The notes under the pieces are model-generated. The model worked only from the letters and a program-made list of their open reading frames with translations. It did no database searches and had not been told where the DNA came from. A program made the position numbers and the translations under genes. Positions 1 through 64,000 of a DNA stretch of 64,000 bases are shown piece after piece (within the stretch, counting starts at the first letter, position 1; each line of letters begins with the position of its first letter). Source of the stretch: an uncultured Paracoccaceae bacterium (GTDB lineage: Bacteria > Pseudomonadota > Alphaproteobacteria > Rhodobacterales > Rhodobacteraceae); NCBI GenBank assembly GCA_947500825.1, contig CANMTR010000002.1:248001-312000 (forward strand), given 5' to 3'.

Positions 1-1403
1 ATCAGCACCACCGAGAACACGGTGCCGGTGAGCTGCAGGCCGACCTGGCTGACCATCCATTCGCGCAGCGAGACGATGCTGATCGCATCGAGCGCGAAGA
101 GCACGACGAAGGCCACGATGAGCAGGCGCACCACGAACAGCGCTCGGGGAACGAAGCGGTTGAGGCGCCCCTCCAGGAGCGGCAGGCGCTGGTTGACGTG
201 GGGCGGCACGCGCACGCCGCTCCGCATCAGGCGGCTGAGGAAGGTCGATAGCGCGATCCCCGCGAGCACCACCAGCACCACCTGCCCCGAGGTGATGAGC
301 GTGCGGAACACCAGCCGCGGCGGGCTGGCCAGCACCACAGCGAACATCCCCAGCAGGTAGGCCAGGACCGGCCAGTGCCAGCGCCGCGCCGCCCAGGCGA
401 GCCAGCCGCCGCCGCCCCCGCCGGTGATCCCTGTCTCGCCTGTCATCCAGTCGGCCAGCCGGCGGCGGTTGCGCAACACCAGAATCGCGGCGGCCAGCAC
501 CACCGTCAGCGCGATCAGCGCCGAGACGGCCGACCCCGTCAGGGTCGAGACCTGCGCGCTCACGATCGGCACGACCAGAAGCTGGCCGTAGCCCACGAGG
601 CTGACGATCACGGTGACCCAGCGCGTCAGGTTGCGCGCGACGCCGTCCGACATGGGCAGCGGCCGCAGCCCCGAGGCGGAGGGAGACAGGACCATCCGCA
701 CGCCGACCTTGACGATCTCCACGATCAGGAACGCGTTGAGATAGAGCGTCTGCCGGATGCCGATCTCGCCGAAATCACCCAGCGCCAGCAGCGCCAGCAG
801 GTAGCCCGCCGCCCAGGCGACGACGACGATCATCAGGTCGATCACCGCCGAGAGGAGCCACAGGGCGGCGCGCAACGCGCCGGGCCCCTCTCGCGCGGTC
901 CGGCCCAGGCGGGCATAAAGGGCCATCGCCGCGCCCCGCAGGAGCAGGAACGACGCCACGGTGCCCACGATCACGAGGACGAGCTCGCCCACCGTGTCCA
1001 TGATCACCGCCAGGCTCAGGCCCTCGAGCCCGTCGAACAGCGCCGGCGCGGCCGTCGCCCTGTCCCACAGGGACGTGGCCCGCTCGGCGATCCCCTCGGC
1101 CGCGTCCTGGGTCAGGAACGCCACCCGGCGGCCGAACGACATCGCCTCGTTGGCCGCCGCCGGCACGCCGGTGGCCTCCGCCGCCTCGTCGAGGGCCGAT
1201 GCGCCGGCCTCGCCCGTGGCGCGCAGCCGCTCCACCAGGTCGGCGCGGGCGGCGTCGTCCTCGATCACGTCGATCAGCAGGTCCACGTCCGAGCGGGGCG
1301 CGTCCGTCCCCGGTCCGCCCGCCTCCTGGGCCGGGACGGGCGCGCCGAGGAAAGTGAACAGGAGGGCGAGAAGCGGCAGCAGCCGCCCGGGGAGTGTCGT
1401 CAT
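1..1403 (-). CDS. MscS-superfamily mechanosensitive channel, long form (partial at left edge)
   Basis: The start ATG is at 1403 and the frame stays open to base 1, so about 467 codons of the N-terminal part are visible and the C-terminus lies outside. A signal peptide (about residues 1-25, ending near PVPAQ) is followed by an acidic Asp/Ala-rich periplasmic stretch to about residue 115 and then a series of hydrophobic helices, with a glycine-run linker between two groups of helices. This is the plan of the large multi-helix MscS relatives such as YbiO, which open under membrane tension and release solutes. The pore helix and cytoplasmic beta domain that define the family would lie beyond the edge, so the call rests on topology and general resemblance. 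tspO starts upstream after 13 bases. Confidence 0.65.
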   Translation of the reverse strand, partial: MTTLPGRLLPLLALLFTFLGAPVPAQEAGGPGTDAPRSDVDLLIDVIEDDAARADLVERLRATGEAGASALDEAAEATGVPAAANEAMSFGRRVAFLTQDAAEGIAERATSLWDRATAAPALFDGLEGLSLAVIMDTVGELVLVIVGTVASFLLLRGAAMALYARLGRTAREGPGALRAALWLLSAVIDLMIVVVAWAAGYLLALLALGDFGEIGIRQTLYLNAFLIVEIVKVGVRMVLSPSASGLRPLPMSDGVARNLTRWVTVIVSLVGYGQLLVVPIVSAQVSTLTGSAVSALIALTVVLAAAILVLRNRRRLADWMTGETGITGGGGGGWLAWAARRWHWPVLAYLLGMFAVVLASPPRLVFRTLITSGQVVLVVLAGIALSTFLSRLMRSGVRVPPHVNQRLPLLEGRLNRFVPRALFVVRLLIVAFVVLFALDAISIVSLREWMVSQVGLQLTGTVFSVVL

Positions 1404-1416
1404 GGGGAGGTGTCCG

Positions 1417-1884
1417 TCAGGTGGCGATGGAGCGGCCGCGGTTCATCTGCCACACGGCCGCGTTGAGCGCGAAGGCGATGGTGACCCAGAGCAGATAGGG
1501 CACGAAGAGCAGGCCCGCGATCAGGTCGAGCTGCAGGAACTGCCACAGGGTGGCGAGCACCGCGATCCACAGGATGCCGATCACCACGAGCCCCGCCTTC
1601 ATGCGGTGCAACCCGAAGAAGACCGGCGTCCAGAGCGTGTTGAACGCGATCTGCACCGCGAAGGCGGCCATGGCATGGCCGCTCGCATCCAGCGGCGCGG
1701 CCCGCGCCGCCGCCACGGCGATGCCGACGTAGAGCGCCGTCCACACCACCGGGAAGGCCCAGTTGGGCGGTGTCCAAGACGGCTTCGAGAGGCTCTCGTA
1801 CCACGATCCGGGCTGGAACATTGCCCCCGTCGCGGCCGCGCCGCAGCAGGCCAGCAGAAAGATGAGAACGAGGGACCAATCCAT
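1417..1884 (-). CDS. tspO: TspO/MBR family tryptophan-rich membrane protein
   Basis: At 155 residues this is the usual length for TspO, a five-helix membrane protein that binds porphyrins and related ligands and in Rhodobacter modulates pigment and stress gene expression. The tryptophan-rich family signature is visible as SWTPPNWAFPVVWTALY around residues 35-52, and WTPVFFGLHRMKAGL follows around 84-98. The ATG at 1884 follows the divergent zapE promoter region. It is probably cotranscribed with the downstream MscS-like gene (13-base gap). Binding of tetrapyrroles is family knowledge; nothing here shows the ligand. A second, more distant TspO-related gene sits at 48299. Confidence 0.9.
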   Translation of the reverse strand: MDWSLVLIFLLACCGAAATGAMFQPGSWYESLSKPSWTPPNWAFPVVWTALYVGIAVAAARAAPLDASGHAMAAFAVQIAFNTLWTPVFFGLHRMKAGLVVIGILWIAVLATLWQFLQLDLIAGLLFVPYLLWVTIAFALNAAVWQMNRGRSIAT

Positions 1885-1920
1885 GCGCGGCAGATAACAC
1901 GCGCCTCCCCCGGGTCCAGC

Positions 1921-1960
1921 CCCGCTCGAGAGATCGGCTTTCGCTCGCCGCGCGAGCGGG
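1921..1960. promoter_or_regulatory. Inverted repeat between divergent tspO and zapE
   Basis: CCCGCTCG at 1921-1928 is the exact inverse complement of CGAGCGGG at 1953-1960, with 24 bases between the arms. It lies in the 89-base gap between the divergent tspO and zapE start codons. It could be an operator or a weak hairpin in the zapE leader. No regulator can be assigned. Confidence 0.3.
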
Positions 1961-1973
1961 ATAATCGGACCGC

Positions 1974-3062
1974 ATGAAGCCCTTCGAAGACATCTACGAA
2001 ACGCAGGTTGCCGCGGGCCGGATCGAGGACGACACCGCCCAGCGCGCCGTCCTGCCGCGATTCGACCGCCTCGCCCGGGCCCTGTCCGAGCCCCCCGCCC
2101 GGCGCGGCCTGCTTAGGCGCCGCGCGCCCCCCGAGGCCGAGACCGGCCTTTACCTCTGGGGCGGCGTGGGACGCGGCAAGTCGATGCTGATGGACCTGTT
2201 CCACGGCGAGGTGGAGGTGGCCGGAGGGGCCAAGCGGCGAGTGCATTTCCACGCCTTCATGCAGGAGGTCCATGCCGGGATCGGCCGGGCGCGCAAGCGC
2301 GGCGTGGACGATGCGATCAAGCCGGTGGCCGACGAGATCGCCGCCGACCTGCGCCTCCTGTGCTTCGACGAGATGCAGATCGGCGACATCACCGACGCGA
2401 TGATCGTGGGCCGCCTGTTCGAGCGTCTGTTCGAGGGGGGCGTCACGGTCGTGGCGACCTCCAACCGCCCGCCGCGCGACCTCTACAAGGACGGGCTCAA
2501 CCGCAACCTCTTCGTGCCCTTCATCGAGCTTCTGGAAGAACGGATGGAGGTGGTGGAGCTGGCCTCGGAGCGGGACTGGCGCCAGGACCGGATCGCGGGC
2601 TCGGACATCTACTTCACCCCCGCCGACGGTGCCGCGCGCGAGGCGATCGACGCCCTGTGGTCCCGCCTCGTGGGCGAGGCCGAGCCCGAGCCCCTGCGCG
2701 TCGAGGTCTCCGGCCGGCAGGTGGAGGTGCCCCGCTACGCCAGCGGCGTCGCGCGCGCGGGCTTCTGGGACCTGTGCGGCAAGCCCCTCGGCGCGGCCGA
2801 CTACCTGGCGCTGGCCGAGCGCGTCCGGATGCTGATCCTGGAGAACGTGCCCCGGCTGGGGTCGGAGAACTACAACGAGGCCAAGCGGTTCGTCACCCTG
2901 GTGGACGCCCTCTACGAGGCGCGCGTGCGGCTTGTCATGTCGGCCGCCGACGTTCCCGAAAACCTCTATGCCGAGGGCACGGGCTCGTTCGAGTTCGAGC
3001 GCACCGCCTCGCGCCTGCGCGAGATGCAGTCCGAGGGCTGGGGCGCGGCGCCGGAGGCCTGA
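1974..3062 (+). CDS. zapE: Cell division protein ZapE (AFG1-like ATPase)
   Basis: A 362-residue AAA-type ATPase of the AFG1/ZapE family, which in E. coli destabilises FtsZ polymers at late constriction and in mitochondria helps clear misassembled respiratory subunits. The Walker A motif GGVGRGKS is at about residues 62-69, the Walker B segment LLCFDEMQIGD at about 128-138 and the sensor-like ATSNRPP at about 161-167. The length fits the family. The ATG at 1974 follows a short leader; the first residues MKPFEDIYE resemble other alphaproteobacterial ZapE starts. It converges with folC, with a GC hairpin between them. In related genomes it often neighbours TCA-cycle genes; that is not the case here. 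Confidence 0.93.
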   Translation: MKPFEDIYETQVAAGRIEDDTAQRAVLPRFDRLARALSEPPARRGLLRRRAPPEAETGLYLWGGVGRGKSMLMDLFHGEVEVAGGAKRRVHFHAFMQEVHAGIGRARKRGVDDAIKPVADEIAADLRLLCFDEMQIGDITDAMIVGRLFERLFEGGVTVVATSNRPPRDLYKDGLNRNLFVPFIELLEERMEVVELASERDWRQDRIAGSDIYFTPADGAAREAIDALWSRLVGEAEPEPLRVEVSGRQVEVPRYASGVARAGFWDLCGKPLGAADYLALAERVRMLILENVPRLGSENYNEAKRFVTLVDALYEARVRLVMSAADVPENLYAEGTGSFEFERTASRLREMQSEGWGAAPEA

Positions 3063-3078
3063 ACGCCCGCCCGTTTTC

Positions 3079-3093
3079 GGCCGGTCGCCGGCC
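3079..3093. terminator. GC hairpin between convergent zapE and folC
   Basis: GGCCGG, loop TCG, CCGGCC makes a perfect six-pair stem in the 57-base gap between the two converging stop codons. There is no T tract after it on either strand, so it may only assist termination. Confidence 0.35.
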
Positions 3094-3119
3094 TATCCCG
3101 GAGCGCGAGGAAGGCCGGG

Positions 3120-4385
3120 TCAGCCGTTCTCGCGCAGGACGTGGCCGGCGAGGTAGAGCGATCCGCAGACGAGGATGCGGGCATGGGGGGCCGCGGCGGC
3201 GATGGCCGCGACGGCCGTGGCCACGTCTCGCGCGGTGCCGGCGGCGTGCCCCGCCCCGGCGGCGATGCGGGCGGTCTCGGCCGGGGCGAGCGTGGCCGCC
3301 TCGCCCGGGACCGCGACCGCGCTCAGGCTCTCGGCATGGGGGGCGAGCGGGCGCAGGAAGCCGGCCACGTCCTTGGTGTCGAGCATGCCGCAGACCAGGT
3401 GTGTGGGCCGGGCCGGCATGGCCGCCAGCGCGGCGGCCAGCGCCAGGCCCGCGGCGGGGTTGTGGCCGCCGTCGAGCAGGATCTCGGCCTCCGGCGCGGC
3501 GCGGACTAGGGGGCCCTCGCGCAGGCGCTGCAGGCGCGCCGGCCAGACCGCGCCCGTCATCGCCGCCGCGCAGGCGGCCTCGTCCGCGCCCAGGTGGCGC
3601 AGGGCGGCGAGAGTCGCGCCCGCGTTGGCGACCTGGTGGGGCCCCGGAAGGACGGGCGGCGGCAGGTCGAGAAGGCCCGCCTCGTCCTGGAACACCAGGC
3701 GCCCGCGCTCGAACCAGACGTGCCAGTGCTGGCCATGGACGAGGAGCGGGGCGCCGAGACGCTCGGCGCGCGCCTCGATCACCTCGAGCGCCGCGTCCTC
3801 CTGGGGGCCGACGACGCACGGGACCCCGCGCTTGAGGATGCCCGCCTTCTCGCCCGCGATCAGCTCCAGCGTGTCGCCGAGGAACGCCTGGTGGTCGAGC
3901 GCCACGGGGGTGATCACGCACAGCTCGGGCACCACCACGTTGGTGGCGTCGAGCCGCCCGCCCAGACCCACCTCCAGGAGCGTGTGTCCGGCCGGCGAGC
4001 GGGAGAAGGCCAGCATCGCCGCCGCCGTCGTGACCTCGAAGAAGGTGATGGGCGCGCCGCCGTTCGCGGCCTCGACCTCGTCGAGGAGGTCCGACAGGGC
4101 CTCCTCCCCGATCAACTCGCCCGCAACCCGGATGCGCTCGTGGAAGCGGGCGAGATGGGGCGAGGTATAGGCGTGGACGCGCGCGCCTCGCGCCTCGAGC
4201 CCCGCGCGGAGCATGGCCAGGGTCGATCCCTTGCCGTTGGTGCCCGCCGCGTGGATCACCGGGAACAGGCGGTCCTGCGGATCGCCCAGCGCCGACAGGA
4301 GCCGCTCCATCCGGTCGAGCGACAGGTCGATCACCTTCGGGTGGAGGCGCATGAGGCGCTCCAGGATCGCGTCGGACCCGCTCAT
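3120..4385 (-). CDS. folC: Bifunctional dihydrofolate synthase / folylpolyglutamate synthase
   Basis: This 421-residue protein is a Mur-ligase-type ATP-dependent enzyme that adds L-glutamate to dihydropteroate and then to tetrahydrofolates, giving the retained polyglutamylated cofactors. The P-loop GTNGKGST is at about residues 48-55. Further family blocks include FFEVTTAAAMLAF (about 119-131), LEVGLGGRLDATNVV (about 136-150) and LLDGGHNPAAG in the C-terminal glutamate ligase domain. It starts 10 bases after the accD stop, an accD-folC pairing common in alphaproteobacteria, so the two are likely cotranscribed leftward. The ATG at 4385 gives the standard length. Confidence 0.95.
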   Translation of the reverse strand: MSGSDAILERLMRLHPKVIDLSLDRMERLLSALGDPQDRLFPVIHAAGTNGKGSTLAMLRAGLEARGARVHAYTSPHLARFHERIRVAGELIGEEALSDLLDEVEAANGGAPITFFEVTTAAAMLAFSRSPAGHTLLEVGLGGRLDATNVVVPELCVITPVALDHQAFLGDTLELIAGEKAGILKRGVPCVVGPQEDAALEVIEARAERLGAPLLVHGQHWHVWFERGRLVFQDEAGLLDLPPPVLPGPHQVANAGATLAALRHLGADEAACAAAMTGAVWPARLQRLREGPLVRAAPEAEILLDGGHNPAAGLALAAALAAMPARPTHLVCGMLDTKDVAGFLRPLAPHAESLSAVAVPGEAATLAPAETARIAAGAGHAAGTARDVATAVAAIAAAAPHARILVCGSLYLAGHVLRENG

Positions 4386-4395
4386 GCCGGCGCGC

Positions 4396-5331
4396 TCACC
4401 GGGTCGCGGCAGGGGGCGGATGGACCGCCGAGGCCCCGTCCGAGGACAGCCCCGGCGCGGGCAGGTCGCCGCGCACGGCCGCCGGCATGCCGAGGAGCAT
4501 CCGCAGGATCGTGACCAGCTCCTCCTTCATCTGGCGCCGGTCGGTGACGCGGTCGAGCATGCCGTGGTCCAGGAGGTACTCGGCCCGCTGGAAACCCTCG
4601 GGGAGCTTCTCGCGGATCGTCTGCTCGATCACGCGCGGGCCCGCGAAGCAGATGAGCGACCCCGGCTCGGCGATCTGCACGTCGCCCAGCATCGCGTAGG
4701 AGGCGGTGACGCCCCCGGTGGTGGGGTGGGTCAGCACCACGATGTAGGGAAGGCCCGCCTCCTTGAGCATCTCCACCGCGACGGTGGTGCGCGGCATCTG
4801 CATCAGGCTCAGGATGCCCTCCTGCATCCGCGCGCCCCCCGCGGCGGAGAACAGGATCAGCGGGCGGCGAAGCTCCACCGCGCGGCGCGCGGCGGCCAGG
4901 ATCGCGTTGCCCACGTACATCCCCATGGAGCCGGCCATGAAGGTGAAGTCCTGCGCCGCGGCGACGACCGGAACGCCGCCCGCCTCGCCCTCGGCCACCA
5001 GCATCGCCTCGCGCTCGCCGGTGGCGCGCTGGGCGGCGCGCAGGCGGTCGGGATACTTCTTCTGGTCGCGGAACTGCAGCGGGTCCTGGACGGGCTGTTC
5101 CACGGGCACCTCGGCGAAGGCGCCGCCGTCGAACAGGGCGGCCAGGCGGTCGCGCGGGACGATGTTCATGTGGTGCCCGCAGGTGGAGCAGACGTTGAGG
5201 TTCTCGGCCAGGTCGCGGTGGAACAGCATCGAGCCGCACTCGTCGCACTTGGTCCAGAGGTTCTCGGGCACCTCGCGCCGGCTGAAGAGCGAGTTGATCT
5301 TCGGGCGGACGTAGTTGGAGATCCAGTTCAT
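4396..5331 (-). CDS. accD: Acetyl-CoA carboxylase carboxyltransferase subunit beta
   Basis: AccD with AccA forms the carboxyltransferase that moves CO2 from biotin to acetyl-CoA, making malonyl-CoA for fatty acid synthesis in the cytoplasm. The N-terminal zinc ribbon is visible as CDECGS at about residues 29-34 and CSTCGH at about 48-53. The crotonase-like fold follows, with [22 protein letters not shown] and [17 protein letters not shown]. The 311-residue length is normal, with a low-complexity Pro/Ala tail over the last 25 residues that is probably dispensable. The ATG at 5331 matches the usual [11 protein letters not shown] start. folC follows after 10 bases. Confidence 0.96.
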
Positions 5332-5390
5332 GGGCGGCGTCCGGGTGTTGTGTCGCCGCGAGGCCTACGGCGCGGGCGCGCGGATTGCAA

Positions 5391-6284
5391 TCAGCCCGCC
5401 CGGCCCAGCCGCCAGCGCAGCAGCGCCCAGACCAGCGCCAGCGTCACGAGGTCGGCCAGGATCAGAGGCGCGGTCACCGCCACCTCGTCGACGGTGTAGG
5501 GCGTGACGTAGAGCGCGAGGCCGGTGATCGAGCCCTTCGTCCCCACGCCCAGGATCGCCACGCAGTTGTTGGCGAAGTGCAGCCCCCAGGCCGCGCCCAG
5601 GCTGCCGGTCGCGCGCACCAGGTCCGCCGCCGCGAGCCCGAACAGCGTGGCCGAGGCGACCACCGCCCAGGCGTTGGCCCCCATGGTCAGCGGGTCGAAG
5701 TGCAGCACCCCGAACAGGAGCGCGGGCAGGACCAGCCAGGCCAGGGGATGGGCGAAGCGTGCCGCGAGCTGCTGGAGCAGGTAGCCGCGGAAGATCGCCT
5801 CCTCCGCCCCGGTCTGGACCAGCACCAGCAGAAGGCCCAGCGGCAAAAGCTGCAGCCACAGGCCGGGCGCGAGGTTGCGCTCCGCCTCGAAGCCGGTGGA
5901 CCACAGGAGCATGGAAAGACCGTAGAGGGCAGCCACGAGCCCCGCCGCGGCGGCGAAGTGGCGGACCGTGCGCGCCCCCGGCCCGATCAGGCTGCCCGGC
6001 CCCCGGCCGTGGAGGAGCCGCGCGGCCACGACCGGGGCCGCCGCCATGGCCACGAAGCTCGCCAGCAGCAGGAGCGTGCCCGTGGGCGTCGCCGGCTCCG
6101 TGATCTGGCGCAAAAGCGCGCCGGCCCGCTCGCGCCCCAGCGCCACCACCAGCCCTCCCGCCATGGCGGCGGAGACGAGCAGGATCGTGGCGAGCATGAC
6201 CGCCACGCCCAGCGCCAGCCGCCAGATCGCGGGGCGCGCGCGGGCGGGGGCGACGTAGCGCTCGAAGGCGGGGGGAAACGGCAT
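5391..6284 (-). CDS. CPBP family intramembrane glutamic endopeptidase
   Basis: About 297 residues with some eight hydrophobic helices. The CPBP (Rce1/Abi type) protease signature is present: [13 protein letters not shown] for motif 1 (EExxxR), and [12 protein letters not shown] supplying a later catalytic His; the FANNC segment near the C-terminus gives the third conserved position. Relatives cleave CAAX-type or bacteriocin-related peptides, but most bacterial members have no known substrate. I chose the ATG at 6284 because AGGAG sits just upstream; a longer frame to 6452 would enter the ilvD promoter. It is divergent from ilvD. Confidence 0.85.
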
Positions 6285-6342
6285 CGCGGGCTCCTGCTCT
6301 GCGCTGCCCAGATGGGCCGGGGAACGGCCTTGTCGAACGGTC

Positions 6343-6371
6343 TTGTCGAGCGGGGGACGCTCTTCTATGCC
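6343..6371 (+). promoter_or_regulatory. Candidate sigma-70 type promoter for ilvD
   Basis: TTGTCG (6343-6348), 17 bases, then TATGCC (6366-6371), ending 31 bases before the ilvD ATG. The octamer CTTGTCGA occurs twice, at 6329-6336 and 6342-6349, which may be a regulator half-site. Match to consensus is partial (4/6 and 3/6). Confidence 0.3.
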
Positions 6372-6402
6372 GATCCCTGAACGGAACCGGAGGAAAAGCG
6401 CC

Positions 6403-8166
6403 ATGCTGAAGGGCAAACCGGACAAGTCCAGGCTGCCGAGCCGGCACGTCACCGAAGGCCCCGCGCGGGCGCCGCATCGCTCCTACTACTACGCGATGGG
6501 CCTGACCGAGGGCGAGATCGCCCAGCCCTTCGTCGGCGTCGCCACCTGCTGGAACGAGGCCGCGCCGTGCAACATCGCGCTCTCGCGTCAGGCCCAGGCG
6601 GTCAAGCTCGGGGTCAAGGCCGCCTCCGGCACGCCGCGCGAGTTCACCACCATCACCGTCACCGACGGCATCGCCATGGGCCACGAGGGGATGCGCTCGA
6701 GCCTCGCCTCCCGCGAGGCCATCGCCGACACGGTGGAGCTGACCATGCGCGGCCACGGCTACGACGCGCTCGTCGGGCTCGCGGGCTGCGACAAGTCCCT
6801 GCCCGGCATGATGATGGCCATGGTGCGGCTCAACGTGCCGTCGGTGTTCATCTACGGCGGCTCGATCCTGCCCGGCAAGGTGCCCGCGGGCTCCGACGTG
6901 CCGGAGGATTTCGCCACCCGCGACCTGACGGTGCAGGACATGTTCGAGGCCGTGGGCCGGCACCAGAACGGCACCCTGTCGGACGCGGCGCTCGCGATCC
7001 TGGAACGCTCCGCCTGTCCCTCGGCGGGCGCTTGCGGCGGCCAGTTCACCGCCAACACCATGGCCTGCGTGTCCGAGGCGATCGGGCTGGCGCTGATGAA
7101 CTCGTCCGGCGCGCCCGCCCCCTACGAGAGCCGCGACCAGTACGCCACGGCGAGCGGAGACGCGGTCATGCACCTGCTGGAGCAGGACATCCGGGCCCGC
7201 GACGTGGTGACGCGCAAATCGCTGGAGAACGCGGCGCGGGTCGTGGCCTGCACCGGCGGCTCCACCAATGCGGGGCTCCACCTGCCGGCCATCGCCCACG
7301 AGGCGGGGATCGACTTCACGCTCCAAGACGTTTGCGAAATCTTCCGCGACACGCCCTACTTCGTCGATCTCAAGCCGGGCGGACAGTTCGTCGCCAAGGA
7401 CCTCTACGACGCCGGCGGCATCCCGGTGGTGATGAAGGAGCTGCGCCGCGCGGGCCTCATCCACGAGGATTGCATGACCGCGAGCGGCCGCGCCATCGGC
7501 GAGGAGCTCGACCGCGTCGACCGCAGCCCCGACGGCCGTGTCATCCACCCCGTCGACACCCCCATCACGAAGACCGGCGGCGTCGTCGGCCTTACCGGCA
7601 ACCTCGCCCCCGAGGGCGCCATCGTGAAGGTCGCGGGCATGGCCGCCGAGGAGCAGTCCTTCACCGGCCCCGCGCGCGTCTTCGAGAGCGAGGAGGAGGC
7701 GTTCGAGGCCGTGAAGTCCCGTGCCTACGAGGAGGGCGAGGTGCTCGTCATCCGCAACGAGGGGCCGGCGGGCGGCCCCGGCATGCGCGAGATGCTGGCC
7801 ACCACCGCCGCCCTGTCGGGCCAGGGCATGGGCAAGAAGGTGGCGCTGATCACCGACGGGCGCTTCTCGGGCGCGACGCGCGGCTTCTGCGTGGGCCATG
7901 TGGGCCCCGAGGCCGCCCAGGGCGGGCCGATCGCGCTGGTGGCCGATGGCGACGTCATCACCCTCGACGCGGTGAAGGGCGAGATCTCGGTCGACATCGC
8001 CGAGGACGAGATGGAGCGCCGCCGGGCGGCCTGGTCGGGCGCGCGGCCCACCAACTACGCCTCCGGTGCGCTGTGGAAATACGCCCAGCTCGTCGGGGCG
8101 ACCTATCTCGGCGCCGTCACCCATCCCGGCGCGCGCGAGGAGACGCACGTCTATATGGACCTCTGA
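6403..8166 (+). CDS. ilvD: Dihydroxy-acid dehydratase
   Basis: IlvD is the iron-sulfur enzyme that dehydrates 2,3-dihydroxy-3-methyl acids to the 2-keto acids in valine, leucine and isoleucine synthesis. At 587 residues it has the candidate cluster cysteines in [12 protein letters not shown] (Cys49), [11 protein letters not shown] (Cys129) and [17 protein letters not shown] (Cys205/Cys211), plus the C-terminal [12 protein letters not shown] block. The ATG at 6403 has GGAGG at 6389-6393 at good spacing; an in-frame upstream ATG at 6343 would overlap the predicted promoter and adds non-conserved residues. It is monocistronic here, with no other ilv genes nearby, and is followed by a strong hairpin. 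Confidence 0.97.
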
Positions 8167-8173
8167 GGCTCCG

Positions 8174-8195
8174 GGGAGCGCCGCCCGGCGCTCCC
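8174..8195 (+). terminator. Strong GC hairpin after ilvD
   Basis: GGGAGCGCCG (8174-8183), CC, CGGCGCTCCC (8186-8195) is a perfect ten-pair inverted repeat eight bases after the ilvD stop. A second palindrome CCCCGCGCGGGG follows at 8199-8210. No T run follows, so it is a likely but not classical terminator. Confidence 0.5.
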
Positions 8196-8321
8196 GCGCC
8201 CCGCGCGGGGAAACGATCCGCCCCGGCGGCCCCCCTTTGTCCGAAACGTGTTTCCTTTTGGGCGACATTGGGCGGCGGCACCAAAAATTCGTGCGCTCCT
8301 GAACCAAATCCCGCCACTTTC

Positions 8322-8363
8322 ATCGTGCATGTTTCCGGAACAACGGAACTCATGGGGCACGAT
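8322..8363 (+). promoter_or_regulatory. Operator-like inverted repeats before the LysR gene
   Basis: ATCGTGC at 8322-8328 and GCACGAT at 8357-8363 are exact inverted arms, and between them lies the perfect palindrome TTCCGGAA at 8333-8340. The whole element ends 8 bases before the LysR start codon, a place where LysR proteins often bind to control themselves. The upstream 8196-8321 is otherwise non-coding and AT-richer around 8290-8320. Confidence 0.35.
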
Positions 8364-8371
8364 AGGTTCAG

Positions 8372-9277
8372 ATGGATAGACTGACGGAGATGGAGGCCTT
8401 CGCCACGGTCGTGGACCAGGGCGGCTTCACCGACGCGGCCAAGAAGCTGGGGATCTCGAAATCGGCGGTGTCCAAGCACGTCTCGTCGCTCGAGGCGCGG
8501 CTGGGCGCACGGCTTCTCAACCGCACCACCCGCCGCGTCAGCCCCACCGAGATCGGGCTGGCCTACTACGACCGCGCGCGCCGGGTCCTCAACGACGCGG
8601 GCGAGGCCGACAGCCTGGTCACGGCCATGCAGTCGGCCCCCTCGGGCCTCCTGCGGATCAGCGTGGCCACCGATTTCGGGGTCAACCTGCTCTCGCCGGT
8701 GATCGGGGAGTTCCTGCGCGAATACCCCGACATCACCATCAACATGATCCTCAACAACCGCTTCGTGGAGCTGATCTCCGAAGGGTTCGACATGGCGATC
8801 CGCCTGGGCGACCTGGAGGATTCCACCCTGCGCGCCCGCAAGCTGTGCGACACCTCGAAGCGCATGATCGGGTCGCCCTCCTACTTCCAGCAGTTCGGCC
8901 GCCCGCAGAAGATCGACGACCTCAACGAGCACAAGCTCCTGCACTATTCCAGCCAGGCCAACGGCGCGGTATGGAAGCTGACCGCGCCCTCGGGAGAGAA
9001 GCGCCAGGTCCGCACCAGCGGGTGGCTCTCGGTGAACGACGGCCAGTCGCTCCTCAACGCCGCCGTCTCGGGGCTCGGCATCGCCTACCTGCCCTCGTTC
9101 CTCTACTCGGACGCGATGAAGGCCGGACAGGTGGAGGAGGCCATTCCCGGCCTGCCGGTGGAGCATCAGGGGGTCTACGCCGTCTATCCGCCGGGCCGGT
9201 TCACCCAGCCCAAGGTGCGCGCCTTCATCGACTTCCTGGCCCACCGCTTCGCCGACAGCGGGCCCGACATCTGGTAG
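8372..9277 (+). CDS. LysR-family transcriptional regulator
   Basis: A 301-residue LysR regulator. The N-terminal winged helix-turn-helix is clear: FTDAAKKLGISKSAVSKHVS at about residues 18-37 followed by LEARLGARLLNRTTRRVSPT. The periplasmic-binding-like effector domain begins near residue 90 (SGLLRISVATDFGVNLLSP). The NRTTRRV block and the PRSF-like organisation resemble the AaeR/DsdC-type branch, for which effectors are varied. No divergent target gene sits beside it (ilvD is upstream and co-oriented), so the regulon cannot be inferred; autoregulation through the inverted repeats at 8322-8363 is plausible. It ends three bases from the convergent OmpA-family gene. Confidence 0.92.
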   Translation: MDRLTEMEAFATVVDQGGFTDAAKKLGISKSAVSKHVSSLEARLGARLLNRTTRRVSPTEIGLAYYDRARRVLNDAGEADSLVTAMQSAPSGLLRISVATDFGVNLLSPVIGEFLREYPDITINMILNNRFVELISEGFDMAIRLGDLEDSTLRARKLCDTSKRMIGSPSYFQQFGRPQKIDDLNEHKLLHYSSQANGAVWKLTAPSGEKRQVRTSGWLSVNDGQSLLNAAVSGLGIAYLPSFLYSDAMKAGQVEEAIPGLPVEHQGVYAVYPPGRFTQPKVRAFIDFLAHRFADSGPDIW

Positions 9278-9280
9278 GGC

Positions 9281-10189
9281 TCACTCCACCAGCACCGCCT
9301 CGACACGGCGGTTGGCCCGGCGTCCCGCCTCGCTGCCGTTCGACGCGCGCGGCGCGAGGAAGCCCACGCCCTCGGCGGTGACGCGCCCCGGCGCCACGCC
9401 GTGGTCGTCGATCAGCGCGGCGCGCACCGCCTCGGCCCGGCGCCGCGACAGGGCCACGTTGCCCGAAAGCCCGCCGGCGGTGTCGGTATGGCCCACCAGC
9501 ACGATCCGCGCGCCCGGGTTCTCCGCCAGCCCTGCCGCCAGCGCCTCGAGCGACGGGTAGGCCCCCTCGCCGAGGCTCGCCGAGCCGCTGGGAAAGAGCA
9601 GATCGTCGAGGGAGGCGTGGCCCGTATCCGCCAGCCGCTCCCACGGGTCCCCGTCGCCGGGTCCGCTCGGCCCCTGCGGCCCCGGAGCGGCCGCCTCCGC
9701 CGCCACGGTCGCCGCCGCGCCCGCCCGTGTCACCTGCACATAGGCCGTGTCGCGGGCGCGGCTGACCATCAGCGCCACGGCGCTCCCCTCGGGACCCGTC
9801 GCCAGCACGTAGCGGTAATCGGCCAAGTCGACGAACATCGCCGGGGCGGGCAACGTCTCCACCGCGAAGCGGAAGTCGTATCCCCCGCAGGCCGCGTCGG
9901 CGCAGTCGAACGCGATGTCGTAGCCCGCCGCGCGCAACTGCGCCACCAGGGGCCCGGCCACCGCGTCCACCGACGACTGCCCGGCGGGGAGGGCGAAGGC
10001 GGCGCGCGTCACCTCCCCCTCGAACCGGCGCCGCGGCACCTCGCCCGCCCGCCACGGCCCCGCGGGCAGCGCCGCGCCGGTCCCGACATCGGCCTGGGCC
10101 GTGCGCCGCGCGCCCTGGGGCAGATCGAGCGGCACCGCCGCCGCCGCCGGCGCGGCCAGCATCCACAGGAGAAGCGCCCCGACCCGCAT
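9281..10189 (-). CDS. OmpA-family envelope protein
   Basis: About 302 residues. A signal peptide (MRVGALLLWMLAAPAAAA) precedes a roughly 170-residue region without recognised domain and then a C-terminal OmpA/MotB peptidoglycan-binding domain from about residue 190, with VLVGHTDTAGG and RRANRRVEAVLVE as landmarks. Members anchor the outer membrane or an envelope complex to peptidoglycan. The ATG at 10189 overlaps the stop of the upstream AhpD-like gene by one base (TGATG), so the two are translationally coupled; a GTG three bases earlier is the alternative. The N-terminal domain contains a cysteine pair (DCADAACGG) suggesting a periplasmic disulfide. Confidence 0.85.
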   Translation of the reverse strand: MRVGALLLWMLAAPAAAAVPLDLPQGARRTAQADVGTGAALPAGPWRAGEVPRRRFEGEVTRAAFALPAGQSSVDAVAGPLVAQLRAAGYDIAFDCADAACGGYDFRFAVETLPAPAMFVDLADYRYVLATGPEGSAVALMVSRARDTAYVQVTRAGAAATVAAEAAAPGPQGPSGPGDGDPWERLADTGHASLDDLLFPSGSASLGEGAYPSLEALAAGLAENPGARIVLVGHTDTAGGLSGNVALSRRRAEAVRAALIDDHGVAPGRVTAEGVGFLAPRASNGSEAGRRANRRVEAVLVE

Positions 10190-10752
10190 CACCGCGCCAT
10201 GGCGTGGTAGTCGTCGTTGGGCGCCATCCCGGTCGCGCTCGCCACGCGGTTGGTCATGTTGAAGAACGCCGCCACGTTCGCAACGTCCCAGATGTCGCGG
10301 TCCGAGAACCCCGCCGCGCGCAGCCCCTCGCGGTCGGCCTCGGCCATCTCGGCGGGGCGCTCGGTGAGCCTGGTGACGAAGTCCAGCATCGCGCGGTGAC
10401 GCTCCGACAGGTCGGCCACCCGCCAGTTCATCGCCATCCGCTCGCCGAAGGCCGGGTCGCCCGACAGCTCGCGCACCGCCGCGCCATGCGCCACCAGGCA
10501 GTAATAGCAGCGGTTCGACGAGGACACGGCGACCGCGATCATCTCCCGCTCTAGCTTCGACAGGCCCGACTGGCCCAGCATCAGGTCGTTGTAGAGCGCG
10601 GTGAAGGCGTTCAGCTTGTCGATGTCGAAGGCGTGGGCCTTCAGCACGTTGGGGACCATCCCCAGCTTCTCCTCGCAGATCGCGAAGTACTTGGCCGTGG
10701 CCTCGGGAAGCGGATCGACGGGCGGCAGGCCCAGCGCGGTGGGCTGTGTCAT
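10189..10752 (-). CDS. AhpD/CMD-like peroxidase-related protein
   Basis: A 187-residue protein of the carboxymuconolactone decarboxylase/AhpD superfamily, in the branch called peroxidase-related or uncharacterised CMD proteins. The conserved redox segment SNRCYYCLVAHG (about residues 88-99) carries the CxxC pair and downstream His, as in AhpD disulfide reductases. It probably acts in thiol-based peroxide defence, though no AhpC partner is adjacent. The ATG at 10752 (MTQPTALGLPPVDPL) has GGAGGAGA just upstream; a longer frame to 10839 would overlap the neighbouring acetyltransferase gene. It lies between a GNAT gene (10-base gap) and the OmpA gene in one leftward run. Confidence 0.82.
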   Translation of the reverse strand: MTQPTALGLPPVDPLPEATAKYFAICEEKLGMVPNVLKAHAFDIDKLNAFTALYNDLMLGQSGLSKLEREMIAVAVSSSNRCYYCLVAHGAAVRELSGDPAFGERMAMNWRVADLSERHRAMLDFVTRLTERPAEMAEADREGLRAAGFSDRDIWDVANVAAFFNMTNRVASATGMAPNDDYHAMAR

Positions 10753-10762
10753 GGTCTCCTCC

Positions 10763-11485
10763 TCACGGTCTGACCCGGTAATGGTAGCAGCGTCCGCCTT
10801 CCATGCCGAGGCCGCGATAGAACGCGATGGCCCCCTCATTGGCCTCGGTGACCAGGACGACCATCTCCGTCGCGCCCCGCATCACCGCCCAGCGCGCCGC
10901 ATGGGCCATCATGTGCCCCGCCAGCCCCTGCCGCCGCTGCGCGCGCCGCACCTCCAGCGCGTGGACCATTCCCGCCTGTCCGTGGAGCGCCACGAAGCCC
11001 GCGCCCGCGGGCCTGTCCTGCGCGCGTCCCAGCAGGCCCGTCTTCGGCCCCTCCACGCGCTCCATGACGGCGATCCGGTCCGGGCCGATCCCGCCTTCCT
11101 CCCAGATGTCGCGCATGACCTGCAGCGGCGGCCAGACCGGAAAGCCGCTGACCGGCGGCGGCGTGCGCGCCAGCCGTTCCGCCGGCGCGCGCAGCGCCAG
11201 GGTGGGATCGAGCACCAGATAGCCGCGCCGCGCCAGCTCCCGGTCGAACGCGGCCTGCTCCGGCGTCAGGGCGAACAGCGCCCGCCGGCCCATGCGGTCC
11301 ATGGCCCGCTCCGCCGCCGTGATCTCGTCCGGGCCGGGATCGCCCGCGCACCACGCCGCCGTCACGCGCTTGCCGGCCCCCTCCCCCTTGGGGCCCGCCT
11401 CCCCTCTGGGGATCGAGAAGGGTCCGCAGGCCTCGCTCGCCGCCACCGGCCAGGTGGCCCGCATCACCGCCAGCGGATCGGTCAT
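10763..11485 (-). CDS. GNAT family N-acetyltransferase
   Basis: About 240 residues. The C-terminal half is a GNAT fold: VHALEVRRAQRRQGLAGHM is the acetyl-CoA-binding motif A (RRxGxA type) at about residues 180-198, and LVTEANEGAIAFYRGLGM is motif B. The N-terminal half is a degenerate partner domain often seen in roseobacter GNATs. Substrate unknown. The ATG at 11485 overlaps the TGA of the upstream CinA-like gene (ATGA), which sets the start and implies coupled translation. Confidence 0.85.
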   Translation of the reverse strand: MTDPLAVMRATWPVAASEACGPFSIPRGEAGPKGEGAGKRVTAAWCAGDPGPDEITAAERAMDRMGRRALFALTPEQAAFDRELARRGYLVLDPTLALRAPAERLARTPPPVSGFPVWPPLQVMRDIWEEGGIGPDRIAVMERVEGPKTGLLGRAQDRPAGAGFVALHGQAGMVHALEVRRAQRRQGLAGHMMAHAARWAVMRGATEMVVLVTEANEGAIAFYRGLGMEGGRCYHYRVRP

Positions 11486-12213
11486 TCCCGCGCGTCCGGA
11501 AACGCCGCGCGCAAGGCCCCCGCGGCGGCGTCGAGGGCCGCCGGATCGGGCCCCCGGATCACCACCGCCACCCGGTATCCCGCCCCCGACCATCCCGGGT
11601 AACTGCCGATCGACACGGCCGGGAACCGCGCCGCCAGGTCCTTGAGCGGGCCGGCGATGTCGCCCTCCCCGCGCTCCAGTGTCAGGGTCCGCGACGCCGA
11701 CGCCGCCCCGCCGGCCAGCCGCGGCAGCAGCCCGTCCAGCATCGCCTCGAAGATCCTCGGCACACCGGCCATGACGTGGATGTTGCCCAAGGAGAACCCC
11801 GGCGCGGCCGACACCGGGTTGTCGATCAGCCGCGCGCCCTCGGGGATGCGCGCCATCCTCAGCCGCGCCTCGTTCAGCTCGGTGCCGCGGGTGGCGTAAT
11901 GCGCGGCGAGCACGGCGCGCGCATCCTCGCGCACGTCGATGGACGCGCCGCCGGCGGCGGCGATCGCGTCGGCGGTGATGTCGTCGTGGGTGGGCCCGAT
12001 CCCGCCCGACGTGAAGAGGTGGTCGTGGGTCGACGACAGCTCCCGCGCGGCCTGCGCGATCGTCTCCGCGTCGTCGCCGATCATCCGCACCTGGCGCAGG
12101 TCGATCCCGTGGGCCGAGAGCCGCCCGGCCAGGTGGTGGGCGTTGGTGTCCTGGGTGCGGCCCGACAGGATCTCGTCGCCGATCACCAGCATCGCGGCAT
12201 TTGGGTTCGTCAT
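11482..12213 (-). CDS. CinA-like molybdopterin-binding domain protein
   Basis: A 243-residue protein made of the MoCF (MoaB/MogA-like) domain seen at the N-terminus of CinA. Landmarks are AMLVIGDEILSGRTQDTN (residues 7-24), LFTSGGIGPTHDDITADAI and the HVMAGVPRIFEAML block. The C-terminal amidase domain (PncC) of full CinA is absent, as is usual for this roseobacter family. Relatives are competence-damage or ADP-ribose-pyrophosphatase-like proteins; the role here is not established. It is divergent from sfsA (47-base gap) and overlaps the downstream GNAT gene by four bases. Confidence 0.85.
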   Translation of the reverse strand: MTNPNAAMLVIGDEILSGRTQDTNAHHLAGRLSAHGIDLRQVRMIGDDAETIAQAARELSSTHDHLFTSGGIGPTHDDITADAIAAAGGASIDVREDARAVLAAHYATRGTELNEARLRMARIPEGARLIDNPVSAAPGFSLGNIHVMAGVPRIFEAMLDGLLPRLAGGAASASRTLTLERGEGDIAGPLKDLAARFPAVSIGSYPGWSGAGYRVAVVIRGPDPAALDAAAGALRAAFPDARE

Positions 12214-12260
12214 GCCCGGATCTCCTTCAATGGCCGGCGCCCGACAGGTATAGGCCGCTC

Positions 12261-12965
12261 ATGCGCTTTCAAACTCCGCTCCTGCGCGGCAAACTGCTGC
12301 GCCGCTGGAACAGGTTCCTCAGCGAGGTTGCGCTCGACGACGGGCGCGAGGTGCGCGCCCATTGTCCCAACCCCGGCGCGATGCTGGGCCTGAAGGCCCC
12401 CGGCACGCCCGTATGGGTGGAGCCCAACGACGATCCGCGCCGCAAGCTGCGCTTTGCCTGGCGGCTCGCGGAGCTGCCCGGCGGCCACTGGGCGGGGATC
12501 GACACCTCCGTCCCGAACCGGGTCGTGGGCGAGGGCCTGCGCGCGGGCGCGGTTCCCGCCCTCGCCGCCTATCCCCATGTGCGGGCGGAGGTGAAATACG
12601 GGCAGCGCAGCCGCGTGGACTTCCTGGCCACGGGGCCGGGCCTGCCCGACGCCTATGTGGAGGTGAAGAACGTGCATCTCAGGCGCGACGCCGACTGGGC
12701 CGAGTTCCCCGACTGCGTCACCGCCCGCGGCGCGCGGCACCTCGTGGAGCTGGGCGACATGGTCGCCGCGGGCCACCGCGCGGTCATGCTCTACCTTGTC
12801 CAGCGCACCGATTGCGCCCGCTTCCGCCTCGCGCGCGACCTCGATCCGGCCTACGCCGCCGCCTTCGACCGGGCACGGGACCGCGGGGTGGAGGCGATCT
12901 GCCTCGACACCTCCATCTCGCCCGAGGGCGTCTCCTTGCGCGATCCGCTTCCGCTTTTCCCCTGA
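12261..12965 (+). CDS. sfsA: SfsA, sugar fermentation stimulation protein homologue
   Basis: At 234 residues this matches SfsA. Visible family blocks are LLRGKLLRRWNRFLSEV near the start, AHCPNPGAMLGL at about residues 33-44, YVEVKNVHL at about 132-140 and FPDCVTARGARHL at about 149-161. The conserved Asp/Glu/Lys residues have led to proposals that SfsA is a nuclease-like or DNA-binding protein; its true function is unsettled. The ATG at 12261 gives the family-typical MRFQTPL start. map follows 49 bases downstream on the same strand. Confidence 0.93.
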   Translation: MRFQTPLLRGKLLRRWNRFLSEVALDDGREVRAHCPNPGAMLGLKAPGTPVWVEPNDDPRRKLRFAWRLAELPGGHWAGIDTSVPNRVVGEGLRAGAVPALAAYPHVRAEVKYGQRSRVDFLATGPGLPDAYVEVKNVHLRRDADWAEFPDCVTARGARHLVELGDMVAAGHRAVMLYLVQRTDCARFRLARDLDPAYAAAFDRARDRGVEAICLDTSISPEGVSLRDPLPLFP

Positions 12966-13014
12966 CGCTGGCATTTCGTGTCCGCGGCGGTTACATAGCG
13001 GCTCGAGATAAGCC

Positions 13015-13839
13015 ATGGAGCACGCCTTGGACGACAGCGCGACCGGACGGCTGACCCGCGACGGGATCCGCCTGCACGAGCCCCGGGACTTCGCCGGCAT
13101 GCACGCCGCCGGACGGGTCGCGGCCGAGATCCTCGACCGCGTCGCGCCGCACGTCTTCCCCGGCCAGACCACCGGCGAGATCGACCGCCTGATCACCGAG
13201 TGGGTGGAGCAGGCCGGCGCGACCTCGGCCACCATCGGCTACCGTGGCTACCGCCACGCGAGCTGCATCAGCGTCAACCACGTGGTCTGCCACGGCATCC
13301 CCGGCGACAAGAAGCTCAAGGACGGCGACATCCTCAACGTGGACGTGACCGTGATCGTCGACGGCTGGCACGGCGACACGTCGCGCATGTACGTGGCCGG
13401 CAAGCTGTCGCGCAAGGCCGAGCGCCTGGTCCAGGTCACCCACGACGCGCTGATGGTCGGGATCGAGGCGGTGCGCCCCGGCGCCACCTTCGGCGATATC
13501 GGCCACGCCATCCAGTCCTTCGTGGAGGAGCGCAAGATGAGCGTCGTGCGCGACTTCTGCGGCCATGGGCTGGGCCAGGTCTTCCACGCGCCGCCCAACG
13601 TCCTCCACTACGGCCGCGCCGGCTCCGGCGCCCGGCTGGAGGAGGGGATGTTCTTCACCATCGAGCCCATGGTCAATCTCGGCCGGGCCGAAACCAAGGT
13701 CCTGGCCGACGACTGGACGGCGGTGACGCGCGACAAGTCCCTTTCCGCCCAGTTCGAACATTCCGTCGGCGTCACGCCCGACGGGGCCGAGATCTTCACC
13801 CTCTCGCCCGCGGGACTGTTCCAGCCCACCCATGGCTGA
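13015..13839 (+). CDS. map: Type I methionine aminopeptidase
   Basis: A 274-residue cytoplasmic metalloprotease that removes the initiator methionine from nascent proteins. The five metal ligands can be placed: two Asp in NVDVTVIVDGWHGDTSRMY, His in DFCGHGLGQVFH, Glu in FFTIEPMVNLG and Glu in QFEHSVGVT. Length and motif order are standard. The ATG at 13015 gives a short N-terminal extension before the family core. The 3' end overlaps the MFS gene start by eight bases, so the two are probably cotranscribed. Confidence 0.96.
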   Translation: MEHALDDSATGRLTRDGIRLHEPRDFAGMHAAGRVAAEILDRVAPHVFPGQTTGEIDRLITEWVEQAGATSATIGYRGYRHASCISVNHVVCHGIPGDKKLKDGDILNVDVTVIVDGWHGDTSRMYVAGKLSRKAERLVQVTHDALMVGIEAVRPGATFGDIGHAIQSFVEERKMSVVRDFCGHGLGQVFHAPPNVLHYGRAGSGARLEEGMFFTIEPMVNLGRAETKVLADDWTAVTRDKSLSAQFEHSVGVTPDGAEIFTLSPAGLFQPTHG

Positions 13840-14986
13840 CGGCCACCGCCGGGTCGTCTGGACCCTCTCGGCCTCCAACTTCGTCATCGGCATGGGCGCC
13901 TTCGTCCTGATCGGTCTCGTCAATCCGATGGCCGCCGGCCTCGAGCTGCCCTCCGCCCGGGTCGGCGCGGCGATGACGACCTACGCCATCGCCTACGCGA
14001 TCCTGTCGCCGCTCCTCGTTGCGGCCACGGGCGGGCTGGGGCGCCGCCGGCTCCTGGCCGTCGCCATGGCGCTCTTCGCGGTGGGCAACCTCGGCACCGC
14101 GCTGGCGGGGGGCGAGGTCGCGCTCCATCTCAGCCGCGTGGTGGCCGCCGCCGGGGCGGGCATGTTCACCCCCGTCACCGCCTCGGTGGCCTCGGCCCTC
14201 GCTCCGCCCGAGCGGCGCGGCGCGGCGCTCGCGGCGGTGATCGTGGGGCTCACGGTGGCCCAGGTCGCGGGCGTCCCGGCGGGCAGCTTTATCGGCTACA
14301 CCTTCGGCTGGCGGGCGGGCTTCGCCATGGTCGTGGTCCTCGCCCTGCCCTGCCTGTGGCTGATCTGGACGCGGGTGCCCAAGGGGCTGGAGATCCCGCC
14401 CGCCTCCCTGGGGGACCTGGGCCGGACGCTGGCGAACGGCCCCGCCATGCTGGCGATCCTCTTCACCGCCACGTTCCTGGGCGCGATCTACGTCCTCTAC
14501 ACCTACCTCGCGCCGCTCCTGGAGCAGACGATGGGCTACGGGCGCAACGGCGTGACGGCGGTGCTGCTGGTGTTCGGGGCCGGCGCGGTGGCGGGCAACA
14601 TCGCCGGCGGGCGCCTGGCAGACAGGCTGGGGCCGGTGCCGACGCTCCTGATCCTGTCGGGCGCGCAGGCGCTGATCATGCCGCTCTTCGCCTTCCTGCC
14701 CATGGGACACGCGGCCCTGGTGGGGCTGGTGGCCCTGTGGTCGGTCTTCGGATGGTCCTTCATGGCCGGTCAGCAGGTCCGCATCCTGGAGGTCCTGCCG
14801 GAGCGCCCCGGCGTCGTCCTGGCGCTGAACGCGGCGGCCATCTACGTGGGCGCCGCCGCCGGATCGGCCCTGGGCGGGGGCGTGATCGGCGCGGCCTCGG
14901 TCCTGTGGCTCGGCCCCGCGGCGGGCGTCGTCGCGGCCCTCGCCTTCGCCCATGCCGCCTTCAGCCGCTGGATCAGCGGGCGCTAG
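13832..14986 (+). CDS. MFS transporter, DHA1-like
   Basis: A 384-residue polytopic protein with twelve predicted helices and the arrangement of the DHA1 drug:proton antiporter group (sugar/arabinose-efflux-like). The loop 2-3 region reads GGLGRRRLLAVAMALF, a motif A-like GxxGRR, and helix 5 contains VAQVAGVPAGSFIGYTFGWR, a motif C-like segment typical of exporters. Substrate unknown. It overlaps map by eight bases upstream and the convergent rsmD by 14 bases at its 3' end. Confidence 0.88.
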   Translation: MADGHRRVVWTLSASNFVIGMGAFVLIGLVNPMAAGLELPSARVGAAMTTYAIAYAILSPLLVAATGGLGRRRLLAVAMALFAVGNLGTALAGGEVALHLSRVVAAAGAGMFTPVTASVASALAPPERRGAALAAVIVGLTVAQVAGVPAGSFIGYTFGWRAGFAMVVVLALPCLWLIWTRVPKGLEIPPASLGDLGRTLANGPAMLAILFTATFLGAIYVLYTYLAPLLEQTMGYGRNGVTAVLLVFGAGAVAGNIAGGRLADRLGPVPTLLILSGAQALIMPLFAFLPMGHAALVGLVALWSVFGWSFMAGQQVRILEVLPERPGVVLALNAAAIYVGAAAGSALGGGVIGAASVLWLGPAAGVVAALAFAHAAFSRWISGR

Positions 14987-15530
14987 CCAGCGTCAGCCAG
15001 GTATCGCCCGTCCGCCGCGCCTCCAGCCGGTCGAGGCCCTCGGGCAGGTCGGCCTCGGCCGCATCCTCCCACACCACGAGCGCGCCCGGGGCGATCCAGC
15101 CCCCCCTGAGCGCCGCCTCCAGCGCGCGGCGCCCCAGCTCCGTGCCGTAGGGCGGGTCGAGGAACACCAGGCCCGCCGCCCCCTCCGCCGGCCCGAGGCG
15201 GGTCGCGTCGCGGCGCAGGATGCGCGCCCGCGCGTCCTCGCCCAGCGCGGCCACGTTCGCCTCCAGCAGGCCCAGCGCGGTGCGCCCCTTCTCCACGAAC
15301 ACCGCGCGCGCCGCCCCGCGCGACAGCGCCTCCAGCCCCAGCGCGCCCGTCCCGGCAAAGAGGTCGAGCACCGCCGCCCCCGCGATCGGGTCGCCGAACC
15401 GGCCCCCCTCCAGCATCCCGAACAGCCGCTCGCGCACCCGGTCGGTGGTGGGGCGCAGATGCGCGGCCGGGTCGCCCTTGCCGAGCCCCGCCAGGCGCCG
15501 CCCGCGATGGGTGCCGCCGATGATCCTCAC
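14973..15530 (-). CDS. rsmD: 16S rRNA (guanine(966)-N2)-methyltransferase
   Basis: A 185-residue Rossmann-fold methyltransferase that uses SAM to methylate G966 of 16S rRNA. The start region RIIGGTHRGRRLAG is the RsmD hallmark, SAM motif I is VLDLFAGTGALGLEALSRGA, and the catalytic LVFLDPPYG supplies the DPPY motif. I chose the GTG at 15530 because it forms a GTGA overlap with the stop of the upstream flavoprotein gene and gives the canonical N-terminus; no closer ATG exists. The tail overlaps the convergent MFS gene by 14 bases. Confidence 0.94.
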   Translation of the reverse strand: MRIIGGTHRGRRLAGLGKGDPAAHLRPTTDRVRERLFGMLEGGRFGDPIAGAAVLDLFAGTGALGLEALSRGAARAVFVEKGRTALGLLEANVAALGEDARARILRRDATRLGPAEGAAGLVFLDPPYGTELGRRALEAALRGGWIAPGALVVWEDAAEADLPEGLDRLEARRTGDTWLTLASAR

Positions 15531-16732
15531 GCCAGCAGGGTCTTGAGGTTGGTGTCGGGGTCGGCCACGGCGGCCGGGTCGGGCGAGCGCCCCGCCTCCA
15601 GCAGGCGCTTGCCCACCATGTAGGCCTTGGCGTCGCCGATGGAATCCACCGCGAGGAACGTCTCGCCGCGATAGTACCAGTGCGACAGCGACGGCAGCGC
15701 GCCGCGCGTGACCACCCGGTCGTGGCCCGCCGACAGGCCCGCGATCTGCATCTTCACCTCGTACTGGTCCGACCAGAACCAGGGCACGGGGCGGTAGGGC
15801 GCGTCCGCCCCCAGCATGTTGCACGCCACCGCCTCGCCCATGTCGATGGCGTTCTGAACCGATTCGAGCCGTACGCGGCCGCCGTTCATGGGAAAGGCGG
15901 CACAATCGCCCGCCGCCCAGACATGGGGGTCCGAGGTGCGGCCCGTGGCGTCCACCGCCACGCCGCCCGTGCAGTCGAGGCCCGCGGCCTCGGCCAGATC
16001 CACCCGCGGGTCGAGGCCGATGCCCACGATGGCCAGGTCGGCGGCGATCTCCTCGCCGCCCTCCAGCGCGGCGCCCGCGACCCGCCCCGCGTCGCCCAGG
16101 AGCCGGTCGAGCCGCGCGCCCTCGCGGATCTCCACGCCCCGGTCGCGGTGGATCGCGCGCATGGCGTCGGCGGTGGGCGCGGCGGCGACCCGGCCCAGGA
16201 TGCGCGGCCCCGCCTCGATCACCGTCACCTCGGCCCCGAGCTTGCGCGCCACCGACGCGGCCTCCAGCCCGATATAGCCGCCCCCCACCACCAGGACCCG
16301 GCGGGCCGCCCCCAGCGCGGGCGCGAGCGCGTCGATATCGGCCAGGCCGCGCACCGTGTGCGCTCCCTCCAGGTCGCCCCCCGCCTCGGCGGGCAGGCGC
16401 CGCGCCGACAGCCCCGTGGCGATCGCCAGCCGGTCGTAGCCCAGCGTCTCGCCGCCCACGCGGACGGTGCGCGCGGCCAGGTCCAGCGCCTCGGCCTTCG
16501 CGCCCAGGCGCAGGTCTATCCCCTGCTCGGCATACCACGCCTCGGGCCGCAGGAAGAGCCGCTCGCGCGCCATCTCTCCCATGAGGTAGGCCTTCGACAG
16601 GGGCGGACGCTGGTAGGGCGGGTACGGCTCGGCGCCGACCAGCGTCAGCGCGCCGCCGTAGCCCTCCGCGCGCAGCCGCGTACACAGGCTCAACCCCGCC
16701 TGCCCGGCCCCGATCACGACGATGCCGCCCAT
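15527..16732 (-). CDS. FAD-dependent ferredoxin/rubredoxin-type reductase
   Basis: A 401-residue flavoprotein of the pyridine nucleotide-disulfide oxidoreductase fold, in the branch of class I ferredoxin reductases such as putidaredoxin reductase. The FAD site VVIGAGQAGLSLCTRLR starts at residue 5, RPPLSKAYL is near residue 43, the NAD(P)H site VLVVGGGYIGLEAASVARKL is at about 145-164, and the second FAD block HVWAAGDCAAFP is at about 268-279. It should pass electrons from NADH to a small iron-sulfur protein; no ferredoxin or P450 gene is adjacent. It overlaps rsmD by four bases. Confidence 0.88.
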   Translation of the reverse strand: MGGIVVIGAGQAGLSLCTRLRAEGYGGALTLVGAEPYPPYQRPPLSKAYLMGEMARERLFLRPEAWYAEQGIDLRLGAKAEALDLAARTVRVGGETLGYDRLAIATGLSARRLPAEAGGDLEGAHTVRGLADIDALAPALGAARRVLVVGGGYIGLEAASVARKLGAEVTVIEAGPRILGRVAAAPTADAMRAIHRDRGVEIREGARLDRLLGDAGRVAGAALEGGEEIAADLAIVGIGLDPRVDLAEAAGLDCTGGVAVDATGRTSDPHVWAAGDCAAFPMNGGRVRLESVQNAIDMGEAVACNMLGADAPYRPVPWFWSDQYEVKMQIAGLSAGHDRVVTRGALPSLSHWYYRGETFLAVDSIGDAKAYMVGKRLLEAGRSPDPAAVADPDTNLKTLLA

Positions 16733-16807
16733 GCCTGCCTCTCCCGCTGGCGCTCCTTCGTGGGGCGGCTATAACCGGGGCGAGACCCGCTTGAAAGGAG
16801 TGACCCG

Positions 16808-17299
16808 ATGCCGATCCAAGAAGGCGACACGCTGCCCGATGCCACCCTGCTGGGCACCGATTCCGACGGCCGCCCCGAGGAGGTCCCCCTGGGCGACCGG
16901 CTGAAGGGGCGCAAGGTGGTGATCTTCGGCCTGCCCGGCGCCTTCACCGGCACCTGCACCGAGGCGCATGTCCCCTCCTTCATGCGCACCGCCGACGACT
17001 TCCGCGCCAGGGGCGTGGACGAGATCGTCTGCATCGCCGTCAACGACCCCTTCGTGATGAAGGCCTGGAGCGAGACCACGGGCGCCGCCCGTGCCGGCAT
17101 CACCCATCTCGCGGACCCGGCATCGGATTTCACGACGGCCGTGGGCATGAACTTCACCGCCCCGCCCGTGGGCTTCTACGACCGCTCGAAGCGCTACGCG
17201 ATGGTGGTCGAGGACGGCGTCGTGCTTACGATCCAGGCGGACGAGGACCCGGGAACCTGCGACCTCTCGGGGGGCGAATCGCTCCTGGCCACGCTCTGA
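16808..17299 (+). CDS. Peroxiredoxin, Prx5-like
   Basis: A 163-residue thiol peroxidase reducing H2O2 and organic hydroperoxides. The peroxidatic cysteine is Cys50 in FGLPGAFTGTCTEAHVPSF, and Cys near residue 77 (EIVCIAVNDPF) and one near the C-terminus (GTCDLSGGESLL) are further candidates for a resolving or glutathionylated cysteine. The PGAFTxxC context is typical of the Prx5/hybrid glutaredoxin-dependent group. AAAGGAGTGACCC precedes the ATG at 16808. Divergent from the flavoprotein gene, with a 75-base promoter gap. Confidence 0.93.
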   Translation: MPIQEGDTLPDATLLGTDSDGRPEEVPLGDRLKGRKVVIFGLPGAFTGTCTEAHVPSFMRTADDFRARGVDEIVCIAVNDPFVMKAWSETTGAARAGITHLADPASDFTTAVGMNFTAPPVGFYDRSKRYAMVVEDGVVLTIQADEDPGTCDLSGGESLLATL

Positions 17300-17315
17300 C
17301 GGGCCTGCGGCGGGG

Positions 17316-18251
17316 TCATCCCGCCGCCAGCCCCTCGTCCTCGGCGCGCACCTCGTTCTCGGTCGTGTCTTGGCGCGCGCCGTTGCGCGGCGCGGCGTCC
17401 TCCGTCCGCGTCATCTGCAGCGTGCGGGTGGGGAACGGGATCTCGATGCCCTCGGCGTCCAGCGCCTCCTTCACCTTGCGCGTCATGTCCGCCCGGTAGG
17501 CGAAGTAGTCCTCCGCCGAGACCCAGGCCCGCACGAGGAAGTCCACCGACGAGGGCCCCAGCGTCGTCACCTGGATGAACACGTCCTCGCCCAGGTCGGT
17601 GCGCGCGTCGCCGGTGATCGCCTGCCGGATCGCCTGCTCCGCCCGGGCGAGGTCGGCCCCGTAGCCCACGCCGAAGGTCCACTCCGCCTGGCGCCGGTCG
17701 TAGCTCGAGTAGTTGACGATCGTGTTCCCCCAGACCTCGGAATTGGGGATGATGATCTGCACGTTGCCGATGGAGGCCAGCTCGGTGAAGTTGAGCGTGA
17801 TCTCCTTCACGGTGCCCATCTGCCCCGCCACCTCGACGAAATCGCCCTCCTTCACAGGGCGGAAGAAGATGATCATCACCCCCGCCGCGACGTTGGCGAG
17901 CGTGCCCTGCAGCGCCAGCCCGACGGCCAGGCCCGCCGCGCCCACCGCCGCCACGATGGAGGTGGTCTGCACCCCGAACGTGTTGAGGACGAACAGGAAC
18001 GTGAAGGCCAGCACCGTGTAGCGCGCGATGTTGCCCAGGAAGTTGAACAGCGTCGTGTCGAGTTGCGGCTTGCGCCCGCCGATGGCGCGGATGCGCCGCC
18101 TGACCCATCCGGCGATGGCGTAGCCCACGACCAGGATGGCGATGGCCGCCAGCACGTCGCCCAGCAGCGACACCAGGAACTCGAGCGTCAGCAGGTCGCC
18201 CAGCCGCTGGCCGCCCACCGAGAAGTTCATGACCGCGTCCAGGGCACTCAC
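17316..18251 (-). CDS. Small-conductance mechanosensitive channel, MscS type
   Basis: About 311 residues, near E. coli MscS size. Three helices precede the conserved pore-lining TM3 region, visible as [20 protein letters not shown] (about residues 102-121), followed by the beta domain with [14 protein letters not shown] and [11 protein letters not shown]. The C-terminus adds a charged tail ([12 protein letters not shown]...). It protects against hypo-osmotic shock by releasing solutes. The GTG at 18251 overlaps the phhB stop (GTGA) and gives SALDAVMNF; the ATG 21 bases later (MNFSVGGQ) is an alternative. It is the last gene of a coupled trio. Confidence 0.92.
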
Positions 18252-18541
18252 GCCAGATCCCCCATGATCCGCGCCAGCTTCACGTCCCGGTCGGTCAGCC
18301 CGCCCGCGTCGTGGCTGGTCAGCGTCACCTCCACGCCGTTGTAGGTGTTGGACCATTCGGGGTGGTGGTTCATCTTTTCCGCCCGGATCGCCACCTGCGT
18401 CATCCAGCCGAAGGCGGCGGCGAAGTCCTTGAACTTGAACGAGCGCGTAATCGCGTCGCGCCCCTCCACCTCGCGCCAGCCGGCGGCGTCCAGCTCCGCC
18501 AGCGCCTCGGCGCGGGCCTCTCCGGTCAGGGTGTCGCTCAT
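18248..18541 (-). CDS. phhB: 4a-hydroxytetrahydrobiopterin dehydratase (pterin carbinolamine dehydratase)
   Basis: A 97-residue protein with the PCD/DCoH signature: [15 protein letters not shown], then [18 protein letters not shown] supplying the catalytic histidines and the PEW segment, then [16 protein letters not shown]. It dehydrates the 4a-carbinolamine formed by aromatic amino acid hydroxylases; in bacteria without a hydroxylase it is suspected to act in molybdopterin metabolism. No phhA is in this window. It overlaps both neighbours by four bases, so its expression is locked to the FemAB-like gene and mscS. Confidence 0.93.
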
Positions 18542-19728
18542 TCGCTCTCTCCTTGGGTCTTGCGGAACGGGCCGAAGCTGGTCAGCACCTCGATCTCCTC
18601 GTCCACGGCGCGCCGCTCCGCCTCGAGGTATTCCTCCACCGCGCGGCGGAAGCCGGCGTCCGCGATCCAGTGCAGGGAGTGGACCGGGTGGGGCAGGTAG
18701 CCGCGCGCCAGCTTGTGCTCGCCCTGCGCGCCCGCCTCCACGCGGGTCAGCCCGTGGGCCAGCGCCCAGTCGATCGCCTGGTAGTAGCACAGCTCGAAAT
18801 GCAGGAACGGCACATCCTCCACGCAGCCCCAGTAGCGGCCATAGAGGACCTCGCGTCCGATCACGTTCAGCGCCCCGGCGATGGGCCGGTCGGCCTCGTC
18901 CAGCGCCAGGATCAGCAGGATGTCGTCGCGCAAGCTCTCCTGCGCGCGGGTGAAGAACTCCCGCGTCAGGTAGGGACGGCCCCATTTGCGCGCTCCCGTA
19001 TCCTGATAGAAGTGCCAGAACGCCTCCCAGTGGCGCTCCTCGATCTCGTCGCCGGTCAGGTGCACGATGCGCCCGCCGAACCCTTGGGCCTCGCGCCGTT
19101 CCTTGCGGATGTTCTTGCGCTTGCGCGACGACAGCGAGGCGAGGAAGCCGTCGAAGTCGCCGTAGCCCTCGTCGAACCAGTGGAACTGCTGTCCCGTGCG
19201 GTGCAGCAGGCCCATCTCGGCCCCCGCCTCCGCCTCGGCCCTGGTGCAGAACGTCACGTGCAGCGACGACAGGTCGTTGCCGTCCGCCAGCCTGACGGCC
19301 CCCTCCACCAGCGCCGCCGTCCCCGTCTCCTCGTATCCCGGGCGGCACAGGAAGCGCCGCCCCGTGGCGGGCGTGAACGGCACCGCCACCTGCAGCTTGG
19401 GATAGTACTGCCCGCCGGCGCGCTCCAGCGCGTGCGCCCAGGCGTGGTCGAACACGTATTCGCCCTGGCTGTGCCCCTTGGCATAGAGCGGCGCGCAGGC
19501 GATCATCCGCCCCTCCAGCGTGGCGGTCAGGTAATGCGCCTCCCAGCCGGTGCCCGGACCCACCGACCCCGAGGCCTCCAGCGCCATGAGGAAGCGGTGG
19601 GTGGTGAACGGATCGCGGGGGCGGCCGCCGCCCTCCGTCTCCGGGCATGCGCAGGCGTCCCAGTCGGCGGGGTCGATCCCCGCCAGGGAGCCATGCGCGG
19701 CGATCTCGATTTGGGGGGCCTCGGTCAT
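18538..19728 (-). CDS. FemAB-like/GNAT-fold protein (PF04339 family)
   Basis: A 396-residue protein of the FemAB-like family described as peptidoglycan biosynthesis/recognition related. Family landmarks are [16 protein letters not shown] at about residues 190-205, [19 protein letters not shown] at about 236-254 and [16 protein letters not shown] at about 318-333; the [13 protein letters not shown] motif is characteristic. The fold is a double GNAT domain that transfers amino acids or acyl groups, but members of this branch have no proven substrate. It heads a coupled leftward run with phhB and mscS. Confidence 0.82.
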
Positions 19729-19759
19729 GGGCCGAGAGGTGGCCCGGCGCCCGCGCGCT

Positions 19760-20713
19760 TCAAGTCGGCCGGAACCCCTCGAACGTGATCTGGTCGGCCC
19801 GCATCCGCGCCGCCCGCGCCTCCCGCTCCGACCGGACCGTCCAGCACAGGACGCCCGCGCCCCGGGCGCGCAGTTCGGCCACCCGGTCGCGCTCCAGATC
19901 GCCCGCCTCGTGGCTGACGAACGACGCCCCCGCCGCGTCGAAGTCGGGGATGCCCCGCAGCCGGTCGCGCACCTCCCCGGCCAGGTCCCATTCCGCCCCG
20001 AACGCGGCCGTCGTCAGGCCCCGCGGCACGTCCGGGGCGATCCGCGCGATCCGGGCCACCATGTCGGGGTTGAACGACATCACCGCGACCGGCCCGCCAT
20101 AGCCCACGAGCGCGCGCGCCACCGCGCCTTCCAGCACGCCGTCAGTGCCCGACAGCTCCCCCGACTGGTCCTTCAGCTCGATCACGAGCGGCACCGCGCC
20201 CCCCACGACGCAAAGCGCCGCGCCGAGCGTCGGCATCAGCCCCCGCGTGGCGCCCAGCGCCAGCGCCCCGAGCTTGCGCGCCATGCGCGTCCGCACCGGC
20301 CCGCGCGCCCGGGTCATCCGCTCCAGCGTGGCATCGTGGAACACCATCGCCACGCCGTCGGCGGAGGGCTGCACGTCGATCTCGATCGCGTATCCCGCCG
20401 CCACCGCGGCCTCGATCGCGCCGCGCCCGTTCTCGGGGTTCCCGGCCCCGTGCAGGCCGCGATGGGCGAAGGGCCGCGCCAGGAACCCCTCGGGCAGCGG
20501 CACGGGGGCCACCGCGGCCCCCTCGCCGCGCGCCAGGGCCGCCTCCCGCGCCGCGATCGCCTTCAGCGCCGGCAGCCGGGGAACGTAGCCCCGCCCCGCC
20601 TCGCGGGCCCGCGCCCGCATCTCCCGCGCGGCGCGGGCCGCGTCGTCGCCGCCTCCCGGCGCCCGGTCATCGTCGCCTCCCGGCGTCCGGTCATCGTCGC
20701 CTCCCGGCGTCAT
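19760..20713 (-). CDS. Glycerophosphodiester phosphodiesterase
   Basis: A 317-residue GDPD-family enzyme that hydrolyses glycerophosphodiesters to glycerol 3-phosphate and an alcohol. The catalytic start FAHRGLHGAGNPENG is at about residues 83-97, metal ligands lie in EIDVQPSADGVAMVFHD at about 111-127, and VIELKDQSG gives the later Glu/Lys pair. There is no signal peptide, so it acts in the cytoplasm. The first 24 residues are an acidic 8-residue repeat encoded by a 24-bp tandem array, an unusual extension. The start at 20713 lies three bases after the ridA stop. Confidence 0.87.
   Translation of the reverse strand: MTPGGDDDRTPGGDDDRAPGGGDDAARAAREMRARAREAGRGYVPRLPALKAIAAREAALARGEGAAVAPVPLPEGFLARPFAHRGLHGAGNPENGRGAIEAAVAAGYAIEIDVQPSADGVAMVFHDATLERMTRARGPVRTRMARKLGALALGATRGLMPTLGAALCVVGGAVPLVIELKDQSGELSGTDGVLEGAVARALVGYGGPVAVMSFNPDMVARIARIAPDVPRGLTTAAFGAEWDLAGEVRDRLRGIPDFDAAGASFVSHEAGDLERDRVAELRARGAGVLCWTVRSEREARAARMRADQITFEGFRPT
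20647..20713. repeat. 24-bp tandem repeat in the 5' end of the GDPD gene
   Basis: Units at 20647-20670, 20671-20694 and a shortened one at 20695-20713 differ at only a few bases. The unit length is a multiple of three, so copy changes keep frame; read on the minus strand the units give TPGGDDD(R), TPGGDDD(R) and APGGGDD. Confidence 0.9.
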
Positions 20714-20716
20714 GGC

Positions 20717-21181
20717 TCACGCGACCTCGAAGATGCCCTCGATCTCCACCGCCACGCCCAGGGGCAGGGCCGCGGCGCCCACGGCCGAGCGGGTGTGCCG
20801 CCCCGCCTCGCCAAGCGCCTCGCCCAAGAGGTCCGAGGCGCCGTTGATCACCTTGGGCTGGTCGGTGAATCCGGGCGCCGAGGAGACGAAGCCCGTCAAC
20901 TTCACCACGCGCACCAGCCGGTCGAGGTCGCCGTCGCAGGCCGCCTTGACCTGGGCCAGCAGCGCCAGGGCGCAGGCCCGCGCGGCCTCCTGGCCCCGCT
21001 CCACGTCGCCAGCGCCCCCCAGGGTGCCGGTGATGAGCCCGTCCGGCCCCTGGCTGATCTGCCCCGACACGAACAGGAGGCTCCCCACCCGCAGGTAGGG
21101 CACGTAGTTCGCCGCCGGCGCGGGCGCCTCGGGCAGCGTCTCGCCCATCTCCTGCAACTTCGCCTCGAACCGTCCGGCCAT
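20717..21181 (-). CDS. RidA family protein
   Basis: A 154-residue member of the YjgF/YER057c/UK114 family. Archetypal RidA deaminates reactive enamine/imine intermediates released by PLP enzymes such as threonine dehydratase. The family segments LLFVSGQISQGPDG, GQEAARACALALLAQVKAA and RHTRSAVGAAALPLGVAVEIE are visible; the Arg of the RSAV-type motif near residue 131 is the expected carboxylate-binding residue. It belongs to the longer RidA subgroup with a roughly 25-residue N-terminal extension. It lies three bases upstream of the GDPD gene, likely in one transcript. Confidence 0.88.
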   Translation of the reverse strand: MAGRFEAKLQEMGETLPEAPAPAANYVPYLRVGSLLFVSGQISQGPDGLITGTLGGAGDVERGQEAARACALALLAQVKAACDGDLDRLVRVVKLTGFVSSAPGFTDQPKVINGASDLLGEALGEAGRHTRSAVGAAALPLGVAVEIEGIFEVA

Positions 21182-21318
21182 GTCCCGTCCCCGCTTGTGT
21201 CTCGCGCGCCGCAGTGAGACCGCGACCGCACGTCCGCGTCAACCACCCATCCGCGGCGCTTGTGCCCCACCGGCCCGCCGCCCTAGACTGGCCCCCGCAT
21301 CCCGGAGGAGGGACCCCC

Positions 21319-21720
21319 GTGCGCCTCGCCATCCTCGCCGTCCTCGTCACGGCCCCCGCCGCGCTCTCCGCGCAGGACCTGGACTTCGACGGGCTCTGGC
21401 GCTCGAATCCCAGCGCCGAATGCGTCGCCGACGGCAGCGACGGCGCCGCGCTCAGGATCGAGGACGACGTCCTCTACGGGGTCGAGAACGAGTGCCGCAT
21501 GACCGCGCCGGTCAATGTGCGCAACATGAGCGCCGTCCTCTACGACATGGAATGCGAGAGCGAGGGCACCGCCTTCACCGAGCGGGCGATGTTCCTGCGC
21601 GCCGCCGACGGCGGCCTGCTCCTCGTCTGGGACGGCTTCGCCTTCAAGTACGACGCCTGCGGCGACGACCCCGCCATCGGCACCGTCACCACCTCCGAGG
21701 ATATCGGCATCCCCGACTGA
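21319..21720 (+). CDS. Small exported protein of unknown function
   Basis: I do not recognise this 133-residue protein. A clear signal peptide (MRLAILAVLVTAPAALSAQ, cleavage near ALSA-Q) is followed by an acidic mature part with five cysteines in evidence (AECVAD, NECRM, MECESE and DACGDD among them), suggesting periplasmic disulfides. The GTG at 21319 is preceded by GGAGGAGGG at 21303-21311, which fixes the start better than the longer upstream frame. It is divergent from ridA and ends seven bases from the convergent transglycosylase gene. Most likely a lineage-specific periplasmic protein. Confidence 0.7.
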   Translation: MRLAILAVLVTAPAALSAQDLDFDGLWRSNPSAECVADGSDGAALRIEDDVLYGVENECRMTAPVNVRNMSAVLYDMECESEGTAFTERAMFLRAADGGLLLVWDGFAFKYDACGDDPAIGTVTTSEDIGIPD

Positions 21721-21727
21721 GGCTTCC

Positions 21728-23710
21728 TCATCGCCCCTTCAACTCGTCGGTCAGGGTCACCGCGCCGCCACCGCCGCCGTCGCGTCCCAGCCGCGCACGA
21801 TAGACGGGCAGCGATTCGGCCACCCGCATCACGTAGTTGCGGGTCTCGTCGAAGGGGATCATCTCGATCCAGTCCACCACGTCCACGGTCTCGCTGCGCG
21901 GGTCGCCCCGTTCGCGCATCCAGCCCAATGGCCGCCCCGGCCCGGCATTGTATCCCGCCGAGACCAGCACCGGGTTCGCCCCGAACCGCCGCTCCAGCCC
22001 CGCGAGATACGCCGTGCCCAGCCGCGCGTTGTAGGTCGGATCGTCGTAGACCCGGTCGCGCGAATAGGCGATGCCAAGCGCGCGGGTCATGTCCTGCGCC
22101 GTGCCGGGCATGAGCTGCATCAGCCCGCCCGCGCCCACGTGGGACGACACCACCGGGTCGAACTCGCTCTCCCGCCGGGCGATGGCCAGCGCCAGCTCGG
22201 GCGCCACCGGCATCGGGTCCACGCCCAGCTCCACCACCGGGAAATAGGCGCGCGGCAGGACGATCCCCGCCTCCGCCGCCCGCTTGGCGATCCTGAGCGC
22301 GATATGCGGCTCGCCCAGGGACAGGGCCAGGTCGGCCAGCGTGCCCGCCTCGTCGCGGTCCAGGCTCTCGGTCAGGTGGGTGAGGAACCGCTCCGCGAGG
22401 GCGCGCGACCCCGCCGCCTGCAGCAGGAGCCCCGCCTCCAGCACCGAGCTGTCGCGGAACGCCGCGGCCTCCAGCGGCGGGAACGTCTCGTCTCCCGCCA
22501 GCGCGGGGTCGAGCGGCACGCCCGCCGCCTCCGCCGCCAGCAGCCCGTAGAAGCTCGTCTGGTGCGCCGCGCCCGCCTCGAACGCCGCCTGCGCCTGGGC
22601 CCCGTGGCCCGCCGCCCGGTGCGCCCGGCCCAGCCAGTAGCCCGCCCGCCCCAGCGAGATCGGCGTGTCCACCGCCGCGCGCAGCCGCCCGAAATGGCGC
22701 ACCGCGTCCTCCGCCCGGCCCATCCGCAGGGCCAGGAACCCCGACACCCATTCCAGGTCGGCAAGATCCGCGCCCCCGGTCAGCCAGTGGACCGACGCGG
22801 TGGCATAGGCCGCGTCGGACGCGCCTTCGCGCATCAGCCGCCGTGCCAGCTCGCGCCGGTCGTCGGCCCAGGCCTCCGGCGCGCCCAGCGCCGACCTCGA
22901 CACCGAGCGCCGCCGCAAAAGCGCCGCCGCCTCGGCGTGGCGCCCGTCCGACAGAAGCTGCCGGAACCGCCTGTGGGCCAGGCCCGGATCGTCGCGCAGC
23001 GCCTCGGGCAGGCCCGCGACCAGGCGCTCGGCGTCCCCGCCCCTCAAGGCCGCCACCCGCGCCTCCAGCAGCGCCGCCTGCGCTCCCTCCGCCCGCTCGG
23101 CGGAGCGGGCCAGCGCCGCCGCCGACCCCGACCAGAACAGCCGCTCGGCCCGCGCCGCCTCGAGCTGCGCCGCCACGCCCGGATAGAGGTCGAGGATCGC
23201 CCGCTCCGTCTCGGCCGTCAGCGAATGGCCCACCCAGGCCAGGGCGGCGGTGGCCCGCGCGTCCCCGTCCCGGCCCAGCTCGCGCCACGCCGCGATCAGC
23301 GCCCGGGTGCCATGGCCGGTGACCGGCTCGCCCCCGTCGAAGAAGCCCGCCACCCGAGCCGCCTCCTCGGGGCCTCTCGGCACCAGCGGAAGCTGCGCCT
23401 CGCTCCGCCGCCGCAGGAGCGGCAGGCCCGGCCAGTCCGGCCGCCGCGCCAGGAACCCCGCCGCCCGCTCGAAGTCGCCCCGCCCCGCGCGCAACGCGAG
23501 CCATTCCACCACGTCCGCCGCCACCGGCCCCGACCGCGCCGCAGCCTCGCGTGCCGCAAGCCATTGGCCCCGCCCGACGGCGTCCATCGCCTCGGCCATC
23601 CCGAGGAAGGCGCCATTGACCATGGGCGGCGCGTCGGGGGCCTCTTGGGCCTGCGCGGGCAGGGCCGCGAGGCAGCACAGGATCAGGGCGAGAAGCGGCA
23701 TGCGGACCAT
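21728..23710 (-). CDS. slt: Soluble lytic murein transglycosylase
   Basis: About 660 residues: a signal peptide (MPLLALILCCLAALPAQAQ), a long helical superhelix (U/L domain, about residues 40-480) and a C-terminal SLT catalytic domain. The catalytic Glu is in RRESEFDP, followed by GAGGLMQLMPGTA and later NARLGTAYL and VSAGYNAGPGR. It cleaves peptidoglycan between MurNAc and GlcNAc, forming 1,6-anhydro ends, in the periplasm. Two ATGs at 23710 and 23701 are possible; neither has a strong Shine-Dalgarno. The frame remains open much further upstream through dapA and smpB, but that part is antisense and not protein. Confidence 0.92.
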   Translation of the reverse strand: MVRMPLLALILCCLAALPAQAQEAPDAPPMVNGAFLGMAEAMDAVGRGQWLAAREAAARSGPVAADVVEWLALRAGRGDFERAAGFLARRPDWPGLPLLRRRSEAQLPLVPRGPEEAARVAGFFDGGEPVTGHGTRALIAAWRELGRDGDARATAALAWVGHSLTAETERAILDLYPGVAAQLEAARAERLFWSGSAAALARSAERAEGAQAALLEARVAALRGGDAERLVAGLPEALRDDPGLAHRRFRQLLSDGRHAEAAALLRRRSVSRSALGAPEAWADDRRELARRLMREGASDAAYATASVHWLTGGADLADLEWVSGFLALRMGRAEDAVRHFGRLRAAVDTPISLGRAGYWLGRAHRAAGHGAQAQAAFEAGAAHQTSFYGLLAAEAAGVPLDPALAGDETFPPLEAAAFRDSSVLEAGLLLQAAGSRALAERFLTHLTESLDRDEAGTLADLALSLGEPHIALRIAKRAAEAGIVLPRAYFPVVELGVDPMPVAPELALAIARRESEFDPVVSSHVGAGGLMQLMPGTAQDMTRALGIAYSRDRVYDDPTYNARLGTAYLAGLERRFGANPVLVSAGYNAGPGRPLGWMRERGDPRSETVDVVDWIEMIPFDETRNYVMRVAESLPVYRARLGRDGGGGGAVTLTDELKGR

Positions 23711-23747
23711 GGTTAGGACGTCGCGCGCCCAAGTCCAACTCACGACC

Positions 23748-23776
23748 TTGGCAACCGTGCCGCGCTTGCATAGGGT
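23748..23776 (+). promoter_or_regulatory. Candidate promoter for dapA
   Basis: TTGGCA (23748-23753, 5/6 to the -35 consensus), 17 bases, TAGGGT (23771-23776, weak -10). The dapA ATG is 49 bases downstream. It sits in the 114-base gap between divergent slt and dapA. Confidence 0.4.
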
Positions 23777-23824
23777 CCGCGCCACGCCGGGGTCCGCCCG
23801 GCGCGAACGTTTCAGGAGTATGCC

Positions 23825-24703
23825 ATGTTCAGAGGGTCGATCGTCGCACTGGTCACGCCGTTCAAGGACGGCGAGCTGGACCTCGATTCCCTGAAGGACC
23901 TGGTGGAGTGGCACATCGCGGAAGGGACCCACGGCATCGTGCCGGTGGGCACCACCGGCGAGACCCCCACCCTCAGCCACGACGAGCACGACCGCGTCGT
24001 GGGCGAGGTGGTGCGCGCGGTGGCGGGCCGCATCCCCGTCATCGCGGGCGCCGGCGCCAATTCCACCCGCGAGGCGATCCGCCTGACCGAGAACGCCCAG
24101 AAGGTCGGCGCAGACGCCGCCCTCGTGGTCACCCCCTACTACAACAAGCCCACGCAGGAAGGGCTCTACGCCCATTTCCACGCCGTCCACGAAGCCACCG
24201 ACATCCCCATCGTCATCTACAACATCCCCGGCCGCTCGGTTGTGGACATGGGGCCGGCCACCATGGGCGAGCTCGCCAAGCTGCCGCGCATCGTCGGCGT
24301 GAAGGATTCCACCGGCGACGTGGTGCGCGTCAGCGACCAGCGCCTGACCTGCGGAACGGACTTCGTCCAGCTCTCGGGCGAGGACGCCTCGGCGCTGGGC
24401 TTCAACGTCCATGGCGGGCACGGCGCGATCAGCGTCACCGCCAACATCGCGCCCCGCCTCTGCGCCGCCTTCCAGGAGGCGACCCTCGCGGGCGACTGGG
24501 CCACGGCGCTGGAACTGCAGGACCGGCTCCTGCCGCTGCACCGCGCCGTCTTCGCCGAGCCCGGCCTCGTCTCGGCCAAGTACGGCCTGTCGCTCCTGGG
24601 TCGCTGCTCGGAGGAGGTGCGCCTGCCGCTCACCGGCCTCAGCGACGGCGGCAAGCTTCTGATGAAGGAGGTCATGGGCGGGCTCGACCTCCTGGGCACC
24701 TGA
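23825..24703 (+). CDS. dapA: 4-hydroxy-tetrahydrodipicolinate synthase
   Basis: A 292-residue (beta/alpha)8 aldolase condensing pyruvate with aspartate semialdehyde, the first committed step to lysine and diaminopimelate. [13 protein letters not shown] (about residues 39-51) holds the Thr pair, [14 protein letters not shown] and [14 protein letters not shown] provide the catalytic Tyr and Arg, and the Schiff-base Lys is in [13 protein letters not shown] at about residue 162. CAGGAG precedes the ATG at 23825. smpB follows after 69 bases. Confidence 0.97.
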
Positions 24704-24772
24704 GCCCCGGACCACGCCCCCCGGGGCCCGCGGGCGGTGGACACGCGACGCCGCCCCCCCTATCTGCGCCCC

Positions 24773-25249
24773 ATGGCCAAGACCCCGAAGGACAACCCGA
24801 ACTACAAGGTGATCGCCGAGAACCGGCGTGCGCGCTACGACTATGCCATCCAGGAGGATCTCGAATGCGGGATCGAGCTCCAGGGCTCCGAGGTCAAGTC
24901 GCTGCGCACGGGCCAGTCCAACATCGCCGAGAGCTACGCCGCCGTCGAGAACGGCGAGCTGTGGCTCACCAACAGCTACATCGCCCCCTACGACCAGGCC
25001 ATGTTCGGCCACGAGGACCGGCGCCGCCGCAAGCTCCTCGTGACCCGCCGCGAGCTGGCCCACCTGTGGTCCGAGACGGCGCGCAAGGGCATGACCCTCG
25101 TGCCGCTGGTCCTCTACTTCAACCATCGCGGCATCGCGAAGGTGAAGGTCGGTGTCGCCAAGGGCAAGAAGGCCCCCGACAAGCGCGCCACCGAGGCCAA
25201 GCGCGACTGGCAGCGCCAGAAGCGCCGCCTGCTGAAGGAGAACGGCTGA
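24773..25249 (+). CDS. smpB: SsrA-binding protein SmpB
   Basis: A 158-residue RNA-binding protein that delivers tmRNA to stalled ribosomes for trans-translation. Family blocks: [27 protein letters not shown] (about 35-49), [30 protein letters not shown], and the basic C-terminal tail [20 protein letters not shown] that enters the mRNA channel. The ATG at 24773 gives the conserved [14 protein letters not shown] start; an upstream in-frame GTG would add non-conserved residues. The dapA-smpB order is common in Rhodobacteraceae. The tmRNA gene ssrA was not seen here. Confidence 0.97.
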
Positions 25250-25380
25250 CGGGGCGACGCCCCCGGCAAGGGGTCGGGCGGCGTTCCGTCCTGCGCCGGC
25301 GCCGCCCGCGCCAGCTTGCCTTGGCCGCGGCGCTTCAGTAGGCGTGGTAACCGACCGCCTTTGCCGCTGGAGTTCCGTGC

Positions 25381-26235
25381 ATGCAAGACGATCCGAAGAC
25401 CCTCGTCTCCACCGACTGGCTCGGCCGGCACCTGGGCGACCCGGACCTGCGGGTGATCGACGCCTCCTGGCACATGCCGGACGCAGGCCGCGATGCCCGT
25501 GCCGAATACGAGGCCGCCCATATCCCCGGCGCGCGCTTCTTCGACCTCGACGAGATTTCCGACCAGCGCTCCGAGCTGCCCCACATGGCGCCCCCGACCG
25601 AGAAGTTCATCTCCCGCATGCGCGCCATGGGCGTCGGCGACGGCCACCAGGTGGTGGTCTACGACAGCACGGGGATGTTCTCGGCCCCGCGCGTGTGGTG
25701 GCTCTTCAAGCTCATGGGCAAGGCCGACGTGGCGGTGCTCGACGGCGGCCTGCCCAAGTGGCGCGCCGAGGATCGCCCGCTGGAGGACATGCCCCCCGTG
25801 GTGCGCGACCGGCACGTCACCGTCAGCCTGCGCAACGACCTGGTGCGCGACGTGACCCAGGTCGCCCGCGCCTCCAAGCTGGGCGAGCCGCAGATCGTCG
25901 ACACCCGCCCGCCGGAGCGGTTCCGCGGCGACACGCCCGAGCCGCGCGCCGGCCTGCGCGCGGGCCACATCCCCGGCTCGGCCAACCTGCCCTTCGCCGA
26001 CCTCGTGACGGGCGAGGGGACGCTGAAGTCCCCCGACGCCCTCACCGAGGCGCTCCGGGCCGCGGGGGTGGACCCCGACCGGCCCGTCATCGCCACCTGC
26101 GGCTCTGGCGTCACCGCCGCGATCCTGACCCTCGCCATGGCGCGGATCGGGCGGGACGACTGGTCGCTCTACGACGGATCATGGACGGAGTGGGGCGCCT
26201 TCGACGACCTGCCCGTCGCAACGGGAGCCGAATGA
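25381..26235 (+). CDS. sseA: 3-mercaptopyruvate sulfurtransferase / thiosulfate sulfurtransferase
   Basis: A 284-residue tandem-rhodanese protein. The N-terminal inactive rhodanese domain has YEAAHIPGARFFDLDEISD and the C-terminal one carries the active-site loop ATCGSGVTAAI, the CGSGVT form typical of 3-mercaptopyruvate sulfurtransferases rather than CRKGVT of rhodaneses. It transfers sulfur from mercaptopyruvate, itself formed by transamination of cysteine, to cyanide or thiols. The aminotransferase gene that follows overlaps it by four bases, which fits that substrate supply. Confidence 0.92.
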   Translation: MQDDPKTLVSTDWLGRHLGDPDLRVIDASWHMPDAGRDARAEYEAAHIPGARFFDLDEISDQRSELPHMAPPTEKFISRMRAMGVGDGHQVVVYDSTGMFSAPRVWWLFKLMGKADVAVLDGGLPKWRAEDRPLEDMPPVVRDRHVTVSLRNDLVRDVTQVARASKLGEPQIVDTRPPERFRGDTPEPRAGLRAGHIPGSANLPFADLVTGEGTLKSPDALTEALRAAGVDPDRPVIATCGSGVTAAILTLAMARIGRDDWSLYDGSWTEWGAFDDLPVATGAE

Positions 26236-27416
26236 TGCTCGACAGACTGACCGACCAGCCCGCCGACAAGATCCTCAAGCTCATGCAGAGCTACAAGGAG
26301 GACCCGCGCGACGACAAGCTCGACCTCGGCGTCGGCGTCTACAAGGACGAGAACGGCAACACGCCGGTCATGCGCGCGGTCAAGAAAGCCGAGCGCCGCA
26401 TCCTCGAGGACCAGACCACGAAGGCCTATGTGGGCCTCGCCGGCGACCCGGACTACGCCCGCACCATGCGCGAGCTGGTCCTGGCCGACAGCGTCGCCGC
26501 CGACCGCGTGGCCGCCATCGCCACGCCGGGCGGCACCGGCGCCTTCCGCCAGGGGGTGGACCTCGTCCGCTTGGCCAACCCGGACGCCACCTTCCACGTG
26601 TCGGCCCCCACATGGCCGAACCACGTCTCCATCCTGAAGACGACCGGCACCCCCTTCACCGAATACCGCTACTTCGACGCCGCCACCGGCGAGGTCGATG
26701 TCGACGGCATGATGGCGGACCTCGAGAAGGTCGCCGAGGGCGACGTGGTCCTGCTCCACGGCTGCTGCCACAACCCCACCGGCGCGAACCTCACGGGCGA
26801 GCAATGGAGCGGCGTGGCCGAACTCCTGCGCGAGCGGGGCGCCCTGCCCTTCGTGGACATCGCCTACCAGGGCTTCGGCGACGGCCTCGACGAGGACGCC
26901 GCCGGCACCCGCATCCTGGCCGAGACCCAGCCCGAGATGCTGATCGGCGCATCCTGCTCGAAGAACTTCGGCATCTACCGCGAACGCACGGGCATCCTCT
27001 TCGCCATCGGCGACGCCGCCAACACGAAGACGACCCAGGGCAACATGAACCACCTCAACCGGCAGAACTACTCGTTCCCGCCCGATCACGGGGCCCGCGT
27101 CGTCTCCACCATCCTCGACGACCCCGAGCTGCGCGCCGACTGGCAGGCCGAACTGGAAGAGATGCGCACCACTATGCTGTCCCTGCGCCAGCAACTGGCC
27201 GACGAGCTGCGCCAGCGCACCAACTCCGACACGTTCGACTTCGTCGCCCGCCACCGCGGCATGTTCTCCCGCCTCGGGATCGACGCCGACAAGGTCGAGC
27301 AGATGCGCCGCGACCACCGCGTCTACATGGTGTCCGACAGCCGCATCAACGTGGCCGGCCTGAACGAGGCCACCGTGCCGCAACTGGCCGAGGCCATCGC
27401 CAAGACCTGCGCTTGA
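26232..27416 (+). CDS. Aspartate/aromatic amino acid aminotransferase (class I)
   Basis: About 394 residues, a fold-type I PLP enzyme of the AspC/TyrB group. Landmarks: DDKLDLGVGVYKDENG (about 32-47), GCCHNPTGANLT, and the PLP lysine in ASCSKNFGIYRERTG (about residue 244). It transaminates aspartate, tyrosine, phenylalanine and possibly cysteine, giving mercaptopyruvate for the upstream SseA. The start is ATGATG at 26232-26237 overlapping the sseA stop (ATGA); GGGAG lies just ahead, and the second ATG is equally possible. The open frame continues back through sseA in another register, but is not coding there. Confidence 0.93.
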   Translation: MMLDRLTDQPADKILKLMQSYKEDPRDDKLDLGVGVYKDENGNTPVMRAVKKAERRILEDQTTKAYVGLAGDPDYARTMRELVLADSVAADRVAAIATPGGTGAFRQGVDLVRLANPDATFHVSAPTWPNHVSILKTTGTPFTEYRYFDAATGEVDVDGMMADLEKVAEGDVVLLHGCCHNPTGANLTGEQWSGVAELLRERGALPFVDIAYQGFGDGLDEDAAGTRILAETQPEMLIGASCSKNFGIYRERTGILFAIGDAANTKTTQGNMNHLNRQNYSFPPDHGARVVSTILDDPELRADWQAELEEMRTTMLSLRQQLADELRQRTNSDTFDFVARHRGMFSRLGIDADKVEQMRRDHRVYMVSDSRINVAGLNEATVPQLAEAIAKTCA

Positions 27417-27465
27417 AGCCCGGGGCCGCGCCCCTACCCTCCTGCGGAACACCGCGGGAGGGATC

Positions 27466-27846
27466 ATGGACAGCGAGCAGATCGAGACCGGAACCTTCGA
27501 GCGCTGGAGCCCCGACGAGGTCGAGGCGGCCCTGGCGAAGGGCGAGATCGTCCTGATCGACGTGCGCTCCCCGGGCGAGTTCGCCACCGAGCGCGTCGAG
27601 GGCGCGCTCCTGATGCCGATACCCTTCTTCCGCGCCGATTGCCTGCCGTCGCAGGGCGACAGGCGCGTGGTCCTCCATTGCGGCTCGGGGCTGCGGTCCG
27701 AGCGCATGGCCCGCATCGCCTCCGAGGCCGGATACGACCCCATCGCCCATCTCGAGGGCGGGTTCGCGGCGTGGAAACAGGCCGGCAAGCCCCATATCGG
27801 CGTCGATTTCACCACCGGCGCGGCCCGAAAGGTCACTCCGGGCTGA
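27466..27846 (+). CDS. Single-domain rhodanese-like protein
   Basis: A 126-residue rhodanese domain. The fold starts with WSPDEVEAALAKGEIVLIDV and the active-site loop is HCGSGLRSERMA with Cys near residue 71, a six-residue loop as in sulfurtransferases such as GlpE. HLEGGFAAWKQAG closes the domain. It probably carries persulfide sulfur; substrate unknown. It lies 49 bases after the aminotransferase, so it may belong to the same sulfur-related transcript as sseA. GGAGGG at 27459-27464 sits slightly close to the ATG at 27466. Confidence 0.88.
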   Translation: MDSEQIETGTFERWSPDEVEAALAKGEIVLIDVRSPGEFATERVEGALLMPIPFFRADCLPSQGDRRVVLHCGSGLRSERMARIASEAGYDPIAHLEGGFAAWKQAGKPHIGVDFTTGAARKVTPG

Positions 27847-27933
27847 TCGCCTTCTTCCTGCGCGTCTGCGGCGTTTCACATAAATGTCAAACTATGCAAC
27901 GCTGGCGCCGCACAACAGGGTAAGAGGTACGGA

Positions 27934-29409
27934 ATGGCTACGGGAATATGGATATCGCTCGCGCTCTACTTCGCGCTGATGATCGGCATCGGGCTTTACG
28001 CCTACATGAAATCCACGTCGAGCTCCGAGGAATACGTGCTGGGCGGGCGCAACCTGCCCCCCGCCGTCGCGGCGCTCTCGGCGGGCGCGTCGGACATGTC
28101 GGGCTGGCTCCTGCTGGGCCTGCCGGGCGCGCTCTACGCCACCGGCCTGGTGGAGGCGTGGATCGGCATCGGCCTGTTCGTGGGCGCGTTCGTGAACTGG
28201 ATCGTCGTCGCACCCCGCCTGCGTGAGCAGACCGAGCGCTACGACAACTCCCTGACCATTCCCAGCTTCCTCGCGAACCGCTTTCCCAGCCAGGCCACGA
28301 TCCTGCGCGTGGTCTCGGCGGTGGTAATCGTGATCTTCTTCTCGGTCTACACCGCCTCGGGCCTGGTGGGCGGAGGTCGCCTGGTCCAGACCGCGTTCGA
28401 GGGCAACTACCAGGTCGGCGTCTGGCTCACCCTCGGCGTGGTCCTGGCCTACACGGTCGTGGGCGGCTTCCTCGCCGTCAGCCTCACCGACTTCGTGCAG
28501 GGCTGCATCATGATGCTCGCCCTCGTGATCATGCCGATCATCGTGCTGACCGCCGGACAGGGCGCGGGCTTCTCCGGCGCGCAGGAGACCCTGTCGGGCG
28601 TCGAGGACTTCTCCCTGTCCCTGACCCAGGGCCTGACCCTCGTGGGCTGGCTCTCGGCGGTGACCTGGGGCTTGGGCTATTTCGGGCAGCCCCACATCAT
28701 CGTGCGCTTCATGGCCGTGCGCAGCGTGCCCGAGGTCGCCACGGCCCGCAACATCGGCATGACCTGGATGGCGATCTCGCTCATCGGCGCCGTCGGCGTC
28801 GGCATCCTCGGGCGCGCCTACGCAACCCGCAACGGGGTCGAGGTCGACAATCCCGAGACGATCTTCATCGTCCTGTCGAACCTGCTGTTCCACCCCCTCA
28901 TCACCGGGTTCCTCTACGCCGCCCTGCTGGCCGCGATCATGTCCACGGTCTCCAGCCAGCTCCTCGTGGCCTCCTCGTCCCTGGCCGAGGACTTCTACCG
29001 CCTCTTCGTCCACCGCTCCGCGTCCGAGACGGAGATCGTCAATATCGGCCGCCTCGCCGTGGTGCTGGTGGGCGTGGTCGCGGCCCTGATCGCGCGCAAT
29101 CCCGACAGCAACGTCCTGGGCCTCGTCGCCAATGCCTGGGCGGGCTTCGGCGCCGCGTTCGGGCCGCTCATCATCCTGTCGCTCACCTGGTCGCGGATGA
29201 CCGGCGCCGGCGCCGTGGCGGGCCTGGTGACGGGCGCGGCCGTGGTCATGGCCTGGATCGTCCTGGGCTGGAACGGCAGCTTCCTGGGCGGGCCGGGGGT
29301 CTACGAGATCATCCCGGGCTTCCTATCGGCGCTGGCCGCCATCGTGGGCGTCAGCCTGGCGACCTCGACATCGGGCGAGTTCCGCCCCGCCGAGAGCCCC
29401 GCGGAGTGA
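27934..29409 (+). CDS. putP: Sodium/proline symporter PutP
   Basis: A 491-residue member of the sodium:solute symporter family with about thirteen helices. PutP landmarks: YVLGGRNLPPAVAALSAGASDMSGW in two pieces around residues 31-55 (Ser of SDMSGW in the sodium site), NWIVVAPRLREQTERY, and WGLGYFGQPHIIVRFMA. It imports proline with Na+. The promoter gap 27847-27933 is AT-richer than its surroundings and AAGAGGT precedes the ATG. No putA is adjacent. An intrinsic terminator follows ten bases after the stop. Confidence 0.95.
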   Translation: MATGIWISLALYFALMIGIGLYAYMKSTSSSEEYVLGGRNLPPAVAALSAGASDMSGWLLLGLPGALYATGLVEAWIGIGLFVGAFVNWIVVAPRLREQTERYDNSLTIPSFLANRFPSQATILRVVSAVVIVIFFSVYTASGLVGGGRLVQTAFEGNYQVGVWLTLGVVLAYTVVGGFLAVSLTDFVQGCIMMLALVIMPIIVLTAGQGAGFSGAQETLSGVEDFSLSLTQGLTLVGWLSAVTWGLGYFGQPHIIVRFMAVRSVPEVATARNIGMTWMAISLIGAVGVGILGRAYATRNGVEVDNPETIFIVLSNLLFHPLITGFLYAALLAAIMSTVSSQLLVASSSLAEDFYRLFVHRSASETEIVNIGRLAVVLVGVVAALIARNPDSNVLGLVANAWAGFGAAFGPLIILSLTWSRMTGAGAVAGLVTGAAVVMAWIVLGWNGSFLGGPGVYEIIPGFLSALAAIVGVSLATSTSGEFRPAESPAE

Positions 29410-29418
29410 CGCTGGCAG

Positions 29419-29444
29419 GGCCGCGCTCCGGCGCGGCCTTTTTT
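29419..29444 (+). terminator. Rho-independent terminator of putP
   Basis: GGCCGCGC, loop TCCG, GCGCGGCC is a perfect eight-pair stem (29419-29438), followed directly by TTTTTT (29439-29444). Confidence 0.92.
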
Positions 29445-29476
29445 CCGCTCAGGAGGGCCGGTTCAATAAGGCCCGT

Positions 29477-30592
29477 TCAATAGGGTCCATCGTCGAGCAC
29501 GCCGTCCGCCGACATCTGGGCATAGAGAAGCCCCTCGCGAAGCCCGCGGTCCGCGACCGACAGCCGGTCAGTGGGCCAGACCCGCAGAAGCGCCTGCAGG
29601 ATCGCCGAGCCCGACATGATGAGCGCGTGGCGGTCGCGCCCGATCCTGGGGTCGCACCGCCGCCCCTCGGGGCCGAGGTTCAGGTAGTCGCGGATCACCG
29701 CGTCGATCTGGTCGGTGGTCATCCGCAGCCCGTCCACCCGGTTGCGATCGTAGCGCTTCAGCCCCAGATGGCTCGCCGCGACGGTGGTCACCGTCCCGCT
29801 CGTGCCGATGATCTGGAACCCCTCGCGGGCCTGTTCGCGGGCATAGGGGGCGAAGTTGACAAGATTCTCCTCGAAGAACCAGCTCATCAGCGCAAAGCGC
29901 GCCGCGTCGTTCTTCACGTCGTCGAACTGTTCGCGCAAGGTCGCCACGCCCAGGGGCACGCTGATCCAGTCCACCACGCGCGCGGCGGGAAAGGGCGACC
30001 CGTCCACCGGCTTGAAGCCCGCGTGAAGGCGCATGATCGCGCGGGGGCGATCATGGCGCGGCACCCGCGTCAGGTCGATCCAGACGAGCTCGGTCGAGCC
30101 GCCGCCGATATCGACCACCATGAGCTGCTCGGTCCAGGTGGAGACCAGCGGCGCGCAGGAGATCACGGCCAGCCGCGCCTCCTCCTCTGGGGCGATGATC
30201 TCCATGGGCAGGCCGGTCTCGCGCCGCACCTTGGAGATGAACTGCCCCGCGTTGGTCGCCCGCCTGCACGCCTCCGTCGCCACCAGCCGCATCCGGCCGA
30301 CCTGGCGCCGCTCGATCTTGGAGCGGCAGATCTTGAGCGCGTGGATCGTGCGGTCCATCGAGGCGCGGCTCAACCGCCCCGTCGCCTCCAGCCCCTGGCC
30401 CAGCTGCACCGACTTGGAGAAGCTGTCCACGACGTGGAACTGGTTGCCCTTGGGTTGGGCGACCAGCATGCGGCACGAATTCGTGCCGAGGTCCAGCGCC
30501 GCATAGAGCGAGGCCGGATCGGGTTTATCGGTGCCGGGTGGCTCGACCGGGATCGGGAACGCGCCCGCACCATTGGGACGCCTGGGCGCCAT
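29477..30592 (-). CDS. Ppx/GppA family exopolyphosphatase
   Basis: A 371-residue ASKHA-fold phosphatase. The phosphate-1 motif LDLGTNSCRMLVA is at about residues 33-45, phosphate-2 is VVDIGGGSTELVWID at about 155-169, and GTSGTVTTVAASHLGL is in the second half. Members hydrolyse polyphosphate and/or pppGpp; the short alphaproteobacterial form lacks the C-terminal HD domain and its preference cannot be read from sequence. It is divergent from the one-carbon operon, with 235 bases between starts. A Pro-rich N-terminal 28-residue extension is poorly conserved and the true start could be later. Confidence 0.88.
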   Translation of the reverse strand: MAPRRPNGAGAFPIPVEPPGTDKPDPASLYAALDLGTNSCRMLVAQPKGNQFHVVDSFSKSVQLGQGLEATGRLSRASMDRTIHALKICRSKIERRQVGRMRLVATEACRRATNAGQFISKVRRETGLPMEIIAPEEEARLAVISCAPLVSTWTEQLMVVDIGGGSTELVWIDLTRVPRHDRPRAIMRLHAGFKPVDGSPFPAARVVDWISVPLGVATLREQFDDVKNDAARFALMSWFFEENLVNFAPYAREQAREGFQIIGTSGTVTTVAASHLGLKRYDRNRVDGLRMTTDQIDAVIRDYLNLGPEGRRCDPRIGRDRHALIMSGSAILQALLRVWPTDRLSVADRGLREGLLYAQMSADGVLDDGPY

Positions 30593-30665
30593 ACCGTCGC
30601 CCTCCAGATAGTTAACGCAAGACTAGGCCCCGGGCCATGCGGTGGCAAGCGCCGTGTCGCGCCGG

Positions 30666-30684
30666 CCTCATGACCATCATGAGG
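30666..30684. promoter_or_regulatory. Perfect inverted repeat upstream of the one-carbon operon
   Basis: CCTCATGA (30666-30673), CCA, TCATGAGG (30677-30684). It lies in the 235-base gap between divergent ppx/gppA and the PF13769 gene, about 145 bases before the latter's start. The 19-base symmetric form is more like a dimeric regulator's operator than a terminator. The rest of 30593-30827 shows no gene and no riboswitch I could recognise. Confidence 0.45.
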
Positions 30685-30827
30685 ATTTCGACGCCGCCGC
30701 CCCCCTTGGCCCCGGTGCGCGCGATGCTCTACGCCTCGCGTCGCGGGCAAGCGGAAATGCGTCGAAATTCGGCAACGGCATCGCGCCGCATGCGCGTATC
30801 GCAAAGGGGCAACCGGAGGGCTGGTTC

Positions 30828-31124
30828 ATGGCCGAGATCACCATCGTATACTGGCGCGACATTCCCGCCCAGGTGATCGCGGGCAAGGGCCGCCGGGGGA
30901 TCAAGCGCCCCCTGCCCGAACGGTTCGAGCAGGCGATCGACCGGGCCGCGATGAAATCGGGCGCCTCGGCCACCGACGACTACCTCGCCGACTGGCGCAA
31001 GGCGCCCGGCGAGCCGGTCGAGGGGCCGGACGCCGAGGCGGCGGATGCCACCGTCTCCCGGATCGACGCCGATTACGACGCCGGGCGCCTGAAGACGCTC
31101 GTCGCCAACGACGGGCGGGAGTAG
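30828..31124 (+). CDS. PF13769-type 'virulence factor' small protein
   Basis: A 98-residue protein beginning MAEITIVYWRDIPAQVIAGKG, the recognisable start of the family named virulence factor (PF13769) in databases. Conserved features are the YWRDIPAQV segment, the basic KGRRGIKRPLPERF patch and AIDRAAMKSGASATDDYLADWRK. The name is historical; no function is proven. GGAGG at 30814-30818 supports the ATG at 30828. In this window it directly precedes MTHFR, and I recall the same adjacency in other roseobacters, so a role linked to folate or corrinoid methyl transfer is a reasonable inference. Confidence 0.78.
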   Translation: MAEITIVYWRDIPAQVIAGKGRRGIKRPLPERFEQAIDRAAMKSGASATDDYLADWRKAPGEPVEGPDAEAADATVSRIDADYDAGRLKTLVANDGRE

Positions 31125-31166
31125 CCGCTCCCCCCGTCCGCACCCCGCCCCCCGGAGTTCCCCGAT

Positions 31167-32096
31167 ATGTCGATCCTGTCCTTCCGCGCCGCCGCGCCCG
31201 CGCCCCGGCCCACCACCCGCGACGAGGCCGTCGCGCGCTTCCTGTCGGGCCACTCGATCGAGGTGATGCCGCGCACCGCCGCGAAGGTCGCCGACTTCCG
31301 CGCCCTGCTGCCCGCCGGCACCCGCGTCTACGTCGCCCATATCGAGGGCACCCCGATCGAGGACATGGTCGCCACCGCCCGGCGCCTGACCGACGAGGGC
31401 TTCGAGGCGATGCCCCACTTCCCCGCGCGGATCATCGCGGACGCCCCCGAATTGTCCGACTGGATCACCCGCTACCGCGACGAGGCGGGCGTGTCCTCGG
31501 CCCTGCTGCTCGCCGGCGGCGTGACCGAGCCCAGGGGCGACTTCGACAACTCCATGCAGATGATGGAGACGGGCCTCTTCGACCGCGGCGGCTTCACCCG
31601 CCTCCACGTCGCCGGCCACCCCGAAGGCAACCGCGACATCGACATCGACGGCACCGACATCAACGTCTCGAAGGCCCTGAAGTGGAAGCAGGACTTCTCC
31701 GAGCGCACCGACGCGGAGATGGCCATCGCCACCCAGTTCTGCTTCGAATCCGCCCCCGTCATCGCCTGGGCCGAGGCCCTGCGCGCGGCGGGCATCCGCC
31801 TGCCCGTCCATATCGGCATCGCCGGTCCCGCCAAGCTGCAGACGCTGATCAAGTTCGCCGTGGCCTGCGGCGTGGGCCCCTCGCTCCGGGTCCTGCAGCG
31901 CCGCGCCATGGACGTCTCCAAGCTCCTGATGCCCTACACCCCCGACGACGTCGTGGGCGAGCTCGCCGCCCACAAGGCCGCCCATCCCGGCTTCGCGGTG
32001 GAGGCCGCCCACATCTTCCCCCTTGGCGGCATCGCCCAGGCCGCCGACTGGGCCGCGGCCCGCACCGCCCCCGGCCGGGCCCGCGCCAGCCTATGA
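31167..32096 (+). CDS. Methylenetetrahydrofolate reductase
   Basis: A 309-residue TIM-barrel flavoprotein of the MTHFR family (PF02219), which reduces 5,10-methylene-THF to 5-methyl-THF. It is the shorter, divergent branch found in roseobacter methyl-transfer operons rather than close to E. coli MetF. Visible features: SIEVMPRTAAKVADF near residue 30, YVAHIEGTPIEDMV, FPARIIADAPELSDW, LLAGGVTEPRGDF and HVAGHPEGNRDI, the last being the conserved GHPE-type block of MTHFR. Its TGA overlaps the next gene's ATG, placing it in a coupled operon with the HAD and MetH2-like genes. Confidence 0.9.
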   Translation: MSILSFRAAAPAPRPTTRDEAVARFLSGHSIEVMPRTAAKVADFRALLPAGTRVYVAHIEGTPIEDMVATARRLTDEGFEAMPHFPARIIADAPELSDWITRYRDEAGVSSALLLAGGVTEPRGDFDNSMQMMETGLFDRGGFTRLHVAGHPEGNRDIDIDGTDINVSKALKWKQDFSERTDAEMAIATQFCFESAPVIAWAEALRAAGIRLPVHIGIAGPAKLQTLIKFAVACGVGPSLRVLQRRAMDVSKLLMPYTPDDVVGELAAHKAAHPGFAVEAAHIFPLGGIAQAADWAAARTAPGRARASL

Positions 32097-32752
32097 CGCC
32101 CGCGCTCCTGTTCGACCTCGACGGCACGATGATCCTGTCCGACGACCTCCACGCCGAGGTCTTCATCGCCATGTTCGCCGAACGGGGGCGCGAGATCGAC
32201 GCGGCCTTCTATACCGACAGCATCCAGGGCCGGCTCAACGCCGACATCTTCGGGGGCTTCTTCCCCGGCGAGGACGCCGACCGCCTCGCCGACGAGAAGG
32301 AGGCGCGCTTCCGGGCCCGCCTGGGCGACGACGCGGCCCCCGTGGCGGGTCTGCCCGCGCTCCTCGACCGGGCGCGGGAGGCGGGCTGGGCCCTGGGGGT
32401 CGTGATCAACGCGCCGCGCGACAACGTCGAGGCGATGCTGGGCGCCACCCGCCTCGCCCGCCGCTTCGACGCGATCGTGGTGGCCGAAGACCTCCCCCGC
32501 GGCAAGCCCGACCCCCTGCCCTACCTCACGGGGCTGGAGCGCCTGGGCGCCGACCCGGCCCGCGCCCTCGCCTTCGAGGACAGCCGCTCGGGCGTGGCCT
32601 CGGCCGCCGCCGCGGGGCTCGCCACCATCGGCCTGCGCTCGTCGCTGGGCCACGACGCGCTAGTCTTGGCCGGGGCGTCCGACAGCATCGCCGATTTCAC
32701 CGATCCGGGGCTTTCCCCCTGGCTCGACCGCCTGACCGAGGAGACAACATGA
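32093..32752 (+). CDS. HAD superfamily phosphatase (HAD-IA, beta-phosphoglucomutase-like)
   Basis: A 219-residue haloacid dehalogenase-type hydrolase. Motif I is LLFDLDGTMILSDDLHAEVF with nucleophile Asp8 and Asp10, motif II lies near GVVINAPRDNVEAML, and motifs III/IV are RGKPDPLPY and AFEDSRSGVASAAAAG. The helical cap sits between residues 15 and 80. Substrate unknown. It overlaps MTHFR upstream and the methyltransferase downstream by four bases each, so it is made in step with them; this suggests a housekeeping or metabolite-repair role in the methyl branch, which is inference only. Confidence 0.87.
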   Translation: MTPALLFDLDGTMILSDDLHAEVFIAMFAERGREIDAAFYTDSIQGRLNADIFGGFFPGEDADRLADEKEARFRARLGDDAAPVAGLPALLDRAREAGWALGVVINAPRDNVEAMLGATRLARRFDAIVVAEDLPRGKPDPLPYLTGLERLGADPARALAFEDSRSGVASAAAAGLATIGLRSSLGHDALVLAGASDSIADFTDPGLSPWLDRLTEETT

Positions 32753-33708
32753 CCCGCACCGTTCTGGAGAGCGCCTCCAAGACCGTCACCATCGGCTTCG
32801 ACGAGCCGTTCTGCGTGATCGGCGAGCGCATCAACCCGACGGGGCGCAAGAAGCTCGCCGCCGAGCTCGAGGCGGGCGACTTCTCCACCGTCGAGCGCGA
32901 CGCGCTCGAGCAGGTCGCCTGCGGGGCCATGGTGCTCGACGTGAACGCGGGCGTCGTCTACAACTCAAACCCCAACCCGAACGAGACCGAGCCGCCGCTC
33001 ATGCGCCGCATGATCGAGCTGGTCCAGGGCCTCGTCGACGTGCCCCTGTGCATCGACAGCTCGGTCCCCGCCGCGCTCGAGGCCGGGCTGGCCGCCGCGC
33101 AGGGCCGCCCCCTCGTCAACTCCGTCACCGGCGAGGAGGAGCGGCTGGAGGCGATCCTGCCCCTCATCAAGAAGCACGACGTCCCCGTCGTCGCCATCTC
33201 CAACGACGACACCGGCATCTCCGAGGACCCCGAGGTGCGCTTCGCCGTGGCCAAGAAGATCGTCGAGCGCGCCGCCGATTTCGGCATCCCCGCCCACGAC
33301 ATCGTCGTCGATCCGCTGGTCATGCCCGTGGGCGCCATGGCCACGGCCGGGCGGCAGGTCTTCGCGCTCGTGCGCAAGCTGCGCGACGAGCTGGGCGTCA
33401 ACACCACCTGCGGGGCGTCCAACATCTCGTTCGGGCTGCCGCGCCGGCACGGGATCAACGCCGCCTTCCTGCCCATGGCCATCGGCGCGGGGATGACGAG
33501 CGCGATCATGAACCCCGTCCGCCCCGTGGAGATGGAGGCCGTGCGCGCCGCCAACTTCCTGATGAACCACGACCCCAACGGCGCCGAGTGGATCCGCTTC
33601 TCCCGCGTCCTCGACGCGGTCGACGGCGGCGAGAACTACGCCGAGGCGGCCAAGGCCTCCGCCGCCGCCGGAGGGGGCCGCGGTGGCCGCCGCCGGCGCC
33701 GCGGATAA
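32749..33708 (+). CDS. Methyltetrahydrofolate:corrinoid methyltransferase (MetH2-like, DHPS fold)
   Basis: A 319-residue pterin-binding TIM-barrel protein, equivalent to the folate-binding module of methionine synthase as a separate chain. GERINPTGRKKLA at about residues 25-37 is the signature of this fold, followed by LDVNAGVVYNSNPNPNE, LCIDSSVPAALEAG, NSVTGEEERLEAILPL, and TTCGASNISFGLPRRHGIN. It should move the methyl group of methyl-THF to cob(I)alamin on a partner protein. The last 20 residues are a Gly/Arg-rich tail (AAGGGRGGRRRRRG). In roseobacters methionine synthase is known to be split into such parts; the homocysteine- and B12-binding parts are not in this window. Confidence 0.88.
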   Translation: MTRTVLESASKTVTIGFDEPFCVIGERINPTGRKKLAAELEAGDFSTVERDALEQVACGAMVLDVNAGVVYNSNPNPNETEPPLMRRMIELVQGLVDVPLCIDSSVPAALEAGLAAAQGRPLVNSVTGEEERLEAILPLIKKHDVPVVAISNDDTGISEDPEVRFAVAKKIVERAADFGIPAHDIVVDPLVMPVGAMATAGRQVFALVRKLRDELGVNTTCGASNISFGLPRRHGINAAFLPMAIGAGMTSAIMNPVRPVEMEAVRAANFLMNHDPNGAEWIRFSRVLDAVDGGENYAEAAKASAAAGGGRGGRRRRRG

Positions 33709-33743
33709 GGCGATGGCAACGCACGGCGCCGTATCGTGGCGGG

Positions 33744-33974
33744 ATGACGGAGACCGTCCCGCCCCCCGACCGCGACCGCTGGTTGCGCGAGATATTCTCC
33801 GCGCAGGCGGTTCGACGCGGCGGCGTGGTGCGGCGTTCGGTCCGCTGGGTGGAGCAGGAAATCGGAACGGACGCCCTCGTCTCGGAGGTCCGCCGGCGCG
33901 GCTTTCACATGCTCGAGGCCGGCGGCCAGTACCTGATCATCTGCAATCCGGGGCAGTTCCGCATCATCTGCTGA
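33744..33974 (+). CDS. 76-residue conserved small protein, often mislabelled phosphoribosylanthranilate isomerase
   Basis: A 76-residue protein with core GGVVRRSVRWVEQEIG and C-terminal VRRRGFHMLEAGGQYLIICN. From memory, roseobacter homologues carry the automatic name N-(5'-phosphoribosyl)anthranilate isomerase, but 76 residues cannot form the TrpF barrel of about 200, so that name should not be used. It is predicted soluble, with an N-terminal helical and C-terminal beta character and one cysteine pair near the end (IICNPGQFRIIC). Position between the methyltransferase and RamA suggests a part in corrinoid methyl transfer. The ATG at 33744 is 35 bases after the previous stop. Confidence 0.75.
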   Translation: MTETVPPPDRDRWLREIFSAQAVRRGGVVRRSVRWVEQEIGTDALVSEVRRRGFHMLEAGGQYLIICNPGQFRIIC

Positions 33975-33987
33975 CCCGGATTTTCGC

Positions 33988-34010
33988 CGCGAACCCGCAT
34001 CGCGTTTTTT
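33988..34010 (+). terminator. Hairpin plus T-tract between the 76-aa protein and the RamA-like gene
   Basis: CGCGA, loop ACCCGCA, TCGCG (33988-34004) followed by TTTTTT (34005-34010). The five-pair stem is short, so it may pause or partly terminate transcription ahead of the ramA-like gene rather than end the operon. Confidence 0.5.
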
Positions 34011-34038
34011 CGCCGGAAAATCGACCCCGGAAACATCC

Positions 34039-36072
34039 ATGACCGACACCGATCCCCTCGTCGTCTTCACCCCCTCTGGGCGGCGCGGCCGGGTGCCCGC
34101 CGGCACCACCGTGCTGGCCGCCGCCCGCCGCCTGGGCGTGGACCTCGACTCGGTCTGCGGCGGCCGCGGCATCTGCTCCAAGTGCCAGGTCGCGCCCGGA
34201 AAGGGCAGCTTTCCCAAGCACGGGCTCACCGTCTCCGAGGACGCGCTCTCGCCCTGGAACGCGGTGGAGGCGCGCTACGACGACAAGCGCGGGCTCAAGG
34301 CCGGCCGGCGTCTGGGCTGCCAGGCCCAGATCCACGGCGACGTGGTCGTCGACGTGCCCCCCGAGAGCCAGGTCCACCGGCAGGTGGTGCGCAAGGACGC
34401 CGCCCTGCGCGAGATCGCCATGGACCCGGCCACCCGGCTCCACTTCGTCGAGGTGGAAGAGCCCGACATGCACCAGCCCGCGGGCGACCTGGAGCGGCTC
34501 AACCGCGCCCTGAAGGCCCAGTGGAACCTGGAGCCCCTCTCCGCGTCCCTGCCGCTCCTGGCCAAGCTGCAATCGGTGCTGAGGGCCGGCGAGTTCCACG
34601 TCACCGTGGCCGTCCACCACGACCATCGCGGGCCCCCCCGCCTGATCGACCTCTGGCCCGGCCTCTACGAGGACGGGCTTCACGGGCTGGCCATCGACCT
34701 GGGCTCCACCACCATCGCCGCGCATCTGTGCGACCTCGATACCGGCCGCGTCGTCGCCTCCTCGGGCGTGATGAACCCCCAGATCCGCTTCGGCGAGGAC
34801 CTGATGAGCCGGGTCAGCTACGCGATGATGAACGAGGGCGGCGCGGCCGACATGACGGCGGCGGTGCGCGAGGCGATGGACGCGCTCTCCACGGCCATCG
34901 CCGCCGAGGCCGGGATCGCCCCCCAGTCCATCGTCGAGACGGTGATCGTGGGCAACCCGGTCATGCACCACCTCCTCCTCGGCATCGACCCGGTGGAGCT
35001 GGGACAGGCGCCCTTCGCGCTGGCGACCTCCGACGCGGTGAACTGCGCGGCGGCCGATCTGGGCCTCGCCTCCCTCAACCCCGCCGCGCGGGCCTACATC
35101 CTGCCCTGCATCGCGGGCCATGTGGGCGCCGACGCGGCCGCCGTCGCCCTGAGCGAGGAGCCCTGGACGCGCGAGGACCTGACCCTGGTCGTGGACGTGG
35201 GCACCAATGCCGAGATCCTCCTGGGCGACACCACCCGCGTGCTCGCCTGCTCCTCGCCCACCGGCCCCGCCTTCGAGGGGGCGCAGATCAGCTCCGGCCA
35301 GCGCGCCGCCCCCGGCGCGATCGAGGCGGTGCGGATCGACCCCGACACCAAGGTGCCGCGCTTCCGCGTCATCGGAGACGCGCGCTGGTCGGACGAGGAG
35401 GGCTTCGACGCCGCCGTCACCGGCATCTGCGGGTCGGGCATCATCGAGGCCGTGGCCGAGATGCGCATGGCCGGCCTCCTCGACCCTTCGGGTCTCATCG
35501 GCTCCCCCGAGCAGACCGGGTCGGACCGGATCGAGGCCGAGGGACGCACCCACGCCTTCGTCCTCCACCGCGACGGCGAGCGGGTCGTCTCGGTCACCCA
35601 GGGCGACATCCGCGCCATCCAGCTCGCCAAGTCGGCGCTCTACGCCGGCGCGCGCCTCCTGATGGACGAGCGCGGCGTGGACCGGGTCGACCGGGTGGTG
35701 CTGGCCGGGGCCTTCGGCGCCCATATCAGCCCCAAGCACGCCATGGTGCTGGGCATGATCCCCGACGTGGCCCTCGACCGGGTCACCAGCGCGGGCAACG
35801 CCGCCGGCACCGGCGCGCGCATCGCGCTGCTCAACCGCGCCTCCCGCGCCGCGATCGAGGACCGCGTCCACCGCATCCGCAAGGTGGAGACGGCGGTGGA
35901 GCCGCGCTTCCAGGAACATTTCGTCGCCGCCAACGCCCTGCCCCATGCCACCGACCCCTTCGAGATCCTGCGCCGGACGACACCGCTTCCCGAGGTCTCG
36001 TTCAAGCGCGGCGAGGAGCGCGGCCGACGGCGGCGGCGCCGGGGCGACCCGGAGGACGCCGACGGGTCCTGA
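34039..36072 (+). CDS. RamA-like corrinoid activation protein (2Fe-2S plus ASKHA/DUF4445)
   Basis: A 677-residue protein that in related systems uses ATP and a low-potential electron to reduce inactive cob(II)alamin on corrinoid methyltransferases to cob(I)alamin. The N-terminal ferredoxin-like domain has Cys40, Cys45 and Cys48 (SVCGGRGICSKCQVA) plus Cys94 (RRLGCQAQI). The C-terminal ASKHA domain shows AIDLGSTTIAAHLCDLDTG, LVVDVGTNAEILLGD, GICGSGIIEAV and LAGAFGAHISPKHAM. It ends with an Arg-rich tail. Gene order after the MetH2-like methyltransferase points to methionine synthase as its client. The ATG at 34039 lies 29 bases after the hairpin/T-tract. Confidence 0.9.
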   Translation: MTDTDPLVVFTPSGRRGRVPAGTTVLAAARRLGVDLDSVCGGRGICSKCQVAPGKGSFPKHGLTVSEDALSPWNAVEARYDDKRGLKAGRRLGCQAQIHGDVVVDVPPESQVHRQVVRKDAALREIAMDPATRLHFVEVEEPDMHQPAGDLERLNRALKAQWNLEPLSASLPLLAKLQSVLRAGEFHVTVAVHHDHRGPPRLIDLWPGLYEDGLHGLAIDLGSTTIAAHLCDLDTGRVVASSGVMNPQIRFGEDLMSRVSYAMMNEGGAADMTAAVREAMDALSTAIAAEAGIAPQSIVETVIVGNPVMHHLLLGIDPVELGQAPFALATSDAVNCAAADLGLASLNPAARAYILPCIAGHVGADAAAVALSEEPWTREDLTLVVDVGTNAEILLGDTTRVLACSSPTGPAFEGAQISSGQRAAPGAIEAVRIDPDTKVPRFRVIGDARWSDEEGFDAAVTGICGSGIIEAVAEMRMAGLLDPSGLIGSPEQTGSDRIEAEGRTHAFVLHRDGERVVSVTQGDIRAIQLAKSALYAGARLLMDERGVDRVDRVVLAGAFGAHISPKHAMVLGMIPDVALDRVTSAGNAAGTGARIALLNRASRAAIEDRVHRIRKVETAVEPRFQEHFVAANALPHATDPFEILRRTTPLPEVSFKRGEERGRRRRRRGDPEDADGS

Positions 36073-36130
36073 CCGGCCCCGCCCGGAAGGGGGCGATCGG
36101 GCGCCGGGGAGGTAGCCCCGCGCGTTCGCG

Positions 36131-36158
36131 TTGCCAGCCGGGGAAATGTCGGTATCCT
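36131..36158 (+). promoter_or_regulatory. Candidate sigma-70 promoter for the BCCT transporter gene
   Basis: TTGCCA (36131-36136), 16-base spacer, TATCCT (36153-36158), 46 bases ahead of the start codon. Matches are 5/6 and 4/6. It suggests the transporter is also transcribed separately from the upstream operon. Confidence 0.5.
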
Positions 36159-36204
36159 GACGCGGTGCCCGCCCCGGCGGGACCCGTACCGAAAGGGAGA
36201 CGAC

Positions 36205-37878
36205 ATGAGCACGAAGATCCCGCAGGAGCGCCTGTGGATCTTTCCGAAGGTGAACAAGCCGGTCTTCGCGACCTCCGCGATCCTCATAGTGGCTTTCATC
36301 CTCTTCGGCGCGATCTTCAGCGAAACGGCCAATACGGTCTTCTCCGGGTTGCAGAACACGCTGGCGAACAACCTGGGCTGGGCGCTGATCGTGCTGGTCA
36401 ACGCGATGATCCTGTTCGTCCTCTATCTGGGCCTCGGGCCCTTCGGCGACATCCGCCTGGGGCGCATGGACGAGAGCCCCGAATACGACCTGTTCAGCTG
36501 GACGGCGATGCTGTTCTCGGCGGGCATCGGCATCGGGCTGATCTACTGGGGCGTGGCCGAGCCCATGTACCACTTCTTCTCGCCGCCCCGCGCCGAGGCC
36601 GAGACGCTTGAGGCCGCGCGCCAGGCCATGGCGATCACCTTCCTGCACTGGGGTTTCCACGGCTGGGCCGTCTACGCGGTGGTGGCGCTCAGCCTCGCCT
36701 ACTTCCACTTCCGCCTCGGCCTGCCCCTGTCGATCCGCTCGGCGCTCTATCCGCTCCTGGGCGAGCGCATCTACGGCTTTTGGGGCGACGTGGTCGACAC
36801 GCTCGCCGTCTTCGGCACCATGTTCGGCATCGTCACCTCCCTGGGCCTGGGCGCGATCCAGATCAACGACGGGCTGGGCACGGTCTTCGGGATCGGGTCG
36901 TCGGTCTTCGTGCAGATCCTGGTGATCGCGATCATCACGTTCCTGGCCACCATGTCGGTCGTCGCGGGCCTCGACGGCGGCATCAAGCGGCTGTCGAACC
37001 TCAACATCGTCCTGTCGATGTGCCTGCTGGCCTTCATGCTCGTCGTCGGCCCGACGCTGTTCATCTTCGACGGCTTCATCGAGAACTACGGCATCTACCT
37101 CGGCAACTTCATCGACTGGTCCACCTGGACGCAGACATGGACGCCGTCCGAGTCGAACGAGAGCTGGCAGAACTCCTGGACCCTCTTCTACTGGGCCTGG
37201 TGGATCAGCTGGTCGCCCTTCGTGGGCGTGTTCATCGCCCGCATCAGCCGCGGCCGCACCATCCGCGAGTTCGTCTTCGGGGTGATGCTGCTGCCCTGCT
37301 CGATCATGTTCTTCTGGTTCTCCGCCTTCGGCGGCGTGGCCATCGACATCTCGCTGGGCGGCGACCGGGCGCTGATCGAGGCCACGCAGGAGGGCTACGG
37401 CAACACGATGTTCGCCCTCCTGGACTACTTCCCGCTGGCGACCTTCACCAGCATCTTCGCCATCGTGCTGATCGTGCTGTGGTTCGTCACCTCGTCCGAC
37501 TCGGGCAGCTTCGTCATCGACATGCTGACCGCCGGCGGGGACCCGGACCCGCCCAAGATCCAGCGCGTCTTCTGGGCCGTGACCGAGGGCGCGGTGGCCT
37601 CGGTGCTGCTGCTCGCGGGGGGCCTGTCGGCGCTCCAGGCGGCGGCCGTGGTGGCGGGCTTTCCGTTCGCGGTCGTCGTGGTGCTGATCGCCGTCGGCCT
37701 GTGGCGCGCGCTTCGGTGGGACGCGCTGATGGTCCACCGCCACAACCTGCGCTACCGCACCGACGTCGAGGCCGAGCACAACATGCCCCGCGACCTGCCC
37801 AACGAGGGCTCCAGCGTCCTGGGCGAGCCCGAGAAACCCTCGCCCAAGGGCGAGCGGAACCCCTCTCCGGCCGAATGA
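36205..37878 (+). CDS. BCCT family betaine/choline/carnitine-type transporter
   Basis: A 557-residue transporter with twelve helices of the LeuT fold. The family signature FYWAWWISWSPFVGVFIARI and RISRGRTIREFVFG is at about residues 328-356, and the helix 3 glycine segment AGIGIGLIYWGVAEPMYHF at about 110-128 is of the GxGxG type. It imports a quaternary ammonium compound; betaine or choline cannot be distinguished by eye. The C-terminal tail is charged and Pro-rich. AAAGGGAG precedes the ATG at 36205. Its place after the one-carbon operon may reflect use of betaine methyl groups, an inference. Confidence 0.93.
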   Translation: MSTKIPQERLWIFPKVNKPVFATSAILIVAFILFGAIFSETANTVFSGLQNTLANNLGWALIVLVNAMILFVLYLGLGPFGDIRLGRMDESPEYDLFSWTAMLFSAGIGIGLIYWGVAEPMYHFFSPPRAEAETLEAARQAMAITFLHWGFHGWAVYAVVALSLAYFHFRLGLPLSIRSALYPLLGERIYGFWGDVVDTLAVFGTMFGIVTSLGLGAIQINDGLGTVFGIGSSVFVQILVIAIITFLATMSVVAGLDGGIKRLSNLNIVLSMCLLAFMLVVGPTLFIFDGFIENYGIYLGNFIDWSTWTQTWTPSESNESWQNSWTLFYWAWWISWSPFVGVFIARISRGRTIREFVFGVMLLPCSIMFFWFSAFGGVAIDISLGGDRALIEATQEGYGNTMFALLDYFPLATFTSIFAIVLIVLWFVTSSDSGSFVIDMLTAGGDPDPPKIQRVFWAVTEGAVASVLLLAGGLSALQAAAVVAGFPFAVVVVLIAVGLWRALRWDALMVHRHNLRYRTDVEAEHNMPRDLPNEGSSVLGEPEKPSPKGERNPSPAE

Positions 37879-37885
37879 ACGGTGC

Positions 37886-37910
37886 GCGGCGGCCCCGACG
37901 GGGCCGCCGC
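37886..37910. terminator. Bidirectional hairpin between BCCT and CDF genes
   Basis: GCGGCGGCCCC, loop GAC, GGGGCCGCCGC: a perfect eleven-pair stem in the 43-base gap between two converging stop codons. No T tract, but its strength and place indicate termination for both sides. Confidence 0.7.
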
Positions 37911-37921
37911 GCCGCGCCGCC

Positions 37922-38902
37922 TCAGGCGGGGGCGGCCCCGTCCGTCTCGTCGGTCATGGCCCTGTGGCCCCGGCGCGACTGGACCTCGACGAAGTAGCTC
38001 TTGATCACCGGGTACTTGCCGCGCACATGCGCCTCGCTCTCGGTGACCAGCTTCTCGATCTGCTGCGACGGCACGTCGTCGGCGAAGTCCACCGACACGG
38101 TCAGAAGCACGTGGTCCGGGCCGACGTGGATGGTGCGGACCTCGTTGACCGCCTCGATCTCGGGGCGCGCCCGCAGGTTGTCGGTCACGTCGCGCACCAT
38201 GTTGGGGTCCGCCGCCTCGCCGATCAGCAGCTTGCGCACCTCGTTGGCCAGGAAGACCGCCACCGTGCCCAGCAGGATGCCGATCAGGATCGAGGCCGAC
38301 GCGTCCCAGAACGGGTGGTCCAGCCACCAGGTCAGATAGAGGCCGAGCGCCGCGATCAGGATGCCCAGCAGCGCCGCCGAATCCTCGCACAGGACGACGA
38401 AGATCGACGGGTCCTTCATGTCCTTGAGGTCCTGCCACCAGTGGTTGCCGCGACGCTTGTGGCCGAACTCGCGCAAGGCGACCGACCACGAATAGCCCTC
38501 GAAGCAGAACGCGAGCGCCAGCACGATGAACGAGATCCACGGCACCCCGCTCGAATGTTCCCCGTGCAGGAGCGCGCGCACCCCTTCCCAGATCGACAGG
38601 CCGGCGCCGAGGCTGAACAGCAGCACCGCCACGATGAACGACCAGAAATAGATTTCGGCACCGTAGCCGAACGGGTGCGCCTCGTCGGCGGGTTTCTTGG
38701 ACCGTTTCAGCCCCAGGAGCAGCATGGCCTGGTTGCCGGTGTCGATGACCGAGTGGATGCCCTCGGCCAGCATGGCGGAGGAGCCAGACAGGGCCGCGGC
38801 GATGAACTTCGTCACCGCGATCGCTCCGTTCGCCCCCAGCGCGGCCAGGATCGTGGCCTTGCTGCCGTCCCGTTCCTCGCCCTGTTCTTCGTTTTCGGCC
38901 AT
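37922..38902 (-). CDS. Cation diffusion facilitator (CDF) family transporter
   Basis: A 326-residue six-helix metal antiporter exporting Zn2+, Fe2+, Mn2+ or similar in exchange for protons. Metal-site residues are in AEGIHSVIDTGNQAMLLLG (HSxxD, about residues 47-65) and in CEDSAALLGIL with the Asp/Glu of helix 5. The C-terminal cytoplasmic domain begins near residue 215 (EAADPNMVRDVTDNL). Family members of this subgroup (with the KKPADEAHPFGYGAEIYFW segment) have unproven metal choice. CCGGAGGGGCAC precedes the ATG at 38902, which I prefer over a start 36 bases earlier. Confidence 0.92.
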   Translation of the reverse strand: MAENEEQGEERDGSKATILAALGANGAIAVTKFIAAALSGSSAMLAEGIHSVIDTGNQAMLLLGLKRSKKPADEAHPFGYGAEIYFWSFIVAVLLFSLGAGLSIWEGVRALLHGEHSSGVPWISFIVLALAFCFEGYSWSVALREFGHKRRGNHWWQDLKDMKDPSIFVVLCEDSAALLGILIAALGLYLTWWLDHPFWDASASILIGILLGTVAVFLANEVRKLLIGEAADPNMVRDVTDNLRARPEIEAVNEVRTIHVGPDHVLLTVSVDFADDVPSQQIEKLVTESEAHVRGKYPVIKSYFVEVQSRRGHRAMTDETDGAAPA

Positions 38903-38986
38903 GTGCCCCTCCGGTTTTCGATACCGGGGCGAACGCATGGTCGGCGATGGAGGTTGCCTTCCTGTCGAAACCCGCCGTCGCGGGGA

Positions 38987-39556
38987 CTAGTCTTCGTCGG
39001 TGGCGGGGGCCGCGTCCTCGCCGCGCGCGCGCGCCAGGGCGGGGCGGATCGTGCGCTCCAGCGTGCGCTCCGTCACCGGGCCGGCCACGCGCGCCAGCAC
39101 CCGGCCCGCGCCGTCCACGACGAAGGTCTCGGGCACGCCATAGACGCCCCAGTCGCGCGCCGTGCGCCCGCCCCGGTCGGCCGAGACCGCCCGGTAGGGG
39201 TTGCCCAGCTCGTCGAGGAAGCCCAGCGCGTTGCCGCGCTCGTCCTTGTAGTTGACGCCCAGGATCGGGACGCCCTCCTCGCGCGCCAGGGCCTCCAGGT
39301 TGGGGTGTTCCACCCGGCACGGCGCGCACCATGACGCCCAGAAGTTCACCAGCTTGACGCCCTCGGCCTCGATCGCCGCCTCGGTCACGGGCGGCAGCCC
39401 CCCTAAGTCGGCCACCGACAGCGGGGGCGCGTCGCGGCCCACGAAGGTGGAGGGCAGCGCGTCGGGGTCCTCGCGCTGCATGCCGGCATAGAACAGCCCC
39501 GCCAGCGCGGCGAAGATCACGGGCGGGATCACGGCGAGGATCGGCAGCCTAGCCAT
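38987..39556 (-). CDS. ccmG: Thiol:disulfide interchange protein DsbE/CcmG
   Basis: A 189-residue membrane-anchored periplasmic thioredoxin that keeps apocytochrome c cysteines reduced for haem attachment. One N-terminal helix (LPILAVIPPVIFAALAGLFY) is followed by a thioredoxin fold with FWASWCAPCR (Cys77 and Cys80) and the CcmG-type GVYGVPETFVVD cis-Pro loop. The ATG overlaps the ccmD stop by eight bases, so it is the last gene of the ccm cluster. Confidence 0.96.
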   Translation of the reverse strand: MARLPILAVIPPVIFAALAGLFYAGMQREDPDALPSTFVGRDAPPLSVADLGGLPPVTEAAIEAEGVKLVNFWASWCAPCRVEHPNLEALAREEGVPILGVNYKDERGNALGFLDELGNPYRAVSADRGGRTARDWGVYGVPETFVVDGAGRVLARVAGPVTERTLERTIRPALARARGEDAAPATDED

Positions 39557-39698
39557 CGCGGCGGCCCTCCACCCGCTCGAGCGCGCGCCGGACCCGGGCC
39601 GCGCGGCCCACCACGATCGCCACCAGCCCCGTCAGCAGCACGGCGGAGGCGCCGTAGGCGAGCGTCACCTCCAGCGCGTATTTCCCAAGCTCAGGCAT
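39549..39698 (-). CDS. ccmD: Haem exporter protein CcmD
   Basis: A 49-residue protein: MPELGKYALEVTLAYGAS, one transmembrane helix (AVLLTGLVAIVVG), then an Arg-rich cytoplasmic tail. CcmD releases holo-CcmE from CcmC in cytochrome c maturation. It is identified from size, topology and position. It overlaps ccmC upstream (ATGCCTGA) and ccmG downstream (ATGGCTAG) by eight bases each. Confidence 0.92.
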   Translation of the reverse strand: MPELGKYALEVTLAYGASAVLLTGLVAIVVGRAARVRRALERVEGRRDG

Positions 39699-40425
39699 CG
39701 GCCATCCTCTCGCGAAGTCTCAGCACATGGAGCCGCCGCGCCCTGATCTCCGTGCGCGTGCCCAGGAGCACGAGCGCCGCGAAGAGCGCGACGAACCCGG
39801 CGATGCACACCAGAAGCGGATAGTAGAACACGTCGGCCACGTTCTTCTCCGCGTCCAGGCTCAGGGACGCGCCCTGGTGCAGCCCCTGGTTCCAGAAGTT
39901 CACCGCGTAGCGCGACAGCACCGCAAAGACCGAGCCCACAAGGCACAGCACGCTCGTCAGGTCCGCGGCGGCGTCGGGGTCCTCCACCGCCTGCCAGAGG
40001 GCGATGTAGCCCAGGTAGAACAGGAACAGGATCAGGAACGAGGTCAGCCGCGGGTCCCAGGCCCACCATGTCCCCCACATGGGGCTGCCCCAGACCGCGC
40101 CCGTGACCAGTGCTATCAGGGTCATGGTCACGCCCACGGGGGCGGCGGCGCGCGCGGCGAGCGCGCTCACGTGGTGGCGGCGGATCAGCCATACCAGGGA
40201 CGCCACCAGCATCATGAACCACGCATTGATCGCCATCAGGGCCGAGGGCACGTGGAGATAGATTATCTTGACGGTCGATCCCTGGCGGTAGTCGTCCGGG
40301 GTGAAGAAGAAGCCCCAGGCCAGTCCCACCAGGATGCACACGGCCGCGACGGCGCCCAGTACCGGCACGAGGGGCCGCGTCGCGCCCATGAAGCGCACCG
40401 GGTTGGCGTAGGACCACAGCGACAT
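39691..40425 (-). CDS. ccmC: Haem exporter/lyase protein CcmC
   Basis: A 244-residue six-helix protein that loads haem onto CcmE at the periplasmic face. The tryptophan-rich motif MWGTWWAWDPRLTSFLILF (about 123-141) is diagnostic, and conserved His residues lie at YLHVPSAL and nearby loops. I chose the ATG at 40425 giving MSLWSYANPVRF, the usual start; a longer frame to 40476 is less conserved. There are 108 non-coding bases between the ccmB stop and this start, without a recognisable gene. Confidence 0.96.
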   Translation of the reverse strand: MSLWSYANPVRFMGATRPLVPVLGAVAAVCILVGLAWGFFFTPDDYRQGSTVKIIYLHVPSALMAINAWFMMLVASLVWLIRRHHVSALAARAAAPVGVTMTLIALVTGAVWGSPMWGTWWAWDPRLTSFLILFLFYLGYIALWQAVEDPDAAADLTSVLCLVGSVFAVLSRYAVNFWNQGLHQGASLSLDAEKNVADVFYYPLLVCIAGFVALFAALVLLGTRTEIRARRLHVLRLRERMADA

Positions 40426-40533
40426 CCTGCGATCCCTAGCCCGTGGCGGCGGGGTCAACAAGACGCTCCCGGTCACAGCTTCGTCGGGCGTGCGGCCCCT
40501 GCGTATCCGGAGAAACGAGGAAGACGCGGCCGG

Positions 40534-41190
40534 TCACCGCAGCGACACCCTGAGCGCCGCGGCGGCGGCGAAGGGCAGCCCCGCGAGGCACCCCAGCGTG
40601 ACGGCGGCCAGGAGCGCCAGGGGCGTTGTCGGGTCCAGCCCCTCGGCCCCGCGCCGGGCCACGTCGGCGCCGAAGACCAGCGTGGGGATATAGAGCGGCA
40701 GCACTAGGAGCGAAATCAGCAATCCCCCGCGCCTGAGCCCCACGGTCAGCGCCGCGCCGAAGGTGCCGATGAGCGACAGCGCCGGCGTGCCCGCGAGCAG
40801 CGACGCGGCGAGCCACAGATGCCCCGGCCAGGCGAGGTTCAGGAGCACGCCCAAGGGGGCCGCGGCCAGCGACAGGGGCAGGCCCGTGGTCAGCCAGTGG
40901 GCCGCGGCCTTGGCCAGCGCGATCCCCTCCATGGGCAAGGGCGCGGTGGCCAGGAGGTCGAGCGCCCCGTCCTCGCGGTCGAGGGCGAAGATGCGGTCGA
41001 GCGACAGCAGGCACGCCAGTAGGGCCGCGATCCACAGAAGGCCCGGCGCGATGGCCCCCAGCCGCGCCGTGTCCGGTCCCACGCCGAAGGGCACCAGCAC
41101 CGTGACGACGAGGAAGAACGCGAGCCCGAGGCCGAAGCCGCCCCCCGCCCGCACCGCGAGCGCGAGGTCGCGCGCCACCAGCCGGATCAC
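40534..41190 (-). CDS. ccmB: Haem exporter protein CcmB
   Basis: A 218-residue six-helix membrane subunit of the CcmABCD ABC complex, the usual length. [24 protein letters not shown] is read in two parts (about residues 54-77) and is the CcmB cytoplasmic signature; the end [15 protein letters not shown] is also typical. The GTG at 41190 overlaps the ccmA stop (GTGA), so the start is set by coupling rather than an ATG. Confidence 0.94.
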
Positions 41191-41789
41191 GCGGGCGCTC
41201 CCGCGTCCAGGGCGGTTGCGCGCCAGGGGCCCATGTCGAGCGTGTCGCCCGCCAGCCCCAGGTCGATATGGGTGGCCAGGATCGCGATGCCCCCCTCCGC
41301 CAGGTGCCCCTCCACCATGGCGGCGAATCGCGCGGTGTTGGCGGCGTCGAGCGACACCGTCGGCTCGTCCAGGCACCAGACCGGCCGCCCGGTGACCAGC
41401 ATCCGCGCCAGCCCCAGGCGCCGCCGCTGCCCCGCCGAGAGGTGTTGGGCGAGCCTGTCCTCCAGCGGGCGCAGGGCGAAGGCGTCGAGCGCCGCGTCGA
41501 TGCCCCGCAGGCCATGCAGCCCGGCCCAGAACGCGAGGTTCTCCGCCACCGTGAGCTGCGCCTTCATCCCGTCGGCATGGCCTGCATAGGCCACCGCGTC
41601 GCGCCCCGGCGCGATCTCGCCGGCCATGGGCGCCTGCAGGCCCGCCAGGGTGCGCAGCAGCGTCGTCTTGCCCGTCCCGTTGGCCCCGCGCAGGATCAGC
41701 GCCCGGCCTGCCTCCACCGTGAAGGACAACCGCGCCAGCACCGGCAGGCCGCCGCGGCCCACGGTCAGGTCGCGCGCGCGGAGCGTCAT
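41187..41789 (-). CDS. ccmA: Haem ABC exporter ATP-binding protein CcmA
   Basis: A 200-residue ABC ATPase driving release of holo-CcmE from CcmC. Walker A is [18 protein letters not shown] (about 34-51), the signature is [16 protein letters not shown], Walker B is [13 protein letters not shown] and the H-loop is ILATHIDLG. The A-G-Q form of the signature is usual for CcmA. It begins 10 bases after the Mth938-like gene. Confidence 0.96.
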
Positions 41790-41799
41790 GGGAAAGGCC

Positions 41800-42162
41800 T
41801 CACGAGGCGGGCAGGAGTGCCGCGCCGACGCGCCGCCCCTCGCCCAGGAGCACGTTGTAGGTGCGGCAGGCCTGGGACGAGGCCATCACCTCCACGCCCA
41901 CATTGGCCTCCTCTAGCGCCGCGCGGAAGTCGCGCGGCAGATAGGCCATCTCCGGCCCCGTCCCTACAAGAAGCACGTCGATTTCGCCCGCCGCCTCCAT
42001 GAGGCGCGCGCGGTCGTCGTATCCGCCCCAGCCGCGCAGGCCATTGGGCAGGAGCAGGATCGCCCCCTCCCGGATCTCGCCGCCCACCCGGAAGAAGCCC
42101 GGCCCATAGCCGTCGATGGGCAGGGCGTCCTCGAATTCGACTTCGCTGATCTGCATGGCCAT
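41800..42162 (-). CDS. Mth938-like domain protein (DUF498/NDUFAF3-like)
   Basis: A 120-residue single-domain protein of the Mth938-like fold, related to the human complex I assembly factor NDUFAF3. Landmarks: [20 protein letters not shown] (17-36), [13 protein letters not shown] and [18 protein letters not shown]. In many alphaproteobacteria it sits between secF and ccmA or beside secDF, as here. Molecular function unproven. 71 bases separate it from the secF stop. Confidence 0.88.
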
Positions 42163-42233
42163 GCCTCCTTTCGCCCCGATCTAGGGCGCCGGGGCCCTTG
42201 GCGAAAGGCCGCGCGCCCCGACGCCCCGGCCGT

Positions 42234-43202
42234 TCAGGTGTCGGTGCTGGCGAACTGGTTGCCGCCGGTCTTGTCTGGCTTCGACCAGTCGCGCTTCACG
42301 CCGAGGAACAGGACGATGTTCTTGGCCACGAAGACGGAGGAATAGGTGCCCACGACCACCCCCCACGTGATCGCGAAGACGAACCCCCGGATCACGTCGC
42401 CGCCCAGGATCAACAGCGCGATCAGGGCGATCAGCGTGGTGCCGGAGGTCATCACCGTCCGGCTCAGGGTCTCGTTGACGCTGAGGTTCATCACCTCGCG
42501 CAGCGCGCGGCTTTTGTAGCGGATGAGGTTCTCGCGCAGCCGGTCGAAGATCACCACCGTGTCGTTGATCGAGTAGCCGATGATGGTCAGGATCGCGGCG
42601 ATGGACGCGAGATCGAACTGGATGCGCAGGATCGAGAAGATGCCGATGGTCAGCAGCACGTCGTGGAACAGGGCCGCCACCGCGCCCACCGCGAACTGCC
42701 ACTCGAATCTCAGCCAGATATAGACCAGGATCGCGCCGAGCGACGCGGCCACCGCCAGGAACGCGGTGCGGATCAGCTCTCCCGACACCTTCGGGCCCAC
42801 CGATTCGACGCTGGTGAACTCCACCGACGGGTCCACCCCCTTCAGCGCCGCCTCGACCTCGGCGATCGTGTCGGCCGAGGCGCTGGCCTCGTCGGACTGC
42901 GCCGCCACCCGGACCGAGGCCACGTTCTGGTCTGGCCCGAATGTGGGGTCGAACACCTCGGTGATGGTGATGTCGCCCAGGCCCAGGGGTTCCAGGGCGC
43001 CGCGATAGGCGGCCGTGTCCACGGCCTGCTCCGACTCCGTGCGGATCGTGGTCCCGCCCTGGAAGTCGATGCCGAAATTGAGGCCCAGCGCCAGCCAGAC
43101 CACCACCGACAGCACCACCGCGACGCAGGACGCCCCGAAGGTGATCCGCGCGTTGCGGAACCAGTCGATGTTCACGTCGTCGGGGACGAACTTCACGCGC
43201 AT
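42234..43202 (-). CDS. secF: Protein translocase subunit SecF
   Basis: A 322-residue membrane subunit of SecDF, which uses the proton gradient to help pull preproteins across the membrane. Six helices with a large periplasmic loop after the first; key blocks are NFGIDFQGGTTIRTES (about 49-64), ILVYIWLRFEWQFAVGA, GYSINDTVVIFDRLREN and SRTVMTSGTTLIALIALL. Follows secD after four bases. Confidence 0.96.
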   Translation of the reverse strand: MRVKFVPDDVNIDWFRNARITFGASCVAVVLSVVVWLALGLNFGIDFQGGTTIRTESEQAVDTAAYRGALEPLGLGDITITEVFDPTFGPDQNVASVRVAAQSDEASASADTIAEVEAALKGVDPSVEFTSVESVGPKVSGELIRTAFLAVAASLGAILVYIWLRFEWQFAVGAVAALFHDVLLTIGIFSILRIQFDLASIAAILTIIGYSINDTVVIFDRLRENLIRYKSRALREVMNLSVNETLSRTVMTSGTTLIALIALLILGGDVIRGFVFAITWGVVVGTYSSVFVAKNIVLFLGVKRDWSKPDKTGGNQFASTDT

Positions 43203-43206
43203 GGGC

Positions 43207-44880
43207 TCAGACCTCGATTGTCTTGGGGCGGCGGCGGTCGAACCAGGCCACGATGATCACCCGCGTGACGAAGATCGCGGTGAAGACCGAGGTGATGATC
43301 CCCAGCGCCAGGGTCACGGCGAAGCCGCGCACCGGGCCCGATCCCAGCATGAACAGGATCGCCGCGATAATGAATGTGGTGATGTTGGCGTCCACGATGG
43401 CCGACAGCGCCCGCTCGTAGCCCTGGGCGATGGCCCGGCTCGGCCCGCGGGCCGATCTCTGCTCCTCGCGGATGCGCTCGAAGACCAGCACGTTGGCGTC
43501 CACCGCCATGCCGATGGTCAGCACGATCCCCGCGATGCCCGGCAGGGTCAGCGTCGCCCCGATGGCGCTCAGAAGGCCGAAGATCAGCCCGACATTGATC
43601 AAGAGCGCGATGTTGGCGAAGAGGCCGAACAGCCCGTAGGACAGCCCCATCATCACCATCACCGCCACGAAGGCGACGATGCAGGCGATGCGCCCCGCGT
43701 CGATGGAATCCTGCCCCAGCTCGGGGCCGATCGTGCGCTCCTCGAGGAACGACAGCTCGGCGGGCAGGGCGCCCGCCCGCAACAGGACCGCGAGGTTGGT
43801 CGAGTCCTCCACCGTGAAGTCGCCGGTGATGATCCCGTTTCCGCTCGGTATGTGGCTCTGGATCACCGGCGCCGAGATCACCTCGCTGTCGAGCACGATG
43901 GCGAAGGGCGAGCCGATGTTCTCGGCCGTGTAGTCGCCGAAGGCCCGCGCCCCCGTGGGGTTGAACCGGAAGCTCACGGCGGGGCGGTTGTTCTGGTCGA
44001 AGGCGGGCTGGGCGTCGGTCAGCGTCTCGCCCGAGACAACGGGCGTGCGCTCGAGCGCGTAGAACGCCCCCTCCTCGTCGATGGAGGGCAGCAGGATGTT
44101 GCCCGGCCCCGGATCGGCGTTCCCGTCCGAGGTGCGGTTGACCACCGGGTGGAAGGTCAGCTGCGCCGTGGTCCCGATCAGCGACTTCAGCTCCTCGGCC
44201 GAGCCGATGCCGGGCACCTGGATCAGGATGCGCTCGGCGCCCTGGCGCTGGATGTTGGGCTCGCGGGTGCCCACCTCGTCGATCCGGCGGCGGATGATCT
44301 CCAGGCTCTGGCGCACCGTGCGGTCGTCGGTGGCGGCGCGCTCGGCCTCCGACAGGGCCACGCTCATCACCGCGCCGTCGTCGGTCTGGGCGCCCTCGAT
44401 CACCAGGTCGCTCTGGCCCGCGGCCGCGCCCGATCCCACGCGCTGCGACAGGGTCCGGGCGATCTCCATGGCGCGCGCCAGCCCCTCGGGGTCCGACAGG
44501 CGCACCTCGAGCACGGCGTCGCCGCCGTCCACGCGCCGGATGGTGCCGACCTCGGAGCGCGCGTCCCTCAGGGCGTCGCGCAGCTCCGGCCAGAGACTGT
44601 CCATCCGCTGGGCATAGACCTGCTCGACTTCCACCTCCGCCAGGAGATGCGCGCCGCCCCGCAGGTCGAGGCCGAGATTGACCAGACCGCCGGGCAGCCA
44701 CGACGGCCACGCCCCCGCGGCCGCCTCCCGCTCGGGGGTGGCGCCCGTCTCGACGATGGCGGCGCGGGCGTCGTTGGCCTGCTCGACCCGCCCGTAGAAC
44801 AGGTTCGGCAGCGCCATCAGCAACCCGAGAGCCACCAGCCCCCAGATGACGACGCGCTTCCACAGCGGGATCTGCAGCAT
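43207..44880 (-). CDS. secD: Protein translocase subunit SecD
   Basis: A 557-residue partner of SecF. One N-terminal helix, a large periplasmic domain with LGLDLRGGAHLLAEVEV (about 70-86) and VQVPGIGSAEELKSLIGTTA-like block, then five helices with GIAGIVLTIGMAVDANVLVFERIREE read around residues 448-473. It is likely cotranscribed with yajC (32 bases upstream) and secF. Confidence 0.96.
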   Translation of the reverse strand: MLQIPLWKRVVIWGLVALGLLMALPNLFYGRVEQANDARAAIVETGATPEREAAAGAWPSWLPGGLVNLGLDLRGGAHLLAEVEVEQVYAQRMDSLWPELRDALRDARSEVGTIRRVDGGDAVLEVRLSDPEGLARAMEIARTLSQRVGSGAAAGQSDLVIEGAQTDDGAVMSVALSEAERAATDDRTVRQSLEIIRRRIDEVGTREPNIQRQGAERILIQVPGIGSAEELKSLIGTTAQLTFHPVVNRTSDGNADPGPGNILLPSIDEEGAFYALERTPVVSGETLTDAQPAFDQNNRPAVSFRFNPTGARAFGDYTAENIGSPFAIVLDSEVISAPVIQSHIPSGNGIITGDFTVEDSTNLAVLLRAGALPAELSFLEERTIGPELGQDSIDAGRIACIVAFVAVMVMMGLSYGLFGLFANIALLINVGLIFGLLSAIGATLTLPGIAGIVLTIGMAVDANVLVFERIREEQRSARGPSRAIAQGYERALSAIVDANITTFIIAAILFMLGSGPVRGFAVTLALGIITSVFTAIFVTRVIIVAWFDRRRPKTIEV

Positions 44881-44912
44881 GTCTCAGGCCCTTCCGGGAT
44901 GTGGTGTGGCCG

Positions 44913-45239
44913 TCAGCCCTCGGCGGGCTCGGTCTTATTGCGCACGGTCGCGATGGTCGACTTCACCACGCGCACCTTCACGTTATCGGCCAGCTCGACC
45001 TCGACCTCGCCGTCGTCGCGCACCTTGACTACCTTGCCGATCATGCCGCCCGCGGTCACCACCTGGTCGCCGCGGCGCAGGGCCTCGATCATCTTCTGGT
45101 GCTCCTTGACCTTCTTCTGCTGCGGGCGGATCAGCAGGAAATACATGATCACGAAGATCAGGATCAGCGGCACGAAGCTGGTCAGGGCGCCTGCGGCACC
45201 GCCACCGGCGGCCTGCGCGAATGCGGGCGTTGCGAACAT
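44913..45239 (-). CDS. yajC: Preprotein translocase subunit YajC
   Basis: A 108-residue single-span protein that joins the SecDF-YajC complex. The helix FVPLILIFVIMYFLLIRPQQ is directly followed by KKVKEHQKMIEALRRGDQVV and the small beta domain GGMIGKVVKVRDDGEVEVEL. The ATG at 45239 has GGGAAGAGA upstream. It heads the leftward run yajC-secD-secF-Mth938-ccmABCD-ccmG; its promoter must lie in the 126-base gap to the divergent protease gene. Confidence 0.96.
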   Translation of the reverse strand: MFATPAFAQAAGGGAAGALTSFVPLILIFVIMYFLLIRPQQKKVKEHQKMIEALRRGDQVVTAGGMIGKVVKVRDDGEVEVELADNVKVRVVKSTIATVRNKTEPAEG

Positions 45240-45365
45240 CTCTCTTCCCTCGGGTCTGGGGCGCGCGCCCTTCGGGCGGGCGCGCGGTCGGGTGAAAATC
45301 GGCCTCTCCCTAGCTTTGCCCCCGGGTCTTGTCCAGCAAGGCCCGTCCGGGCGAGACTGCGCGCC

Positions 45366-45953
45366 ATGATCGTCCGCGCCCTCCTCCTGGCCTGCCTCGC
45401 CCTGCCCGCCGCCGCGCAGGAGGCCCCCGCCCCGCCCGACGGCGTGCTCAAGATCGGCCGCGGGGGCTCGGGCTGCACCGCCTTCCTCGTCGCCCCCCAC
45501 GCCGCGATGACGGCCGCCCATTGCGTCGGCGGCACCCCCGTCGAGCTTCTCGCCGGGTGGGAGGGGGGCCGCGTGCGCCAGTCCCGCCCCGGCACCGACC
45601 CGACGCGCCCCGCGCTCGAACCCCGCATGGCCAACCGCTACCACGCCGACCAGGTGCGCCTGGCGCTTCCCCGGCCCTTCTCCGGCCTCGCCCCCCTCGC
45701 CCCCGGCCCGGCCCCCCGGCCCGGCACCCGGGTCGAGGTCCCCGCCTACCCCCGGGGCGCCAGGGCGCGGCAGACCGCCAGCTGCATCGTGACCGAGCGT
45801 CCGGGCACCGAGATCGTGCTCGACTGCCCCGCACGGGCGGGCATGTCCGGCGCGCCGATCCTGCAGGGGGGCCGCGTCGTGGGCATCCTCACGAACCGCA
45901 TCGGGCGCGACGCCAGCTTCGGCACCGCGCTCGCCCCGGACCTTCTCGACTGA
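45366..45953 (+). CDS. Exported trypsin-like serine protease
   Basis: A 195-residue small S1-family protein with a signal peptide ([18 protein letters not shown]). The catalytic His is in MTAAHCVGG (about residue 59), Asp probably in [10 protein letters not shown], and Ser in [14 protein letters not shown], a GMSGAP variant of GDSGGP. Cys pairs fit the chymotrypsin-type disulfides. Probably periplasmic or secreted; target unknown. Compact size and no PDZ domain separate it from DegP. It precedes serS by 56 bases. Confidence 0.82.
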
Positions 45954-46009
45954 CGCCCTTTCCCCCGTCCGCCCCTTGCGGCATATCGCGCCCCAAAAGG
46001 AGGCCGCCC

Positions 46010-47284
46010 ATGCACGACATCCGCCAGATCCGCGACGACGCCGACGCGTTCGACGCCGCCATGGCCCGGCGCGGGATCGCGGGGGCCTCCGCCCCCCTCC
46101 TGTCGCTCGACGAGGCCCGGCGCGCCGCCATCCACGCCGCCGAGACCGCCAAGGCCCGCCAGAACGCCGCCTCCAAGCAGGTCGGCCAGGCCAAGGCCCG
46201 GGGCGACGAGGCGGAGTTCGAGCGCCTGCGCGCCGAGGTCGCCGCCACCAAGGCCGAGCTGGCCGAGCAGGAGGCCCGCGCCCGCGACCTCGACGCCGAG
46301 CTGGCCCAGGCGCTCGTGGCCCTGCCCAACACCCTCGCCCCTGACGTGCCCGAGGGCGCCGACGAGGCCGACAACGTCGAGATCAAGCGCCACCTCGACC
46401 CGCCCCAGATGCCCTTCGCCCGCGAACATTTCGACATCCCCGCCGCCCGGCCCGGCTTCGACTTCGAGGCCGCCGGCCGCCTCTCGGGCGCCCGCTTCGC
46501 CGTGCTGAAGGGCCAGGTCGCCCGCCTCCACCGGGCGCTCGCGCAGTTCATGATGGACACCCACGTGGACCGCAACGGCCTGGCCGAGACGGTCACCCCC
46601 GTCCTGGTGCGCGACGAGGCCATGCTGGGCACCGGCCAGCTCCCGAAGTTCGGCGAGGACAGCTACCGCACCACCAACGGCTGGTGGCTCATCCCCACGG
46701 CCGAGGTGACGCTCACCAACACCGCCGCCGGGCAGACCTTCGACGAGGCCGACCTGCCCCGCCGCATGGTCGCCCATACCTTGTGCTTCCGCTCCGAGGC
46801 CGGCTCTGCGGGCAAGGACACCGCCGGCATGCTGCGCCAGCACCAGTTCGAGAAGGTCGAGATGGTCTCCCTCGTCACACCGGAGGAGAGCGAGGACGAG
46901 CAGCTCCGCATGCTCTCCTGCGCCGAAGGCATCCTGGAGGCGCTCGACCTGCCCTACCGCACCGTCAAGCTCTGCGACGGCGACACCGGCTTCGGCGCGC
47001 GGCGCACCTTCGACATCGAGGTCTGGCTCCCGGGCCAGGGCCGCTACCGCGAGATCAGCTCCATCTCCACCTGCGGCGACTTCCAGGCCCGCCGCATGAA
47101 CGCCCGCTACAAGCCCGAGGCCGGCGGCAAGCCCCAGTTCCTCCACACCCTGAACGGGTCGGGCCTCGCCGTGGGCCGCGCGCTCATCGCCGTGCTGGAG
47201 AACGGGCAGCGCGAGGACGGCAGCGTCGTGGTGCCGGAGGCGCTGCGGAGCTATATGGGGGGTGTAGAGAGTATTGCTTCATGA
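46010..47284 (+). CDS. serS: Seryl-tRNA synthetase
   Basis: A 424-residue class II synthetase charging tRNA(Ser) and tRNA(Sec). The N-terminal antiparallel coiled coil spans about residues 28-100, rich in Ala/Glu/Lys. Class II motif 2 appears as [20 protein letters not shown], and motif 3 as [17 protein letters not shown] near the C-terminus. AAAGGAGG precedes the ATG at 46010. The last residues [11 protein letters not shown] differ from the usual alphaproteobacterial ending and coincide with the drop in GC content, so the final codons may have been rewritten by the inserted island. Confidence 0.96.
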
Positions 47285-48298
47285 ATTGTCGCAAGATGAC
47301 TGCTCGCGACAACCAGCTGAAGAAGCGAGCATCCAACCGGCCAATTACTCTAATCACCGCCTCATTTGGCATCATTATATTTCTCTGGCTCACAAACGTT
47401 TTCGTAGCAGCTTCAGGCATCAAAAACGACTTTATTGAACCTTCCGGCGTATTTGCTGATACGTTTGGAGTGACCAACTCCCTTTTTACAGGCCTTGCAT
47501 TTGCAGGTTTAGTTGTATCTCTATTTCTTCAGAGAGATGAGCTAAAAATACAAAAAGAAGACCTAGAAGCCACTAGACCTGAACTCGCCGCTGCAGCGGA
47601 GCAAGCTAAAAAACAGAATGAAAATTTGGAATTGCAATCTTTTGAAACAACCTTCTTCACTTTGCTTGACCATTTAGATAAGAGTGCAAACACATTTCGA
47701 GTGGCTGAACCAGGCCTTGGAAGCCACGAGATTTGGAATGGGCGAGATACTCTTTCAGAGATGATGTCGCAGATTAAAAATACCGCGGTTCAAGCGCGAA
47801 AATATCCAAATAGTATTAGCTTTCAAGAAGGAGCCTCACAATGCGCGGAAGCCTTCGAGTTTGTGGTTAATCGGTATGGAGAGCAGATTCAGAGCTACCT
47901 GAGAACCGTTACAGTAGTGCTTGAATTTCTACACCATTACAACGATGATTCAGCGTCATTCTACGCGAAACTACTGAGAGCAAAACTATCAAAGGATGAG
48001 AAAATTATTTGCTTTTTATATGCGGCATCGCAACAAAAAGGCGCCTTAACAGAATCTATTGAAAAGTTTGATATAATGAGGGGAATGCAAAACACCTACC
48101 ACGGAATACCCATATGCTATATTGCCGCGGAGGTCGAAAGACTATATCGAGGTCGAGAAAAGCCAGATTTGGCGGTTTAGAAGGCGGCTGAGTTGCCGAG
48201 AGTCTATTCTCGAATTGTAAATGGCGGCTCCGCTATTTGCCACGACGCTGTAAATAGCTTCCACACCCAATCCACAATTTCTGTCCGGCCATAACACA
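47261..48298. other. AT-rich genomic island (single-gene, probable horizontal acquisition)
   Basis: Two 60-base lines counted inside (47341-47400 and 47641-47700) have 24 and 21 G+C (40% and 35%), while the flanks are near 70%. The shift begins within the last codons of serS and ends just before the start of the gene at 48299. It carries one gene and a 118-base non-coding tail (48181-48298) with a small hairpin CGAGAG/TTCTCG at 48197-48212. No transposase, integrase, terminal inverted repeat or clear target-site duplication was found. Confidence 0.75.
47281..48180 (+). CDS. Putative phage abortive-infection protein (putAbiC-like)
   Basis: A 299-residue protein. Two hydrophobic helices lie near the N-terminus (about residues 23-42, [20 protein letters not shown]; and 61-82, [19 protein letters not shown]). 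A Glu/Lys-rich coiled coil (about 83-115) leads into a soluble domain starting [20 protein letters not shown], followed by [29 protein letters not shown] and [19 protein letters not shown]. That order matches the putative phage abortive infection family (putAbiC, PF16872), judged from memory. Such proteins are thought to sense infection at the membrane and stop growth. Codon use is AT-rich unlike all neighbours. The ATG at 47281 overlaps the serS TGA, giving coupled translation from a housekeeping gene. Confidence 0.75.
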
Positions 48299-48991
48299 AT
48301 GCCCTACCTCACCCTCCTCGCCGCCCTGGCCTTCGTCCTCTCCCCGCTCGTCTCGGGCAGCTTCGGGGGCTTCGACGCCTCCGCCTTCCCGGTCCCGCAG
48401 GAGGAGCCGCCCGTGCAGCCCGCGGGCTACGCCTTCGCGATCTGGGGGGTGATCTATCTGTGGCTGCTGGTCCACGCCGCCTTCGGCGCCTGGGCGCGCC
48501 GGGGCGACCCCGCATGGGCGCCCACGCGCCTGCCGCTGACGATCAGCCTCGCCGTGGGCGCCTTCTGGATCCCCGTCGCCAACGCCTCGCCCCTCTGGGC
48601 CACGCTGATGATCTGGGGCATGCTCCTGCCCGCCCTCGCCGCCCTCCTGCGCGCCGGGCGGGCCGACCGCTGGCTCCTGCGCGTGCCCCTGGGCCTCTAT
48701 GCCGGGTGGCTCACGGCGGCCTCCTGCGTCTCGGTCGGGCTGGTGCTGCCCGGGTGGGGGATCGTGAGCCAGGTCGCGGCCGCCTGGATCGCTCTGGCGC
48801 TGGCCGCCGCCATCGCCGCCGCCGCGATTCGGGGCGGCGCCGGGCTGGCCTATGCCGGGGCCGCCGCCTGGGCCTTCGTCGGCGTCGCGGTGCAGAACTG
48901 GCCCGCCGCCCCGCTCCTCGCGGCGGTCCCCCTCGTCCTGGCGGCCGCCGTCCTCGGCCTGGGACTCCTCGTCCGACCCGGCCGCGCCTGA
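48299..48991 (+). CDS. TspO/MBR-related multispan membrane protein
   Basis: A 230-residue protein with about seven helices, longer than classical TspO (155). AGYAFAIWGVIYLWLLVHAA (about residues 42-61) matches the long tryptophan-rich TspO/MBR-related proteins of roseobacters, and the internal AVQNWPAAPLL segment fits as well. Function unknown; tetrapyrrole binding is only suggested by distant family membership. GC content returns to normal here. There is no visible Shine-Dalgarno before the ATG (ATAACACA), consistent with loss of its original leader when the AT-rich island was inserted. It converges with der. Confidence 0.8.
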   Translation: MPYLTLLAALAFVLSPLVSGSFGGFDASAFPVPQEEPPVQPAGYAFAIWGVIYLWLLVHAAFGAWARRGDPAWAPTRLPLTISLAVGAFWIPVANASPLWATLMIWGMLLPALAALLRAGRADRWLLRVPLGLYAGWLTAASCVSVGLVLPGWGIVSQVAAAWIALALAAAIAAAAIRGGAGLAYAGAAAWAFVGVAVQNWPAAPLLAAVPLVLAAAVLGLGLLVRPGRA

Positions 48992-49078
48992 CCGCGCGGT
49001 CCGGTCACATCTCGCGCGGGCCCCGTTTCGCCCTCCGCCGGGACTCCGACGGAAAACCGACGGGACTCCGACAGTCGC

Positions 49079-50503
49079 TCATTTCAGGTGCTTTCTAAGC
49101 CGGGACGGTGTGGACTTGGTCTTGTTACGATACGGGTTCTGCTCCTTCTGCGAGCGCATCCACAGCCGGATCGGCGTACCCGGCATGTCGAAATCCGCCC
49201 TCAGCCCGTTCACCAGGTATCGCGTGTAAGCGTCTGACATCTCTCCGGGATTCGAGCACATCACCACGAATCCGGGGGGCCGCGTCTTGGCCTGGGTCAT
49301 GTAGCGCAGCTTGATGCGGCGCCCCCCCGGCGCGGGCGGCGGATGCGCCTCGACCATGGCCCCGAGCCACTCGTTGAGCTTGGCCGTCGTCACCCGCCGG
49401 TTCCACACGTCCTGCGCCTTCAGGATCGACTCCCGCAGCCGGTCCAGCCCCTTGCCCGTCATCCCCGACACGGCCACCAGCTGCACCCCCTTGAGCTGCG
49501 GCAGAAGCGTGTCCACCGCGTCGCGCATGGCCTTGAGTTTGGCCTGTTTTTCCGGCTCCTGGTCCCACTTGTTGACGGCGATCACCACCGCGCGCCCCTC
49601 CCTCTCGGCAAGGTCCGCGATGCGCAGATCCTGGGTCTCGAACGGGATCGCCGCGTCGAGCAGGACCACCACCACCTCGGCGAACTTCACCGCCCGCAAC
49701 CCATCGGAAACGCTCAGTTTTTCAAGCTTCTCCTGGACCTTGGCACGCTTGCGCATCCCCGCCGTATCGAAGATCCGCACGGGCAGCCCGTCCCAGTCCA
49801 TCCGCACCGAAATCGCGTCCCGCGTGATCCCCGCCTCGGGGCCGGTCAGCAGCCGCTCCTCTCCCAGCAAGTTGTTGATGAGGGTGGACTTTCCCGCGTT
49901 GGGCCGGCCCACCACGGCGATCTGGAGGGGCCGTTCCGGGGTCGGCACCCGCACCGCGTCGGGGTCGGCGTCCACCTCCGGCGCGCTCTCGGCAACCTCC
50001 TCGTCGAACCGCTCCGCCACCGGCTCCAGCGCGGTATAAAGTTCGGGGATTCCAATGCCATGCTCCGCCGACAGCGCGATCGGCTCGCCCAGGCCCAGCG
50101 CGTAGGCCTCGATCAGGCCGCCCTCGGCCGCCCGCCCTTCGCACTTGTTCGCCGCCAGGATCACGTGCTTGGCCCGCTTGCGGAGAATCTCGGCGAAGAC
50201 CTCGTCCACCGGGGTCACGCCCGTTCGCGCGTCTATGACGAAGAGGCAAACGTCGGCCATCTCCACCGCGCGCTCGGTCAGGCGGCGCATCCGCCCTTCC
50301 AGGCTGTCGTCGGTGCGGTCCTCCAGACCGGCGGTATCGACGACGTTGAACCGCAGTGCGCCCAGCCGCCCCTCTCCCTCGCGCAAGTCGCGGGTCACGC
50401 CGGGTCGGTCGTCGACCAGCGCCAGGCGCTTGCCGACGAGACGGTTGAACAGGGTGGACTTGCCCACGTTGGGCCGCCCGACGATGGCGAGGGTGAAGCT
50501 CAT
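49079..50503 (-). CDS. der: Ribosome biogenesis GTPase Der (EngA)
   Basis: A 474-residue protein with two tandem GTPase domains and a C-terminal KH-like domain, needed for 50S assembly. P-loops are [15 protein letters not shown] (residues 6-20) and [16 protein letters not shown] (about 188-203); G3 motifs are DTAGLED and DTAGMRK; G4 is NKWDQ in the second domain and the variant NKCEG in the first, as in other alphaproteobacteria. I start at the ATG at 50503; the frame stays open to 51076 but runs antisense into bamB. It follows bamB and yfgM in the conserved yfgM-bamB-der order. Confidence 0.96.
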
Positions 50504-50550
50504 CGGCCACCTCCGGCTGGATTGCAGGATGAAGGCCCTTACACCCCCCT

Positions 50551-51834
50551 CTAGCGGAAGGCCAGAAGGCGCCCCTCGCCACTCACGACATAGAGGACGC
50601 CGCCCGACACCGCCATGTTCGTCGCAGCGCCCCCCGGCAGGGCGACATCGCTGACGAGGCCGCCGCCGGTCGGGTCGAAGCCGCGCAGGCGCCCGTCGCT
50701 CGACGCGACCCAGAGCCGCCCGCCCGCGAGGACGGGGCCGTAATGGGCCACGGTCGCCTGCCGCTTGCGCGCCAGCGCCTCGCGGTAATAGGGCATGTCC
50801 ACGCCCCAGATCCGCTCGCCCGTCCCCGCGTCGAGGCGCACGAGCTGCGCGCGGTCGGTCACGGCGAAGACAGACTCGCCGGTGGCGACGACGGGCGACA
50901 TGGCGCCCTCCTTGGCGGACCAGAGCCGCTCGCCGGAGGCGAGGCCGATCGCGTCGATCCGCCCTGAGGGCGAGCCCGCATAGACGGTGCCGCCGTCGAT
51001 CACAGGGTCGCCGGTGATGTCGGAGATGCCCGCATAGACACGGCCCAGCCGAGAACCCGCGACCGTCGTCGTCCACATCTCGGTGCCGCCCGGCATCAGG
51101 CCGCGCAGCTCGCGCGAGGAATACGGAACCACGATCCGCTGGCCGGACACGGCCGGCGAGGCGCCGCCCGTCAGCCCGCTCTCGTCCGGGGTGCCCTGCG
51201 CCGTCCAGTCGATGCGGCCGTTGCCGGCGTCCAGCGCCCAGGCGGTGGCATCGCGGCCCACTACATAGACACGGCCGCCCGAGACGGTGGGCGCGCCCGC
51301 GGCGGGCGCTCCCAGGTCCTGGGTCCAGACCGGTCCGCCGGTGGCCGCATCGAGGGCGTGGATCCGCCCGAAGGCGGTGGAGACGTAGAGCCTGTCGCCC
51401 GACACCGCGAGCCCCGCGCCGGAGGCGTCGTCGGCCTCCCCGGGCAGCGACAGGTCCGCGGACCAGACCGGCGCGCCGCCGGTGCTGTGGGCCATCACCC
51501 GCGCGCGGCTGTCCACGGTGAAGACGCGGCCACCGGCCACCACCGGATCGGCGGTGATGCGGTGGCGCCTGTCCTCCCCCTGCCCGATCGGCGCGGCGAA
51601 GCGCAGCTCGGGGCGCTCGGCGAGCGCGGCATGGGGCATGTCGTGGTCGGCGCGTGCGGCCTTGTGGGTCCAGTCGGTGGAGACCTGGGCGGGCAGGCTG
51701 ATCGCGCGCGCCGCCGGCGCCGGACGCGTATCCTCGCGAATGTCCTCGCGCGCGCCCAGGAGCAGCGTCTCGCGGCCGCCGCAGGCGCTCAAGGCCAGGA
51801 GCGCGGCCATGGCCAGCAGGGCGATCCGTGTCAT
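50551..51834 (-). CDS. bamB: BamB-like outer membrane lipoprotein, PQQ-type beta-propeller
   Basis: A 427-residue predicted lipoprotein with lipobox LALSACGG (lipidated Cys18) and a beta-propeller of about eight blades, seen as repeated [18 protein letters not shown] and [10 protein letters not shown] type strands with W-containing turns. BamB helps the BAM complex insert beta-barrel proteins into the outer membrane. Its position between yfgM and der supports the call, as in E. coli. Confidence 0.92.
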
Positions 51835-51847
51835 CGGCGACGTCCTC

Positions 51848-52507
51848 TCATCCCGCGGCGGTGTCCAGCGATCCGCCGAGCGCGACGATCAGCTGCTGCG
51901 CGCGCTGCCGCAACCCCTGCGTGGACGCGCCGTCCTGCAAGATCTCGCGGAGTGTCGTCAGGGCCGCATCGGTCTCGCCCAGGCGGATGCGCGCAAGGGC
52001 CTGCTGCTCCATCGCCAGCAGCCGATAGGGGGCGCCGGGAATGGTCAGCGGCTCCAGCCGGTCCAGGACCGCCTGGGGCTCTTCGCGGTCCTGCAGGATC
52101 ATGGCCGCCTTGAGCGCGGCCAGCTCGCGATAGAGCGCGGGCACGGCATCGTCGTCGGCCACCGCCGTCAGGCGCTCCAGCGTGGCATCGGTTGCCGCGT
52201 CGGTATCGAGCGTGTCGGCGGCCAGCATGGCGATCAGCGCGCGGCGGCCGTCCTCGGCGGGGATCTCGGCCAGGGCGGCGCGGCGCGCCTCCGCGCTGTC
52301 GTTGTCGAGCGCGGCGACGACGGCGTCGCCGAACTCGCGCGCATCGGCGCGGTCGCCCAGGCGCTGCCACTCGATCCAGGCGGCCACGGCCACCAGGACG
52401 ACCACGGCGGCCGCCGCGATCCAGCCATAGCGCCTGAGGAATCCGAACAGGCGGTCGCGCCGCACCTCCTCGGACACCTCGTCGATGAAACTGTCCCTGT
52501 CGCTCAT
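51848..52507 (-). CDS. yfgM: YfgM-like TPR protein
   Basis: A 219-residue protein with one N-terminal helix (about 28-46, WIAAAAVVVLVAVAAW) and a periplasmic region of helical repeats (TPR-like, DUF2133/TPR_21 type). YfgM in E. coli associates with SecYEG and PpiD and with the RcsB stress response. The sequence is divergent, so the call leans on topology and the yfgM-bamB-der order. Its stop is 13 bases from the bamB start. Confidence 0.83.
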   Translation of the reverse strand: MSDRDSFIDEVSEEVRRDRLFGFLRRYGWIAAAAVVVLVAVAAWIEWQRLGDRADAREFGDAVVAALDNDSAEARRAALAEIPAEDGRRALIAMLAADTLDTDAATDATLERLTAVADDDAVPALYRELAALKAAMILQDREEPQAVLDRLEPLTIPGAPYRLLAMEQQALARIRLGETDAALTTLREILQDGASTQGLRQRAQQLIVALGGSLDTAAG

Positions 52508-52623
52508 CCCGCCTCCGCGCGTGTCGCCGCCTCATAGCGTGGCACCCGGGCCGATGCCAAGACCGCGACCGCGGCGATTTCATCCCGACCGGCAAGGGAG
52601 CGGCTCGATGCCGGGCGCGAAGG

Positions 52624-52648
52624 CGGGACCGGCGTCGTCCCGGTCCCG
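52624..52648. promoter_or_regulatory. Nine-pair GC hairpin in the yfgM upstream region
   Basis: CGGGACCGG, loop CGTCGTC, CCGGTCCCG. An outer G-C pair (52623/52649) extends it to ten. No T tract. Could be a leader or small-RNA structure. Confidence 0.45.
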
Positions 52649-52949
52649 CTTGCCTCGGGCCAATTCCCGGCCTCGTGGCGGCAAAAATCAGGCGTTACGG
52701 CCACCTTTGGCCCGGCTGGGGCAACGACGTTTCCGCGGCATGGCCCCTCCATCCAAAGTCGCGCCGTCCGGGGCGCGGCCCCCGGCTCCGAACGTCCTGA
52801 GGACCCCTCCGCGACGGACATGGCGACCTGCCCCGCCCCTTTTCCGCAAAGGCCCCGACGGCACGCGGACGAAAGATCGCGAGAGGGGAATGCCCGGCGA
52901 ACACGCCCGGGATCGCGCTCGCACGAGCGCCGGAACATGCCCGCATTTC

Positions 52950-52978
52950 GCCTTCGCGGTGACGGGAAAGGCGAAGGC
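52950..52978 (+). promoter_or_regulatory. Inverted repeat just upstream of the AT-rich promoter patch
   Basis: GCCTTCGC at 52950-52957 and GCGAAGGC at 52971-52978. It precedes the AT-rich patch by two bases and may be an operator or the end of an upstream RNA. Confidence 0.4.
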
Positions 52979-53050
52979 ATCTCGTTAATCATTCACAAAT
53001 CTGATACATATTCTTCATCGACGCTTCACGTTCCAGATGGACCCCGACCC

Positions 53051-53833
53051 ATGCTCACATCCGCCGCGGAGACGTCGAACGCCGAACGGTTGTCTCGATA
53101 CAGCCTGGCTATCTTCCTCCTTGCAGATGTCGGCCTGGTCCTGCTCTACTTGGGCAGCCTTGCGGCAGACGCCCTGTGGGGCGTGGAAATGATGAGATCG
53201 GCCAATCTCAACGGGCGCTATAGCCTGTCCAGCGTCTACAATTACGCGAAGTACATGCTGGCGGCAGCCGCCCTGCTCCCCGTCGCCATCTTCCACCGCC
53301 GGATCGGGTATGCATGGATCGCGGCCCTCGTCTTCGTTCTCCTGATCGACGACGTGCTGGAAGTGCACGACAAGATCGGCGTCGCGATCGGCAACACCCT
53401 GTCGACCGGATGGTTGGCGGACATGGCCCCGCAGGATCGCGGCGAGCCCATCGCCTATCTCGGCCTGCTCGTCGTCGCGCTGGCCCTTCTGGGAGCGGCG
53501 TTCCGGGACATGACCGGCAGCTTTCGGCGAATCTGGATCGACTATACCGTGGCGATCACTGTCCTGGCGGCGTTCGGCGTGGGGGTGGACATGCTCCACG
53601 GTGTGGTCGTGGCCTTCGGCAGCGGGGCGGCGGTGGACCTGCTCGATATCGCCTTCGTCGTGGTCGAGGACGGCGGCGAGGCGCTCACGCTGACCGTGAT
53701 CATGTGGCTCGCGGTGGACGGGCTGGTGCATGCCCCCCGCGCCTGCGGAACAGCTTACCGCACGCCGATCCTGCCCGAGCTGCGGCGGCGCATCTCCCTC
53801 GGGCAGCGTGCCGTCACGCCGCGTCCTCGGTGA
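53051..53833 (+). CDS. Uncharacterised multispan membrane protein
   Basis: I do not recognise this 260-residue protein. About seven hydrophobic helices are visible, beginning LAIFLLADVGLVLLYLGSL. A striking conserved-looking segment FVLLIDDVLEVHDKIGVA (about 100-117) places an acidic DD-E and His at a membrane edge, and a second acidic patch VVVEDGGEAL lies near residue 220. I recall DD-xLxxHE-type motifs in several unassigned membrane proteins, but no function. The ATG at 53051 follows the AT-rich promoter patch. Its 3' end overlaps the convergent Atm1-type gene by 20 bases. Confidence 0.68.
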   Translation: MLTSAAETSNAERLSRYSLAIFLLADVGLVLLYLGSLAADALWGVEMMRSANLNGRYSLSSVYNYAKYMLAAAALLPVAIFHRRIGYAWIAALVFVLLIDDVLEVHDKIGVAIGNTLSTGWLADMAPQDRGEPIAYLGLLVVALALLGAAFRDMTGSFRRIWIDYTVAITVLAAFGVGVDMLHGVVVAFGSGAAVDLLDIAFVVVEDGGEALTLTVIMWLAVDGLVHAPRACGTAYRTPILPELRRRISLGQRAVTPRPR

Positions 53834-55637
53834 TCTGGCGGTGCCAGAGCCGGGCATAGCGGCCGCGGCGCGCCAGCAGCGCGTCGTGGGTGCCGCGCTC
53901 GACGATGCGGCCCTCCTCAAGAACAGCGATCTCGTCGGCCTCCACCACCGTGGACAGGCGGTGGGCGATCACGAGGACGGTGCGGCCCCGCCCCATGGCG
54001 CGCAACTGCGCCTGGATGCCCATCTCCGTCTCGGTATCGAGCGCCGAGGTCGCCTCGTCCAGGAGCAGGATCGGCGGGTCCTTCAGGAGCGTGCGCGCGA
54101 TTCCCACGCGCTGCTTCTCGCCGCCCGACAGCTTCAGCCCCCGTTCGCCAACCTGGGTATCGTACCCTTCGGGCAGGCCGGCGACGAAATCGTGGATGCG
54201 GGCGGCCCGCGCGGCGGCCTCGATCTCGGCCCTGGTGGCGTCGGGGCGGCCATAGGCGATGTTGTAGAGGATCGTGTCGTTGAACAGGACCGTGTCCTGC
54301 GGCACGACCCCGATCGCGGCGTGCAGGCTCTCTTGCGTGACGGCGCGCAGGTCCTGCCCGTCGATGCGGATCGCCCCGCCGGTCACGTCGTAGAAGCGGA
54401 ACAGGAGCCGCCCGATGGTCGACTTGCCCGCGCCCGACGCCCCCACCAGGGCAAGCGTCCGCCCCGGCGGCACGGCGAAGGACACGCCGGAGAGCACCTC
54501 CCTGTCCCCGTTGTAGCCGAAGCGCACCTCGTCGAACCGGACCTCGCCGCCGCGAATGTCGAGGGGGCGGGCATGGGGCGCATCGACCACCTCGGCCGGC
54601 TGCTCCAGCAGCCCGAACAACTGGGCCATGTCCACCAGGGACTGCCGGATCTCGCGGTAGACCGTGCCGAGGAAATTCAGCGGCACGGTGATCTGGATCA
54701 TGTAGGCGTTGACCATGACGAAGTCGCCGGTGGTCAGCTGCCCCGACGACACCCCCATCGCCGCCATCACCATGACCCCGACGAGACCGGAGGTGATGAT
54801 CAGCGCCTGGCCCGCGTTGAGCGCCGCGAGCGAATAGGAGGTCTTGAGCGCGGCCTGGATGTACTGCCCCATCGCGCCGTCGTAGCGCGCGGCCTCGCGC
54901 GCCTCGGCGCCGAAATACTTCACCGTCTCGAAGTTCAGCAGACTGTCGATCGACTTCTGGGCCGCATCCTGGTCCTGGCGGATCATCTCCCGCCGGATCT
55001 TCACCCGCCACTCGGTCACCGCGAAGGTGAAGGCGATATAGGCCGCGACCGTCGCCGCGACGACGACGAGGTAGCGGATGTCGAAGGCGACCGCCAGGAT
55101 CACCGCCACCATGACCAGCTCCAGCAGCAGCGGGCCGATGGAGAACAGGAGGAACCGCAGGAGGAACTCCACCCCCTTGATGCCCCGCTCCATGATCCGC
55201 TGCAGCGCGCCGGTGCGGCGCTGGATGTGGTAGCGCAGCGACAGGGCGTGGATATGGCGGAACGTCTCCAGCGCCAGGGTCCGCAGGGCACGCTGTCCGA
55301 CCTTGGCGAAGGCCACGTCGCGAAGCTGCTGGAAGCCCACGTTCATCGCCCGCGACACGCCGTAGGCCACGGTCAGGCCCACCGCGCCCGCCCCCAGCGC
55401 CCAGGCCGGGTCCACCCCCTCGCCCGCGAGGGTGTCGACCGCCACCTTGTAGAAGACGGGCGTGACCACCGCGATGAACTTCGACAGCAGGAGCGCGGCC
55501 ATGGCCAGCATCACGCGGCGGCGCACCCAGGGCACGCCCCTGGGCCACAGGTAGGGCAGCACGCGCAGGACGACGCCGGCGCCGCCGGTCTCCGTCGCCT
55601 CGCTGGCTGGCTCTGACGCGCGCTCGCGGGACCTCAT
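53814..55637 (-). CDS. Atm1-type ABC exporter (heavy-metal/glutathione-conjugate)
   Basis: A 607-residue half-transporter fusing six helices to an ATPase, resembling alphaproteobacterial Atm1 (NaAtm1) and mitochondrial ABCB7. The membrane domain has FFMLNFETVKYFGAE-like segment LLNFETVKYFGAEAREA (about 235-251), a hallmark of Atm1. Walker A is LVGASGAGKSTIGRL, signature LKLSGGEKQRVGIARTLL, Walker B ILLLDEATSALD, H-loop IAHRLSTV. It exports glutathione-bound species and supports metal resistance or Fe-S trafficking. The ATG at 55637 is chosen because the region upstream is non-conserved. It overlaps the membrane-protein gene end-to-end. Confidence 0.92.
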   Translation of the reverse strand: MRSRERASEPASEATETGGAGVVLRVLPYLWPRGVPWVRRRVMLAMAALLLSKFIAVVTPVFYKVAVDTLAGEGVDPAWALGAGAVGLTVAYGVSRAMNVGFQQLRDVAFAKVGQRALRTLALETFRHIHALSLRYHIQRRTGALQRIMERGIKGVEFLLRFLLFSIGPLLLELVMVAVILAVAFDIRYLVVVAATVAAYIAFTFAVTEWRVKIRREMIRQDQDAAQKSIDSLLNFETVKYFGAEAREAARYDGAMGQYIQAALKTSYSLAALNAGQALIITSGLVGVMVMAAMGVSSGQLTTGDFVMVNAYMIQITVPLNFLGTVYREIRQSLVDMAQLFGLLEQPAEVVDAPHARPLDIRGGEVRFDEVRFGYNGDREVLSGVSFAVPPGRTLALVGASGAGKSTIGRLLFRFYDVTGGAIRIDGQDLRAVTQESLHAAIGVVPQDTVLFNDTILYNIAYGRPDATRAEIEAAARAARIHDFVAGLPEGYDTQVGERGLKLSGGEKQRVGIARTLLKDPPILLLDEATSALDTETEMGIQAQLRAMGRGRTVLVIAHRLSTVVEADEIAVLEEGRIVERGTHDALLARRGRYARLWHRQITEDAA

Positions 55638-55746
55638 GGCGCAAGGACTAGCCCCGCCGCGCCCGCTTGGCCAGCCGCCCCTTGCCGCACCGGGGCGGCG
55701 CGCGTAGCACCGCGCCCATCCCTGCCCCCCGAAAACGAGGCCGCCC

Positions 55747-56298
55747 ATGCCCCCGACCCGATCCGTCTGCCTCTATTGCGGCTCCCGCGACGGGCACGAC
55801 CCGGCCGGGCCGGCGGCGGCCGAGGCGCTGGGGCGCGGACTGGCCCGGGCGGGCATGCGCCTCGTCTACGGCGCGGGCGACGTCGGCCTGATGGGCCGGG
55901 TGGCGCGCGCGGCCCAGGGCGCCGGCGGCGAGACCTTCGGCGTGATCCCCGCCCACCTCGTGTCGCTGGAGGTGGGCAAGCGCGACCTCGACCGCTTCGT
56001 GGTCACCGAGACGATGCACGAGCGCAAGAAGGTGATGTTCATGAACGCCGACGCGGTCGTGGTGCTGCCCGGCGGCGCGGGCACGCTCGACGAGCTGTTC
56101 GAGGTGCTGACATGGCGCCAGCTCGGCCTGCACGACAAGCCCATCGTGGTGGTGGATGCGGGCGGCTACTGGGCCCCGCTGAGGGAGCTGATCGACCGGC
56201 TGGTGGCGGGCGGCTTCGCCGGGGAGCGCGTCGCGGGCCTGATCACCTGGGTGCCCGACGCGGATGCGGCACTGGATGCGCTCCAGCCCGCGCCCTGA
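55747..56298 (+). CDS. LOG family protein (TIGR00730 Rossmann fold)
   Basis: A 183-residue lysine-decarboxylase-like Rossmann protein. The family signature VVLPGGAGTLDELFEVLTW (about 101-119) carries the PGGxGTxxE catalytic motif; MHERKKVMFMNADAV precedes it. LOG proteins hydrolyse cytokinin-type or AMP N-glycosides, releasing base and ribose 5-phosphate; the bacterial substrate is generally unproven. The 3' end overlaps the convergent rarD by 56 bases. Confidence 0.9.
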   Translation: MPPTRSVCLYCGSRDGHDPAGPAAAEALGRGLARAGMRLVYGAGDVGLMGRVARAAQGAGGETFGVIPAHLVSLEVGKRDLDRFVVTETMHERKKVMFMNADAVVVLPGGAGTLDELFEVLTWRQLGLHDKPIVVVDAGGYWAPLRELIDRLVAGGFAGERVAGLITWVPDADAALDALQPAP

Positions 56299-57205
56299 CC
56301 TGGCGCCGCCGCGCCAGCGCCTCGCCCGAGAAGATCGCCAGCGCCGTCCAGATCAGCGCGAAGGCCAGCCCGTGCCACAGCGTGAATACCTCGCCGAAGA
56401 GAACGGTGGCGCAGAAGAACTGCAAGCTCGGGTTGAGGTAGCCGATCAACCCGACGCTGGCCATGGAGAGCCGCCGCGACGCCATCGAGAACAGCATCAG
56501 CGGCACGCCGGTGAGCGGCCCCGTCGCCACCAGAAGCAGCGCCGTGGTGCCGTGGAACGCGCCGATCCCCGGCACCGCGAGCCACAGCCAGCCCAGCGCC
56601 AGGGGCAACAGGATCAGCACCTCGGCGGTGACGCTGGCCATGGCCCCGAGCGCGATCGCCTTCTTTGCCGCGCCGTAGAGGCCGAAGGTGAAGGCCAGCG
56701 CCAGGCTGATCCAGGGCCAGACCCCGATCCCCAGGATCAGGACGGCCACAGCCACACCTGCGAGCGCGATGGCGGCCTGTTGCGCCGGGCGCGGCCGTTC
56801 GCCGTAGATCAGCGCCCCGAGGCCCACCGAGACGAGCGGGAAGATGTAGTAGCCCAGGCTCGTCTGCACCACGTGGCCCGACTGCACCGACGAGATGAAC
56901 AGAAGCCAGTTGATTCCGATCACCACCGCGGCGCCCGAGACGAGCGCCAGGAGTCGCGGCCGGCGCAGGGCGTCCAGCGCGCTCAGCCGGCCCCGCCCCC
57001 ACAGGATCGCGGCGAAGAACAGCGCCGACCAGATCGTGCGGTGGGCCAGGACCTCCGCCGCGGGCACGTGGGACAGGAGCTTGTAGTAGATCGCCGACAG
57101 GCCCCAGATCGCGCAGGCCGCAGCCATGGCCAGGATGCCCACGAGCCCGGTGCGCAGATCCGCGCGCGACGGTGCCGCCTCCGCCGGTGTCGTCTGGATG
57201 CCCAT
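56243..57205 (-). CDS. rarD: EamA family transporter RarD
   Basis: A 320-residue protein with ten helices, of the RarD/chloramphenicol-sensitive EamA branch. Family blocks: [20 protein letters not shown] (about 29-48), [14 protein letters not shown], and [17 protein letters not shown], typical of RarD. Substrate unproven. The ATG at 57205 ([10 protein letters not shown]) is preferred; the upstream stretch is a 27-bp tandem repeat and would add repeated residues. It overlaps the LOG gene by 56 bases. Confidence 0.88.
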
Positions 57206-57212
57206 GGCCGCG

Positions 57213-57293
57213 CGCTCCCGCCTTGGCGCCCGCTTGGGGCGCTCTCGCATTGGCGCCCGCCCGGGGCGCTCTCGCCTTGACGCCCGCCCGGGG
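57213..57293. repeat. Three 27-bp tandem repeats between rarD and trpG
   Basis: Copies at 57213-57239, 57240-57266 and 57267-57293 share the core CGCTCTCGCNTTGGCGCCCG with a few substitutions. The array lies in the 152-base divergent gap, adjacent to the rarD start and upstream of trpG, so copy number could alter promoter spacing. Confidence 0.9.
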
Positions 57294-57357
57294 CGTCCCC
57301 CATCTAGGGCCGTCGCCGGGTGCCACCACCGGCGGCCCTGTGCAAGAGGGGACGACC

Positions 57358-57939
57358 GTGCTGCTTCTGATCGACAACTACGACAGCTTCACCTGGAACC
57401 TCGTCCACTACATCGGCGAGCTCGGCGTCGAGGCCGAGGTCGTGCGCAACGACGCCCTCACCGTGGAGGAGGCGCTGGCCAGGCGCCCCTCGGCCATCGT
57501 GCTGTCGCCAGGGCCCTGCGATCCCGACCGCGCGGGCATCTGCCTGCCGCTGGTGGGCGCTGCGGCGCAGGCGGGCATCCCGCTCCTGGGGGTGTGCCTT
57601 GGCCACCAGGCGATCGGGCAGGCCTTCGGCGGCCGGGTCTCGCGCCATTCCGAGATCGTGCACGGCAAGCCCGGCGCGATGCATCACGCCGGCGCCAGCG
57701 TCTTCGCCGGGCTGCCCTCGCCGCTTTCGGCGACGCGCTACCACAGCCTGGTGGTCGAGCGCGCGAGCCTGCCGCCCGAGCTCGAGGTCACCGCCTGGCT
57801 CGAGGACGGCACGATCATGGGCCTCGCCCACCGCGACCTGCCGATCCACGGGGTGCAGTTCCACCCCGAATCGATCCGCTCCGAGCATGGCCACGCCATG
57901 CTCAAGACGTTCCTCGACATGGCGCCGGTTCCCGCATGA
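57358..57939 (+). CDS. trpG: Anthranilate synthase glutaminase component TrpG
   Basis: A 193-residue class I glutamine amidotransferase that supplies ammonia for anthranilate synthesis by Trp[20 protein letters not shown] is the start, the catalytic Cys is in [17 protein letters not shown], and His/Glu are in [10 protein letters not shown]. The GTG at 57358 follows AGAGGGGACGACC; an in-frame start further left would include the tandem repeats. trpE is not in the window. trpD overlaps by four bases. Confidence 0.96.
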
Positions 57940-58964
57940 GCACCGATCTCAAGCCCCTGATCGCCGCGGCCGTGGACCGCCCCCTGACCGAGGACGAGGC
58001 GCGCCGCGCCTTCGACCTGCTGTTCGACGGCGAGGCCACGCCCTCCCAGATCGGCGGCTTCCTGATGACCCTGCGGGTCCGGGGCGAATCGGTCTCGGAA
58101 TACGCCGCAGCCGCCGCCGCCATGCGCGCCCGCGCCCGCCGCGTCCGCGCGCCCCACGGCGCCATCGACATCGTCGGCACCGGGGGCGACGGCAAGGGCA
58201 CGCTCAACATCTCCACCGCCGCGGCCTTCGTGGTGGCGGGCGCGGGCGTGCCGGTGGCCAAGCACGGCAACCGCAACCTCTCCTCGAAATCGGGCGCCGC
58301 CGACGTGATCGCCCAGCAGGGGATCGAGACGATGGTGGGCCCCGAGGCGGTGGAGCGTGCGCTCGCGGAGGTCGGGATCGGCTTCATGATGGCGCCGATG
58401 CACCATCCCGCCATCGCGAACGTCATGCCCACCCGGGTGGAGCTGGGGACGCGCACGATATTCAATATCCTGGGGCCGCTGACCAACCCCGCGGGCGTCA
58501 CCCGCCAGCTCACCGGGGCCTTCTCGGTCGAGGTGCTCGCCCCCATGGCCGAGACCCTGGGCCGCCTGGGGTCGGAGCGGGCCTGGCTCGTCCACGGCGG
58601 CGACGGCACCGACGAGCTCTCCATCGCCGCACCCAGCACCGTGGCGGTGCTGGAGGACGGCCGCGTCACCATGCGCGAGGTCGCCCCCGAGGAGGCCGGT
58701 TTGCCCCGGCACCCGTTCGAGGAGATCGTGGGCGGCACGCCTGAGGCCAACGGCCGCGCCTTCGCCGCGCTCCTCGCGGGCGAGCCCTCGGCCTATCGCG
58801 ACGCGGTCCTTTTGAACGCCGCCGCCGCCCTCCTCGTCGCCGACGAGGCGGACGACCTGACCACGGGTGTGGAGCGGGCGGCCGCGAGCCTCGACAGCGG
58901 CGCGGCCCGCGCCAAGGTGGAGGGGCTGGCGCGCATCCAGCCCAAGGCGCCTCCGCGCCGTTAG
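57936..58964 (+). CDS. trpD: Anthranilate phosphoribosyltransferase
   Basis: A 342-residue enzyme joining anthranilate to PRPP, the second step to tryptophan. [20 protein letters not shown] (about 79-98) is the PRPP loop, [16 protein letters not shown] the anthranilate-binding block, and [16 protein letters not shown] follows. Coupled to trpG by ATGA. In many relatives trpC, moaC and moeA follow; here the convergent cmk follows instead. Confidence 0.96.
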
Positions 58965-59557
58965 CGGCGCGCGTCGATGGCGTGGATCGCCGCCGTCACC
59001 GCCGCCTCAATGCCGAGATCGGTGGTGTCGATGGTCAACGCGTCCGTCGCCGGCAGAAGCGGCGCGTCGGCCCGGTCGATGTCGCGCGCGTCGCGGGCGC
59101 GCACGTCCTCAAGCACCGCTTCGAAGCTCGTGCCGTCGGACAGTTCGCGGTGGCGCCGGGCCGCGCGCACCTCGGCCGAGGCGGTGACGAAGAGCTTCAC
59201 CTCCGCCTCGGGACAGATCACCGTGCCGATGTCGCGCCCGTCGAGCACCGCCCCCTCGCCCAGGCGGGCGAACTCCCTCTGGAAGGCGAGGAGCGCGGCC
59301 CGCACCTGCGGCATCGTGGCCACCCGGCTCGCGGCCTCGGCCACCTCGGCGCTCCTGAGCCCGGGATGGTCGAGATCCTCGGGCGTCAGCCCCCGCGCCG
59401 CCTCGGACGGGTCGTGCCCGTCCAGCACCCGCCGGCCAGTCGCGCGGTAGAGGAGGCCCGTATCCAGGTGGCGAAAACCGTAATGGCGTGCCACCGCCTT
59501 GGAGATGGTGCCCTTGCCGGCCGCGGCGGGGCCGTCGATGGCCACGGTGAAGGGCAT
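58961..59557 (-). CDS. cmk: (d)CMP kinase
   Basis: A 198-residue nucleoside monophosphate kinase phosphorylating CMP and dCMP. The P-loop is [20 protein letters not shown] (5-24), [19 protein letters not shown] follows, and [20 protein letters not shown] is the substrate-site block. The ATG at 59557 shares its A with the GFA stop (TGATG). aroA-GFA-cmk form a leftward run; aroA-cmk pairing is common in proteobacteria (often followed by rpsA, absent here). The end overlaps trpD by four bases. Confidence 0.95.
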
Positions 59558-59988
59558 CAGCCCCGCGCCACCGGGTTCCGGCCGTCGTCGGACCGGGGCA
59601 GGTCGTCCTCGATGGCGTAGTAGTCGCCCTTGTCGGCGCAGAAGACATGGCCTTTCATGGAGAGGCCCGTGGGCTCGTCGAGGGTGCCGGCATGGATCGC
59701 CATGTCGGCGCCGCCGTCGTCCCAGAACAGGCTCGACCCGCAGATGGGGCAGAAGCCGCGGCGGGCCGTCTTGGAGCTCTGGTACCACCGCACCTCGCCC
59801 TCGACCTCGACCTGCTCGCGCGGCGCTGTGGTGGCGGCGACGTGGTGGCCCGAGGTGCGGCGGCATTGCCGGCAATGGCAGGCGACGACCGGCCCCATCG
59901 GGCCGGTGACGCGGTAGGAGACTTCGGAGCAGAGGCATCCGCCGGTGACGGAAAGCGTGCTCGGATCGGCGTCGAAGATGTCGCTCAA
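59557..59988 (-). CDS. GFA family glutathione-dependent formaldehyde-activating-type protein
   Basis: A 143-residue zinc-binding protein of the GFA/CENP-V fold. Zinc ligands are in [23 protein letters not shown] and [12 protein letters not shown]. Members were named for S-(hydroxymethyl)glutathione synthase, but that activity is disputed and most homologues have unknown function. I chose the TTG at 59988 because it overlaps the aroA stop (TTGA) and reads SDIFDADPS; there is no ATG before the zinc motif. It lies between aroA and cmk with overlaps on both sides. Confidence 0.83.
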
Positions 59989-61337
59989 GGGGCGGGCCTT
60001 TCCAGCTGGGCGCCGAGCCCGGTCATCAGGGGCTCGAAGATGGGAAAGGACGTAGAGATCGGTCCGGCGTCGTCCACCGTCATCGGCTCGCGCGTGGCCA
60101 GCCCCAGAACGAGGACCGACATGGCGATGCGGTGGTCGAGCCGCGCCGCGGCCGTCGCGCCGCCCCGGACGCCGCCCGGCCCGCGCCCCGTCACCCGCCA
60201 CCAGTCGGGACCTTCCGCCACGTCCACGCCGGCGGCGCCCAGGGCCTGGGCCATGGCGTCGATCCGGTCGCACTCCTTCACGCGCAGCTCCGCCGTGCCG
60301 GGCATGTCCGTCACGCCCTCGGCGAAAGCCGCGACCACCGACAGGATCGGATATTCGTCGATCATCGACGCGGCGCGCTCGGGCGGCACCCGCACGCCCC
60401 GCATCTCGGGCGAGAACCGCGCGCGCAGGTCGGCCACGGGCTCGCCGCCCTCCTCGCGCGGGGATTCGTAGGTCAGGTCCGCCCCCATCTCGCGCAGCGT
60501 CTCGAACAGGCCCGCGCGGGTGGGGTTGAGGCCGATATTGGGCACCAGCACGTCCGACCCCTCCACCACCAGCGCGGCACAGACCGGGAAGGCCGCCGAG
60601 GACGGGTCCCGCGGCACCGCGATCTCCTGGGGGCGCAGTTCGGGCTGGCCCTGCAGCGTGATCACCCGGCCCTCCGCCGTCGCCTCGGTTGCGACGGCCG
60701 CGCCGAAGCCCGCCAGCATCCGCTCGGTATGGTCGCGCGTGGCCTCGCGCTCGATCACCACCGTCTCGCCGGGCGCGTTGAGCCCCGCAAGCAGGACGGC
60801 GGATTTCACCTGCGCCGACGGCATCGGCGTGGCGTAGCGTGCCGGGACAGGGTCGGCGGCCCCCACCAGGGTCAGCGGCAGCCGCCCGCCTGACCGGCCC
60901 ACCGCCCGCGCTCCGAACAGCGCCAGCGGCTCCGTCACCCGCCCCATGGGCCGCGAGCACAGGGAGGCGTCGCCGGTGAAGGTGGTCGCGAAGCCGTGGG
61001 TCGCCACCGCCCCCATCAGGAGCCGCACGCCGGTCCCGGAATTGCCGCAGTCGATAACGCCCCCGGGCTCGCGAAAGCCGCCCGTGCCCACGCCGTGGAC
61101 CGACCAGCGCCCCGCGCCGTGGCCCGTCACCTCGGCGCCCAGCGCGACCATGGCCCGCCCGGTATCGAGCACGTCCTGCCCCTCCAGCAGTCCGGTGATC
61201 CGCGTCTCGCCAACCGCCATCGCCCCCAGGAGCAAGGCGCGGTGGCTGATCGACTTGTCGCCGGGCACCTCCGCGATACCCGACAGGGGGCCGCCACGCC
61301 GGGCGGTCAGGGGGGCTGGAGCGCCGTGGGCGGACAT
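59985..61337 (-). CDS. aroA: 3-phosphoshikimate 1-carboxyvinyltransferase (EPSP synthase, class II type)
   Basis: A 450-residue enzyme adding PEP to shikimate 3-phosphate in aromatic amino acid synthesis. [17 protein letters not shown] (about 25-41) is the active site start; [34 protein letters not shown] and [16 protein letters not shown] follow. The RDHTE and overall blocks resemble the CP4/class II enzymes. The residue equivalent to CP4 Ala100, which sterically blocks glyphosate, is Gly here ([10 protein letters not shown]). ATG at 61337; the region upstream is non-coding. Confidence 0.95.
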
Positions 61338-61636
61338 GGGGCCTCGCTGCGGAAGGATCGTCGCCGTCTCGCGTGGCACGCGCGCCCCCCGAGGACAAGG
61401 CGCATTCAGAACGCGGCGAGGATCGGCAGCAGGACGAAGACGAACATGGCGAGGATGGCGAAGTTCGGGCGGGGGGATCGGGATTTCATGGCGACGGTCC
61501 GGTCGACGGTTGACGATGCCCCGATCATGGCCGGTTTCTCGCCACCCGCGCCAAAAAGCTGCTCCGGGCGACGCGAATCGGCGCAGTTGTGCCCAGACGT
61601 CCACATCCCGGGCGAGAATCCCCGCCCCTGCCGGGC
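61338..61636. other. 299-base gap between aroA and trmB
   Basis: It contains the possible 27-residue ORF listed separately at 61406-61489 and otherwise no clear signal. The palindrome CCCCGATCATGATCGGGG-like segment around 61520-61530 is partial. The aroA promoter should lie in 61338-61480. Confidence 0.5.
61406..61489 (-). CDS. Possible 27-residue single-span membrane peptide
   Basis: A short frame reading a basic N-terminus (MKSRSPRPN) and one hydrophobic helix ([18 protein letters not shown]). The positive-inside arrangement is typical of bacterial microproteins. There is no good Shine-Dalgarno before the ATG at 61489, so this could be chance. A longer in-frame version starts at 61606. 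Confidence 0.3.
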
Positions 61637-62353
61637 CTATCCGGCCCCGTGCCGGCGGAAGGTCAGGTAATGGGGCCGCCGTCCCTCCCGCAGGGCCTTG
61701 CGCTCGTAGCGGGTCGACAGCCAGTCGTCCCAAGGCGCGCGCCAGTCCGCGGGGCCATCGGCAAGCCACTCGAAGCCCGCGCGCGGCACCTCTTCCAGCG
61801 TCTGGCGCACGTAGTCGGGGATGTCGGTGGCCACCCGCAGGAGCGCCCCGGGCCGCAAGGTGCGCGCCAGCGGTGCCAGATGCTCGGGCGTGACGAAGCG
61901 GCGGCGGTGGTGGCGCGCCTTGGGCCAGGGATCTGGATAAAGCAGGAACGCCCGGTCGATGGCCCCCTCGGGGAGCACGTCGAAGAGGTCGCGCGCGTCT
62001 CCCGCGTGGACGCGCAGGTTCTCCACTTCTGCCTCCCGGATCTTGCCCAGAAGCTGCGCCACCCCGTTGAGATAGGGCTCCGCCCCGATGATCCCCACAT
62101 CCGGGTTCCGCCCGGCCTGGTGGACCATGTGCTCGCCCGCGCCGAACCCGATCTCCAGCCAGACGGGCCGGCCGCCGAAGAGCGCGGCCAGGTCCACCGG
62201 ATGCCGATCGGGGTTATTCTCCCAGTCCACGGGCCCGGGCGACAGGCGCTCCAGGTCCTCGTCCAGATAGCGCTGCTGGCTGGGCTTGAGATTGTGGCCC
62301 TTGCGGCGACCGTAGAAGTTGCGCCAGGGGGCGTGGGGGGCTTTCTCCGTCAT
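61637..62353 (-). CDS. trmB: tRNA (guanine-N7-)-methyltransferase
   Basis: A 238-residue SAM-dependent methyltransferase making m7G46 in t[19 protein letters not shown] (about 65-80) is motif [19 protein letters not shown] the substrate-binding PDPWPK block, and [17 protein letters not shown] near the C-terminus. The N-terminal [18 protein letters not shown] is the alphaproteobacterial form. Leftward; likely in the same region of SAM-linked genes as metK, though queF lies between. Confidence 0.95.
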
Positions 62354-62438
62354 GGCGCGGGGACGTATCGCCCCGGCCCGGCTCTTGCAACGCCTCCCTC
62401 AGGCCCGCACATGCCGCCGTCCCGGAAAGAGGCCCCCC

Positions 62439-62819
62439 GTGACCGATCCCGACCGGACGGCCCTACCCCCGCCCCGGGACGAAGGCGCCGCCGATCACCT
62501 CCCCAGCCTCGTCCTGCCGGACCTGGCCGAGCTGGGCCCGAAGGGGGTCTGGAGCCTCTCCACCCAGGGCGGCGCATGGCAAGGGGAGGCCGCCCGGCGG
62601 CTCTCCCTGCCTGTCGCGCTCCTGTCCGACCACGCCCTTGCGCTCGCCGACGCCATCAACTTGGCCAGATTCGGGGGGGGCGGGGAGACCTATCTGGGGG
62701 GCCTGACGATGATCGTGGAATCGGGCACGGTCCGGGCGGTCCGCTACCCCCTCTTCCCGCCCGAGGCCGACCCCGGCTGGGTGCGCGGCGCACTCGCCTC
62801 TCAGCCCCGCCCGCGATAG
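62439..62819 (+). CDS. Hypothetical protein
   Basis: I do not recognise this 126-residue protein. It starts at GTG 62439 after GGAAAGAGG and reads [15 protein letters not shown] then a compact soluble domain with [25 protein letters not shown] and [18 protein letters not shown]. No signal peptide or helix. Its 3' end overlaps the convergent queF by 19 bases. Composition is coding-like (GC third position), but reality is not proven. Confidence 0.5.
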
Positions 62820-63262
62820 GGCGGCACGCCCTGGTCGGGGATCCACACGCCCTCAGGCGCCGCGCCCGTCTGCCAGAACACGTCGATCGGGATGCCGCCG
62901 CGCGGATACCAGTAGCCCCCGATCCGCAGCCATTTCGGCGCCAAGAGGTCGCGCAGGCGCATGGCCACCGACAGGGTGCAGTCCTCGTGGAACGAGCCGT
63001 GATTGCGAAAGCTCGTCAGGAACAGCTTCAGCGACTTCGACTCCACCAGCCAGGCATCGGGCACGTAGTCGATCACCAGGTGGGCGAAATCCGGCTGCCC
63101 GGTCATCGGGCAGAGCGAGGTGAACTCCGGGCAGGTGAACCGCACCACGTAATCGGCGTCCCGATGCGGGGCGGGCACCCGCTCCAGCACCGCCTCCTCG
63201 GGCGAGGCGGGCATTCCCGTCTCGCGGCCGAGCTGGGTCAATCCGCCCGTCTCCGTCGCCAT
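62801..63262 (-). CDS. queF: NADPH-dependent 7-cyano-7-deazaguanine reductase
   Basis: A 153-residue unimodular QueF reducing preQ0 to preQ1 in queuosine synthesis. The catalytic Cys is in [14 protein letters not shown] (about residue 54), the Asp/Glu follow in [12 protein letters not shown], and [20 protein letters not shown] is the QueF-specific block that binds NADPH and substrate. The ATG at 63262 has AGGAGG at ideal spacing. It lies downstream of metK (minus strand), with two hairpins between. Confidence 0.95.
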
Positions 63263-63307
63263 GCCGCCTCCTGTCCTGTCACCCTTTGCCAAATACCCCG
63301 GGGGGAA

Positions 63308-63339
63308 TTGGCCGCCAGGCCAAGGGGGCGCGAGCCCCC
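63308..63339 (-). terminator. Two adjacent tetraloop hairpins downstream of metK
   Basis: TTGGCC-GCCA-GGCCAA (63308-63323) and GGGGGC-GCGA-GCCCCC (63324-63339) are perfect six-pair stems side by side, 15 bases after the metK stop. On the minus strand no T run follows, but the tandem arrangement suggests termination between metK and queF. The palindrome CCCCGGGG at 63297-63304 lies next to them. Confidence 0.55.
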
Positions 63340-63353
63340 CTCGTTGCCCGGCC

Positions 63354-64000
63354 TCAGACCGCCCGCCGCAGCTCCTGGGCGAGATCCGTGCGCTCCCAGG
63401 AGAAGCCTCCGTCCGCCTCGGGCGCGCGGCCGAAATGCCCGTAGGCGGCCGTGCGGGCATAGATCGGGCGGTTCAGCTCCAGATGCGTGCGGATGCCCCG
63501 CGGCGTCAGGTCAATGGAGCGCCGGATCGCAGCCTCGATCTCCTCCTCGGGAACCTCGCCGGTGCCGTAGGTGTCGGCATAGATCGACAGGGGCTGGGCC
63601 ACCCCGATCGCGTAGGAGAGCTGGATCGCGCAGCGCTTTGCCATGCCCGCGGCGACCACGTTCTTAGCCAGGTAGCGCGCGGCATAGGCGGCCGAGCGGT
63701 CCACCTTGGTCGGGTCCTTGCCCGAGAAGGCGCCGCCGCCGTGGGGGGCCGAGCCTCCATAGGTGTCGACGATGATCTTGCGCCCGGTCAGCCCCGCGTC
63801 GCCGTCCGGTCCGCCGATGACGAAGACGCCGGTGGGGTTCACCCACCATTCCGTGGCGTCGGTGATCCAGCCATCGGGCAGGACCTCGCGGATATAGGGT
63901 TCCACGATGTCGCGGATGTCGGCGGAGGACTGGCTCTCGTCGGCATGCTGGGTCGACAGCACGATGGAGGTCGCCTCCACCGGCTTGCCGTCCTCGTAGC
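63354..64000 (-). CDS. metK: S-adenosylmethionine synthetase (partial at right edge)
   Basis: The last 215 residues are present; the N-terminal part lies beyond 64000. Visible MetK blocks are [20 protein letters not shown] and [20 protein letters not shown], where GGxxAFSGKDxxKVDRS is the conserved ATP/methionine loop. It condenses methionine and ATP to SAM. The stop at 63354 and C-terminus ([16 protein letters not shown]) are normal. The leader, where a SAM-sensing riboswitch might be, is outside the window. Confidence 0.96.

Follow-up and report, generated by a model that had tools for sequence, protein, structure and literature searches.

Lactococcal AbiP is reported to disrupt the replication of phage DNA as well as the switch from early to late (PMC4465916), and the title of a reference cited in PMC10127798 describes it as membrane-anchored and able to bind nucleic acid. 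PdpSau of S. aureus, which its authors superimposed on AbiP, is described in the same paper as bringing phage DNA replication to a halt, with altered polarity and permeability of the membrane (PMC10127798). Defence genes are also described at fixed chromosomal places, as in the P. aeruginosa hotspots cDHS1 and cDHS2, where many kinds of them lie between fixed core genes at a lower GC (PMC10250203), and for hotspots without an integrase double recombination in the flanking core genes has been described (PMC5635113).

The stretch of DNA analysed here is 64 kb long and is referred to as the window. It includes an AT-rich segment between serS and the next gene that carries a single cargo gene (47281–48180), the product of which is designated P0001. 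We consider it probable, if by no means assured, that P0001 is an abortive-infection protein of the putAbiC/AbiP/AbiC type, anchored in the membrane, and that its gene fills a one-gene, core-flanked, integrase-free slot at serS. Like AbiP and PdpSau as reported, P0001 would combine an N-terminal membrane anchor with a cytosolic domain. PdpSau, as described (PMC10127798), has one membrane helix whereas two are predicted in P0001, and the model of P0001, which is helical almost throughout, lacks the OB-fold-like region that is reported for PdpSau. The PADLOC model for AbiP matches relatives of P0001, mostly over the cytosolic part, but not P0001 itself. The slot resembles cDHS1 and cDHS2, as these are described, in that varied defence genes are found between fixed core genes at a lower GC; it holds one or two genes in 0.9–2.7 kb with no mobility gene seen, whereas cDHS1 is given as 1–224 kb long with a median of 26 kb and includes multiple systems and mobile genes (PMC10250203). 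With the integrase-free hotspots, in the account available, it shares the lack of an integrase and possibly recombination in flanking genes (PMC5635113), which a scar in one genome of the genus (G394, below) fits, and it differs from them in a capacity of about one gene and in complete turnover between sister species at approximately 97 % identity.

The AT-rich segment and its gene

The interval that separates the serS stop from the following gene (47285–48298) is 1,014 bp long and has a G+C content of 43.7 % (0.437), compared to 71 % in the flanks. Only three 500-base steps of the 64-kb window, covering 47001–48500, fall below a GC of 0.60 (0.594, 0.422 and 0.560), and the next-lowest step elsewhere in the window is at 0.626. 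A single long ORF, complete and on the plus strand, occupies the segment (299 aa, stop codon at 48178–48180), and its ATG at 47281 overlaps the serS stop (47282–47284) as ATGA. Its GC3 is 0.39, whereas that of both serS and the gene after it is 0.97. The features are as follows.

46010–47284, plus strand: serS, seryl-tRNA synthetase (Pfam PF00587 and PF02403), left anchor of the slot
47252–47270, plus strand: left edge of the slot, TATATGGGGGGTGTAGAGA, which may also be a ribosome-binding site for the cargo gene
47281–48180, plus strand: cargo gene for the 299-aa putAbiC protein P0001 (PF16872, PHROG 8999, GC3)
47341–47412, plus strand: predicted first membrane helix, approximately residues 21–44, weakly conserved (hydropathy; AlphaFold2 helix 7–44)
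47446–47532, plus strand: predicted second membrane helix, approximately residues 56–84, the most conserved part of the family (hydropathy, alignments, AlphaFold2)
47878–48087, plus strand: PF16872 putAbiC domain, residues 200–269, helical (Pfam; AlphaFold2)
48181–48298, plus strand: AT-rich non-coding tail of the insert, extending as far as the next gene's start codon (sequence)
48299–48991, plus strand: right anchor of the slot, a conserved 230-aa predicted membrane protein (no Pfam family)

An earlier note on this DNA had described a fall in G+C over about 1 kb that carries one gene and no mobility gene at the end of serS. Both the fall and the single ORF are confirmed, though the start it gave, 47261, lies inside serS and the gene begins at 47281. 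The composition supports the reading of the segment as foreign DNA. No mobility gene was seen among the ORFs of the AT-rich stretch, the ORFs on either side of the cargo gene showed no sign of a phage remnant, and there is no tRNA within the 64-kb window. An RNA element was considered for the segment and rejected, as Rfam at E ≤1 gave one microRNA match far below its gathering score.

The overlap of start and stop suggests that in this species the cargo gene would be read from the serS transcript. No promoter-like site was found on the plus strand between 47150 and 48450 in a scan for the sigma-70 consensus, the three that it found being all on the minus strand, and a consensus scan placed a terminator-like hairpin at 48168–48200, overlapping the start of the non-coding tail. 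The main ORF lies on the opposite strand in four of the 11 occupied slots of the genus (G398, G401, G405 and G400) and hence read-through from serS cannot be general.

P0001 and its relatives

P0001 matches the PF16872 (putAbiC) profile at 32.8 bits, above its cut-off of 22 (E 9.9e-8, residues 200–269), and scores 35.6 bits in the genome search, while PHROG 8999 matches residues 16–271 (E 2.4e-19). It shows no defining difference from the PF16872 family. The resemblance to putAbiC proteins that the earlier note had proposed for the 299-residue product is thus upheld by Pfam. That note had named two findings that would count against it, the lack of a profile match and the presence of the same gene throughout the genus with normal codon use; the first is answered by the PF16872 match and the second by the low GC3 and by the distribution, since PF16872 is found in one of the 14 genus genomes, the window's own. 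Searched against the PADLOC models, P0001 matched no family even at E 10, AbiP and AbiC included. A fold search of its model against the PDB and BFVD (viral predicted structures) returned nothing at E ≤1e-3, a sequence search against solved structures returned nothing meaningful, and no catalytic or nucleic-acid-binding motif was identified in the protein. Literature searches on putAbiC or AbiC found no tested mechanism for the putAbiC family.

Relatives of P0001, the window's own copy counted, are found in 15 of the 394 genomes of the family sample, and PF16872 in 13 of the 292 genomes of the order sample. The relatives' ORFs are lower in GC than both flanks at 14/14 family loci as extracted, the frame of one (L008) being doubtful. 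Viral contigs contain a further 92 relatives. Eighty of them were retained and, after removal of 13 (two duplicates and 11 under 230 aa), 67 remained; alignment A2 used 43 of these, and alignment A3 all 67 together with P0001 (68 members). One relative is in a filamentous Vibrio phage record. Among the A3 members, 45 match PF16872, 23 have no PF16872 match at E ≤1e-3, and 21 match DUF6082. At the same threshold 35 of the 68 match the PADLOC model for AbiP and nine that for lactococcal AbiC (PDLC02343), which P0001 itself does not match, and ten hand-picked members gave seven AbiP and five AbiC matches at E ≤0.01. The tie of P0001 to AbiP and AbiC, as far as profiles can tell, is one that runs through its relatives, which bridge both PADLOC models. 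An exact-peptide search for close relatives confirmed none in the genome or viral contig collections, and a search of E. coli genomes at the DNA level found none.

Four of the relatives deserve comment for their make-up or setting. In two family genomes (L010 and L012) the second membrane helix and the coil are kept and the C-terminal parts look different, as if one membrane module had been combined with different cytosolic domains. On a plasmid of Falsirhodobacter algicola (NZ_CP047294.1, L033) the putAbiC relative is approximately 5.5 kb from another gene annotated as an 'abortive infection family protein', and IS3 and a second transposase are close by. On a plasmid of Vibrio sp. HDW18 (NZ_CP049914.1, L034) it lies within small spaced genes (DUF3024, DUF3709 and a RelE/HigA pair), a run with the appearance of a Vibrio integron array, and in Vibrio the putAbiC gene may be moved about as an integron cassette.

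Hydropathy reveals two hydrophobic stretches in P0001, near residues 21–44 and 61–85, and residues 1–21 carry a net charge of +6. In an AlphaFold2 model built from 44 sequences (mean pLDDT 84) a helix at residues 7–44 is followed by a single long helix at 56–137, two short strands and a helical remainder. The predicted layout is therefore two N-terminal membrane helices, a long coil and a helical cytosolic part, and membrane anchoring, a trait of AbiP, is predicted by both hydropathy and the model. The second membrane helix has the consensus GxFGDxFGxxxxLFSGLAFxG and runs on as one helix to residue 137. P0001 conforms at all 20 invariant columns of alignment A1 and has its patterns GDxFGxxxxLFSG (in the membrane helix), QxFE, YFR and R-A-x-L-S-x-x-E; it departs at two near-invariant places, with Ala at residue 59 where most have Gly and Leu at 207 where most have Phe. 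Invariant residues cluster in helix 2, with eight of 20 there in A1 and eight of eight in A3. In A2 and A3 this conservation is partly built in because the 80 viral relatives were found by one helix-2 pattern; A1 was assembled without that pattern and still has its eight in helix 2.

The reported properties of AbiP and PdpSau make a membrane-anchored abortive-infection protein the best-supported working model for P0001. That it is a defence determinant, as the earlier note proposed, is likely and is supported indirectly, by the family, the viral-contig relatives and some of the cargo in sister species. P0001 would be held in the inner membrane by its two helices, and its cytosolic coil and helical domain would sense an intermediate of the phage, for which nucleic acid is the likeliest candidate in view of what is reported for AbiP. 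It would then stop phage replication, or depolarise the membrane via the conserved second helix, and the infected cell would stop before phage release.

The serS slot in the genus

All 14 genus genomes have serS, and in 13 of them, the window included, it is followed by the right-anchor gene, the protein of which has no Pfam match at E ≤1e-3. These 13 genomes show both anchors, with accessory content between them that differs among genomes. One genome (G066), in which the contig ends inside the slot, was left out of the slot counts. The slot is occupied in 11 of the 13 testable genomes, by 916–2,701 bp with one or two genes, and is empty in G396 (71 bp) and G397 (25 bp). Its GC is at least 0.10 below that of the flanks in 9/13, a count that leaves out G394 (rounded difference 0.10) and G395 (0.09). 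Fisher tests in which relatedness was ignored gave p 3.4e-5 for occupancy and p 1.0e-6 for low GC. When 12 neighbouring gaps were compared in the window and five relatives, the gap containing the slot had a GC of 0.52–0.58 in all six genomes and the lowest value for any other gap >300 bp was 0.61. The cargo is as follows.

Window: putAbiC, by a profile match above the cut-off
G399: SMODS cyclase and 2TM effector, i.e. CBASS, by profile
G401: GmrSD_N/NsnA/PD-T4-2_A-like gene, by profile
G403: YaaC, not established as defence
G404: DUF5677, matching PADLOC PDC-S52 only at E 0.0077, not established as defence
G394, G402, G398 and G400: no family above the cut-off; HEPN matches in G398 are below it
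G405: PEP-CTERM-like protein, below the cut-off, GC 0.59, looks unlike defence
G395: unassigned protein and mechanosensitive-channel protein, which look unlike defence

This comparison of the interval between serS and 48299 across relatives, which the earlier note had called for, alters one part of its reading. The foreign composition stands, and the reading as an isolated island falls short, as the site is a slot that is recurrently refilled in the genus. What is new beyond that reading is the slot itself, which is core-flanked, integrase-free and of about one gene.

The turnover is best seen in the sister species G399 and G401, which are approximately 97 % identical on both sides of the slot and carry CBASS and NsnA-like cargo, respectively. 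They are 95.7–97.3 % identical over most of about 70 kb, with one 99-bp block at 84.8 %, and in 100-base steps identity is at least 94 % adjoining both slot borders. Five other length differences separate them, four essentially one-sided and one mixed (832 versus 485 bp, GC 0.55/0.60), and none is as AT-rich as the slot. The gap upstream of serS (44880–46010 in the window) measures 45 bp in one of the two and 1,710 bp in the other, the long version having a GC of 0.68 and no AT-rich signature.

A scar is present in G394, where a fragment of the next gene lies behind the cargo (274 bp, 93 % identical to G398) and is followed by a complete copy that is only 82 % identical. Between these genomes serS is 94 % identical, the aligned downstream kilobases are 71–85 % identical and nothing aligns upstream of serS. 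The simplest reading of these identities would be the transfer of a segment comprising serS, the cargo and the beginning of the gene after it, and the scar therefore favours exchange by way of homologous flanks over a single insertion event. Identity in serS also exceeds that downstream in the pairs G405/G402, G400/G401 and G400/G399; the flanks of the window and G404 show no recombination tract.

Hence cargo may be exchanged as short DNA by homologous recombination in the flanking core genes, with no integrase of its own, and could move via gene transfer agents or natural transformation. DUF2460, a gene of gene transfer agents, is found in 14/14 genus genomes and, though only suggestive, makes gene-transfer-agent particles, which carry a few kilobases, one possible vehicle. 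The genome to which the window belongs also has, beyond the window, a DUF2460 reading frame interrupted by a single TAG (G000:C2:17842-18453), together with a stop-free copy on C1.

For the site in other genera, the best 80 of at least 555 confirmed loci were used, of which two ran off the contig. At 42 of the 78 left, the right anchor follows serS on the same strand inside the 6 kb retrieved, and at 36 it is not found there; eight of the 42 from this best 80 have at least 700 bp between the anchors and one is AT-rich. The AT-rich one, in Yoonia vestfoldensis (L123), is an independent insert of 2.5 kb with an Imm11 match between both anchors. When serS tails were compared between the 14 genus genomes and 78 of the best 80 of at least 555 other-genera loci, the C-terminal tail of the window's serS was found to be shorter than, and different from, the common tail of the other genera (...PYLGGKTRITAEGVLA).

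Alternative explanations and significance

The slot could also be explained if the tail of serS were an attachment site, used by a trans-acting site-specific recombinase or by tiny integrase-free mobile elements, each cargo having been inserted independently. The occupants do lie between the serS end and the start codon of one and the same next gene, the left breakpoints are no more than about 20 bp away from a motif rich in G, and occupant content is unrelated between species, as only 8/55 occupant pairs share a word of at least 13 letters (seven of 13–14 letters and, for G394/G398, one of 37). The left edge TATATGGGGGGTGTAGAGA, which has one match in the window, is closely alike in six of the 14 genus genomes (the window, G404, G399, G401, G394 and G398), and the left-edge motif has an imperfect direct repeat inside the window's next gene (47250–47263 and 48437–48450, 12 of 14 letters or 86 %). 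In the other eight genomes the left edge diverges earlier, and the left breakpoints differ from genome to genome. The longest exact direct repeat between slot end regions is nine letters in the 11 occupied slots, and between the two end regions compared in the window there is none of eight or more. Inverted matches of 11 letters are present in the window (47221–47231 and 48240–48250) and in G402, are different in sequence and probably arose by chance. Insertion by a transposon or integrase was rejected on these repeats, as the inverted matches are not common to the slots, and an integron cassette at a secondary site was set aside because no attC-like pair was visible by eye in 48181–48298 and shared ends are found only in G394/G398. 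Moreover, the G394 scar brings serS and next-gene sequence with the cargo, unlike an insertion by an integrase, and an attachment site appears quite improbable. The site might instead be a generic permissive intergenic one, with a defence content that mirrors whatever is mobile in general. We regard this as doubtful, because three of the 11 occupants belong to defence families by profile (putAbiC in the window, CBASS in G399 and the NsnA/PD-T4-2-like gene in G401) and the DUF5677, YaaC and HEPN-like cargoes, the last below the cut-off in G398, are of kinds often met in defence contexts. It would suit the cargo of G405 and G395, which is not defence-like, and the four occupants that match no family, and hotspots without mobile elements are described as common (PMC5635113).

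Two further explanations concern the protein. P0001 could be a phage-derived superinfection-exclusion or accessory gene left by prophage decay and without a present role, an origin with which its relatives in viral contigs and the span of the PHROG 8999 match (residues 16–271) agree. Since the surrounding ORFs contain no noticeable phage remnant and the window no tRNA, the frame is intact with all eight A3-invariant residues kept, and other slots hold non-phage defence systems, there is little to recommend such a leftover. That P0001 is a membrane protein unrelated to phage, such as a stress or transport factor, and that the Pfam name misleads, is unlikely, though the label putAbiC is itself 'putative', no paper was found that joins 'putAbiC' and 'abortive infection', and P0001 lacks a PADLOC match. 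Its relatives match the AbiP and AbiC models, its distribution is sporadic (13/292 and 15/394 genomes in the order and family samples), and the GC of the family relatives lies below both flanks in 14/14, with the reservation on the L008 frame given above.

The reading that we favour, a membrane-anchored abortive-infection protein in a one-gene slot, can tentatively be extended. It is possible that the slot is dedicated to one defence gene at a time, with serS providing plus-strand cargo with a transcript and a ribosome-binding site, and with exchange between species of a few kilobases with homologous flanks via gene transfer agents or transformation. This extension is kept tentative because only three of the 11 occupants are defence genes by profile and there is only one recombination scar. 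Mobile elements are the usual explanation for defence islands. If the extension is correct, a library of one-gene immune systems would rotate among the members of the genus with no mobile element involved, and the occupants of G394, G402, G398 and G400 would, by position, be new single-gene defence systems. With its known borders and known scar, the slot would make it directly testable whether defence genes are exchanged simply by recombination in core flanks, and it yields a guilt-by-position list of genes to screen for single-gene defence. For the putAbiC/AbiP/AbiC-like family, the most conserved part is a membrane helix and not an enzyme site.
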